A stretch of DNA of 36,418 nt from a virus: positions 1 through 36,418 of the IMG/VR virus record IMGVR_UViG_3300037156_000013. The stretch is one strand, 5' to 3'. Positions 1 to 36,418 of this stretch are shown in pieces; the first letter of the stretch is position 1; each line of letters begins with the position of its first letter. A program made the translations under genes and the position numbers. A model generated the notes under the pieces. It did not search any database. It had not been told where the DNA came from and worked only from the letters and a program-made list of their open reading frames with translations.

Positions 1-127
1 CTACGGCAACAGCTACGGCAACAGCTACGGCAACGGCTACGGCTACGGCTACGGCAACGGCTACGGCAACGGCAACGGCTACGGCGACGGCGACGGCGAT
101 GGCTACGGCGACGGCGACGGCGACGGC
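1..127. repeat. Terminal direct repeat, left copy
   Basis: These 127 bases are identical to the last 127 bases of the window (36292-36418). An overlap of exactly 127 nt is the size left by an assembler working with k=127 when a contig closes on itself, so I read it as a circular-assembly overlap and not as a biological terminal repeat. The gene reading frame runs correctly through the join, which supports circularity. The overlap lies inside a hexamer array, so a collapsed repeat remains possible. Confidence 0.85.
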
Positions 128-151
128 GATGGCTACGGCGACGGCGACGGC
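1..151 (+). repeat. GGCNAC hexanucleotide array, junction-distal part
   Basis: An almost perfect period-6 array made of GGCTAC, GGCAAC, GGCGAC and GGCGAT units, with two AGCTAC variants near the left end. Joined to 36236-36291 across the circle it spans about 207 nt, roughly 34 units. It is about two-thirds GC in an otherwise AT-rich genome. In the reading frame of the gene starting at 36215 it encodes Gly alternating with Tyr, Asn or Asp. In the next frame it encodes alternating Ala-Thr. Confidence 0.95.
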
Positions 152-187
152 ACAGTTAGAAGTAACGCTGTACGTAGGCCGAACTAG
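2..187 (+). CDS. (Gly-X)n low-complexity protein, C-terminal part
   Basis: Continuation, across the circle, of the gene that starts at GTG 36215. It reads Gly alternating with Tyr, Asn or Asp for the rest of the array, then a short non-repetitive basic tail (TVRSNAVRRPN) and a TAG stop at 185-187. The whole protein would be 87 aa: a 7-residue leader, about 69 residues of Gly-X, and an 11-residue tail. The frame is open through the contig join, which argues that both the join and the frame are real. Function is unknown. The composition suggests a disordered or amyloid-like flexible segment, but that is inference. The next gene begins 13 nt after the stop with its AGGAG overlapping this stop codon. 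Confidence 0.6.
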   Translation, partial: YGNSYGNSYGNGYGYGYGNGYGNGNGYGDGDGDGYGDGDGDGDGYGDGDGTVRSNAVRRPN

Positions 188-200
188 GAGAGTGATGATT

Positions 201-632
201 ATGAACAGAGAAACAGTAAAACGGTTAGCTATTCAGTGTGGTGATTATAGTATTGAGCATGGAATAAATGGAGTTCAATTTACTAATGAAGAACTCCAAG
301 CCTTCGCCCTCGCCATAATTGAAAATTACAAGGCTGAGCAATGGATTAGTGTGGCTGATAGATTGCCAGAAAGTCAGCAAATAGTTTTAGTTGTCAATGG
401 CAGACAAAAACGATGTGTGATGTATGTTTCAAAGCATTCTATCAATGTTGAAGATAGGGGATTTGAAGAAGGTGCTGAATACTTTGAGGACGAAGATGCT
501 AGTTACTGGCCTGAAGGTTGGTATGAAGAAAATTCACACGATGAAATGTCTTGGGATATTGATTTTACACCTACTCACTGGCAACCATTCCCAGCACTCC
601 ACACACCACAGAATGATAAGGAAACGGTATGA
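201..632 (+). CDS. DUF551-domain phage accessory protein
   Basis: Protein of 143 aa. The middle has the DUF551 signature: WISVADRLPE followed by a beta-rich stretch and a THWQPFPALH close, the usual W-x-x-L-P near the C-terminus. Many phages and prophages carry such proteins among early accessory genes; their function is unknown. An AGGAG at 186-190 precedes ATG 195 (4 nt) and ATG 201 (10 nt); either could be the start. The frame stays open upstream through the hexamer array back to ATG 99, which would add an (Ala-Thr)n leader, but the Shine-Dalgarno position argues for the downstream start. The TGA stop overlaps the next ATG (629). Confidence 0.7.
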   Translation: MNRETVKRLAIQCGDYSIEHGINGVQFTNEELQAFALAIIENYKAEQWISVADRLPESQQIVLVVNGRQKRCVMYVSKHSINVEDRGFEEGAEYFEDEDASYWPEGWYEENSHDEMSWDIDFTPTHWQPFPALHTPQNDKETV

Positions 633-843
633 CTATTGTAGCGGATAAGCAACCACTAAAAATTAAAAAGAGATGGAATAAAGATGACCGCTATCAAATT
701 ATGCCTTGGGCTATAGGTGGTTAAATAATCAAGGCTGTACGTTTTATACCAATATTTTTTCTGATAACCCTATAGAACATCATGTATGTGAATGGGCTAT
801 GAATGACGCTATTGATGAAGCTCTCGCAAAGGACAAACAATGA
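629..843 (+). pseudogene. Small phage gene split by a frameshift
   Basis: ATG 629 overlaps the previous stop and encodes 31 residues ending at TAA 722-724 (..YQIMPWAIGG). The frame one base back, open from about 718 to TGA 841-843, continues with 41 codons (WLNNQGCTFYTN ... ALAKDKQ) that have no start codon of their own but end in the ATGA overlap used throughout this operon. Read together they make one protein of about 71 aa. The shift lies around GGTGGTTAA at 715-724. I see no canonical slippery heptamer, so a real indel or a sequencing/assembly error is likelier than programmed frameshifting. Function unknown. Confidence 0.55.
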
Positions 844-998
844 AAAATAATTATATAGGTTGGATGATGACATTATCAGGCGCAATGTTCATTACTATGG
901 GGCATTACTTTAACCAAGATACATGGGGGTTTGTATATATTCTTTGCCCTATAGTCGGATTTATGACAACGGTTGTTTTAGATGGAGATGGCGCATGA
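840..998 (+). CDS. Small membrane protein
   Basis: A 52-aa protein whose ATG overlaps the preceding TGA and whose TGA (996-998) overlaps the next ATG (995), so it sits in a translationally coupled chain. It has two hydrophobic segments, about residues 6-20 (methionine-rich, GWMMTLSGAMF) and about 30-47 (GFVYILCPIVGFMTTVVL), so it probably spans the inner membrane twice. No family is recognised. Confidence 0.6.
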   Translation: MKNNYIGWMMTLSGAMFITMGHYFNQDTWGFVYILCPIVGFMTTVVLDGDGA

Positions 999-1321
999 CC
1001 ACCGATAACATTAAAGAACTCAGCGAGAAACTAGCTAAAGCATATGGGGTTGATGTACGAACGTCAGTATTGATTGATGAAACGAACGAACGTAGCGCAC
1101 ATTATGACCATTTATGGCTAGCCGAAGACTCAGGCCGTATTAGCGACTTGGCCGATGAGAAGAAGGTAAATATTACTTATTCGCTGGAGTATGTAACAGC
1201 CCATACAGGACATTTCAGCAAAGCCTGTGAAGAAGATTTTGCAGACCACCCCTCAATCTCAGCCGCCGCACGTATGGCGCGAGTTAGGTGCTTGCTGGCA
1301 ATAAAAGGAGTTGAGGAATGA
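995..1321 (+). CDS. Conserved phage protein of unknown function
   Basis: A 108-aa soluble acidic protein. The start at ATG 995 is chosen because it overlaps the upstream TGA in ATGA fashion; a longer reading from 923 would run through the previous gene out of frame. The C-terminus has an A-A-R-M-A-R-V-R helix, of the kind common in small phage accessory proteins. The last four bases overlap the next start (ATG 1318), with AAGGAG-like bases (AAAGGAG at 1305-1311) ahead of that start. No function can be assigned. Confidence 0.65.
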   Translation: MTTDNIKELSEKLAKAYGVDVRTSVLIDETNERSAHYDHLWLAEDSGRISDLADEKKVNITYSLEYVTAHTGHFSKACEEDFADHPSISAAARMARVRCLLAIKGVEE

Positions 1322-1554
1322 CTAGTCAAAGAGAATATTTTGAGAAGTGGTATCAAGAAGAAGTTTCAGGATGTCATGGGACTTTTGTCGAAAAAGATGA
1401 GGCTAATAAATATTATGAAAAAGGCACTAGAACTGCTTGGATAGTATGGCAACAAGCTACTCTAGTCGAACGTGAAGCATGCGTTGACATTTGTAGGGAA
1501 CTTTACGCGAACGATGGTATTACTTGTGCAGAATATATTATGGAGCGTGAATGA
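1318..1554 (+). CDS. Small phage protein, Ea22-like organisation
   Basis: 78 aa. It has the pattern often seen in Ead/Ea22-type lambdoid accessory proteins: an N-terminal REYFEKWY helix, a central TAWIVWQQA helix and an REACVDICREL segment. Such genes lie in variable early blocks and their role is unknown. It is preceded by a good AAAGGAG and overlaps its neighbours by ATGA at both ends, which supports the start and the reading. Confidence 0.6.
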   Translation: MTSQREYFEKWYQEEVSGCHGTFVEKDEANKYYEKGTRTAWIVWQQATLVEREACVDICRELYANDGITCAEYIMERE

Positions 1555-1814
1555 TGCATACAGATACAGAGTTTAATAGCTATGTGAAACAGTTAGAAGA
1601 TGCCGAAGCCGAACTAACCAAACTCCGCGAACAAAACTTGCAGTTGCAAGCTGAGAACGAGAAGATGCGTGAGTTCATGGAGGATGTAGATTGTGCATTA
1701 AATGGACAGAATTCAATTTGGTCTTTAAGGTACTTAAACTTTCTATCAACCCAGCCAACCACAATTGCAGAGCATGATGAAGGTTACAATCCGTTTATAA
1801 ATGAGGGGAAGTGA
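1551..1814 (+). CDS. Coiled-coil accessory protein
   Basis: 87 aa. Residues about 12-45 form a clear coiled coil (heptad-like L/A spacing in VKQLEDAEAELTKLREQ and what follows). The rest is a short tail with no recognised domain. Two adjacent ATG codons (1551, 1554) could start it; the first overlaps the upstream TGA. The 3' end carries the GAGGGGA Shine-Dalgarno of the next gene. Probably a small accessory protein; function unknown. Confidence 0.6.
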   Translation: MMHTDTEFNSYVKQLEDAEAELTKLREQNLQLQAENEKMREFMEDVDCALNGQNSIWSLRYLNFLSTQPTTIAEHDEGYNPFINEGK

Positions 1815-1815
1815 G

Positions 1816-2091
1816 ATGGCTGAAATTGATAATAACTTATGGTGTCCGTTCTGCTTAGAAGAGCATGCGCCTTGTGTAGATGCTCCAAGAGTACCAGCGT
1901 TTGATATGTTTCAAGAGGTGTTGATACTCCGCGCCAAAGTAGCAAAGCTTGAAGCCCAGTTAGATGCTATTTATGCGCTGCCAGCAGTAGGCCATGTAAC
2001 AAGTAGTCCTAATATTTACGGGGCAAATATTATTGATGGATTGCAGAATGGTATTTACTTGTTTGCACTACCACCAAGAAGGGAGGTTTAG
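1816..2091 (+). CDS. Small accessory protein with CxxC
   Basis: 91 aa, starting at ATG 1816, eight or so bases after GAGGGGA at 1804-1810. A start at 1801 lacks a ribosome site. The N-terminus has WCPFC-LEEHAPC, a possible metal-binding cluster of three cysteines and a histidine, followed by a coiled-coil stretch (LRAKVAKLEAQLDAIYALP). The gene is part of the overlapping small-gene chain. No family assigned. Confidence 0.6.
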   Translation: MAEIDNNLWCPFCLEEHAPCVDAPRVPAFDMFQEVLILRAKVAKLEAQLDAIYALPAVGHVTSSPNIYGANIIDGLQNGIYLFALPPRREV

Positions 2092-2346
2092 ATGAACACA
2101 CGCGAGCAGTTAACAGACGAACAATGTCGTGGATACCTATGTGATGCATCAAGTATTTATGAAATGATGAGGGCTATTTATGAAGCTGGTAAGGCTGCCA
2201 GTGATGCTGATGCAGAGCGTTACAGGTGGCTACGTGACTATAAAGGCACTGATGGAATACCGTTTATCTGTGTATATAAAGGTTCATTTAGTCAGCTTAC
2301 AGTTGAAAATGCAGATAAAGCTATTGACGCTGCTATGAAAGATTAA
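2092..2346 (+). CDS. Small phage protein, last gene of the rightward operon
   Basis: 84 aa with GGGAGG six bases before the ATG. The pattern DADAERYRWLRDY near the middle and ADKAIDAAMK at the end is common in short phage proteins of unknown role. It is the last plus-strand gene; its TAA overlaps the 3' end of the leftward Rz gene by four bases, so the two operons meet tail to tail with no room for a spacer terminator. Confidence 0.6.
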   Translation: MNTREQLTDEQCRGYLCDASSIYEMMRAIYEAGKAASDADAERYRWLRDYKGTDGIPFICVYKGSFSQLTVENADKAIDAAMKD

Positions 2347-2921
2347 TCATAACAGCCAATTTGAAGGCAGTCGGCACCAACTCGTGAACGCGCCTTATTA
2401 AACTCAATAGTTTCGAGTGCTAAGGCGTTTTCAAGGACTTCGACTTTAGCTTGTATTGCAGGACAGGTTCCCCCACTGATTCCCCCACTTTCGGCAAGTC
2501 CTTGCTCACCGCTGGCAAGTGCGCCGGCTGGTTCGGTATCACCAATTTTGGACAACAAGACGCCAACATTAGGAACCATAGTAGATTTAGTGTGATTAGG
2601 CGCATCGTAGTATCCTTTGATAGCGTTAGTAAGTGTTGTTTTATCAATGTGTAAATTTTCTATTTGCTGGGCGGCTATTTTATCAGATGCAGCTTGATTG
2701 TCTTTAGCTTTATCTAATTTTACTTTGTTGTCGATTACTTGTTGCGCCGATTCTTTGGCAATATTTGCCTTGAGTGTAGTTATGGCTTGCTCACTGTGCT
2801 CATATGCACCTTTGTAATGCCAGATAGCAAATGCCATAAGTGCAAATAAACATAACTGCCAGTGTGCGGCAATCCAATCACCAGCCTTGCCTAAAAATGC
2901 TTTTGCTATGAGCCAAGTCAT
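2343..2921 (-). CDS. Rz: Rz-like inner-membrane spanin (i-spanin)
   Basis: 192 aa with one N-terminal transmembrane helix (about residues 18-38, HWQLCLFALMAFAIWHY) followed by a long periplasmic alpha-helical, coiled-coil region. That is the layout of lambda Rz, which bridges to the outer-membrane lipoprotein Rz1 and fuses the envelope membranes in the last step of Gram-negative lysis. A lipoprotein reading frame lies entirely inside it in another frame (2420-2605), the hallmark of an embedded spanin pair. It is longer than lambda Rz (153 aa) and carries four cysteines near the end. Last gene of the leftward late transcript. Confidence 0.75.
   Translation of the reverse strand: MTWLIAKAFLGKAGDWIAAHWQLCLFALMAFAIWHYKGAYEHSEQAITTLKANIAKESAQQVIDNKVKLDKAKDNQAASDKIAAQQIENLHIDKTTLTNAIKGYYDAPNHTKSTMVPNVGVLLSKIGDTEPAGALASGEQGLAESGGISGGTCPAIQAKVEVLENALALETIEFNKARSRVGADCLQIGCYD
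2420..2605 (-). CDS. Rz1: Rz1-like outer-membrane lipoprotein (o-spanin), nested in Rz
   Basis: 61 aa read in a different frame wholly inside the Rz gene. It starts MRLITLNLLWFLMLASC, a short signal with an L-A-S-C lipobox at residues 14-17, and the mature part is rich in proline (seven in about 45 residues). This matches Rz1 o-spanins, which are lipidated at the cysteine, sorted to the outer membrane and bind the C-terminus of Rz. The ATG at 2605 is chosen because it opens directly on the signal peptide; the frame is open further upstream. Confidence 0.75.
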   Translation of the reverse strand: MRLITLNLLWFLMLASCCPKLVIPNQPAHLPAVSKDLPKVGESVGEPVLQYKLKSKSLKTP

Positions 2922-2933
2922 TATTCGTTATCC

Positions 2934-3119
2934 TTAGAAAAAGCTGTGATTCCAAAAGGCCAGCATTATATAAATAATAGTTAATATGGCTACAATTAAA
3001 CCTATTATCCAAACAAGTATCCCTGCACCAAAATCATCACTATGAGCATTAGAAGCCACATTAAATGCCCAGAAAAATAGAATTAAAAATAGAATAGTTG
3101 TAGCTAATAGATATTTCAT
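2934..3119 (-). CDS. Two-helix membrane protein in lysis cassette
   Basis: 61 aa with two strongly hydrophobic helices, about residues 3-24 and 36-58. It starts at ATG 3119, whose bases overlap the TAA of the secreted nuclease gene (TAATG), with AAAGGG eight bases before. A GTG at 3128 is less likely. Its place between endolysin/nuclease and Rz, and its size, fit a second holin, an antiholin or a pinholin-like protein, but sequence alone cannot separate these. Confidence 0.6.
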   Translation of the reverse strand: MKYLLATTILFLILFFWAFNVASNAHSDDFGAGILVWIIGLIVAILTIIYIMLAFWNHSFF

Positions 3120-3598
3120 TATTTGCACCCTTTCGCATCAACATATTTCGCGTAAGCATCAATCCAGTCTTGTGACAAAGCATCCTGTCCTTGCTGAATA
3201 GTTAATTGTTTTGAACAAATTAAGCCATGGATGACATTTTCTAAATGGTCTTTTTTCTCAGCTCCGCATGATGCGCCGTAATGCTCTGGCCAGAGATTTT
3301 TAACATCATCAGCGCCGCCGTTTTCTCTACTCAATAAATGGTCGATTTCGCAGCCGCGTGGCGATTGATTACACTCTCCTTGCCTGTTTTTAAGGCCGTA
3401 GGCTGCATATACTTGCGCTTTCATAGCTTCTGTTACAGCGCGATGGTCTTTGCCCCATTTAGTCGTGCAAATAACATCAAGCGTAAGGTTTCTAGAAACG
3501 CCTGGCGTTAACTTTAAGTCAGGTAGATCACCAGCATGCGCGAATGAAATAACTGTCATCAATAACAGGCTTATCATAAAATAAAGTGTATTTTTCAT
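3119..3598 (-). CDS. Secreted HNH-type nuclease-like protein
   Basis: 159 aa. Residues 1-22 are a Sec signal peptide ending A-H-A before Gly23. The core resembles HNH/beta-beta-alpha metal nucleases: EIDHLLS at 84-90 with Asp86-His87, then an N-G-G turn and NLWPEHY at 101-107, followed by a helical tail. Six cysteines (44, 76, 83, 111, 128, 158) fit disulfides in the periplasm. Proteins with this layout occur in bacteria and phages as predicted exported nucleases. It lies between the endolysin and a small membrane protein, so it would be made with the lysis proteins and act outside the cytoplasm. Target and activity are inferred, not shown. Confidence 0.65.
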   Translation of the reverse strand: MKNTLYFMISLLLMTVISFAHAGDLPDLKLTPGVSRNLTLDVICTTKWGKDHRAVTEAMKAQVYAAYGLKNRQGECNQSPRGCEIDHLLSRENGGADDVKNLWPEHYGASCGAEKKDHLENVIHGLICSKQLTIQQGQDALSQDWIDAYAKYVDAKGCK

Positions 3599-3606
3599 AG
3601 TAATTC

Positions 3607-4065
3607 CTAAGTTGTTTGAATATCGTATTGCAGTAATTTATGTTGCGTGATGATTGAGATAATCTTGTTTGGATAAGCTGGGTCTGTCGCATAACCGGCA
3701 TCGGCTACGGCTCTAGTAAAACCAATACCATCAGTCAGATTGAAAGCCTTGTGATAGCGCGGATTTGTTAGAAGAAATCGTGCATGATCATTAATAGAAT
3801 CAAGCCAAGAATCATACTTTCTAAATTTCGCAACAATAGCAACGCGAACGCCCTTCACTACTTCATGAGTTTTAATATCAACTGTTTCACCATGCCATGA
3901 TTTATCAGCTTTAATACCGAACAAATTCATGCCTTGTACTGTATTGCCCCAGCCGGATTCTAATGCAGCCTGCGCGATTGTAAATGATGCTGGGATATTG
4001 GTTGTTTCGGCAGACTTCTTCGCAGCCGGTGCAATAGTGTCAATGAATGATTGTGGTGTCATCAT
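3607..4065 (-). CDS. Endolysin, FlgJ-type N-acetylglucosaminidase (GH73)
   Basis: 152 aa, a single glucosaminidase domain. The motif AQAALESGWG (residues 31-40) contains the catalytic Glu36, followed by NLFGIKA and the KFRKYDSW segment typical of GH73 enzymes, then AGYATDPAYPNKI near the end. It cleaves GlcNAc-MurNAc bonds of peptidoglycan. It has no signal peptide, so it needs a holin for release. Its start overlaps the stop of the candidate holin, and Rz/Rz1 follow, making a complete lysis module. Confidence 0.85.
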   Translation of the reverse strand: MMTPQSFIDTIAPAAKKSAETTNIPASFTIAQAALESGWGNTVQGMNLFGIKADKSWHGETVDIKTHEVVKGVRVAIVAKFRKYDSWLDSINDHARFLLTNPRYHKAFNLTDGIGFTRAVADAGYATDPAYPNKIISIITQHKLLQYDIQTT

Positions 4066-4292
4066 TTAGGCTCTGTATCTTTCTTGGCCCACAACATCGC
4101 ACCACCAGCACCAAGCAATGAACCAATACCGATTCCATACTGTGTTATATCAAACTTATTATGTAATACGAACAAGTCAATTCCAGCATAGATAATTCCT
4201 GCTAATACTGCTATGCACCATAGATATTTACCTAAGTCATGCGACTGTCCATCAATGCCAGTGAATAGGTCTTTTAGTATTTTGCTATTCAT
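4062..4292 (-). CDS. Candidate holin
   Basis: 76 aa. After a hydrophilic start (MNSKILKDLFTGIDGQSHDLG) come two hydrophobic segments, about residues 25-43 and 53-69, and a charged tail ending KKDTEPK. The start at ATG 4292 forms TAATG with the upstream small membrane gene; a longer upstream reading would overlap that gene. The layout, charged tail and position directly before the endolysin fit a two-helix phage holin that forms the membrane holes for endolysin release. The assignment rests on position and topology. Confidence 0.65.
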   Translation of the reverse strand: MNSKILKDLFTGIDGQSHDLGKYLWCIAVLAGIIYAGIDLFVLHNKFDITQYGIGIGSLLGAGGAMLWAKKDTEPK

Positions 4293-4459
4293 TATTTGAA
4301 CCCCCCATGTACAGCTAGAAAATAAGCTAATGCACCAAGTAAAGCGGCTAACGCACCGTGAAGCGTCCATTTTCCAAACTCAACATACTTTTCATCTAGC
4401 CACTCACGTATCGCTTCTTTAACGATTTCTTTTTGCTCATCTCTATCTAAGTCTGACAT
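4292..4459 (-). CDS. Small single-helix membrane protein, lysis cassette
   Basis: 55 aa with AAGGGG six bases before ATG 4459. Residues 1-30 are charged and helical (SDLDRDEQKEIVKEAIREWLDEK); residues about 34-52 form one hydrophobic helix (GALAALLGALAYFLAV), and the tail ends HGGFK. It overlaps the candidate holin by TAATG. Such proteins precede holins in many proteobacterial phages and are candidates for holin partner or antiholin. Function not proven. Confidence 0.65.
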   Translation of the reverse strand: MSDLDRDEQKEIVKEAIREWLDEKYVEFGKWTLHGALAALLGALAYFLAVHGGFK

Positions 4460-4482
4460 TACCTACCCCTTGTTATTAATTA

Positions 4483-5706
4483 TTATGCAATCCATCGTGC
4501 TTCGAATAGTCCAGGTGCGCCATCTCCGCCAGAAGTACCACCAACACCACCACCACCACCAACACCATAACCAGCACCAGCACCACCTGCACCTGCTCCG
4601 GTCCTACCTCCAAATCCTGCTGTTCCGAACGGTAATGATGCGCCATTACTGCCAGAATAACTGCCAGATATAGTTGTCGCAGAGGCTGAATTTGTTTGAT
4701 AAATAACTTCATTAGGAAGTGCTGTAATTGATGCTGACGCCGCCCCTTGAGTATTATTAATATTTGCCCCAGTTGCGGTCGTTGTTCCGGGTCCACTTGC
4801 TCCGCCAGTACATGAGTAAACTGTACCGTTTATGGTTATTTGTGTAGTACCACCAACACCACCACCAGCACCAGTAACATCAGCAGTACCAGCAGCACCA
4901 ATAACAACGGCATAGGCAGTACTTGGTAAAAGACCAGATATTAAGAATTTAACAGCACCACCAGCACCGCCGCCGCCAGCTACGCCATTTATAACGGTTG
5001 CAGCACCGCCACCGCCACCGCCAGCAACCAGTGTTAGTTCAAATACGGTGGAAGTAGATATATTGGCGGGAGTTGTGAAGTTTCCGCTGGTAGTTAATTT
5101 TTGGAATTGTAATTGCCGTAATCCACCGGGTAGAGATGGATTTGTCTCAGTTAATAATCCGTATGAAACTGCTGATAATCCAGCATCTAGCACACCACTA
5201 TCAAGCGTTACGCCTATGGTTGTTAATGCGCCAAATACGCTTGTTGAGATAGTTCCGTAAACAGTCCCAGCCGTTACTGTTAGTTTTAATCGTCTGCCTA
5301 CGTGAAATGCAGTAGTTTGATCACCAGCTAGCGTGAATGATGACGCGCTTACGTAAGTTGGAGCTACTCCACTTGACACCCATTGGTCGATTGAGATTGA
5401 AGCGTCATTAATACCAGTGATATTGTCTATGGTGCGAATAGGTGAAGTAGGAGGGTCGGTATCGGTAGACGGTGCAAATACGAACTTATAAGCCTGTCCA
5501 GTAGTCAGCCATATAGGGCTAGATGGTTCACCTCGACTATTTAACACAATAGGATTAGCTTGCGGCACTGTACCTGTTATGTCTGTGTATGTTGTTTGCT
5601 TTGTATTAACTGAGCCTGCAACATAAGTAAACAGTAGACCACCATTGGCGGCTATACTGTTTATTTGCTGTGCATCGTTGAATATTGGCGCGAGCTTGTA
5701 TGCCAT
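4483..5706 (-). CDS. Tail fibre with glycine-rich tip
   Basis: 407 aa. Residues about 1-100 are the conserved adaptor seen in many podovirus fibres (NGGLLFTYVAGS, then PIVLNSRGEPSSPIWLTTG and IRTIDNITGIND), which attaches to the virion. The region from about 225 to the end is very rich in glycine with runs such as AGGGGGGAA and GYGVGGGGGVGG, ending GLFEARWIA. Glycine-rich tips of this kind form polyglycine-II sandwich adhesins in T-even gp38 and related fibres and contact the receptor. It is thus a likely receptor-binding protein, the second besides the tailspike. The C-rich strand opposite reads as His/Gln repeats and is not coding. Confidence 0.7.
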   Translation of the reverse strand: MAYKLAPIFNDAQQINSIAANGGLLFTYVAGSVNTKQTTYTDITGTVPQANPIVLNSRGEPSSPIWLTTGQAYKFVFAPSTDTDPPTSPIRTIDNITGINDASISIDQWVSSGVAPTYVSASSFTLAGDQTTAFHVGRRLKLTVTAGTVYGTISTSVFGALTTIGVTLDSGVLDAGLSAVSYGLLTETNPSLPGGLRQLQFQKLTTSGNFTTPANISTSTVFELTLVAGGGGGGAATVINGVAGGGGAGGAVKFLISGLLPSTAYAVVIGAAGTADVTGAGGGVGGTTQITINGTVYSCTGGASGPGTTTATGANINNTQGAASASITALPNEVIYQTNSASATTISGSYSGSNGASLPFGTAGFGGRTGAGAGGAGAGYGVGGGGGVGGTSGGDGAPGLFEARWIA

Positions 5707-5721
5707 ATAGATTACTCCAAA

Positions 5722-5745
5722 TTAAAAAACCGCACTAAGGTGGCT
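5722..5745 (-). terminator. Intrinsic terminator of late operon
   Basis: On the minus strand AAGCCAC, a CTTAGT loop, then GCGGTT followed by six T. The stem has one mismatch. It resembles the hairpins at 12995, 13108 and 18545 (AAAAAACCGC... on the plus strand). It lies between the last ejection-protein gene and the fibre gene, so it may reduce or uncouple their transcription. Confidence 0.45.
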
Positions 5746-5781
5746 TTGTGTATTATGTTTATATTTTTGAAGGGTAATATC

Positions 5782-5910
5782 ATGAGTTATTTTATATTAT
5801 TTATAACATATATTATATTTTCTATTGTTATATGTTTGTGGCTGTATATATTCTCATTAGAACTTTTTGGCAAAGTTAAAAGTCTATTTTCTATTATTAT
5901 ACATAAATGA
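5782..5910 (+). CDS. Plus-strand membrane micro-protein inside the late operon
   Basis: 42 aa with AAGGG 9 bases before ATG 5782. Residues 2-28 are one long hydrophobic helix (YFILFITYIIFSIVICLW), followed by a short basic tail. It runs against the surrounding leftward genes and its last 27 bases overlap the 3' end of the ejection-protein gene. The AT-rich upstream stretch TATTATGTTTATATT could hold a promoter. It could be a moron-type membrane peptide, or a chance frame in AT-rich DNA. Confidence 0.4.
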   Translation: MSYFILFITYIIFSIVICLWLYIFSLELFGKVKSLFSIIIHK

Positions 5911-7536
5911 ACTTAAGCTACCGACAGCAGGCATAGATCTCATTATCAATTCATTCCCTGCTGCACTATTCCCAATATTTGTTAATGAACCAACTGATTC
6001 TTGTGGTGCTTTGGTCATTGCTTGTTGATACGCTTTAGATAGTATTCCAGCACGAACAGCAGGCCGTGCGCCTATTAATGCTAACGGTAAAGGGTTCCCG
6101 CTTGCAGCTGCTGCTGTCATACCACCGTACCAATCGAGAGGACTCGTGGCAGGGATGCTATCTTTAATCTCTTGTGTTGCTTTAGGGAAAGTAGCTGAGA
6201 ATTTAGCAGCTTGCTTTAATTCCCCTGTAAGCTTACCTTTTTTTAGAGAAGTGATTAGTTTGCTTGGGTCTATATTCCCACGCTCAGTTAGTGCCTTTTC
6301 AATATCATATGACTTAGCAATAGTTGACCTAGCATTTCTAAAGTTAGCGACTGCTTGAGTATCTCCATTTGCTGTCATAGTTCTATCAATTAAATCTTCT
6401 AGCGCATTAGCTGACTTAATTTGAGCCTTACCAACTGCTTTTTCAGCAGCATTAGCCATTGGCGATACATTATTACCTTCATTACGCAATAGCTTTATAA
6501 TCTCATTAGCACCTTTACCGCTAAATTCAGGTTTATCCATACCAGCAATAAGATTATCAAATTCTTTTGTATATTTACTGGCAAGCTCAGGCGCTTCTTT
6601 TTCTACATTTGAATAAGCACCTTTTAAGCTCTGTATCGCATTAGTATAAGCTGTATCAGTTTTAATAGATGGGATTTGCGATATTACGTCATAAGCTTTA
6701 CCAGCTTCTGATCTAACGCTCATTAATGTATCTTTATTTAATGGAGCATCTGGTGCAAGATTTAACGATTTTCTTACAAGATCATTCGTAACTGACTGAT
6801 TTTTTAATGATGCTACTTGTGCTGTTTTAATCTTTCCCGATATGCCTTCTAATGTTTGATTTACCATAGATGGATTAGCTTGTGATGGGGGTACGACATA
6901 ACCTAAATCTTGACCTTCTTTCAAGCTCTGATTTTTAACTGCATTCTCTGCGTTTGTTTGTGTTGCCGCCGCTTGTTGAGTAGAGAATCTATTTTTAATT
7001 GCCTGAGCAGCTTTATCTGACAGGAATTTTGCGATAATACCGGCCGCCGCACCTTGCCCTGTATTTTTAAGACGAGACTCATCTTGTGTGGTAGGCTGCA
7101 AAGCCCCCATAACACCACCAATTGCGGCAGACCCTGTATAGGTATTTGCGCCAGGTATAAATGCTGTAGGGACAGCCATAGCAACATTACCTAAAACATT
7201 CCCAACCTTACCGCCAGCAGTATTCATTAATGGAGCATCTAGTTTGCGTGATTCCGCAATATCTGATTGTGTAGGGAGTCCTAATTTATTAGACGTGCTA
7301 TCAGGTAATACTGAGCGCAATATCTGACCTGTTCCACGTCCAGCATCTACAAATGCCTTGCCTGTTCCGATTAATACATTTTGACCAAAACTATTTCCTT
7401 CCGTTGGGTCTATTATTGGCGTTTGATGCTGCGCTGTGCCAGCAATATGCTGTTTAACAACCTTGCTTATAACATCCTGACTTGTACCATCAGGAAACTC
7501 TAATTGAGTACCATCAGCTAGTTGTGCGGTTGTCAT
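5884..7536 (-). CDS. Putative DNA ejection protein (P22 gp16-like position)
   Basis: 550 aa, rich in Ala, Gly and Gln. It starts with a short LADGTQLEFPDGTS motif common to phage virion proteins of this kind, has a hydrophobic Gly/Ala-rich stretch at about 105-145 (GNVAMAVPTAFIPGAN), long helices in the middle, and a second small-residue hydrophobic stretch near 470-500 (GGMTAAAASGNPLPLALIGA). It is the third of three similar Ala/Gln-rich genes, the order and size range of P22 gp7, gp20 and gp16, which are expelled with the DNA to make a conduit through the envelope. The start overlaps the previous stop by four bases. Confidence 0.6.
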   Translation of the reverse strand: MTTAQLADGTQLEFPDGTSQDVISKVVKQHIAGTAQHQTPIIDPTEGNSFGQNVLIGTGKAFVDAGRGTGQILRSVLPDSTSNKLGLPTQSDIAESRKLDAPLMNTAGGKVGNVLGNVAMAVPTAFIPGANTYTGSAAIGGVMGALQPTTQDESRLKNTGQGAAAGIIAKFLSDKAAQAIKNRFSTQQAAATQTNAENAVKNQSLKEGQDLGYVVPPSQANPSMVNQTLEGISGKIKTAQVASLKNQSVTNDLVRKSLNLAPDAPLNKDTLMSVRSEAGKAYDVISQIPSIKTDTAYTNAIQSLKGAYSNVEKEAPELASKYTKEFDNLIAGMDKPEFSGKGANEIIKLLRNEGNNVSPMANAAEKAVGKAQIKSANALEDLIDRTMTANGDTQAVANFRNARSTIAKSYDIEKALTERGNIDPSKLITSLKKGKLTGELKQAAKFSATFPKATQEIKDSIPATSPLDWYGGMTAAAASGNPLPLALIGARPAVRAGILSKAYQQAMTKAPQESVGSLTNIGNSAAGNELIMRSMPAVGSLSSFMYNNRK

Positions 7537-8975
7537 TTAATCAAGTTTCCTTGTGAGTCATAGTGAAATACTTGCTTGGCTTGTGCTGGTGCCGGTTGTG
7601 TTGCCGCTGGCTTACCGCTCCTCATAGAAGCTCTCAATTCTGCTTTCTGGTCTTCATACCCCTGCATTCTGTTCTGCGTTTCAGTTTTCATCATATTGAT
7701 AACAGATTTAACCTGTTCTGGTGTTTGTGCTGAACTTAATAGGCTTTCTACTTTTTTAACCTCGCTCTCAGCCATCGCAGTGTTGCCCATACTGCCTGAT
7801 ATGATTTTTGAATATTCATTAACAGTTGCTTTAATTGATAGGTCATAAGCTGATAATGCAGGATCACCAGCAACAGTTCTTTTCCCTACATTTATCCATT
7901 GATTAATAATCGGCACGCCAGTATTTCCAACCTTATCCGATAAACCAAGCGCCAAGTCTGCATTCTTATTAAAGTTTTTCTCAAATGCGCCAACCATTGA
8001 TTGAGATTGTTGTAATTTAGAAAGTGAAGCTGAATTTGCTTTATTGCCTATTTGCTGAATGCGCTGTTCATCTCCACTTAATCCGCTATTCCCAGCCTGT
8101 ACAGCCGCTTCATTAAGTATAGCTGACCTAGCCATTGCGCTAGTTTTACCCATACCCATAGGGGGCAATGTACCATCAATATTATATCTTGATGCTGCGT
8201 TTGAAATTGCTTCTGGTGTGAATGATACTTCTGTGCCTTGGTTTGCTTCTTTAGCCCGTGCATCAGTCATATTCTGACCACGCATAGTTACGCCGCGATT
8301 GAGTGCATTCTCTTGCTTCTGATTAGCGATACTAGCTACACTATCTGGAGTTTGTTGCATCTGCGTACGGCCTGTTTCAGTTGCTTTTCCTGTAATTGGG
8401 TCTACCATTTGCTGAACATTGAACTGACCATTATTAAAGGTCTGTATCTTTCCTAGCATTTGCTCTGCGGTTAAAGCGTGCCCGCCCGCCCATTTTCGCA
8501 ATGCGTCAGGGTTATTACCTATTTGCTGAACCTCCGCAATGGAGTTTGTAGAGTCTTGGCCTGTTAACTGCCCAAACTGTTTTATAGCATTAATAGCCGT
8601 ATCGAGAGTTGGATTAGCCAATACTGACTTAGCACCCTCTCCCATTAGTTTATAGGTACTAGCCGCATTATCAAGTTGCGCTTTAGTATCTTCTCGCTTG
8701 CTCTTTGCTGCCGCCGCATCTCTTGTTGCTAATGCTTGTTGAAACTCATAAGCTTTATCTGGTGCAGCTTTGTATAGATTAGCTAGTGTAGTTTTTTCAT
8801 CTAACCCGCCATCAGGAGTGAAAGCATAAGCACCTTTTACCGCTTGGTCTGTCGTGTCTGCTTGTTGCGCTTGCTTTAACTTCAATTGCATCGCTTGATT
8901 CTGCATAATCTGACCGTTTGCTTGGTCGGCTGCGCCATAAATCTGAGCTAAGTTTACTGGTTGAAAGTCTGCCAT
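7533..8975 (-). CDS. Putative DNA ejection protein (P22 gp20-like position)
   Basis: 480 aa, almost wholly alpha-helical by composition, rich in Gln, Ala and Asn. It opens ADFQPVNLAQIYGAADQANG and continues with long helices, as in many podovirus internal virion proteins. It is the middle member of the three-gene ejection set. It is separated by one base from the gene before and overlaps the gene after by ATGA. No enzymatic motif is visible. Role inferred from order, size and composition. Confidence 0.55.
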   Translation of the reverse strand: MADFQPVNLAQIYGAADQANGQIMQNQAMQLKLKQAQQADTTDQAVKGAYAFTPDGGLDEKTTLANLYKAAPDKAYEFQQALATRDAAAAKSKREDTKAQLDNAASTYKLMGEGAKSVLANPTLDTAINAIKQFGQLTGQDSTNSIAEVQQIGNNPDALRKWAGGHALTAEQMLGKIQTFNNGQFNVQQMVDPITGKATETGRTQMQQTPDSVASIANQKQENALNRGVTMRGQNMTDARAKEANQGTEVSFTPEAISNAASRYNIDGTLPPMGMGKTSAMARSAILNEAAVQAGNSGLSGDEQRIQQIGNKANSASLSKLQQSQSMVGAFEKNFNKNADLALGLSDKVGNTGVPIINQWINVGKRTVAGDPALSAYDLSIKATVNEYSKIISGSMGNTAMAESEVKKVESLLSSAQTPEQVKSVINMMKTETQNRMQGYEDQKAELRASMRSGKPAATQPAPAQAKQVFHYDSQGNLIK

Positions 8976-8976
8976 G

Positions 8977-10098
8977 TTATTTCCCTTGATACCAGTTAGA
9001 AGGCATTTGTGATTGGTTTAACTGTATGCCAGTACCATTGCCGTTTACTCCTCCACCAAATCCAGTACCGCTGCCACCATAACCAGTATTAGCACCAACT
9101 ACCGAGCCATTATTGATACGATTCCCATACAGATAGTTACCGATACCACCTTGCACAGCGTTATTAATAGCACTAGCGCCGCCGATGGTATAGCCAGCCT
9201 GAGCCTGTCCGTTGTTCATGGTATTAGCCGCTTGGCCTGTCATCAGTGCGGTATTGTTTGATTGATTGCTATTAGTTGCATTAAGACCTACGCCTTGTTG
9301 ACCTGATAGCATATTGTAAATGCTGTTTTTATTGGCGTTAAACCTATCGTAAGAGCCTTGAGCCTTAGTTGTACCATAGTCGTTAGCATAACGTGTAAGA
9401 GCTTTAAGCGTTGCACCTGAGTCGATGCCACCAGCCGCAGAAGCGTTACGATTGATTGCCTGAGTACCTTGGTCTAAGCCAAACTGTAGGCCTGAGTTAT
9501 AAACAGGGTCGTTAGCCATATCAGCCGAGCTAAAGTTCTTGAGTAATGAACCAAAGTTAGGGTCGTTAGCCTGCGTTTGAGATTGTGCTTGAGATTGTGC
9601 TTGTGATTTAGCTTGTTGAGCTGCATTATAAGTATCTAGCCCGTTACTATATCTTCCAGTCACATCACTATTAAACCCACTTAAACTGCTTCCCTTAGAT
9701 AGATTTGGGTCTGTATTATATTTAGCAAAATGACTTGCCATTGCGCTATCAAATGCAGATTTGAATGCAGGGTCGCTGCTGTATAATTGAGCATTAGGTA
9801 CAAAATTACCATTAGCGTCAGTTGATACTAGATTTGCTGAACTAATAGGATTATAGGCTGAACCACTACCATTACCGCCAGATATTCCCAAGTAATTAGC
9901 AAGGGTAGAATTAGCAGCTGTGCCTGTTCCAACAAATGGCGCATAAGCTGTAGTATTGGCCTGCGCTTGCTGTCCTAGCATAGCATTAGATGCTGCCGTT
10001 GCCTGTCCTGATTGTTGTCCTGCTGTAGCGTTGGCATCAGAACCTATCATTCCACTTACTAAACTTGCACCCGCTGTTGCTACCGCTGCCCATGCCAT
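8977..10098 (-). CDS. Putative DNA ejection protein (gp7-like / 'DNA transfer protein' type)
   Basis: 373 aa. The N-terminus is hydrophobic and small-residue-rich (AWAAVATAGASLVSGMIG), as in virion proteins that enter membranes. The central part has the signature DPVYNSGLQFGLDQGTQAI, then GGIDSGATLKALTRYANDYG, typical of phage proteins annotated as DNA transfer or injection proteins. The C-terminus is rich in Gly and Asn. A short SQAQSQAQSQTQ repeat lies at about 167-178. First of the three ejection genes, like P22 gene 7. Confidence 0.65.
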   Translation of the reverse strand: MAWAAVATAGASLVSGMIGSDANATAGQQSGQATAASNAMLGQQAQANTTAYAPFVGTGTAANSTLANYLGISGGNGSGSAYNPISSANLVSTDANGNFVPNAQLYSSDPAFKSAFDSAMASHFAKYNTDPNLSKGSSLSGFNSDVTGRYSNGLDTYNAAQQAKSQAQSQAQSQTQANDPNFGSLLKNFSSADMANDPVYNSGLQFGLDQGTQAINRNASAAGGIDSGATLKALTRYANDYGTTKAQGSYDRFNANKNSIYNMLSGQQGVGLNATNSNQSNNTALMTGQAANTMNNGQAQAGYTIGGASAINNAVQGGIGNYLYGNRINNGSVVGANTGYGGSGTGFGGGVNGNGTGIQLNQSQMPSNWYQGK

Positions 10099-10099
10099 A

Positions 10100-10585
10100 T
10101 TATTTTTCCTCGATAGAAGCGCAGAAGGTTAAATATTCTTCATTGCTATGTGCGATAAATTCATTTTCTATTAAATCTATATCTGTTTCATCTGTACCAT
10201 GTATTGTTGTCCAGATAGTATCTTCATGCGCGTATGCAAGACGCTTAGTCCCAGCCTGTGAAACTACCGTATAAGGAGATTTAACTCTAATAACACCGTT
10301 CTCTGTGAGAATTGATAACTCACCTTTAGACATAATATTCAGGTTAGTATATTTATGAATATGACCTGTAAGTATTGTGCCTTTAGGAATAAATAACTCT
10401 CTAGCATATACACCTTTTGAAAAGTGATTGGTAACAGGTAAATCTATAGCCTCCATCAACTTCATTTTATTCTCTAATGATTCAACATTTTGAATATGAG
10501 TTGTGTCGATTGATATTACTGAAAAATCAGGCTGTGAAATTTCTACATAAGCGATATTTTTAACGTCTATAAAAGCGTCAATCAT
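10100..10585 (-). CDS. Cupin-fold protein in tail operon
   Basis: 161 aa. The middle (about residues 65-140) is a cupin/RmlC-like beta barrel: ELFIPKGTILTGHIHKYTNL contains G-x-I-H-x-H-like metal ligands, then a G-E-L-S strand pair and a late AHEDTIWTTIHGT that supplies another histidine. The start at ATG 10585 overlaps the TGA of the preceding 82-aa gene (ATGA). Similar cupin-like proteins are found beside tail genes in several podoviruses; a structural or assembly role is likely but unproven. Confidence 0.6.
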   Translation of the reverse strand: MIDAFIDVKNIAYVEISQPDFSVISIDTTHIQNVESLENKMKLMEAIDLPVTNHFSKGVYARELFIPKGTILTGHIHKYTNLNIMSKGELSILTENGVIRVKSPYTVVSQAGTKRLAYAHEDTIWTTIHGTDETDIDLIENEFIAHSNEEYLTFCASIEEK

Positions 10586-10830
10586 ACTGCTGCCCCTGCT
10601 GCGCTTACCCATCCAGCAGTCTTGTACCAAATAGGTATTCCTAATGTAGTATCAAAGTATGTGCGACCAGCAAATAAACCCTTAGTCGGTCTTTTAGCTG
10701 TCGTTCCACTTTGCTGTGTGTAAAATATTCCGTCATAAACTGCACTGAAAAATGCTTTCCATGCAGGGTCTATCACACCATCATTGTTAACATCCATTAC
10801 TTGCTGATTTGGTGCTGGTGAAATAATCAT
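10582..10830 (-). CDS. Small tail protein with fibre-tip-like motif
   Basis: 82 aa. The second half carries TAKRPTKGLFAGRTYFDTTL followed by a GIPIWYKTAGWVSAAG ending; this short domain is often found at the end of phage tail proteins. The first half has DVNNDGVIDPAWKAFF, an acidic loop resembling a dockerin/EF-hand-like metal loop. Its ATG overlaps the gp10-like gene's stop, and its stop overlaps the cupin gene's start. Possibly a tail-tip or needle accessory protein; there is no other obvious tail-needle gene. Confidence 0.55.
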   Translation of the reverse strand: MIISPAPNQQVMDVNNDGVIDPAWKAFFSAVYDGIFYTQQSGTTAKRPTKGLFAGRTYFDTTLGIPIWYKTAGWVSAAGAAV

Positions 10831-12254
10831 GAGTTACCCAATCGAATGCTTGCTACTGCGCCAAAAATAACCCGTTTAACAGGGTCTGTGATACGGAACT
10901 TAAACACCCAATCGCGTGATATTCCAAGCCTGCGCCAAATAGCACGATACTTATATTGGCCTATTGCACCCATGCTTATCCATTGTTCTGTGCCGTACTC
11001 GTGGCCACCATCTTTGGATATTTGCAGCATTATCTGTGGATTAGAGCCTTGACCATTTGCAGTACCGATACCAGCTTCTAAATCAAGCTGTAAGCTATCA
11101 AATACCATGCGCTTATCGTCTTGTGATATATGCCTTGAGATAATCTCAAAGGTAATTGGATCTCCGTTGTCGGTATAACTCAACGGATTCATTTTGTATA
11201 AATTACCGTTTGAGTAGTCTGTTACAACAGTTTTATCTAGGTAATTAACGCCTAAATTAATACGATGGCGATTTAACTGATAGCTTGATAATTTAGACCA
11301 TGCCTGTGATAATCCATCGTATAGCCAAGTAGCGTCACCAGAAGGGAAGCTAATCTCTAGCATCGGATGACCGCCGAGCATATAGCTGAATGCAGTTGCG
11401 TCAGATACCGCTGAATAGTTGTTAATGATGAACTCTAATTCAGGAGTTGATATTCTAGTCGGTGTATAACCGTTCATCCGTGCGACAATAACTTGCCCCA
11501 TACGATTCTTAGCCAAGAATGCAAGTGAGTTGTCATATTTGACTACAGTATTAACTGCTGCACATCCCCATTCAGTAGCACCACCAGAGATACGAGCAAA
11601 TGGGAAGTCAGTAGCTCCGCTATTGTTCCAAAACTCAGTTGATACCGTGCCGAATAGATATAGATTAGAATTATCACTGATTGCAATAACTAGGCTATCA
11701 GGGTTTGATTCTGCTGATGCAAAATCTAGTGCCGACCATGTTAAGCCGTCGTTAATAGCTGATACTTGGAATCGTTGGGTATTAGGCACTACGGTAATGA
11801 AATAGCCATCTTGCCATGTAACAGTTGCTGCACCTAGATAACCTGCGCTAGTGATATTTGTAAATGCCAGCGTTGCATAGTTATAAATGTACCCACCCGT
11901 TAACGTACCGTCAGTAATCATTAACTGTGAGCCATTGTCAGCCATATACACGCGTCCTGACGTTGTGCCGATAGTTCCGCGCACAGTTGATACTCCAGCA
12001 TTGTTTACTTCATAAAACCTGCCACGATGCACTACGTATAGATAATCGCCATGCTGAAACTCACCACGAACAGGGGTATCACCGAATGACATGAAAAAGT
12101 CTAAGCCGGGCGTTCCATAAACAGCAACAACAGACCTATCATCACCCGGCTGAACTTCTAAATAACAGTTCAATCTCTCTTGTGATGTGACATTTGAACT
12201 CTTACCGAATTGACCAATGCCAAATAGTTTAAGAGCTTGCATTAGTAGCTCCAA
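10827..12254 (-). CDS. Packaged DNA stabilisation protein, P22 gp10-like
   Basis: 475 aa, about the length of P22 gp10 (472). It is beta-rich with repeated blade-like segments (YLYVVHRGRFYEVN, GSQLMITDGTLTGGYIYN, NLYLFGTVSTEFWNNSG), typical of the gp10 family, which forms a plug ring below gp4 at the portal vertex and retains packaged DNA. It begins with KLFGIGQFGKSSNVTSQERL and GDDRSVVAVYGTPGL, the conserved N-terminal part of the family. Position directly after the gp4-like gene agrees. Confidence 0.75.
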   Translation of the reverse strand: MELLMQALKLFGIGQFGKSSNVTSQERLNCYLEVQPGDDRSVVAVYGTPGLDFFMSFGDTPVRGEFQHGDYLYVVHRGRFYEVNNAGVSTVRGTIGTTSGRVYMADNGSQLMITDGTLTGGYIYNYATLAFTNITSAGYLGAATVTWQDGYFITVVPNTQRFQVSAINDGLTWSALDFASAESNPDSLVIAISDNSNLYLFGTVSTEFWNNSGATDFPFARISGGATEWGCAAVNTVVKYDNSLAFLAKNRMGQVIVARMNGYTPTRISTPELEFIINNYSAVSDATAFSYMLGGHPMLEISFPSGDATWLYDGLSQAWSKLSSYQLNRHRINLGVNYLDKTVVTDYSNGNLYKMNPLSYTDNGDPITFEIISRHISQDDKRMVFDSLQLDLEAGIGTANGQGSNPQIMLQISKDGGHEYGTEQWISMGAIGQYKYRAIWRRLGISRDWVFKFRITDPVKRVIFGAVASIRLGNS

Positions 12255-12973
12255 GCACCGTAGCCATAAGGCACTCGACCATTAATCAAACCTACCTCTG
12301 TTTTTAGCACTAAGTCAGGTATGTTTCGTTCTCTAACCATAGCCAATGAGGTAACTGCTATCTCAGCATTTTCAGGAGATAAACTCATGCCAAAACGAGG
12401 AGCTAGATACTTCGCTAAGTTATGCACAATAGCCATCTCATAGCCGGGCGGAAAGGTTAAATCAGTGGCTAGGTTAGTAAATTGTGTTAGTTGTACCCAT
12501 GTATCAAAATACAATGTCATGTTATCTTGTGGTGCGCCATATATGAAAATAGTGCCTAATGGAAAGCCGTGGTCGTAATAGAAGTATTGAGGAAAGCCCT
12601 GATTGCTTTTGTATGGCACAGAGTCATAGTCTTGGCTACTTATCTTCTTCATTGGATAGTCTATGTTATTCAGGCGTACATAAGCATAGTCAATGGTAAT
12701 AGGTCTGGCGATATTTATAACGCCCCCAGTGCCGATTGTGTACGATATAACCCCACTGGTTAATGGTGCATTGTTAGTCGTTACGGTATAAGCAAAGGTT
12801 CTATCATTAGCCCATAGTGCAAGCATGTTGTTTAATGCCTTTAGACCTGTGGCAGCCTCGCTTGATGATGGCGTCTCGTTCTGACCTAATACGCCAATAA
12901 TACCCATTGCTGATGTAACAAGGTCAAGCGCCGTAGCACCTGAACTATTTTGTAATTGAATGATTATTGGCAT
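12242..12973 (-). CDS. Tail accessory factor, P22 gp4-like head-completion protein
   Basis: 243 aa. The N-terminus (TALDLVTSAMGIIGVLGQNE, then EAATGLKALNNMLALWAND) is the helical part that docks to the portal in the gp4 family; a beta domain follows, and FPPGYEMAIVHNLAKYLAPRFG is the conserved C-terminal helix. gp4-like proteins bind the portal after packaging and allow gp10 to attach. It overlaps the gp10-like gene by 13 bases. The bases before ATG 12973 (AGAAAGACTTTCT) hold no strong Shine-Dalgarno, and a short open frame from 13088 runs across the start, so coupled translation is possible. Confidence 0.75.
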   Translation of the reverse strand: MPIIIQLQNSSGATALDLVTSAMGIIGVLGQNETPSSSEAATGLKALNNMLALWANDRTFAYTVTTNNAPLTSGVISYTIGTGGVINIARPITIDYAYVRLNNIDYPMKKISSQDYDSVPYKSNQGFPQYFYYDHGFPLGTIFIYGAPQDNMTLYFDTWVQLTQFTNLATDLTFPPGYEMAIVHNLAKYLAPRFGMSLSPENAEIAVTSLAMVRERNIPDLVLKTEVGLINGRVPYGYGAWSY

Positions 12974-13088
12974 AGAAAGTCTTTCTTTTGGCGTAAAAAA
13001 CCGCAGTTAAGCGGCTATCGGTATTACTTAAACTAAATTTATCTAACATATAATCTAATACTTCCTTAGTTGCTTCATCTATAATCAT
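12945..13088 (-). CDS. Possible 47-aa leader peptide upstream of gp4-like gene
   Basis: AAGGA seven bases before ATG 13088 opens a 47-codon frame (IIDEATKEVLDYMLDKFSL at the start) that crosses the terminator hairpin at 12995-13016 and runs past the start of the gp4-like gene. The first 20 residues look like a normal acidic helix. Ribosomes on it would unfold the hairpin and reach the next start. It could be a small real gene or a chance frame. Confidence 0.35.
   Translation of the reverse strand: MIIDEATKEVLDYMLDKFSLSNTDSRLTAVFYAKRKTFYANNHSITK
12995..13016 (-). terminator. Intrinsic terminator before gp4-like gene
   Basis: Minus-strand hairpin AGCCGC, loop TTAACT, GCGG with a run of six T (plus strand A at 12995-13000, CCGC 13001-13004, GCGG 13011-13014). 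The same 21-base core recurs at 13109-13129. Confidence 0.6.
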
Positions 13089-13107
13089 TTATGCATCCTT
13101 TTAAAGT

Positions 13108-13129
13108 GAAAAACCGCAGTTAAGCGGCT
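13108..13129 (-). terminator. Intrinsic terminator after tailspike gene
   Basis: Minus-strand hairpin AGCCGC, loop TTAACT, GCGG followed by five T. It lies just past the tailspike stop at 13186 and is a near-exact copy of the hairpin at 12995-13016. Confidence 0.65.
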
Positions 13130-13185
13130 GTTTGATTGTTGGTATAACTACAGTGGGATTCTATGTTTCCACATTATAAGTCATA

Positions 13186-15024
13186 TTAGTATTGGTAACT
13201 TCCTGAAATAATTACAGTTGAACCACTTGCGACAGGGTAAGCATTGTTATAAGTATAAATATTAGAAGTCAATGACCCATTATTAATATTTATAGCCAAT
13301 TGTGAACCACTTGTAGTAACTTCCCTTCCGACTGCAACGCCATCAGCGGCAGGCATAACTGGCAATGTAAAATTCAATGCACCGCCACCTGTACCATTTG
13401 TCGTAATGGAAATGACAGCTTTAAAAGTACATCTATTATTGTGCATTTGATAGGCACAATTCAGCGCACCGACAGTGGTAATAGCCCCGGTTTGAGGGGT
13501 CACTGTAGGAGTCCAAACTCTCCATAATTCAGTGTAAATAGTTCCAGTAGCACTAAATAACGCACCAGCACCTCCACCAGAAATGACTGGATTTTTAAGG
13601 AAATCCACAAAATTACTTGCAGCAACATTTATAGCAGGAGCGGCAGCAACATCTTGGTTATAATTAAATAGAGTTGCAGTTTGCACTCGTACAATATTAT
13701 TAGCCCCAATAATGTCAAACACACTCAATCCACATAAGTCAGTTCTAATAACCCCAAAGTCTATGGTGCTTTGAGCGCCATCTATCCTAAGCATCTCACT
13801 ACCAGCAAGTCCAGTTTCGCCTTGGGTAGTTAAATTTGTAAACATAGCTATAACACCAGAAGTTACAGTACTATCAATCCAAATTCCGTATTTTCCACGG
13901 TCTATGTCAAGATTAACAGCTTTAAGTTTTAAGGTTCTGCCATTGATATTCTGACCAAATCTAATACCTGACCGTGCAAAGATAGAAAATAGATTAACTA
14001 TAAAAGGATTGTCATTACGTTTGGAGTAAATAACATCTAAGTTCTGCATCGTATATGCGTGAACATTTGCATCATCTTTCCAGAAAGCCCATTGATGGAT
14101 ATTATTTAATTTACATAAGTCATAACTGGTATCAATATCTACCATCACTTGCATCGCTTGACCACGCAAACGATTAACCTCTAATCTACCTGCTCCGCCA
14201 TTATCTAATCGAATACCTTTGGTTGGATTTAATAACATCAGGTCATTAATATAGACATCTGCATTATTGATATATACATCAAAGTCACATGCTAAGGGTG
14301 TCCAGCTTACTGCTGGAGTAGGTTGATTTCTATAAGTACCAAATTCAGATAAGGTGATACCACTGATAACACCACCTGCATTAGTAATATTAAAACCAAG
14401 ACCAGTATGATTAAAATATAACCAACTACCAGCATCCTTAGTACCTATTGTAAATTTATAGGGAGATACCCCATCGCCTTCAATTACTAATCCCCCAGTA
14501 ATAGTAATGGGAGCTGTTAGATTGTATATGCCAGAACTAACTTTAAGTTTATGCCCATAAGTAATAGCGGCTGTCACCGCAGTTTGAAAATTGACTGTTA
14601 CATCCACTAGAGCTGTACCTGCTTTAATATCTGCAATCTGTGCGGTAGTCATAAAGTCAAATACATGAACTGTATCGCGTAGCTTTGCTTGAACAGTCCT
14701 AGCCACTGCTCCAGTACCACTAGCAATATGACCTACTAGGCTTGAGCCAGTGGAACTAGCTAAGTCAGTAGTGTAATCTTCCAGCAATATATCCAATACG
14801 CTTGATGACACGCCATTAGCGGTTACATTAATATTGTAACGACCATCAGCAGCATAAAAACTGAATCGACCTAATCCATTAGTTTGTATTGGTTGCGATA
14901 ATACCGTAATGCCGTTATCCGAATAAATTACAGCCGCACCACCATTATTGGTTGTAATAGTTACGGATGCGCCAGAGATAACGCTTCCATGAACATCCTG
15001 CACCACATCAGTATATTTTTGCAT
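13186..15024 (-). CDS. Tailspike with beta-helix depolymerase domain
   Basis: 612 aa from ATG 15024 (a GTG three codons earlier has no better ribosome site). Residues about 1-85 are a virion-attachment domain of the type with NGLGRFSFYAADGRYNINV. AKLRDTVHVFDFMTTAQIAD at about 113-132 is the usual link into a pectate-lyase-like right-handed beta helix (GHKLKVSSGIYNLTAPITI, then stacked strands to about 490). The C-terminal 110 residues form a separate beta domain (NNRCTFKAVISIT ... IISGSYQY). Such spikes bind and usually cleave surface polysaccharide. It sits between the decoration and gp4-like genes, bounded by terminators on its downstream side. Confidence 0.75.
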   Translation of the reverse strand: MQKYTDVVQDVHGSVISGASVTITTNNGGAAVIYSDNGITVLSQPIQTNGLGRFSFYAADGRYNINVTANGVSSSVLDILLEDYTTDLASSTGSSLVGHIASGTGAVARTVQAKLRDTVHVFDFMTTAQIADIKAGTALVDVTVNFQTAVTAAITYGHKLKVSSGIYNLTAPITITGGLVIEGDGVSPYKFTIGTKDAGSWLYFNHTGLGFNITNAGGVISGITLSEFGTYRNQPTPAVSWTPLACDFDVYINNADVYINDLMLLNPTKGIRLDNGGAGRLEVNRLRGQAMQVMVDIDTSYDLCKLNNIHQWAFWKDDANVHAYTMQNLDVIYSKRNDNPFIVNLFSIFARSGIRFGQNINGRTLKLKAVNLDIDRGKYGIWIDSTVTSGVIAMFTNLTTQGETGLAGSEMLRIDGAQSTIDFGVIRTDLCGLSVFDIIGANNIVRVQTATLFNYNQDVAAAPAINVAASNFVDFLKNPVISGGGAGALFSATGTIYTELWRVWTPTVTPQTGAITTVGALNCAYQMHNNRCTFKAVISITTNGTGGGALNFTLPVMPAADGVAVGREVTTSGSQLAININNGSLTSNIYTYNNAYPVASGSTVIISGSYQY

Positions 15025-15086
15025 GATTTCCACTAATTAGCTTTACTCTGCCCTCTCTTGTGAAGAAGGCAGTAAAAGCCAACTTA

Positions 15087-15794
15087 TTAAGTGTAAAGTT
15101 GGCAGATAGGAGCAACGGCAGTTGTAAATGTCGTTGGCGCGGTAATAGTTGCAGGGATAGTTCCAAATACACCAGCTACAGTTGTACCAACTACGTTAGA
15201 ACCATTGGCAGCTAACACATGACGCACAGTATCTGTGGCATTGTTGTATTGAACTGCAATGAAGTAACGACCCGGCGCAAGTGTCACAGGTGAAGTGAAT
15301 GCGCGATTTTGCATAACGTTATAACCAGCCGTAACAGCACCAGCTACAGCAGAGTTAGCAATTAACGCACCGTTAGAACCGTACAAGGCAACAATACCGA
15401 GACTTGTACCGACAGTTGTACCGTTTAATACACCAGCACCTGTCCACGTATTCCAATGTGGAACATAGATTTCAGATATGTTTAATGTACCAGCGACTTG
15501 AGCCACTCCGTTAGTTTCATAACCAGTTAATGCAGCTGAACCTAATGCAATGTTAGGCAGAATTACTGGGCCTTGTAATGATACTGGGGTTGTTTGGCCT
15601 GCTGATTGAATCGCAGCGATATTACCGCCTTGAGTTACAACTTGGTCTGGGCCACCATAGACTGATGGGGTTGTTGTTGTTGCAGCTGCTACAGCGAAGC
15701 CTTGTGCGATTAATGCAGTCTCTGTCGAGTCTGGCAGTGTTACAACCGCACCTGGCGCATAAGTAGCGTATGAGCGCAATAATGTTACTGACAT
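15087..15794 (-). CDS. Putative head decoration or capsid-associated protein
   Basis: 235 aa, rich in Ala, Thr, Val and Gly, beta-rich. It begins with RSYATYAPGAVVTLPDSTET, a phrase seen in short phage proteins encoded next to coat genes; the remainder looks like a jelly-roll or Ig-like domain (LAPGRYFIAVQYNNATDT). It is the first gene after the coat and is separated from it by a hairpin, so it may be made at a different level. Decoration of the capsid is the likeliest role; a fibre-like protein is the alternative. Confidence 0.5.
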   Translation of the reverse strand: MSVTLLRSYATYAPGAVVTLPDSTETALIAQGFAVAAATTTTPSVYGGPDQVVTQGGNIAAIQSAGQTTPVSLQGPVILPNIALGSAALTGYETNGVAQVAGTLNISEIYVPHWNTWTGAGVLNGTTVGTSLGIVALYGSNGALIANSAVAGAVTAGYNVMQNRAFTSPVTLAPGRYFIAVQYNNATDTVRHVLAANGSNVVGTTVAGVFGTIPATITAPTTFTTAVAPICQLYT

Positions 15795-15818
15795 GATTAT
15801 TCCTTTATAAAATTAGAA

Positions 15819-15834
15819 AGGGGATTGCTCCCCT
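15819..15834 (-). terminator. Hairpin after coat gene
   Basis: Perfect six-base stem AGGGGA / TCCCCT with a four-base loop, directly after the coat stop and followed on the minus strand by TTCTAATTTT. The stem is strong but the T-run is broken, so it may act as a partial terminator that lowers expression downstream of coat, or as an mRNA-stabilising 3' hairpin. Confidence 0.55.
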
Positions 15835-15839
15835 ATTGC

Positions 15840-17057
15840 TTACACTGTTAAATATCTACAAGATAATTCGGCGTAAGTCGCGGCCCAGCCAAACAACACG
15901 TCAATACGCATCAAGCTATTGTCATTGATGAAGTCGTAACCATCAGTAACCTTAACAGTGAAACCATTGCGTGACTCTTGATGAGCGCGTGCACCTGTGC
16001 CAGCTGGCGGCATTTCCATAGGAACCATAGCCAATGTAAACGCATCTTTATGGAACGCGATGTTAGATTGATATGCTGTTGAAGGTGTACCTTTAATCAC
16101 ATAAGGTTGACCATTAGTTGGTGATGCTGTTACGTTCTGGAATGCACCGCTAGTAACCAAGGCTGGGCTTACGTTGATAGTAGTTGCACCTTGCAACGCA
16201 TCAGCAGTAACGATGAAGTCAGCAAGCACACCAGTTGATTGACGTGTTTGCGGATTAACTGCATAAACGCCCGGCAATGTAATAGCTGTACCACGTGCCA
16301 ATGTACCAGCAGCAACAGCAACGACAGTGAGAGCCGTACCAGTGATATTTGCCGCATTGATATTGGTTGCAGTTGCAGCACCTAAAGTCAATGTAGATAC
16401 GTTCTGATCCATGCCGATGACAAAGCCCAATGAATCAACCATCATGCCGTTACCGTATTGTGCTTTGATTTTTTCTTGTGAATTGAAAAGACCAGATAAG
16501 CCAGCAACAGAAGCACCGTTAAGACCTGGGCCCATGATGAAAGCTTTCTCACCGCGATTAGTCGGTGCGGCCATTTCATTCAAACGGCGTAATGAATCAG
16601 TGTAAACTTGCACAGCACCGATTTGAGTTGTAGGTAAAGCACCTGTTACGTTCAATGTGTTGTATGCTGAGAACTTGGCAAGCTCAAGACCTTGACGATC
16701 AATCTCATTGACTACAGTTGCAATAGCAGCTTGAATTTTAGTATCCAATGAATCTTCTGTAAGGCCGACAGTGCGCTCAAAGCTAGTGAAGTTTAAATCT
16801 GTACCGCCTTGAGTAAGTGTTAATGGTACGGTTGTATCTGTTGATGCTTGTGGTACTGATACGCGACCAGCACGGTAAGTGTAACGAGAAGGACGTTTGA
16901 TATTGATAGTAGCACCCGGCGCATAGCCGCGTGACATATTACCAGTATATTCATCTTCCCATGTACGGTTGACGTTAGAGGCGAATGATAAGCTATTCTC
17001 CAAGATTGCTAGTGTTTTCTTTGCTACGATAGAACTCGTGGCTAATACGTTGCTCAT
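15840..17057 (-). CDS. Major capsid protein, P22 coat (gp5)-like
   Basis: 405 aa, close to P22 coat (430). It begins with VLATSSIVAKKTLAILENSL followed by NRTWEDEY and GATINIKRPSRY, the N-terminal arm and early strands of the P22-like HK97 fold, and has SLDTKIQAAIATVVNEIDRQ, which resembles the spine helix region. An inserted beta-rich section (about 225-320) resembles the I-domain of P22 coat. The C-terminus has AHQESRNGFTVKVTDGYDF and IDVLFGWAATYAELSCR, highly typical. It assembles on the scaffold encoded just upstream. Confidence 0.85.
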   Translation of the reverse strand: MSNVLATSSIVAKKTLAILENSLSFASNVNRTWEDEYTGNMSRGYAPGATINIKRPSRYTYRAGRVSVPQASTDTTVPLTLTQGGTDLNFTSFERTVGLTEDSLDTKIQAAIATVVNEIDRQGLELAKFSAYNTLNVTGALPTTQIGAVQVYTDSLRRLNEMAAPTNRGEKAFIMGPGLNGASVAGLSGLFNSQEKIKAQYGNGMMVDSLGFVIGMDQNVSTLTLGAATATNINAANITGTALTVVAVAAGTLARGTAITLPGVYAVNPQTRQSTGVLADFIVTADALQGATTINVSPALVTSGAFQNVTASPTNGQPYVIKGTPSTAYQSNIAFHKDAFTLAMVPMEMPPAGTGARAHQESRNGFTVKVTDGYDFINDNSLMRIDVLFGWAATYAELSCRYLTV

Positions 17058-17086
17058 TGTATAACTCCTTTGTTTACGTGTATAAT
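17057..17086 (+). promoter_or_regulatory. Possible promoter for the HNH gene
   Basis: A perfect TATAAT at 17081-17086 lies 34 bases before the HNH start; the -35 (TTGTAT at 17057-17062, 18-base spacing) is weak. It would allow the plus-strand homing endonuclease to be made independently of the late operon. Confidence 0.35.
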
Positions 17087-17119
17087 ATAAAACTCATAAC
17101 CAACCTAAAGGTCACAAAT

Positions 17120-17671
17120 ATGATTAGCATTAAAGTAGAAGGAATCGAATACCGATTTTACGACCACTTGTTTGCAGTTTCTGCTTGCGGAAAAGTTCTT
17201 AGAACATTCCAACCCTACGAGCCAAGAGACTACCGTCCAGACGGATATAGAACATTAGGACGTAAAAGATTGATGCATCGAGTAGTTGCTACTTGCTGGA
17301 TACCAAATCCAGACAATAAGGAACATGTACATCATATCAATGGCGATAGAAAAGATAATCGAGCATCAAATTTACAATGGCTTACACCAAAAGAACATAT
17401 TGGTGAATCTCATCCTACTAATGGCTATTATGTACGCACGCCAGAAATACTTGAGAAGTACCGACAAGTTCAATTAGGTCGTAAAGATAGTGAAGAAACT
17501 AAAGCTCTTAAAAAAGTAACTTTAGATGCTTACCGCAATAAACGCGGTTGTAAAGTTAATGGCATTACCTATCAAAGCATGTCAGAAGGCGCAAGAGCCA
17601 CTGGAATGCTTCTAAGTAGTTTTGCTGTAAGGTGTCGTTCTAAAAACTTTCCTGATTACGAACTTATTTAA
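17120..17671 (+). CDS. HNH homing endonuclease
   Basis: 183 aa. The HNH core reads LMHRVVATCWIPNP, then VHHINGDRKDNRASNLQWLT, with the His-His-Asn pattern of phage HNH homing nucleases. The C-terminus (KVNGITYQSMSEGARATGML to the end) looks like a NUMOD1-type DNA-binding helix. AAAGG eight bases before ATG 17120 supports this start. It lies between coat and scaffold on the strand opposite to all its neighbours, i.e. a free-standing mobile gene inserted in an intergenic gap. It starts 63 bases from the coat start and ends two bases from the scaffold stop. Confidence 0.85.
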   Translation: MISIKVEGIEYRFYDHLFAVSACGKVLRTFQPYEPRDYRPDGYRTLGRKRLMHRVVATCWIPNPDNKEHVHHINGDRKDNRASNLQWLTPKEHIGESHPTNGYYVRTPEILEKYRQVQLGRKDSEETKALKKVTLDAYRNKRGCKVNGITYQSMSEGARATGMLLSSFAVRCRSKNFPDYELI

Positions 17672-17672
17672 T

Positions 17673-18476
17673 TTATCTATTTAAATATTTCGCACCGCGC
17701 TTACGGTCATGTTCTAGCATTTCGTCATAGCTCATGTCCTCAAGCTTCTTGGTTAGGTTTCCCTTTCCTTCGATTGGCTTGATTGGCGTTGGTGCGTTGG
17801 ATGTTTTTACTGGGGCTTTAGCTGAGAGTTTGTCCTCAAGCTTGCCTATTTCTTTTGCTTGCGCGTATGCTGGTAAGTCTGCAATCCGTTTAGCTTCGTC
17901 CTGATTCTTTGCCAAGTAATAGACAATGTCTGCTGACTGGTCGCTCTCCAAAATAGAGAGATAAGCGGCGCGTGAGTAATTAGTCTTGTCGGATTTAACT
18001 ACATCCTCAAAGTCATCATATTTACGTTCACCAGCTTCAATCAGTTCAGTCTGACGCTCAGTCGTGCGCTGGGCTTCTGTCTGTTCACTATTCTTACGTG
18101 CTTCATCAGCCTTTGATTGTTCGATAGCAGCCAAACGCTGGTCTACCTTCCAATCTGTTAAAGCTTCTTGAAACTCTCCGTAATCTGTAAAGTTTTCTAT
18201 CATAGGCTTGTTAGCTGGGATAGCGGCTTGTTGCTTCACTTCTTGCAATACCTGTGCGCGTGTAGTTGATTCAATACGTTCGCGCTCTAGCTTACGTTCA
18301 AGCTTAGTTACTCGTTTTTGAACAATCGCATCAAGCTCTGCTTGTGTGAAGGTCTTTTCAGCCGGTTCTTCGGAGGGCTTCTCCGTTTCCTCTACCTGTT
18401 CAGTGATAGGTGACTGCTCGGCTGTTTGTATCACTTCGCCTTGTGATGTTTCTATTACCGGTGCTTCTTCTGACAT
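17673..18476 (-). CDS. Scaffolding protein
   Basis: 267 aa, highly charged. Residues 1-45 are acidic and rich in Glu/Pro/Thr; about 45-80 is a basic coiled coil (AIVQKRVTKLERKLERERIE), followed by mostly helical sequence and a Pro-rich linker; the end (KLEDMSYDEMLEHDRKRGAK) is a basic helix, as expected for the coat-binding tail of P22-type scaffolds. Its place between portal and coat fits. P22 scaffold is 303 aa. Assigned from composition and position. Confidence 0.75.
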   Translation of the reverse strand: MSEEAPVIETSQGEVIQTAEQSPITEQVEETEKPSEEPAEKTFTQAELDAIVQKRVTKLERKLERERIESTTRAQVLQEVKQQAAIPANKPMIENFTDYGEFQEALTDWKVDQRLAAIEQSKADEARKNSEQTEAQRTTERQTELIEAGERKYDDFEDVVKSDKTNYSRAAYLSILESDQSADIVYYLAKNQDEAKRIADLPAYAQAKEIGKLEDKLSAKAPVKTSNAPTPIKPIEGKGNLTKKLEDMSYDEMLEHDRKRGAKYLNR

Positions 18477-18493
18477 TTTTCATCCTTAGAAAT

Positions 18494-18516
18494 GAAAAAA
18501 GCCCAATTAAGGGCTT
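18494..18516 (-). terminator. Intrinsic terminator upstream of scaffold
   Basis: Minus-strand AAGCCC, loop TTAATT, GGGCTT followed by T-run (plus-strand A at 18495-18500). Strong canonical Rho-independent terminator. It lies just upstream of the scaffold start, so scaffold and coat transcription must either read through it or start after it. Confidence 0.7.
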
Positions 18517-18528
18517 TGGCTCGGTATA

Positions 18529-18542
18529 GCCTACCGATAGGC
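18529..18542 (-). other. Perfect hairpin GCCTA/TAGGC
   Basis: A five-base perfect stem closed by a four-base loop (TCGG on the minus strand). It has no pure T-run of its own but lies between two terminators. Part of a cluster of four hairpins in about 105 bases. Confidence 0.5.
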
Positions 18543-18544
18543 GT

Positions 18545-18567
18545 AAAAAAACCGCACTCAAGCGGTT
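18545..18567 (-). terminator. Intrinsic terminator, AACCGC/GCGGTT family
   Basis: Minus-strand AACCGC, loop TTGAGT, GCGGTT and a run of T (plus-strand A at 18545-18551). Same family as hairpins at 12995 and 13108. Confidence 0.7.
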
Positions 18568-18581
18568 AAATGTTTTGTTAT

Positions 18582-18598
18582 CGCCACACTAAGTGGCG
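18582..18598 (-). other. Perfect hairpin CGCCAC/GTGGCG
   Basis: Six-base perfect stem with a five-base loop; no T-run follows. It is the first of the four hairpins met by leftward transcription, immediately after the stop of the 31-aa micro-gene. Confidence 0.55.
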
Positions 18599-18606
18599 GT
18601 GGTTGG

Positions 18607-18702
18607 TTATATTGGACAGCTATTAAATATCTTAGTATTCTTACCATTAAATGTAGGCGTGCCAGTGGTGTTAATTACGCCACTCAGTGATTGTTTGCTC
18701 AT
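18607..18702 (-). CDS. 31-aa micro-protein upstream of scaffold
   Basis: AAGGA eight bases before ATG 18702 opens a 31-codon frame (SKQSLSGVINTTGTPTFNGK and a short end). It lies in the late operon between the putative virion protein and the hairpin cluster. The good ribosome site is the main support; no family recognised. Confidence 0.4.
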   Translation of the reverse strand: MSKQSLSGVINTTGTPTFNGKNTKIFNSCPI

Positions 18703-18716
18703 TTTATTGTCCTTGA

Positions 18717-18797
18717 TTATCTGACACGGCGTGCGCTAATGAATCCATAAGGGTCGCTTCTTCCATTCTGGATAATCGTACAGGCTACTTGTGTCAT
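18717..18797 (-). CDS. 26-aa micro-protein in late operon
   Basis: ATG 18797 overlaps the stop of the preceding gene (ATGA) and has GAAGGA upstream. The 26 residues include NGRSDPYGFISARRVR. The coupled start supports translation. Function unknown. Confidence 0.4.
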   Translation of the reverse strand: MTQVACTIIQNGRSDPYGFISARRVR

Positions 18798-19465
18798 TGT
18801 TGCATTCCTTCATTGTCTGGGTTTGACGTATTTAAATCTTTATTGTTAACAGGAACGGCTGTATTCAAATCAAATTTTGGCGATAAATTTTCAACAGTAC
18901 CAGATTGAATATATGATTTTAAGTCATCTAAATATTTTTGTTGTGATGGAGATAATTTTAACTCGTCGATTGCTTCTTTAGGCCATTGATTAAGGACTGA
19001 ACCACGAATTGCAGAATCAGTCGCATTTCTTAATTTAATTTCATCCGGGGCAACGGTATCTTTATAATCGCCTTGTTCTCTAAATACTTCTTTTTGCCAA
19101 TCGGTTAAAGATGACATAAGTTTGTCTCTAGTTTCATTGGCATAAGTATCGCCATGTAATACTTCTCCTGCAATATCATTTGGGTTCATTCCTCCACGTT
19201 GATATATATCTATCCCTAACGCTTCTAGCGGGATAGTTTTTGGACGTGTAACATATCCCTGAGACTTAGTTCCCTCCCATCCAGTTTCGTTTGGCTTCCA
19301 TGTTTCAGCATATCCCCAAGTGTCTTTATCTTTTTGATTTGTTGTTATAACTACATTATGCTTATTTATAAATGGGTACATTCTTCTAGTATCAGATAGA
19401 AGTCTTGAATTTTCAGAAGAATAGTCTATTACTGGTTGTGCTGTACTTAAGTCAAACTCAGGCAT
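18794..19465 (-). CDS. Putative virion-associated protein between portal and scaffold
   Basis: 223 aa from ATG 19465, which has AAGGA about ten bases upstream; the longer frame above it is antisense-like. The protein is bracketed by two similar phrases, FDLSTAQPV at residues 4-12 and FDLNTAVPV near the C-terminus, a short motif that in phages often occurs at the beginning of internal virion proteins. The middle is soluble and mixed (GYAETWKPNETGWEG, NPNDIAGEVLHGDTYANETR). I recognise no enzyme signature. Its location in the packaging block suggests a minor capsid or ejected protein. The portal frame, read past its amber codon, ends eight bases inside this gene. Confidence 0.5.
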   Translation of the reverse strand: MPEFDLSTAQPVIDYSSENSRLLSDTRRMYPFINKHNVVITTNQKDKDTWGYAETWKPNETGWEGTKSQGYVTRPKTIPLEALGIDIYQRGGMNPNDIAGEVLHGDTYANETRDKLMSSLTDWQKEVFREQGDYKDTVAPDEIKLRNATDSAIRGSVLNQWPKEAIDELKLSPSQQKYLDDLKSYIQSGTVENLSPKFDLNTAVPVNNKDLNTSNPDNEGMQQ

Positions 19466-19577
19466 GTTCAATTTCCTTATTGGGGCCAACATAAGCCAGA
19501 TTACCCTGCGCATCACGATGTAATATATGTCCTGTTTTAGGATGTATTAATGGTTTTTGCCATTGGTATTGCTTCTG
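19458..19577 (-). other. In-frame open extension after portal amber stop
   Basis: After the portal TAG (19578-19580) the same frame stays open for 39 codons to a TGA at 19458-19460. It reads QKQYQWQKPLIHPKTGHILH followed by RDAQGNLAYVGPNKEIEHA, a protein-like composition. It has no ATG, GTG or TTG start. The context CAA-CAA-TAG-CAG-AAG-CAA suggests a former CAG codon. Its TGA overlaps the start of the next gene by eight bases, the usual spacing of real gene ends here. Confidence 0.5.
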
Positions 19578-21761
19578 CTATTGTTGTGGAGCTTCTGGTT
19601 CAGGTGGTGCAATGTGATTAATTAGATGTGCCACAGCGTCCTCGATAGCTTGAATGCGGTCTGGTGCAGCCGCTTCTTTCTGTGCTGCATCTAACTCAAC
19701 CTTCAAGCGGTCTGTTTCAGCTTTGAACGTGTCGATATCAAGCTTCTTCATCTCATATTCATTCTTGCTTTGAGTATCGTTAGCTTTCTGCTCAAGTATC
19801 TTGGCTTCTTGCTCTGCTTCGTCCATTGCTTTGTGTGCTGCGTCAAGTTGTTGAGTAAGTTGCTGTACTGCTTGTTGCGCTTGCTGTTTAACTTGCTGTA
19901 CTTCTGGGCTTTCACCATCTTTCTGCTCTTGCAATTGTGGCGGCATCATTTTCTTCAAGCGGTCGCTAATCTCTTGAGCGTAAGGCATATCCATTGATTT
20001 AAATAACAAGTCACCAATGATAGGCATTAAGTCTGGGCTAGACTGTACCAACTGAGTTAAGAAGTCTGCACCTTCCATGCGTTTAGTCGCATAGCCTGAG
20101 CCTGTAGTAATCGTTACGTCATACTTACCTACGCCAAGGTTATAGATTTTCTTGATAACACCATTCGCATCACGCGTCTTAGTCACTGCTTGTTGTTGTT
20201 CTGGATCTATCTTCACATAATCAGGCGTACCATCTTCACCAAGAATACGAACTAATTGAGCGGTATCGTAAACAATTGGTATCATTCCCATGATGATTCG
20301 ACCAGCATGACGAATAGATTTACTTTGATTATCAGGGAATTGAAACGTGGCCATATCGCCTTGTTTCTGCTGTGCATTCATTGCACGACCTGACTTGGCA
20401 TTACCATCTTGCCCGACTGATGCTTGATACATTCCTAAAGCTGACTGTATGTCATGCTCTGATGTTTCCATGTCCTGAATAAGGCCAGTAGGTACGCCAG
20501 CATAGCCTTGTCTTTGTGGAGGCGGCGTTAATGTACCGTTGATATTAACAGGCTTGTAACGCAACACGGCACGATTAACACGGTTAGAGCTTGCCCATTC
20601 AGCCTCATAGCCTTCAAGCTGTCCAGCAGCGGCAATATATGGAGCTTTAGACGCAAGGTTTAATGTTTCAACTACTGTTGAGCGTTGATAGTTATACATA
20701 CGCTGTGCATCTTTAACGCCACGAATAACACCGCGTAAATGCAACTTACCGTCAATGTCTGTTTCTATGCCGATTACGCGAACTACTGGAATAAATGTGC
20801 CCGGTACTTCTGTTGATTCTAATTCTTCTGCGCCAGTGACTTTACACCATTTAACTTTGGTCTTATGACCATCACGTTTCTTGAGTATCTTTGGTGCCGG
20901 TTCTTTAGGCTGTGGGAAACTATCTTCACTTGGCTCTAAGTCTGCATCAGTTTCGTTTTCTTCTTCTTTATCGCTGCTTAGATACTTTTCTTCGTAGTCA
21001 TCTTTAAATATTGAATTGCCATCTTCAAGCAGATATAGCTCAGTCTTTACTTCTTCAATGTAAAAGTATTCAGCGATACGCACATTATCAGCATCAGCCC
21101 AATCCTCGTTACTATCACCGGTCGCAGAGTTCCATGCGGATAACTCAACCTTTGGATACATCTCTTTGAATTCATCACGCTTAACCATCATTGTGATTAA
21201 GCACTCTTTCTGGTCTGAACCGTCTGGTTCTTTAGAGTCAGGGTCAAAGTAGACAGTAAATCTGTTGCGAATGCGTGCAATGCGTATCTCTTGCTGGAAA
21301 CTATCACCTACATATTCAGTGATAATCCGAAAGTAACCAGTTCCGCTTGTAACCTGTCCTTCTGCCGCCCAATCATAGGCAATATCAGCCTTACTAGCGT
21401 CTTCAATGTGTCGAATGATACCTTGATATATCTCAGCGACTTCAATGTCACCATTGTCGTCTACAGGACGCGCTTTGATGCTTGGGCGATTCTGTCTCAT
21501 GCTGTTGATGATTTGGTTCTTGTACTGATTAACCTTATCAACAACTAAACATGGTCTTGCACCTTGAGGGTCTGCTTCACGAATAGCTTTAAGCTGTGGA
21601 GGCCATTGCTCAAGCAAGCCAGAGAAGCGAATATCGTCAAGCTCCTCTTTGCGTTGATCTGACTCATAGACTTTGGCGCGTTGATAGAATGCTTTGGCGC
21701 GTTCGACAATAGTCATCTCAACATCGTCTTTGTCTGTCTTGATTACTTTACTTTTAGCCAT
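19578..21761 (-). CDS. Portal protein, P22 gp1-like
   Basis: 727 aa, almost exactly the length of P22 portal (725). It begins with a helical RAKAFYQRAKVYESDQRKEE segment, then the wing (RPCLVVDKVNQYKNQIINSM, RQNRPSIKARPVDDNGD), a stem/clip section and a C-terminal helical region rich in Gln/Glu (about 610-715), the counterpart of the barrel. The portal forms the dodecameric DNA channel and binds terminase and gp4. It overlaps the terminase gene by one base (TAATG). The stop is an amber codon followed by an unusual open in-frame stretch. Confidence 0.85.
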   Translation of the reverse strand: MAKSKVIKTDKDDVEMTIVERAKAFYQRAKVYESDQRKEELDDIRFSGLLEQWPPQLKAIREADPQGARPCLVVDKVNQYKNQIINSMRQNRPSIKARPVDDNGDIEVAEIYQGIIRHIEDASKADIAYDWAAEGQVTSGTGYFRIITEYVGDSFQQEIRIARIRNRFTVYFDPDSKEPDGSDQKECLITMMVKRDEFKEMYPKVELSAWNSATGDSNEDWADADNVRIAEYFYIEEVKTELYLLEDGNSIFKDDYEEKYLSSDKEEENETDADLEPSEDSFPQPKEPAPKILKKRDGHKTKVKWCKVTGAEELESTEVPGTFIPVVRVIGIETDIDGKLHLRGVIRGVKDAQRMYNYQRSTVVETLNLASKAPYIAAAGQLEGYEAEWASSNRVNRAVLRYKPVNINGTLTPPPQRQGYAGVPTGLIQDMETSEHDIQSALGMYQASVGQDGNAKSGRAMNAQQKQGDMATFQFPDNQSKSIRHAGRIIMGMIPIVYDTAQLVRILGEDGTPDYVKIDPEQQQAVTKTRDANGVIKKIYNLGVGKYDVTITTGSGYATKRMEGADFLTQLVQSSPDLMPIIGDLLFKSMDMPYAQEISDRLKKMMPPQLQEQKDGESPEVQQVKQQAQQAVQQLTQQLDAAHKAMDEAEQEAKILEQKANDTQSKNEYEMKKLDIDTFKAETDRLKVELDAAQKEAAAPDRIQAIEDAVAHLINHIAPPEPEAPQQ

Positions 21762-23263
21762 TAACCAGCCCAGCCCATATCGCCGTAATATGATGGTGCG
21801 TTCATTGCAGTATCCTTATTAATTTCAGCCGGCCAGATAAGTTCTATATCAGGCTCAGCTATTCTAGCTAACGCATCAAGCATGTCGTCATGAATGGAAA
21901 CAGGGAAAGCTTTATATTCATCTTCAATAAAGCCTTCAACCAAGTCTCGTGAGATTTTCTCGTAATCAGTTTTGTATAGGGATAATGGCAAGTAGAATTT
22001 ACCCTGCTCAAATATTGGTACTAAGCGTCTAATTCTGTCGTTCTTTGGAGTAGCTCCGCCAACTTCAACTATGTCAAACCTATAATTCTGTTCAGTCTGT
22101 AATCGCTTGATAAACTCAACATCAGCCATCATGCCGTAACGCTCATAGCGAACTTCTATCGGCTTCCACTTCTTATGTAGCCTAATAACATTCTCGGCAC
22201 GTTCGGTTATGTTTAAGCGGTCACGTATCATGTCTAGCGCGTAATAGTTTCCATCGTTACCAAGGCCAATAATCCACATTGATGTGTAATCAGAGCCTTT
22301 ACGCTTCTCGTTAGCAGCATCAACCAATAGATAACGATTAGTCCCGCTTGAAGCATCACCTTCATAATGTTTAATCCACTCTTTCTTAAAGCCTTGAGTA
22401 GAATCTGCAACTGGATTTTGTAGCATTTGACAGTTAAATGTATATGGCCCTTGATCTCTACGTTTCTCTGATAATCGTTCACGCGTCAGTAATACTGGAT
22501 TGCCTTCAAAAGTACCGTCATCAGTTGCCGTGTAAACTCTTGGCTCGGCAGTTCCACGCGCCATGATTGTTTTATATGTATCGTTGAAGTGGTAGCGAGT
22601 TCCGATAAACCGACGATGACCACCTTCAGCACCTAAGTTATAACTAAGCTCTAATGCTTCGGTAGTCTTAGCTATCATGTCAGGCGTTGTTACGCTTTCA
22701 CGCGTCACCACATCATCATAAACAAGCTTTGTGTAATGCTTCGATGTTGGTTGTCCGTCAACTAATCCCCAAGCCTCAATCGTTGCTTCTTTAGGATTAG
22801 ACTTACGCTTAACAATGATTCCTTCATCTTCCGACCACTTCGGAGCTTCTTTGCTTGGATTAGACCAAAGCACATCAGGGAATAATTCAAGAAGCTGTAC
22901 ATTGCTTTCTAGCTCACGCTTAATCTGCCGCAAGAATGCTTTAGCAATTGGTCTTGTATGGCTGAATAAGCCAAATGTCTGTTCAGGGTCTTTTAATATA
23001 TCTTGAATTGTCAGACCAAATGTAATAATGGTTGACTTGTAATGCTCACGTGCCCATAAATCAATATGGTCGTTTGGGTTATCTTGTATCTCTTTGCATC
23101 TATCGAATAACCATTGACGTTCAATGTCTTTTCGGTTTAATACATAGCGGATTAAAAAATATAAATCATTTAATGCTAGGTAACGTAATGATTGCTTCTT
23201 ATCTTTGTCTGATAATGTCGTCAATAATACTTGTAACTGATTCTGATAATCCGTGAGTAACAT
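21761..23263 (-). CDS. terL: Terminase large subunit
   Basis: 500 aa. ATPase: variant Walker A AREHYKST at 71-78; Walker B KLVYDDVV at 179-186 with Asp183-Asp184. Nuclease: RNase H-like with YLLVDAANEKRKGSDYTS starting at 311 (Asp315), later EVRYERYG, and HDDMLDALA near residue 470. It cuts concatemers and pumps DNA into the procapsid through the portal. The start overlaps the small subunit gene by 65 bases. The fold and motif order are clear even though the packaging mode (headful or cos) cannot be read from them. Confidence 0.9.
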   Translation of the reverse strand: MLLTDYQNQLQVLLTTLSDKDKKQSLRYLALNDLYFLIRYVLNRKDIERQWLFDRCKEIQDNPNDHIDLWAREHYKSTIITFGLTIQDILKDPEQTFGLFSHTRPIAKAFLRQIKRELESNVQLLELFPDVLWSNPSKEAPKWSEDEGIIVKRKSNPKEATIEAWGLVDGQPTSKHYTKLVYDDVVTRESVTTPDMIAKTTEALELSYNLGAEGGHRRFIGTRYHFNDTYKTIMARGTAEPRVYTATDDGTFEGNPVLLTRERLSEKRRDQGPYTFNCQMLQNPVADSTQGFKKEWIKHYEGDASSGTNRYLLVDAANEKRKGSDYTSMWIIGLGNDGNYYALDMIRDRLNITERAENVIRLHKKWKPIEVRYERYGMMADVEFIKRLQTEQNYRFDIVEVGGATPKNDRIRRLVPIFEQGKFYLPLSLYKTDYEKISRDLVEGFIEDEYKAFPVSIHDDMLDALARIAEPDIELIWPAEINKDTAMNAPSYYGDMGWAG

Positions 23264-23510
23264 TTATTGGGTTATCCTTTTGACCGCCTAAATCTACTTG
23301 TTGTTTAGGTTTCCCATCTATCGAATCGCGCACAAACTCTAAGGCCCATCTTTCACCAGCGGCAACATTATCAAGTAAAGCTTCTACACCAAGGCGTAAT
23401 CTCTTATCATCTTCTTGCAATAAAGCACGTTCGATCATCTTTTCAACTTTACGACCTTTAGCCGCAAACTCGTTGCCTTTTGATAATTGATTGCCCTCTT
23501 GAAACGCCAT
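23199..23510 (-). CDS. Putative terminase small subunit
   Basis: 103 aa. It begins FQEGNQLSKGNEFAAKGRKV and continues with a helical, charged region ERALLQEDDKRLRLGVEALL and ALEFVRDSIDGKPKQQVDL, a pattern common for the short proteins encoded just before TerL in this phage group. The small subunit recognises the packaging start site in the phage DNA and recruits TerL. The start has no very strong ribosome site (ATAAGGA is absent; AAGGATGTTTTTATC precedes ATG by about 11). Assigned mostly by position. Confidence 0.65.
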   Translation of the reverse strand: MAFQEGNQLSKGNEFAAKGRKVEKMIERALLQEDDKRLRLGVEALLDNVAAGERWALEFVRDSIDGKPKQQVDLGGQKDNPINVTHGLSESVTSIIDDIIRQR

Positions 23511-23565
23511 GATAAAAACATCCTTAAATATTTGATTGCACGGTTATAAGTAGCCGCTAACTATG

Positions 23566-23718
23566 TTATTTGCTTTTCATTAATCCGCATCGTTCGCAGA
23601 ATCTTTGATTAGGCATAAGTGTCTGCCATTTACAGCCATCACGCTTAATAAATTTATGGATGCCAAACAAGCATCTAAAGCTAAATCGTATTTTCTTGTA
23701 TGAGAATTGACTAGCCAT
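23566..23718 (-). CDS. 50-aa zinc-ribbon-like protein
   Basis: A basic 50-residue protein (SQFSYKKIRFSFRCLFGIHK) ending with KWQTLMPNQRFCERCGLM, where a CxxC pair may combine with upstream Cys and His to bind zinc. Very similar short basic proteins with W-Q...R-x-C-x-R-C-G ends occur in many phages. The ribosome site is weak. It fills the gap between the small subunit and an unknown gene. Confidence 0.45.
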   Translation of the reverse strand: MASQFSYKKIRFSFRCLFGIHKFIKRDGCKWQTLMPNQRFCERCGLMKSK

Positions 23719-23728
23719 ATATTCTTTT

Positions 23729-23971
23729 TTAATTGCTTAAATAACTAGAAAACATCAATCTTGACTGCCTGCGTCTTCTAGCTAAAATTGAGTTACTATT
23801 ACTTTTTGATTTTACTGTTCTGGTAAGAACTACTCCGCCAATATCAGAATCATGCCTTATAATGAATTTATTAGAGGCAATTTGATACGATACTAACTCT
23901 AACATATCCCCCAAATCTATATGCGTACAATTTATAGGAATGTTACGCAAAGATATTGATGGAGATTTCAT
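23729..23971 (-). CDS. Unknown 80-aa protein
   Basis: 80 aa: N-terminal beta-like half (SISLRNIPINCTHIDLGDML), then a basic serine/arginine-rich end (ILARRRRQSRLMFSS). No convincing Shine-Dalgarno; the ATG lies two bases after the stop of the acetyltransferase gene, so translation may be coupled. No domain recognised. Confidence 0.45.
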   Translation of the reverse strand: MKSPSISLRNIPINCTHIDLGDMLELVSYQIASNKFIIRHDSDIGGVVLTRTVKSKSNSNSILARRRRQSRLMFSSYLSN

Positions 23972-23973
23972 AA

Positions 23974-24372
23974 TTAATTGTGATATAAATCAGTGATGAT
24001 TCTACTTGCTGGTTTTTGTTTGAGTGATTCAAATAGCATCGGCGGCACTGGAATACGCAACATAAGCTTTGGATCGTCCTGCACAGATACAAAGCCATTG
24101 CGCTTATAGAATGATTCTAGTTGATCTTGAGTTATGTTATCTTCGTATGGTCTTACTTCTGCCAATAATGATATTTGTGCGCCATCAGCTTCTTTGCCTA
24201 ACTGTTGCATTAATGCTTTTGCCAGTCCTTGCTTGCGGCTTTCAATAGGTACGTGTAAGTCTGTAATCCATTTAATCTTATAGGCTTGCTTAAAGCCTTT
24301 CTCGGTAAATTGGATTAGATTACAGCTTGCTTCACCTACTTGGTATTTATCAGCTAATTCTTGTTGTATCAA
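23974..24372 (-). CDS. GNAT-family N-acetyltransferase
   Basis: 132 aa if started at TTG 24372, which has AAGG eight bases upstream; an ATG at 24405 in the same frame lies inside the terminator stem and is less likely. The acetyl-CoA site reads ESRKQGLAKALMQQLGKEAD (R/K-x-x-G-x-A loop), preceded by the strand DLHVPI and followed by LESFYKRNGFVSV, the usual final GNAT helix and strand. Phages carry such enzymes near terminase; substrates are unknown (protein, polyamine or modified base are possible). It is the first gene of the late transcript. Confidence 0.75.
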   Translation of the reverse strand: MIQQELADKYQVGEASCNLIQFTEKGFKQAYKIKWITDLHVPIESRKQGLAKALMQQLGKEADGAQISLLAEVRPYEDNITQDQLESFYKRNGFVSVQDDPKLMLRIPVPPMLFESLKQKPASRIITDLYHN

Positions 24373-24390
24373 AATATAAGCCTTAAATGT

Positions 24391-24419
24391 AAAAGCCCCA
24401 CACATTTAAGCATGAGGCT
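24391..24419 (-). terminator. Leader terminator after late promoter (tR'-like)
   Basis: Minus-strand stem AGCCTCATGC / GTGTGGGGCT (ten pairs including G-U) with a six-base TTAAAT loop, followed by TTTT. It lies about 30-55 bases after the predicted start site of the late promoter at 24454-24482, so default transcription would stop here until an antiterminator acts. Confidence 0.6.
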
Positions 24420-24453
24420 ACATATCTTTAGAGCGAGTTATACCCGCACAAGT

Positions 24454-24482
24454 ATGTTAAAAGAATTATTTATTCGTGTCAA
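24454..24482 (-). promoter_or_regulatory. Late promoter candidate (PR'-like)
   Basis: Minus-strand TTGACA (perfect -35, 24477-24482), 17-base spacer, TAACAT (-10, 24454-24459). It lies in the gap between the putative late regulator and the acetyltransferase/terminase operon. Around the expected start site lies an imperfect palindrome GCGAGT-TAT-ACCCGC (24433-24447). Together with the downstream hairpin it has the organisation of a Q-controlled late promoter. Confidence 0.65.
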
Positions 24483-24492
24483 CATTTTTATA

Positions 24493-24822
24493 TCACAATA
24501 AACCGCGTCTGTCCGCTATTTTAATAATAGCATCATAAGCCTCTAAAATATCTAGATCCTGAGTTTGGTAATGATGTGTTACTTTAAGCCACTGGTGATT
24601 GATTGCTGTGCGTTGTGGTAGGCTTATGCTATCTATTATTGCATCTATCATACTGGCTGCATGACTATCTGCACTATCGCATAATATCTCAAAGTCATCA
24701 GCACCGACTGCCCCTCCTCCAATTACCATTAGTGACTTAGCGGGATAACCCAATTTAACAGTATCGCGGCTCATCCATTCAGTCCAGTTCTCTAAATGCC
24801 ATTGAAGCCTGTCAATATCCAT
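24493..24822 (-). CDS. Putative late-gene regulator (antiterminator Q / RinA-like position)
   Basis: 109 aa from ATG 24822, preceded by GGGAAG. Helical, with LENWTEWMSRDTVKLGYPAK near the start, then a stretch DAIIDSISLPQRTAINHQWL, which resembles the helix-turn-helix-like portion of phage proteins that control late genes (Q and sigma-region-4-like RinA/ArpU groups share the 'AI..L....R.AI...' look). It is the last gene before a sigma-70 promoter and leader terminator, exactly where lambdoid phages place Q. The role is inferred from position and this weak resemblance. Confidence 0.5.
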   Translation of the reverse strand: MDIDRLQWHLENWTEWMSRDTVKLGYPAKSLMVIGGGAVGADDFEILCDSADSHAASMIDAIIDSISLPQRTAINHQWLKVTHHYQTQDLDILEAYDAIIKIADRRGLL

Positions 24823-24997
24823 ATAGTTTCTTCCCAATACTCATTATTGCATCATGTTCAGATAGGCTTAACTTATCGCGCTGCTTCTTAGTCACGACTA
24901 ATATGCCTTCATTAATCCATCCGTTGCGCTTCTTGGTAAATAGTTCTTTTTCACTTAATGGCTCTTGTTGTTGTAGTTTATTGAGTGAATCTACCAT
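24812..24997 (-). CDS. Small phage protein upstream of late regulator
   Basis: 61 aa. The C-terminal half (NGWINEGILVVTKKQRDKLS, then IMSIGKKLYGY) matches a pattern I associate with short phage proteins beside late regulators: W-x-x-E-G-x-L-V-V followed by I/L-G-x-K-L-Y-G. Overlaps the regulator start by about eleven bases. Ribosome site weak. Function unknown. Confidence 0.5.
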   Translation of the reverse strand: MVDSLNKLQQQEPLSEKELFTKKRNGWINEGILVVTKKQRDKLSLSEHDAIMSIGKKLYGY

Positions 24998-25020
24998 AAT
25001 TATGCCAACGCCAATTCGCT

Positions 25021-25212
25021 CTAAGCAAACTGCATAATCTCACGCTTATCCAACTTACCCCAATTAAACCGCAACTTTGCAGCCTTGATGTAACTTTTCA
25101 GCATATCTTTCCGTGTGATGTTTCTTGTATTTGGACTATGCCTGCCGATATTCTTAATATAGATTAGTTCATCGTTAGTGGTATGTAGTTTTGAGTTGCC
25201 TAAGTGGGCCAT
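25021..25212 (-). CDS. Unknown small basic protein
   Basis: 63 aa with a very good AGGAG nine bases before the ATG. Basic and helical in the second half (KDMLKSYIKAAKLRFNWGKL). It lies two bases after NinG and ends with an amber TAG. No family recognised; DNA or RNA binding is possible from the charge. Confidence 0.55.
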   Translation of the reverse strand: MAHLGNSKLHTTNDELIYIKNIGRHSPNTRNITRKDMLKSYIKAAKLRFNWGKLDKREIMQFA

Positions 25213-25213
25213 G

Positions 25214-25756
25214 TTATTCTCCTAATTGTTTAATTTTAAGTTTGTAAGTTGCTATCAATTGTTTTATTTCGTCGATTGTTAACTTTAACGGATCATGCGG
25301 TCCTTCTAAATCTTCTACAGCATCAACACCAATTTTATTAATAAGATTGATTCTATAATTCACAATATTACCTGATAAATGCGTATTACAGGCTTCACAC
25401 TGAGAATTAATATTAAACTCATTAAACCTAAGCTCAGGGTGCGCTCCTACGCTCTTATAATGCCCGGCATTAACCTTCTTTAGCATTGGTTTATTGCAGC
25501 TTATACAAGGCTTTCCTGCATCACGTAGGCGTATAAATCTGTTCACTATCTCTTGAGCATCTTTAAGCCATTCACTACGTGGTTTCATCTTAAGCTTTTT
25601 CTCTCGATGTTCTTTGCGATCTGTTTTAATGCGTTGCAACTTAGCCGCCTCAAATGCACATAACGGACTGCATACATGTTGAAGCGGTCTTTCAGGTATA
25701 TAAACCTCATTGCATGATTTACATTTACGCGGTTTAAGTTGCTTAACTATTGCCAT
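25214..25756 (-). CDS. ninG: NinG/Rap recombination protein
   Basis: 180 aa. N-terminal zinc site CKSCNEVYIP ... HVCSPLC (Cys4-type), then KKLKMKPRSEWLKDAQEIVN and the diagnostic CISCNK ... NAGHYKSVGAHPELRFNEFN followed by SQCEACNTHLSGN. NinG (Rap in lambda) is a structure-specific endonuclease for Holliday junctions and D-loops in phage recombination. It belongs with NinB, methyltransferase and helicase in the middle-early block. Confidence 0.9.
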   Translation of the reverse strand: MAIVKQLKPRKCKSCNEVYIPERPLQHVCSPLCAFEAAKLQRIKTDRKEHREKKLKMKPRSEWLKDAQEIVNRFIRLRDAGKPCISCNKPMLKKVNAGHYKSVGAHPELRFNEFNINSQCEACNTHLSGNIVNYRINLINKIGVDAVEDLEGPHDPLKLTIDEIKQLIATYKLKIKQLGE

Positions 25757-25873
25757 TTAAGTATCCAAAAACACTTCAATCGCCCACTCAAGTATCCATC
25801 CAGCAACTTTACCAGCTAGCCATATAGCTATCACTGGTAGCATTAATATGCCAAAGATGATGTCTTTTACCAT
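25757..25873 (-). CDS. 38-aa membrane micro-protein
   Basis: The ATG overlaps the stop of the upstream winged-helix gene (ATGGTAA) and the stop adjoins the NinG start. One hydrophobic helix covers about residues 5-20 (IIFGILMLPVIAIWLAG) and a second, amphipathic half follows (WILEWAIEVFL). Exact packing between two genes supports it. Function unknown. Confidence 0.5.
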   Translation of the reverse strand: MVKDIIFGILMLPVIAIWLAGKVAGWILEWAIEVFLDT

Positions 25874-26484
25874 GATGCATAACCTAGTGAACCGCTTACC
25901 CATTGTTTAGGAGACTTTCTGTTTTGTCTTGACATATAATCCGTAGCTATTAGATTTTTTTGCAAATCTTTATCATCAAAGTTTATCACTCTAGCATGAG
26001 GAATAGTAGGCTTAATCTCAATCTTAGGTTCTTTGTATTTTGGCCTGCCAATGGTTAAAGCTTGTTTCTTTGCTCTCGGTACATAATCAGATTCATCATA
26101 GCTCTTTAACTTGGTATAGAGTAATTTAGGCTGGCCAACGCCTGATATTTTCTCAACACTGACAAATCCATCTGCATGTAGAATGCGTAATAGGTTCTTA
26201 ATGTGAGTAGTGCTGCAATGTTTAAATTCATCGTAATATTCAACAATTAATTTAGGTGTCTCGCAGAACTTAACAATGTCTTTAAATAACCTTATTTTGT
26301 GATTATCTGTTGCAGTTAATTCTCTTGGCACATTCTGCACAAATTGGATATAAGCCTCGCCAGCTTCTTTAGCTGTAGCATAATCCTCTCCGATTAAAAT
26401 ATGCTTTTTAGCCACTTTCGTTACTGCTTTGAATTTACCGGTAGTTGTGACGTAAGAAACACCTTTGTATTTAATAATATCCAT
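25867..26484 (-). CDS. DNA-binding protein with AP2-like and winged-helix parts
   Basis: 205 aa from ATG 26484 with AAGGA nine bases upstream. Residues about 4-50 (YKGVSYVTTTGKFKAVTKVA, then DYATAKEAGEAY) resemble an AP2/integrase-type beta-sheet DNA-binding domain. Residues about 60-130 look like a winged helix (KHCSTTHIKNLLRILHADGF with VSVEKI wing). The C-terminus is basic and proline-rich. Such two-part proteins may regulate or bind phage DNA in recombination modules; no specific role is known. Linked by overlaps to the zinc micro-protein before and the membrane micro-protein after. Confidence 0.6.
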   Translation of the reverse strand: MDIIKYKGVSYVTTTGKFKAVTKVAKKHILIGEDYATAKEAGEAYIQFVQNVPRELTATDNHKIRLFKDIVKFCETPKLIVEYYDEFKHCSTTHIKNLLRILHADGFVSVEKISGVGQPKLLYTKLKSYDESDYVPRAKKQALTIGRPKYKEPKIEIKPTIPHARVINFDDKDLQKNLIATDYMSRQNRKSPKQWVSGSLGYASW

Positions 26485-26570
26485 TATCTCAGTTCCTTTT
26501 TGCAAATATGACAATGTGAAGGTTTATGTTTATAGTTTGCACCGCATGGGCAGGTGAATGTGTATCTCAT
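26484..26570 (-). CDS. 28-aa zinc-finger micro-protein
   Basis: ATG 26570 overlaps the NinB stop (ATGA) and the TAA overlaps the next ATG. The 28 residues contain CPCG at 7-10 and CHIC at 20-23, a compact four-cysteine zinc knuckle. Gene-end overlaps on both sides make translation likely despite the size. Function unknown. Confidence 0.5.
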   Translation of the reverse strand: MRYTFTCPCGANYKHKPSHCHICKKELR

Positions 26571-27025
26571 GATTGCTTCACCGTATGAAACAATACCCCA
26601 CGATTGCCGCCGAAGGCATGAACTTTATCCAAATATAAGCTATAACCGTATTTCGTCAGGTCCGTGGTGCTTCCAATACATTTACGCTCACCGTTAGGTA
26701 GATAATCCCATTTTTTATAGCTCTCTGGATTCTTTACTAGCTCATGTAAATACGGCTCTCCCACGTCATCAGGTAAAAATTCCTGCTTGAAGTAGGTATG
26801 CCAAATCTCGACAGTGTATTGGCGATTTTCAGACCAAACTTGCTCAGAAATGTCTTTAAGTGGTCCAGCAAATAATAATGCTTGCTGATCTATCGAACGA
26901 CCTTTTGGCGATTCCCTAAGCACAACCTCCAAGCCTTGGCCTATAGGTGCGTTTTCTATCATGGATATAGCTGTAGACTTTTGAAGGTTTGCTAGTAGCT
27001 TTATAGTGCGAGATTGAAACTTCAT
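26567..27025 (-). CDS. ninB: NinB recombination protein (Orf family)
   Basis: 152 aa, the usual NinB size. Typical phrases: GRSIDQQALLFAGPLKDISE, TVEIWHTYFKQEFLP and STTDLTKYGYSLYLDKVHAF. In lambda NinB/Orf is a single-strand-binding recombination mediator that replaces RecFOR and works with exonuclease/annealing proteins. The start adjoins the methyltransferase stop by one base (TGATG type). Confidence 0.9.
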   Translation of the reverse strand: MKFQSRTIKLLANLQKSTAISMIENAPIGQGLEVVLRESPKGRSIDQQALLFAGPLKDISEQVWSENRQYTVEIWHTYFKQEFLPDDVGEPYLHELVKNPESYKKWDYLPNGERKCIGSTTDLTKYGYSLYLDKVHAFGGNRGVLFHTVKQS

Positions 27026-28044
27026 CAGAATAACTCACTATTTTTTTGAACAACATCATTAAAGCGTTTGCCAGCTTCTTTTAAATTAATAACAGCTTGC
27101 TTATAATAACTGTCTTTAAGCTCAATTCCAATAGCTTTACGACCTAGTGAAACTGGGCTATACACCTCACTACCAACCCCCATAAATGGTGTTAATACAA
27201 CTTCACCAGGATTTGAATATAACTCAATTATTCTATCAATCACATCTAGTTGCAATGGGTGAACGTGTTTCTCGTCATCCTCTTCTTTGCTATCACGGAA
27301 CGGTAAAACATTATCAATTCTAATATCATCCCAAACGCTAGATGCATAACGTTGCCAAATATAATGTGATAATTTATTGGCTTTTGGGTCTTTAAAGTCT
27401 GAGAATTTATCATTCAACTCTGACCATAATTCATCTGCGGTTAAATTTCCACCGTTAGCATTGTTGTAAGCTTGCAGGATGTTCGGTAATACTGGAGTTT
27501 CACCAAAATAACGAAGCAATCCATTTTCATGAGTTACAGGTACTTTATTATTACCTTTCTTAGTAAATATCAGCATGTAATCTGGCATGGCCGTAAAGCA
27601 CTTGGTAGAATCTTCAACAATGAATTTATGCATTAAAGACTGAACCATTGTACGCATACGAACTTTTAATGGCTCTTTCCAAATAGTAATTCGATTGCGA
27701 TATTCAAAACCATATTTATCATGAATCTTAATAATCTCATGGGGAAAATCCCAAAGCCTACAAGTATTATCAAATACATCCGTGCAATGAACGGCAGTAA
27801 TTCGACCAGCTTTTGTTATTCTTGCAATATGCGCAACTAAATAATCATATTGTTCTAAAAACTGCTCTTTTGATTCACAATTGCTAAAATCTCTTTCGCT
27901 TGAACTGTAATTATACAGACCGGCAAACGGTGGAGAATACACGGATAAATCAATACTTTCATCAGGTAAACTTGGTAAAATTTCCATGCAATCACTATTA
28001 TAAATGCTGTAATTTTCTGTATGTGTTTCTTGTTTTGTAAACAT
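27025..28044 (-). CDS. Beta-class DNA methyltransferase (N4-cytosine/N6-adenine family)
   Basis: 339 aa. Motif IV is SPPF at residues 37-40, before motif I LTPFMGVGSE near the C-terminus, the order of beta-class amino-methyltransferases. A serine in place of the D/N of DPPY is the form usual for N4-cytosine enzymes, so m4C is the first guess. There is a long middle insert (about 70-250) with YASSVWDDIR, typical of phage members of this family. It would use SAM to modify phage (or host) DNA, e.g. against restriction. Four bases separate it from the SNF2-type helicase. Confidence 0.8.
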   Translation of the reverse strand: MFTKQETHTENYSIYNSDCMEILPSLPDESIDLSVYSPPFAGLYNYSSSERDFSNCESKEQFLEQYDYLVAHIARITKAGRITAVHCTDVFDNTCRLWDFPHEIIKIHDKYGFEYRNRITIWKEPLKVRMRTMVQSLMHKFIVEDSTKCFTAMPDYMLIFTKKGNNKVPVTHENGLLRYFGETPVLPNILQAYNNANGGNLTADELWSELNDKFSDFKDPKANKLSHYIWQRYASSVWDDIRIDNVLPFRDSKEEDDEKHVHPLQLDVIDRIIELYSNPGEVVLTPFMGVGSEVYSPVSLGRKAIGIELKDSYYKQAVINLKEAGKRFNDVVQKNSELF

Positions 28045-28047
28045 GAT

Positions 28048-29430
28048 TTATCCTAAAAATGATGGTAATTTAGCGTTATTATTAAATTCACGTCTAACAT
28101 CACTAAACTGTGAATTTACCGCATTTACTAAGTTTTGATGTAAAGCAATAGCCTTTTGTGTTTTTTGTTCTAATGCTTGCAGTACACGCTCTTGACCATC
28201 ACTTGCGACAATATCAATTGTCACATCACGTTTCTGGCCAAAACGCCAGAATCTACGAATTGATTGATAATATTGTTCATAGGACCATGTTGGGAAAAAT
28301 ACCGAGTGATTACAATGTTGCCAGTTAAGACCCATGCTTGTCATCTTTGCTTTAGTGATAATTCGTTTAATATTGCCATGTGCAAAGTTAATTAAAATAT
28401 CCTCTTTTTTGTCAATAGACATTGAACCTATAATTTCTACAGCATCATGATCTAATTCTTTTAATAGAGAACTTTCTTCATTAAAATTACACCAGTAAAC
28501 GCTCGTTTTGCTATATGTAAGTTGCACAGCAAGCTCACAACGATTTTTAATTGTTTGTTGCTGCTCACACCTAACCTCAGTCATAGATTTAGCTACAGGC
28601 GTTAGCAATTGAAATTGACCATCAATATTAATCATTGATTGATTTTCTACAGAATGATAGTTTTTAATCAATTCTGGTAAATCATAACCTTCATCACTAA
28701 ATCCAATATCACTTGGTTTTTTAACCATAATTGACCATTGATTAACCCATGCAAAAAATGATTTTTCAGCATGCGGCTTAAGATAGAATTTTTCACCAAT
28801 GTTGCGATTATTTGAATCGACTGAATTTTGGTTATTTTTGAAGAACTTGGTTAACATATCCATGTAACCCATATAGCCAAGAGCTTCGCTAGACGTTCCA
28901 AGCTCGATAAAATCATTAGGGCTAGGTGTAGCTGTAGATAGGAAACGATACGGTACTTTTTTAATAAAAGTCGTTATCTGTTCTTTAATTTTACCGTCAA
29001 AGTTTTTAAGTATTGAACTTTCATCAAGTATCACACATTCAAAATCACTAGCATCAAAGTAATGCAATCTTTCATAATTACAAATTACAATTTTCTTAGT
29101 AAATTTACCGTCTTTCGAATGCTCAATGTCATCAATGCCAATCTTTGCAGCTTCTTCTAAAAACTGAAAAGCTACGGCCAGTGGCGTTAGTATCAATACA
29201 TTTTTATTTTTTGTTAAAATGATGTTTTGCGCTAGCGATAATTGTATTAATGTCTTGCCTAGACCAGTGTCGGCAAATATACCGATACGACCTTTTTGTA
29301 ATGCCTTGGTGATAATGTGACGTTGAAAGTCAAAGGCCATATCAGGTATCCAATTGGCATTAAATCCAAAGTTACCAATACTATGCTTCTTTGCTTCGAT
29401 AAAATCTGAATATGATTGTGTTTGTTTCAT
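28048..29430 (-). CDS. SNF2/DEAD-like superfamily 2 helicase
   Basis: 460 aa from ATG 29430 (AAGGTTACTCA upstream; the frame is open further but has no site). Motif I ADTGLGKT at 53-60, Ia LILTPLAVAF, motif II LDESS with Asp136-Glu137, motif III STATPS at 165-170, and motif VI QSIRRFWRFGQKR near 400. This is a Swi2/Snf2-type ATPase core without extra nuclease domains. Phages often place such a helicase next to a DNA methyltransferase; the joint function is not known (replication start, recombination, or guarding modified DNA). Confidence 0.8.
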   Translation of the reverse strand: MKQTQSYSDFIEAKKHSIGNFGFNANWIPDMAFDFQRHIITKALQKGRIGIFADTGLGKTLIQLSLAQNIILTKNKNVLILTPLAVAFQFLEEAAKIGIDDIEHSKDGKFTKKIVICNYERLHYFDASDFECVILDESSILKNFDGKIKEQITTFIKKVPYRFLSTATPSPNDFIELGTSSEALGYMGYMDMLTKFFKNNQNSVDSNNRNIGEKFYLKPHAEKSFFAWVNQWSIMVKKPSDIGFSDEGYDLPELIKNYHSVENQSMINIDGQFQLLTPVAKSMTEVRCEQQQTIKNRCELAVQLTYSKTSVYWCNFNEESSLLKELDHDAVEIIGSMSIDKKEDILINFAHGNIKRIITKAKMTSMGLNWQHCNHSVFFPTWSYEQYYQSIRRFWRFGQKRDVTIDIVASDGQERVLQALEQKTQKAIALHQNLVNAVNSQFSDVRREFNNNAKLPSFLG

Positions 29431-29531
29431 TGAGTAACCTTCACGTTGTTGAGTTGAGTAGTGTCGGGCTTTTAGTTGGTGAAGCAACCAAAACTTAGCG
29501 TCTCCACGAACCCAACAGATATAAATATAAT

Positions 29532-29750
29532 TTAATGAGTATTCATTGTCAATAGCTTTTTATGTTTTATTTCACCGAACAGATCTAAATGCAAATTTAA
29601 CCATTTAAGACCATCGCTAAACTTTGGTTCATCGCAATCTAATCTAGCATATCTACCCATATATTCAGGGTTTTTTCCTATTTTCTTACTTGCTTGCACT
29701 AAAGGCATGTGCTGCTGAATATTTAATGCTGCCTGACACCAATCTATCAT
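29532..29750 (-). CDS. Small helix-turn-helix protein
   Basis: 72 aa, starting at ATG 29750 which overlaps the upstream TGA. Residues 10-35 fit a helix-turn-helix (PLVQASKKIGKNPEYMGRYA), followed by CDEPKFSDGLKWLNLHLDLF, the 'EP..S.G..LL.LH' ending of small HTH proteins found in phage early regions. Probably DNA-binding; role unknown. Confidence 0.55.
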   Translation of the reverse strand: MIDWCQAALNIQQHMPLVQASKKIGKNPEYMGRYARLDCDEPKFSDGLKWLNLHLDLFGEIKHKKLLTMNTH

Positions 29751-29917
29751 TTCGTTAACCTTTCATGTTTATCTTCTGCTTCTTTACTTGTTTTAAAGAA
29801 CCCTATTATCTGATTTTTACAATGCAATCCATACGGTAAAATAGAGCTGGTAGAGTGGGATTTTGTTATGGTGTAATCACCATTACGCATGTGGTAGTTG
29901 TTTATTTTTTCCCACAT
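29747..29917 (-). CDS. Small unknown protein after DnaB
   Basis: 56 aa, read from ATG 29917, two bases after the DnaB stop, to a TGA overlapping the next start. The sequence (WEKINNYHMRNGDYTITKSH ... FFKTSKEAEDKHERLTK) is a small beta-hairpin-plus-helix type. Gene overlaps on the downstream side support it; the ribosome site is weak. No function known. Confidence 0.55.
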   Translation of the reverse strand: MWEKINNYHMRNGDYTITKSHSTSSILPYGLHCKNQIIGFFKTSKEAEDKHERLTK

Positions 29918-29919
29918 GA

Positions 29920-31254
29920 TTAATCGTAATAACTTCCGCGAGTTTTCTTGACTTCTTGCGTAGGCATACCGCCTGCATAGTTATGGAAAACAGTATGCTC
30001 TTTGTCAAAATGCGTCATTACCGACCCCGTAGCACCGTTACGATTCTTAGCCACGTTAATCTCAGCTATTCCGACATACTGACTATCAGGATGATAATAT
30101 TCATCACGGTAAATCAGCATAATCACATCGGCATCTTGCTCAATCGCTCCACTATCGCGTAAATCGCTCATTAATGGGCGTTTGTTTGTTCTATCCGAAA
30201 CCTTACGATTTAACTGGCTTAACGCAATCATCGGCACATCAAGTTCTTTAGCTAAACTTTTCAATCCGCGCGTGATATTTGATATTTGCTGCTCTCTGGT
30301 ATCAGCTTCTTCGACCATTAATCCAATATAATCTACGACAATACAGTTTAAACCGTGCTTACGCTTAATACTACGAGCTGTAGAGCGCATAGAATTTAAA
30401 TTGTTAGTCCTATCATCAAGCATCACGTTTAATCGCTTTAGAGGCTCTACTGCGTTAATTAGCTTATCCCAATCTTCATCTTCCAATTTACCTGTTCTTA
30501 GCTTTGCGCTTGAGATTTTAGATTTACCTGCAATCATTCTGTCAACCACTAGCCCATTCATCATTTCAATAGTGAAAATTAACGATACGCCATCAGTAGT
30601 TTGGATTGCTTCGGCAAGTTGTACGGCTAGGCTTGTTTTCCCCATACTTGAACTTGCCGCAATAACAATAAAAGAACCATTTTCAATACCGCCGCCGAGC
30701 TGGGTATCTAAGTCTGTTAATCCAGTGCTGATTAATTTAATTTCATCGTTGTATGCTTGGTCTATTCGCTCCATGCGTCCAGCAAGCAAATCACCAACAA
30801 ACTGCGGCTCATGTATTTCAACCTTTTCAGTGATTGCCATGATTGCAGATTGAGCGCGATTTAATTTTGCATATACTTCACCTGGATTGTTTACATCGGT
30901 TTGAATTTCAGTAACCGCCGCCAGTAAAGCGCGAAGCATTGCTTTTTCTTGCACTATTTCTGCATAGCGTTTTATATTTGCGCTAGTGCCAATTCCTCTA
31001 GCAATATCAATCAAGTAATTTATGCCACCAATACCGGTTAACTTTCCTTGTGATTCCAATACTTCCGCTAAAGTAAGAACATCAACTGGCTTTTGTTCAG
31101 CCATCATTGAAATAATTACCCTGAATATATCGGCATGGTTGTGATTGTAAAAAGCATTAGCTTGTAGAGTATGGATTAAATCAAAACTGATATTATCTTG
31201 AATGATTGAACCTATTACGCTTTGCTCTGCTTCAACGCTAAAGTTTTCACGCAT
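29920..31254 (-). CDS. dnaB: Replicative DNA helicase, DnaB family
   Basis: 444 aa, full length for DnaB. The N-terminal domain (EAEQSVIGSIIQDN, GGINYLIDIARG) is followed by the RecA-like domain with Walker A AASSSMGKTS at 199-208, Walker B IVVDYIGLM, the ALSQLNRKV switch and DLRDSGAIEQDADVIMLIYR. It is a hexameric helicase at the phage fork. It adjoins the replication-initiator gene by one base, the arrangement of phages that encode an O-like initiator and their own DnaB. Confidence 0.95.
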   Translation of the reverse strand: MRENFSVEAEQSVIGSIIQDNISFDLIHTLQANAFYNHNHADIFRVIISMMAEQKPVDVLTLAEVLESQGKLTGIGGINYLIDIARGIGTSANIKRYAEIVQEKAMLRALLAAVTEIQTDVNNPGEVYAKLNRAQSAIMAITEKVEIHEPQFVGDLLAGRMERIDQAYNDEIKLISTGLTDLDTQLGGGIENGSFIVIAASSSMGKTSLAVQLAEAIQTTDGVSLIFTIEMMNGLVVDRMIAGKSKISSAKLRTGKLEDEDWDKLINAVEPLKRLNVMLDDRTNNLNSMRSTARSIKRKHGLNCIVVDYIGLMVEEADTREQQISNITRGLKSLAKELDVPMIALSQLNRKVSDRTNKRPLMSDLRDSGAIEQDADVIMLIYRDEYYHPDSQYVGIAEINVAKNRNGATGSVMTHFDKEHTVFHNYAGGMPTQEVKKTRGSYYD

Positions 31255-31991
31255 TATTGAATCCCCTTATTTTTGTAATAAGTTTGTAGAGTGATACCCT
31301 TGGTATTCAATAAACATTCGTTTTCTTTAAAATACCAAATTTTAATATAATCACGTCTTAAGTAATTTCTAAATGTAGCTTTCCAATCAATCTGCTTCTT
31401 TTTTTCATCATCAATAAAATCATCCCTAAACGATAGCCATGCAAGTCTTAGAAAATCATGTGGTATGTTTGCGTTTTCTGCAAATTCAAAAATAGCGTCA
31501 TCGTCTTCAAATATTTTCTTGTTTTCAAGTTTTTTGTTTTCAATAAAAGTTTTAATTGAAATTTTTTTATTATTTTTTACTTTGGTTATTGGTTCTTGGT
31601 TAGTAGTTAATAGTTCTTGGTTAGGGTTATTTTGGGTTGCCAAGTGGTTATCATCTAAAACCACTTGGGTTTTCTTCGGCCTCCCTCCTAGCTTCCCATT
31701 AACTCTATTCTTTGCAGATTGTGTTCTATACATCTCTAAATCACGTTCTATATGTGAATGAAAGTAACCTAAATCAGTCAAAATGAAGAAATCAGATAGT
31801 ACATTGGTTAAACAATGTAACCCATCGGTATCTAATGATAACCTACGCATAACCACTTGGGTTTCTTTTGGTATTTGCTTTTCATCTAGATAATACCAAT
31901 CAATTAAATATCTATAAATGTAGTGTTCTATAGGTGATAGATGAACGGTATCTTTGCGGTAATCCGCAATATTGAATTGATAGTAATGCAT
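31254..31991 (-). CDS. Replication initiation protein, DUF1376-containing
   Basis: 245 aa. The N-terminus (YYQFNIADYRKDTVHLSPIE, then YIYRYLIDWYY) is the DUF1376 signature; NGKLGGRPKK marks the linker, and the C-terminus (IDWKATFRNYLRRDYI) is the WT-x-F-x-N-W-like end used for helicase loading in such proteins. It probably binds the origin and brings DnaB. AAGGGA seven bases before the ATG supports the start. The lysine/asparagine-rich centre (about 115-165) looks like a linker. Confidence 0.8.
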   Translation of the reverse strand: MHYYQFNIADYRKDTVHLSPIEHYIYRYLIDWYYLDEKQIPKETQVVMRRLSLDTDGLHCLTNVLSDFFILTDLGYFHSHIERDLEMYRTQSAKNRVNGKLGGRPKKTQVVLDDNHLATQNNPNQELLTTNQEPITKVKNNKKISIKTFIENKKLENKKIFEDDDAIFEFAENANIPHDFLRLAWLSFRDDFIDDEKKKQIDWKATFRNYLRRDYIKIWYFKENECLLNTKGITLQTYYKNKGIQ

Positions 31992-32021
31992 TGAAATCCC
32001 TTAACGATTAAATGAAATTTT

Positions 32022-32073
32022 GTGAGTGAGTTCTAGTTAAGGTAGAACAGGGATAGCAAGTCCTTGTCCTCAC
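32022..32073. other. Structured leader before replication genes
   Basis: Within the 100-base gap between a 48-aa gene and the replication initiator there is a perfect hairpin GTTCTA / TAGAAC (32030-32048, seven-base loop), enclosed by GTGAG (32022-32026) and CTCAC (32069-32073). It could be an mRNA leader structure or an initiator-binding site. No T-run follows, so it is not an obvious terminator. Confidence 0.4.
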
Positions 32074-32092
32074 ATTTATTAATTTAAACTAA

Positions 32093-32239
32093 CTACTTAT
32101 TATTTGCAAGCATAAATTTAACAGCATCACACCAGCGTCTTACAGCTTCTTTTTTCTCAGGTGTTTTAGCACCAAGTGGAATACATTTTGATAAGTGAAT
32201 AGCTGTCTTGAATGATTGTGATTGCATAGTTTTGTTCAT
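32093..32239 (-). CDS. 48-aa micro-protein
   Basis: ATG 32239 overlaps the stop of the upstream 46-aa gene. The sequence is helical and basic (SFKTAIHLSKCIPLGAKTPE, then AVRRWCDAVKFML). It ends in an amber TAG. The coupled start and normal composition support it. Function unknown. Confidence 0.45.
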   Translation of the reverse strand: MNKTMQSQSFKTAIHLSKCIPLGAKTPEKKEAVRRWCDAVKFMLANNK

Positions 32240-32376
32240 GATGTTTTCTCCGTATCAATAATAATCTGCATAATCTCTATTGTTTCATTGGCTGATTTAA
32301 GTTTAATTTTAATCTCAGCCAGTTCATCCAGCAGCTCGGCAATCTTTTGATCGCGCTCTTGTAGTAGGGTAATCAT
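32236..32376 (-). CDS. 46-aa coiled-coil micro-protein
   Basis: ATG 32376 overlaps the Cro-like gene's stop. Almost the whole chain is one coiled coil (LLQERDQKIAELLDELAEIK ...). Part of the overlapping cro operon. Could oligomerise; function unknown. Confidence 0.45.
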   Translation of the reverse strand: MITLLQERDQKIAELLDELAEIKIKLKSANETIEIMQIIIDTEKTS

Positions 32377-32585
32377 TTTATGCCTTTCTTTAAATTGCCA
32401 GCATATTCACGAATAGAGCTAGCTTTGATTTTACCTTTGGTAGATTTTTGTACCATATCCCCGTGCATAAACGGTATAAATCCGCGATCAATCCATCCAT
32501 TCAATCGCTGTGGCGTAATGCCAATGGCCTTTGCACACTCCGTCTTGTTGTAGTACAAATCAATAAGTTCTGTTAATGGATTCAT
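32373..32585 (-). CDS. Cro/YdaS-like regulator
   Basis: 70 aa with AAAGG seven bases before the ATG. TECAKAIGITPQRLNGWIDR (residues about 15-34) is a helix-turn-helix of the YdaS/Cro type, followed by a KASSIREYA dimer/second-half. It is the first leftward gene after the divergent control region, the place of cro in lambdoid phages. It would bind operators between the two early promoters. No partner CI repressor gene is visible on the other side. Confidence 0.7.
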   Translation of the reverse strand: MNPLTELIDLYYNKTECAKAIGITPQRLNGWIDRGFIPFMHGDMVQKSTKGKIKASSIREYAGNLKKGIK

Positions 32586-32610
32586 ATAATTACCTTTGTA
32601 ATGTTGCTAT

Positions 32611-32640
32611 ATCTTAGCATTAAATAATTAATATTGTAAA
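32611..32640 (-). promoter_or_regulatory. Leftward early promoter (cro)
   Basis: Minus-strand TTTACA (32635-32640), 18-base spacer ending in TGC, TAAGAT (32611-32616). The TGn makes an extended -10, compensating the weaker hexamer. The start site would be near 32604, some 20 bases before the Cro-like ATG. Confidence 0.5.
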
Positions 32641-32674
32641 TTGTTTTTAACTTATCTTTTTAATTTGTTTAAAT

Positions 32675-32688
32675 TTATTTTAAAATAA
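32675..32688. promoter_or_regulatory. Candidate operator palindrome
   Basis: A perfect 14-base palindrome, TTATTTTAAAATAA, in the middle of the divergent region between the two early promoters. AT-rich palindromes arise easily in such DNA, so this is only a candidate site for the Cro-like protein. Confidence 0.3.
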
Positions 32689-32691
32689 TTG

Positions 32692-32720
32692 TTGCATATT
32701 TAAATAAGCCATGCTCTAAT
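32692..32720 (+). promoter_or_regulatory. Rightward early promoter candidate
   Basis: Plus-strand TTGCAT (32692-32697), 17-base spacer ending in TGC, TCTAAT (32715-32720): weak -35, extended -10 with five of six matches. It would start the rightward operon about 25 bases before the first gene's GGAG. Confidence 0.5.
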
Positions 32721-32751
32721 GGCACATCAACAACGCAACGGAGTAATTAAG

Positions 32752-32922
32752 ATGAATAAATTATTATTAGCATTAGTTATAGCATTAACCTCAGTAAAAA
32801 CACATTGTAAAAAAGGTCATGAGTTCAGCGGTAATAATTTAAGAGTAAATAATCGTGGCGAAAGATGTTGCAAAATTTGTCACAGAATTTCTGACAATGA
32901 ATCTAGAAAAAGGAAACTTTAA
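32752..32922 (+). CDS. Small zinc-binding protein with hydrophobic start
   Basis: 56 aa; GGAG eight bases before ATG 32752. Residues 4-14 are hydrophobic (LLLALVIALTS), then HCKKGHEFSG ... GERCCKIC, the C-x3-H ... C-x2-C knuckle found at the end of many HNH proteins but here without an HNH core. It is the first rightward early gene. Whether the hydrophobic start anchors it to the membrane is unclear. Confidence 0.5.
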   Translation: MNKLLLALVIALTSVKTHCKKGHEFSGNNLRVNNRGERCCKICHRISDNESRKRKL

Positions 32923-33483
32923 ATGGCTATTTTTGAAATTAAACATCGCTACACGGAAAATATTTTGTATGCCTGTGATGCTGAAAATTTAAAAGACGCA
33001 GTGATTGAGGCGGCAGCTAAAAAAGCTGACCTTGGCGGTGCTTACCTTCGCGGTGCTGACCTTGGCGGTGCTTACCTTCGCGGTGCTTACCTTAGCGGTG
33101 CTGACCTTGGCGGTGCTTACCTTCGCGGTGCTGACCTTGGCGGTGCTGACCTTGGCGGTGCTTACCTTCGCGGTGCTTACCTTAGCGGTGCTGACCTTAG
33201 CGGTGCTTACCTTAGCAGTGAAAAAATAGCTATCGCGCCTATCTCAATATTAAACCTTACATGGGATATTTTAATTAGCGAAAGCTATTTAAAAATAGGC
33301 TGCCAGCGTCACACCCATGATGAATGGAAAGCATTTACTGATGATGAAATTGCAGAAATGGAAAGCCGCGCTAGTTCATTCTGGACTTCTAATAAAATAT
33401 GGTTGCTTTCAGCATGTAAATATCACCGTAAAGAATCATTAGCATTTCGTAAAGCTAATCCTGAAATTAAAGACGGTGAATAG
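32923..33483 (+). CDS. Pentapeptide-repeat protein
   Basis: 186 aa. Residues 35-99 are 13 pentapeptides of A(D/Y)LxG type, about three turns of a right-handed quadrilateral beta helix. Residues 1-34 are a small leader (FEIKHRYTENILYACDAENL), and from about 100 a separate domain with IGCQRHTHDEWKAFTDDEIA, found attached to pentapeptide repeats in many phages. Some such proteins mimic DNA (Qnr, MfpA), but this repeat block is short and lacks a clear acidic face, so that role is only a possibility. One base separates it from the upstream stop. Confidence 0.8.
   Translation: MAIFEIKHRYTENILYACDAENLKDAVIEAAAKKADLGGAYLRGADLGGAYLRGAYLSGADLGGAYLRGADLGGADLGGAYLRGAYLSGADLSGAYLSSEKIAIAPISILNLTWDILISESYLKIGCQRHTHDEWKAFTDDEIAEMESRASSFWTSNKIWLLSACKYHRKESLAFRKANPEIKDGE
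33025..33219 (+). repeat. 15-bp tandem repeats encoding pentapeptides
   Basis: Thirteen 15-base units built from a few nearly identical DNA words (GCTGACCTTGGCGGT, GCTTACCTTCGCGGT, GCTTACCTTAGCGGT). DNA identity is much higher than needed for the protein pattern, so recent unequal crossing or slippage is likely and copy number may vary. Confidence 0.9.
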
Positions 33484-33484
33484 T

Positions 33485-33694
33485 ATGCCAACTGAAAGTT
33501 TAGAGCTAACCACCGTATCAATCAACAACAAGTTATTTGATGTTTACTACTCAGTTTTCGATGAAACTGAAATAAAGATTGAGTCAGTCGAAATGTTGCG
33601 CGATAGAACAAACATCATGGAATTTTTAAATGATGCAACTATAGCAACATTGCATAAAGAAGTTAAATTATTACATTTGGAGCAATTAAAATGA
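33485..33694 (+). CDS. Unknown small protein
   Basis: 69 aa from ATG 33485, shortly after the pentapeptide gene's TAG. Mostly beta then helix (VSINNKLFDVYYSVFDETEI, ATIATLHKEVKLLHLEQLK). The stop overlaps the next ATG by four bases. No family recognised. Confidence 0.5.
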   Translation: MPTESLELTTVSINNKLFDVYYSVFDETEIKIESVEMLRDRTNIMEFLNDATIATLHKEVKLLHLEQLK

Positions 33695-34005
33695 AAAAAG
33701 TATCAGGAACAACAAAAGCTTGGCTAAATCAATATTCAGGTTTAATTCTATCAACTCAAACAAATGAACAAGTTGTAAATACATTATCATATTCATGTTC
33801 AGATATGACAGAACACGGCTGGACTTATGTTGGTGACGCTAAAGTCACTATCGAATTGTTTGATGATGACGCTATCTTAAACAGTAAAATATCTACATTG
33901 AAAGCACAAAAGCAGAAAGTTCAAGCAGATGCGTTTGTGCAATCTAATGAGATTGATGAAGAAATTCAAAAGTTATTAGCTATTACTGACAAAAGTGGTG
34001 ATTAA
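33691..34005 (+). CDS. Unknown early protein
   Basis: 104 aa. The ATG overlaps the previous stop and has TTGGAGCAA upstream. N-terminal half mixed (MTEHGWTYVGDAKVTIELFD), C-terminal half a coiled coil (LNSKISTLKAQKQKVQADAF). Probably oligomeric; function unknown. Confidence 0.55.
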   Translation: MKKVSGTTKAWLNQYSGLILSTQTNEQVVNTLSYSCSDMTEHGWTYVGDAKVTIELFDDDAILNSKISTLKAQKQKVQADAFVQSNEIDEEIQKLLAITDKSGD

Positions 34006-34007
34006 TC

Positions 34008-34190
34008 GTGAATGACGGACTAAAAGAAGTATTACTTTCAACCTTTATCATCGGCTCATTCATCGGTGTTTATATATGGGCACAGGTCCATGATGATCAA
34101 GTAGAACAGACCGCATGTATTGAAGTGCATGCTAAGTTAAACCGTAGTGAAAGCACGATTTTGTGCGGTAAATTAGTTAAGGAGAATTAA
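34008..34190 (+). CDS. Small single-pass membrane protein
   Basis: 60 aa from a GTG start two bases after the previous stop. Residues 8-26 are hydrophobic (VLLSTFIIGSFIGVYIWA), followed by a short soluble part with two cysteines (TACIEVHAKL, ILCGKLVK). Probably exposes its C-terminal part to the periplasm. Function unknown. Confidence 0.5.
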   Translation: MNDGLKEVLLSTFIIGSFIGVYIWAQVHDDQVEQTACIEVHAKLNRSESTILCGKLVKEN

Positions 34191-34191
34191 G

Positions 34192-34398
34192 ATGAGCAAT
34201 ATTAATAAAAGAATTATCCGTTTACCAGAAATTAAAAGAGTTACAAGTTTATCAAGAAGTACAATTTTATTAATGGTTAAAAATGGAAAATTTCCTCGTA
34301 GCATTTCACTGTCTGATGACGGTAGAGCTGTAGGCTGGTTAGAGAGTGATGTTCAAGAGTGGATTGATTCTCGTATATCTGCAACTAAAGTAGTCTAG
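34192..34398 (+). CDS. AlpA-family regulator / excisionase-like
   Basis: 68 aa; AAGGAG upstream of ATG 34192. The sequence RIIRLPEIKRVTSLSRSTIL, then KNGKFPRSISLSDDGRAVGW and ESDVQEWIDSR, is a full AlpA domain with winged-helix-turn-helix. AlpA proteins act as regulators of phage integrases or early genes; no integrase is recognisable in this genome, so here it is more likely a transcription regulator. It lies ahead of the promoter and RNA at 34.55-34.69 kb, a plausible target. Confidence 0.8.
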   Translation: MSNINKRIIRLPEIKRVTSLSRSTILLMVKNGKFPRSISLSDDGRAVGWLESDVQEWIDSRISATKVV

Positions 34399-34407
34399 GA
34401 GATTACC

Positions 34408-34539
34408 ATGGTAGATTATAATAAAACTAAAGATTACCTACAATCCACTCAAAGCCATATCGCGCTATACATTGTATTCTTTATCATGGCTATGGTATTT
34501 ATTGCTGTGCTGGGTGAATGGGCTAAGTGGGCTTGGTGA
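34408..34539 (+). CDS. 43-aa membrane micro-protein
   Basis: An excellent AGGAG seven bases before ATG 34408. Residues about 18-37 are a hydrophobic helix (IALYIVFFIMAMVFIAVLGE), followed by WAKWAW, a tryptophan-rich interface end. Last gene before the strong promoter at 34549. Function unknown. Confidence 0.6.
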   Translation: MVDYNKTKDYLQSTQSHIALYIVFFIMAMVFIAVLGEWAKWAW

Positions 34540-34548
34540 ATATTGTGA

Positions 34549-34577
34549 TTGACAATGGTAATTTTATGTTAGATAAT
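34549..34577 (+). promoter_or_regulatory. Strong sigma-70 promoter
   Basis: TTGACA (34549-34554), 17-base spacer, GATAAT (34572-34577): six and five of six matches at ideal spacing. It drives the structured RNA that follows. Predicted start near 34584. Confidence 0.8.
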
Positions 34578-34583
34578 TTACTT

Positions 34584-34691
34584 AATTGCTTGGTGGCGAT
34601 AAACATAGTAAGGCTTCACATGGATACTGGCGGTTACTATACCGCTCCACCAACACTTTAAAACAGTGAGTATCCAGGTGAAGCCTTTTTT
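34584..34691 (+). ncRNA. Structured phage RNA, C4/P4-immunity-like candidate
   Basis: Predicted transcript of about 108 nt. An 18-pair outer stem (34610-34619 with 34678-34687, then 34621-34628 with 34669-34676, one A-G mismatch between) encloses two hairpins: GCGGT/ACCGC (34630-34645) and CACT/AGTG (34654-34668). Single-stranded CCACCAA (34647-34653) lies between them and is fully complementary to TTGGTGG at 34590-34596 near the 5' end. The outer stem is followed by six T. A closed multi-branch fold with an exposed segment complementary to the leader is how C4 antisense RNA of P1 and CI RNA of P4 are built. The class assignment is inference. Confidence 0.65.
34610..34691 (+). terminator. Terminator formed by the RNA's outer stem
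   Basis: The long outer stem of the RNA followed by TTTTTT (34686-34691) is a strong intrinsic terminator. It lies between the promoter at 34549 and the genes from 34706, so those genes would be reached only by read-through or from upstream transcription. Confidence 0.7.
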
Positions 34692-34705
34692 ATTGGACGA
34701 AACAA

Positions 34706-35206
34706 ATGGCAAATGATAAAAAAACACACTGGAAAAGTTTAGTTAATCCAGACTATATTGGGGCTTATGCTCTACCTAATGGTGAAGATATAACCGTAAC
34801 AATTAAGAGCGTAGCGCGTGAAGTAGTTACTATGGCAGGCGGAAAGAAAGAAGAATGCACTGTTGTGCAATTAGTTAATAACAAGCCTTTCATTATTAAC
34901 GCGACTAACTCAAAATCAATTCATCGACTATATGGCCCATACATTGAAGAATGGACTGGAAAGCAGATTACTTTACACGCTAGCACTACTAAATTTGGTG
35001 GCGAGTTGGTTGAGTGTTTGCGTATTCGTCCTGATGTTGCTAGACCTAAGAAGCAAACTATCACTGATGAACGACTAAAGAAAGCCATCGGTTCAATTCA
35101 AGAAGGTACTTATACCAAAGAAAAACTGCTTGAAAACTTTGTTCTAAATGCCGAGCAGATAAAAATGCTTGAAGAAAAACAGGAGTCTGTAAATGTTGAG
35201 GATTAG
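34706..35206 (+). CDS. Conserved phage protein paired with exonuclease
   Basis: 166 aa. The core (NPDYIGAYALPNGEDITVTI, KPFIINATNSKSIHRLYGPY, IEEWTGKQITLH) looks like an OB-type or similar beta domain and belongs to a group of phage proteins encoded directly before a YqaJ-like exonuclease; the C-terminus is helical. A single-strand-binding or annealing-partner role is plausible from this pairing but not shown. The ribosome site GGACGAAACAA is modest. Overlaps the exonuclease start by 14 bases. Confidence 0.55.
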   Translation: MANDKKTHWKSLVNPDYIGAYALPNGEDITVTIKSVAREVVTMAGGKKEECTVVQLVNNKPFIINATNSKSIHRLYGPYIEEWTGKQITLHASTTKFGGELVECLRIRPDVARPKKQTITDERLKKAIGSIQEGTYTKEKLLENFVLNAEQIKMLEEKQESVNVED

Positions 35207-35822
35207 AGCATCATCACTTGGCTTGATTATGACTGAACCTAAGTTAAAAACAGAGGTTCTTTCAGCAGGGGCTAAAACATACGTTAAGAAGCTCGCCAGA
35301 GAGTTTGTTTATAACTTTGATGAAGATATATCAAGTAAGTATATGGATAAGGGTATCATCGTAGAAGATACTTCTATAGCTCTGTATAACAGCGTTTTCT
35401 TTACAGACTATAAAAAGAACACTGAGCGCAAAACTAATGAATGGATTACTGGTGAATGTGATATTTATACCGGTAAAAAGATAATTGATATTAAGTCATC
35501 ATGGTCGCTCGCTACATTCCCATGTATTAGCGAGGATGGGATAGACAAAGGTTATGAGTGGCAAGGTCGCGCTTATATGATGCTATGGGATTGTGACGAG
35601 TTTGAAAATGCTTACTGCATGGTAAGCACGCCAGAAGAATTGCTACGTTATGACCAAGAAGATTTGCACTATGTCGATAATATTGAAGAATCTCTACGGG
35701 TTACAATAACGCCATACACTAGAGATTTAGAGCTTGAAGAAAAGATAAAGGTTAAGTGCGAAGCTGCACAGTTATATTTTAACGAAGTATGCGAGAAAAT
35801 TGCTCTTGATCATAATCATTAA
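35193..35822 (+). CDS. YqaJ/RecB-like recombination exonuclease
   Basis: 209 aa. The PD-(D/E)xK core reads GECDIYTGKKIIDIKSSWS: Asp and the D-x-K in IDIK with a preceding ExxxY-type helix, then YEWQGRAYMML, the QxxxY box of the lambda-exonuclease/RecB group. Such enzymes resect double-strand ends for phage recombination or degrade host DNA. Along with the preceding gene, NinB and NinG it gives the phage its own recombination set. Starts inside the previous gene with AGGAG shortly before (35180-35184). Confidence 0.75.
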   Translation: MLRIRASSLGLIMTEPKLKTEVLSAGAKTYVKKLAREFVYNFDEDISSKYMDKGIIVEDTSIALYNSVFFTDYKKNTERKTNEWITGECDIYTGKKIIDIKSSWSLATFPCISEDGIDKGYEWQGRAYMMLWDCDEFENAYCMVSTPEELLRYDQEDLHYVDNIEESLRVTITPYTRDLELEEKIKVKCEAAQLYFNEVCEKIALDHNH

Positions 35823-35894
35823 TATTTTATAAATAATCCCTCTATAAATGTTAGAACTAATTTACAAAGTAACTTAACCAAAGGAGTAATAAAA

Positions 35895-36215
35895 ATGAGT
35901 AAACCTAACACAATTAAGATTGACGATATTGAATATGTACGTAGTGATTTAATGGCACCACCAGTAAGTGGTACTCGTGCCGTGATTATAGTAGACCGTG
36001 GTTGGATTTTTGCAGGTGATGTTATGCGTGAGAATGGACGCATTAAATTAAGTCGAGCTATTCACGTATTAAGATGGGAATCAATCGGGTTTGACGGAAT
36101 GATAGATAATCCTAAAAATAGCAAAGTTACATTAAAACCACTATCAAATGTTGTGGATATGCCTGAAAGTGCTGAAATATTCGCTATCCCTGTTGCGGAT
36201 GATTGGGGGCTATAG
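35895..36215 (+). CDS. DUF6948-like phage protein
   Basis: 106 aa with AAGGAG ahead of ATG 35895. Key phrases are KIDDIEYVRSD, RAVIIVDRGWIFAGDV and the ending PVADDWGL. I associate these with a family of small early phage proteins (DUF6948) of unknown function, which in several phages is followed at once by a Gly-X repeat gene, as here. The stop TAG shares a G with the GTG start of that gene. The minus-strand frame across it is a shadow. Confidence 0.65.
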   Translation: MSKPNTIKIDDIEYVRSDLMAPPVSGTRAVIIVDRGWIFAGDVMRENGRIKLSRAIHVLRWESIGFDGMIDNPKNSKVTLKPLSNVVDMPESAEIFAIPVADDWGL

Positions 36216-36418
36216 TGACTACGTTTAAACCTATAGGCTACGGCTGCGGCGACGGCTACGGCAACGGCTACGGCGACGGCTACGGCAACGGCTACGGCAA
36301 CAGCTACGGCAACAGCTACGGCAACGGCTACGGCTACGGCTACGGCAACGGCTACGGCAACGGCAACGGCTACGGCGACGGCGACGGCGATGGCTACGGC
36401 GACGGCGACGGCGACGGC
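36215..36418 (+). CDS. (Gly-X)n low-complexity protein, N-terminal part
   Basis: A GTG start at 36215 shares its first base with the previous TAG, with GGGGG about six bases upstream. It opens TTFKPIGYGCGDGYGNGYGD and continues as Gly alternating with Tyr, Asn and Asp to the contig end, then on from position 2 of the window to the stop at 187. Total 87 aa. Codons are almost entirely GGC, TAC, AAC and GAC, unlike the AT-ending codons of neighbours. This is a partial entry because the contig was cut inside it. Confidence 0.6.
   Translation, partial: MTTFKPIGYGCGDGYGNGYGDGYGNGYGNSYGNSYGNGYGYGYGNGYGNGNGYGDGDGDGYGDGDGDG
36236..36418 (+). repeat. GGCNAC hexanucleotide array, junction-proximal part
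   Basis: Start of the hexamer array, opening with GGCTAC GGCTGC GGCGAC and continuing to the contig end, where the last 127 bases duplicate the window start. Every glycine codon is GGC or, twice, replaced by AGC serine. The partner codons are almost all C-ending. Confidence 0.95.
36292..36418. repeat. Terminal direct repeat, right copy
   Basis: Right copy of the 127-base identity with positions 1-127. Removing one copy gives a circle of 36,291 bp in which the gene beginning at 36215 continues in frame to a stop at 187. Confidence 0.85.

Follow-up and report, generated by a model that had tools for sequence, protein, structure and literature searches.

A phage leader RNA with C4-like two-site addressing, proposed to act as an antisense/attenuator switch

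RNA regulators of phages and the element in the window

The C4 RNA of phages P1 and P7 and the CI RNA of satellite phage P4 are the classic cases of RNA-based phage immunity. The P4 CI RNA finds its pairing sites in the untranslated leader of its own transcript, and it controls termination; a longer leader is processed to yield it, and the termination that it promotes does not occur at an intrinsic terminator of its own. C4-type RNAs are also made outside P1: Acinetobacter baumannii expresses a large set of C4-like RNAs, apparently with processing at a GG close to the base of their stem (PMC5320573). IsrK of the Salmonella prophage Gifsy-1 activates translation and pairs within orf45 (PMC4825925). 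For T4-type homing endonucleases, the available part of one account describes RNA structures or terminators ahead of or inside the gene that limit its expression; the controls covered there are ribosome-site hairpins or simple terminators, and a two-site antisense logic is not among them (PMC2988022).

The window analysed here, the whole 36,418-nucleotide stretch of IMG/VR virus record IMGVR_UViG_3300037156_000013, holds a compact unit between the end of a 43-aa open reading frame at 34539 and the start of the next gene at 34706, which a preliminary description had read as a promoter-driven, terminated RNA resembling C4 and P4 immunity RNAs (Table 1). Its parts follow in the order promoter, leader hairpin, short single strand and long stem with two hairpins, then six T (34686-34691), and this GC-rich stem with the T run behind it forms an intrinsic terminator. 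The near-consensus promoter reported earlier is borne out: TTGACA (34549-34554) and GATAAT (34572-34577) match the consensus at 11 of 12 positions and rank first among 11 promoter-like sites in 32300-36418, and shuffling the 70 bases upstream 300 times never produced an equally good pair. The same can be said of the terminated stem and its hairpins, as 34582-34697 folds at -42.5 kcal/mol (z -5.4) and the core, 34606-34692, at -37.3 kcal/mol (z -7.7), with 0 of 200 shuffles folding as stably as the element.

The leader site TTGGTGG (a) is, as had been pointed out, the exact complement of the single-stranded CCACCAA (a'). We found a second such pair, in which leader ATAGTAA (b) is exactly complementary to TTACTAT (b'), a stretch made up of the hairpin 1 loop plus its closing base. 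None of 2000 dinucleotide-shuffled versions of the leader contained both matches, and the full a+b site is present once per whole record, only in each element's own leader. A further recurrence that had been proposed as a second target, inside the next gene, exists (TTGGTGGCGA) at 34995-35004, one base from the position first given; it is probably not a target, because it has no b site and encodes a conserved KFGGELVE stretch that is also kept in relatives without the RNA. Two other candidates were rejected: a leader peptide, MDTGGYYTAPPTL, is open in the window and one relative (L005) only and is not kept in the other members, and the TTGGR...AACAAATG sequence after the T run, considered as a second target, is common behind ordinary phage terminators and hence unspecific.

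Table 1 Positions of the element's parts and of the genes behind it, in window coordinates
Feature	Position	Strand	Evidence
Sigma-70 promoter, TTGACA-17-GATAAT	34549..34577	+	consensus match, shuffle test
Leader hairpin ATTGCT-TGGT-GGCGAT, presents site a	34585..34600	+	fold; stem covaries in relatives
Target site a, TTGGTGG	34590..34596	+	complementarity, covariation
Target site b, ATAGTAA	34605..34611	+	complementarity, covariation, shuffles
Outer/terminator stem, 5' arm	34610..34628	+	fold, alignment
Hairpin 1; loop holds b' TTACTAT (34634-34640)	34629..34646	+	fold, complementarity
a' CCACCAA, single-stranded, complement of site a	34647..34653	+	complementarity, covariation
Hairpin 2, CACT...AGTG; in L005 U-A to C-G	34654..34668	+	relatives, fold
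Outer stem 3' arm and T run (intrinsic terminator)	34669..34691	+	sequence, fold
Gene, 166 aa, PHROG 21613 (unknown function), presumed regulated	34706..35206	+	
Phage exonuclease gene, PHROG 5715, next in operon	35193..35822	+	

Relatives of the element and covariation

Three viral contigs carry relatives of the gene that follows the element. One (L001) is a nearly identical phage in which the element is kept; the other two (L002, L003) carry the gene with the element absent, and conservation together with the downstream gene was rejected on this ground. A pattern search led to L005, whose element is 97% identical over a 115-column core and lies ahead of an HNH endonuclease gene; as the upstream and downstream flanks are unrelated between the window and L005, the element appears to be a discrete, transferable module. 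A covariance model built from these two sequences (R1) matched two far more divergent copies (G014a, G014b) in G014, a 41.7-kb phage contig (E 4e-14 and 6e-12). A 3'-end search (T run plus start region) yielded L106, L171 and L229, with L106 and L229 also matching R1 at E of about 1e-11, and a model built from six sequences (R2) on its own revealed a third copy in G014 (G014c). The total is 8 distinct elements in 6 contigs, the near-identical L001 not counted, with three of them in phage G014 and all members being IMG/VR metagenome contigs. The alignments hold seven, L171 being left out because it has no hairpin 2 and is a loose match only.

The element was not found in P1 and 21 other named phage records (mostly picked for relatives of HNH or replication genes), nor in two samples of bacterial genomes of undisclosed clade. 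Searches with blastn against named phages and plasmids returned short chance matches only, and the matches of loose DNA pattern searches were nearly all chance, in coding sequence. A geometric descriptor script, which is supportive only since it missed the window element by over-extending the outer stem, gave 0 strong compact matches in 2.3 Mb of shuffled DNA.

HNH endonuclease genes of four PHROG families lie downstream of five elements (L005, G014a, G014b, L106 and L171), among which G014b is non-independent evidence for the association because G014 was reached via an HNH query; the other elements came from RNA or 3'-end searches. The L229 element precedes a gene related to phage replication proteins, and the gene behind G014c has no Pfam match. 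A strict HNH association rule was rejected, the elements of the window, L229 and G014c preceding other genes.

The nested structure covaries among these homologues, with both sides changed in 26 of 34 pairs, a count of changes among six or seven sequences related by descent and not of independent events. Pairing is found in 98-99% of cells, compared with only 38-49% in a control with partners slid along the alignment. The leader hairpin, hairpin 1 and hairpin 2 covary outside the terminator stem, as do a:a' and b:b', so that the conservation does not come from the terminator alone. The a:a' pairing, which is not part of the covariance model or alignment, is complete in all 7 distinct rows, including L235, found by a model without it; three positions are doubly changed (UA/GC; CG/UA/GC; GC/AU/CG), and the covariation score was reached by 0 of 500 shuffles. 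The a sites across elements read TTGGTGG, TTGGCGG, TTGGCAG, TTGGCCG and TGGGGAG, each with its exact partner. The b:b' columns are 93% paired with four doubly changed pairs, counts that are conservative because the covariance-model alignment splits some b/b' columns at gaps; the sets are ATAGTAA/TTACTAT, TTCGGTA/TACCGAA, TACGGTA/TACCGTA, TTTGGCA/TGCCAAA and CTAGTA/TACTAG, and pairing is weak in G014c (4-5 pairs). There are at least five distinct letter sets for each of a:a' and b:b'. Conserved letters are nearly confined to TTGG/CCAA plus a few, and the variable letters are kept only as complements.

When all combinations of sites were tabulated, the own a partners paired fully in every element and the own b partners were best in most, the exceptions being G014c (4/7, tied) and L106, whose b' pairs equally well with the b site of P1. 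With G-U allowed, the a sites of the window, G014a, G014b and L229 cross-pair well, so that specificity derives largely from b. The three G014 copies differ in both their a and b sites.

Comparison with C4 and models of action

We located a1/b1, C4 b'/a' and the downstream a2/b2 directly in the P1 record (L057, 1419-1622), where a1 is TTGACAG, b1 is GTTAGTG, and C4 carries b' CACTAAC and a' CTGTCAA. As in the C4 of P1 and P7 (RF01695; targets a1/b1, RF03163), a promoter-proximal a-b target lies on the element's own transcript, b' is held in a hairpin loop with a' single-stranded directly 3' of it, and the order of the segments is equal. The starts of a and b are 14 nt apart in P1, 15 in the window and 13-16 in the aligned elements; those of b' and a' are 13 nt apart in P1 C4, 13 in the window and 10-13 in the aligned elements (10 in G014c). 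Given this agreement in order and spacing, the address logic equals that of P1 C4. By contrast, the extra (tetraloop) hairpin lies 5' of the b' hairpin in C4 and 3' of a' here, the T run stands immediately behind the outer stem here and turns it into an intrinsic terminator, and a is separated from a' by about 57 nt here and about 138 nt in P1. C4 also has a2/b2 over the downstream ribosome-binding site/start codon, whereas no full a2/b2 occurs in these phage records.

An Rfam scan of the window gave no match to any family at gathering and relaxed thresholds, and RF01695, for which P1 served as positive control (68.8 bits), matched neither the window nor its relatives, relaxed E included; nor does this class, to which the A. 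baumannii C4-like RNAs belong, recognise the present family. The C4-like reading of the preliminary description is upheld in the architecture, the second pair, the covariation and the spacing, but not as membership, in view of the RF01695 result, the hairpin order and the terminator stem. The element would work like C4 but is not a demonstrated C4 member. A difference of one letter between P1 a1 and the G014b a site, TTGGCAG, hints at common descent with C4. The comparison with P4 CI, in likeness and difference, is made with its general description. The layout here fits that of IsrK, with a promoter, a predicted terminated small RNA, a predicted read-through mRNA as the putative trans target, and alternative structures.

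From the layout, the element is probably a self-contained autoregulatory antisense/attenuator RNA switch acting on its own leader. In the nascent transcript, cis pairing of the leader with b' and a' would come first, compete with hairpin 1 and hinder zipping of the terminator, so that at an early stage the polymerase would read through into the downstream genes. Most transcripts would end at the terminator, and the product would be a stable RNA, about 105 nt long, in which a' and b' are exposed. As this RNA accumulates, perhaps after trimming at the base of its stem (RNase P trims C4 in this way), it would pair in trans with the leaders of new transcripts, leaving their terminators free to form and shutting read-through off. 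Expression would then come in a pulse, and a copy already resident could silence an incoming one whose a/b letters match. Trans action and the sign of control are hypothetical; IsrK shows that such a layout can also activate. Immunity and control of the recombination genes, as proposed in the preliminary description, are inferred.

Folding of transcript prefixes is consistent with the early step of this switch. In prefixes ending just 3' of a', the leader pairs with a' in the window and L005, and with b' and a' in G014a, G014b and L106 (partly in G014c), at -17 to -25 kcal/mol; these folds form a:a', several of them with b:b' as well, in place of hairpin 1. The full-length RNAs of the aligned elements take the terminator form at -42 to -55 kcal/mol. 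As the b:b' form competes for hairpin 1, the simplest model is that cis pairing delays the terminator and the trans RNA frees it; cis pairing and a complete terminator could also coexist as a pseudoknot.

The same folds, in which the alternative hairpin precedes synthesis of the 3' arm, and the presence of both partners within one transcript would also fit a purely cis-acting kinetic attenuator. In this case the a-b/b'-a' hairpin would be an intermediate of folding, and it would set the ratio of read-through or sense translation or the speed of transcription, without any trans action. We regard this as a less likely alternative, since a very stable structure keeps a' and b' in its loops, which is also the case in the trans-acting C4, and the copies within one phage differ in their letters, which a cis-only switch would not need; such differences would be expected if trans crosstalk were selected against. 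An activator like Gifsy-1 IsrK, whose terminated RNA would pair with its own read-through mRNA and turn downstream translation on, shares the succession of promoter, terminated RNA and read-through mRNA (PMC4825925) and would fit the weak ribosome-binding sequence before 34706, but is improbable: a and b are both situated upstream of the terminator and far from the start codon, where pairing of a'/b' is limited to TTGG, common after phage terminators. It is very unlikely that the region is merely a strong terminator insulating two operons, with incidental complementarities; the strong stem and T run are there, and the stem alone supplies most of the folding energy, but the covariation outside it contradicts this reading, and the improbability of both leader matches by shuffling speaks against it. 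A role in binding an antitermination or repressor protein (put/nut-like), or as a riboswitch for a ligand, which the leader position, defined architecture and lambdoid/P22-like gene set might suggest, has an equally slim chance, as almost no sequence is conserved, unlike at protein or ligand sites, and the variable letters are only complementary.

Beyond the single-locus switch, we tentatively propose, as a reading that may well prove wrong, a so far undescribed family of mobile antisense/terminator cassettes that target themselves. Such cassettes would spread among phages, often in the company of homing endonucleases, and each would have a two-part address of its own; copies in one phage would be orthogonal, and silencing of the gene behind would be copy-specific and immunity-like. 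Novelty was judged against Rfam and a partial literature search, so an earlier description is possible. The family sits ahead of homing endonuclease and recombination/replication genes, and an attenuator before HNH genes would be sensible, given that RNA hairpins and terminators are known to restrain phage homing endonucleases (PMC2988022). If the proposal is true, this would be a second family with C4-style two-site addressing, built on an intrinsic terminator, the logic itself would be a reusable cassette, and phages would offer a supply of natural orthogonal transcription switches. It predicts the effects of compensatory a/a' and b/b' swaps and the orthogonality of the three G014 copies.

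Genes beside the element

The element is placed in a divergent rightward operon of a phage with a lambdoid/P22-like gene set (DnaB-like helicase, NinB, NinG, primosomal protein and a P22_Cro-like ORF below cut-off), and a weak ribosome-binding sequence precedes the start at 34706. The earlier statement that no CI repressor is visible agrees with the ORFs tested, none of which is a CI, but passes over a small helix-turn-helix ORF at 32373-32585 (-), at the divergent operon boundary, with weak P22_Cro/YdaS similarity below the Pfam cut-off; it is a candidate phage regulator. Directly upstream of the element lies a gene for an AlpA-family regulator/excisionase (34192-34398, +), and a pentapeptide-repeat protein is encoded at 32923-33483 (+). 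L003 has a similar repeat-rich stretch of GCTAACCTTATTGGC units upstream of the corresponding locus. At 36203-36418, tandem GGCTACGGCAAC-type repeats encode a Gly/Tyr/Asn/Asp-rich low-complexity protein and run off the contig end.

An HNH_3 endonuclease gene at 17057-17671 (+), on the strand opposite to the neighbouring structural genes, probably encodes a homing endonuclease of the free-standing type; the RNA was not found at this gene. Vibrio phage 41E34.2 (L213) and Aeromonas phage 4_4512 (L215) share a motif, CTAGGTT-AGC...GAACGT-GACT..., just upstream of HNH/AP2 genes, which is possibly another structured leader before homing-endonuclease genes. L122 and L188 have a terminator ahead of a TTGGGAT..AACAAATG start, with complementary TCCCAACA upstream, a possible further leader/terminator pairing of different layout.
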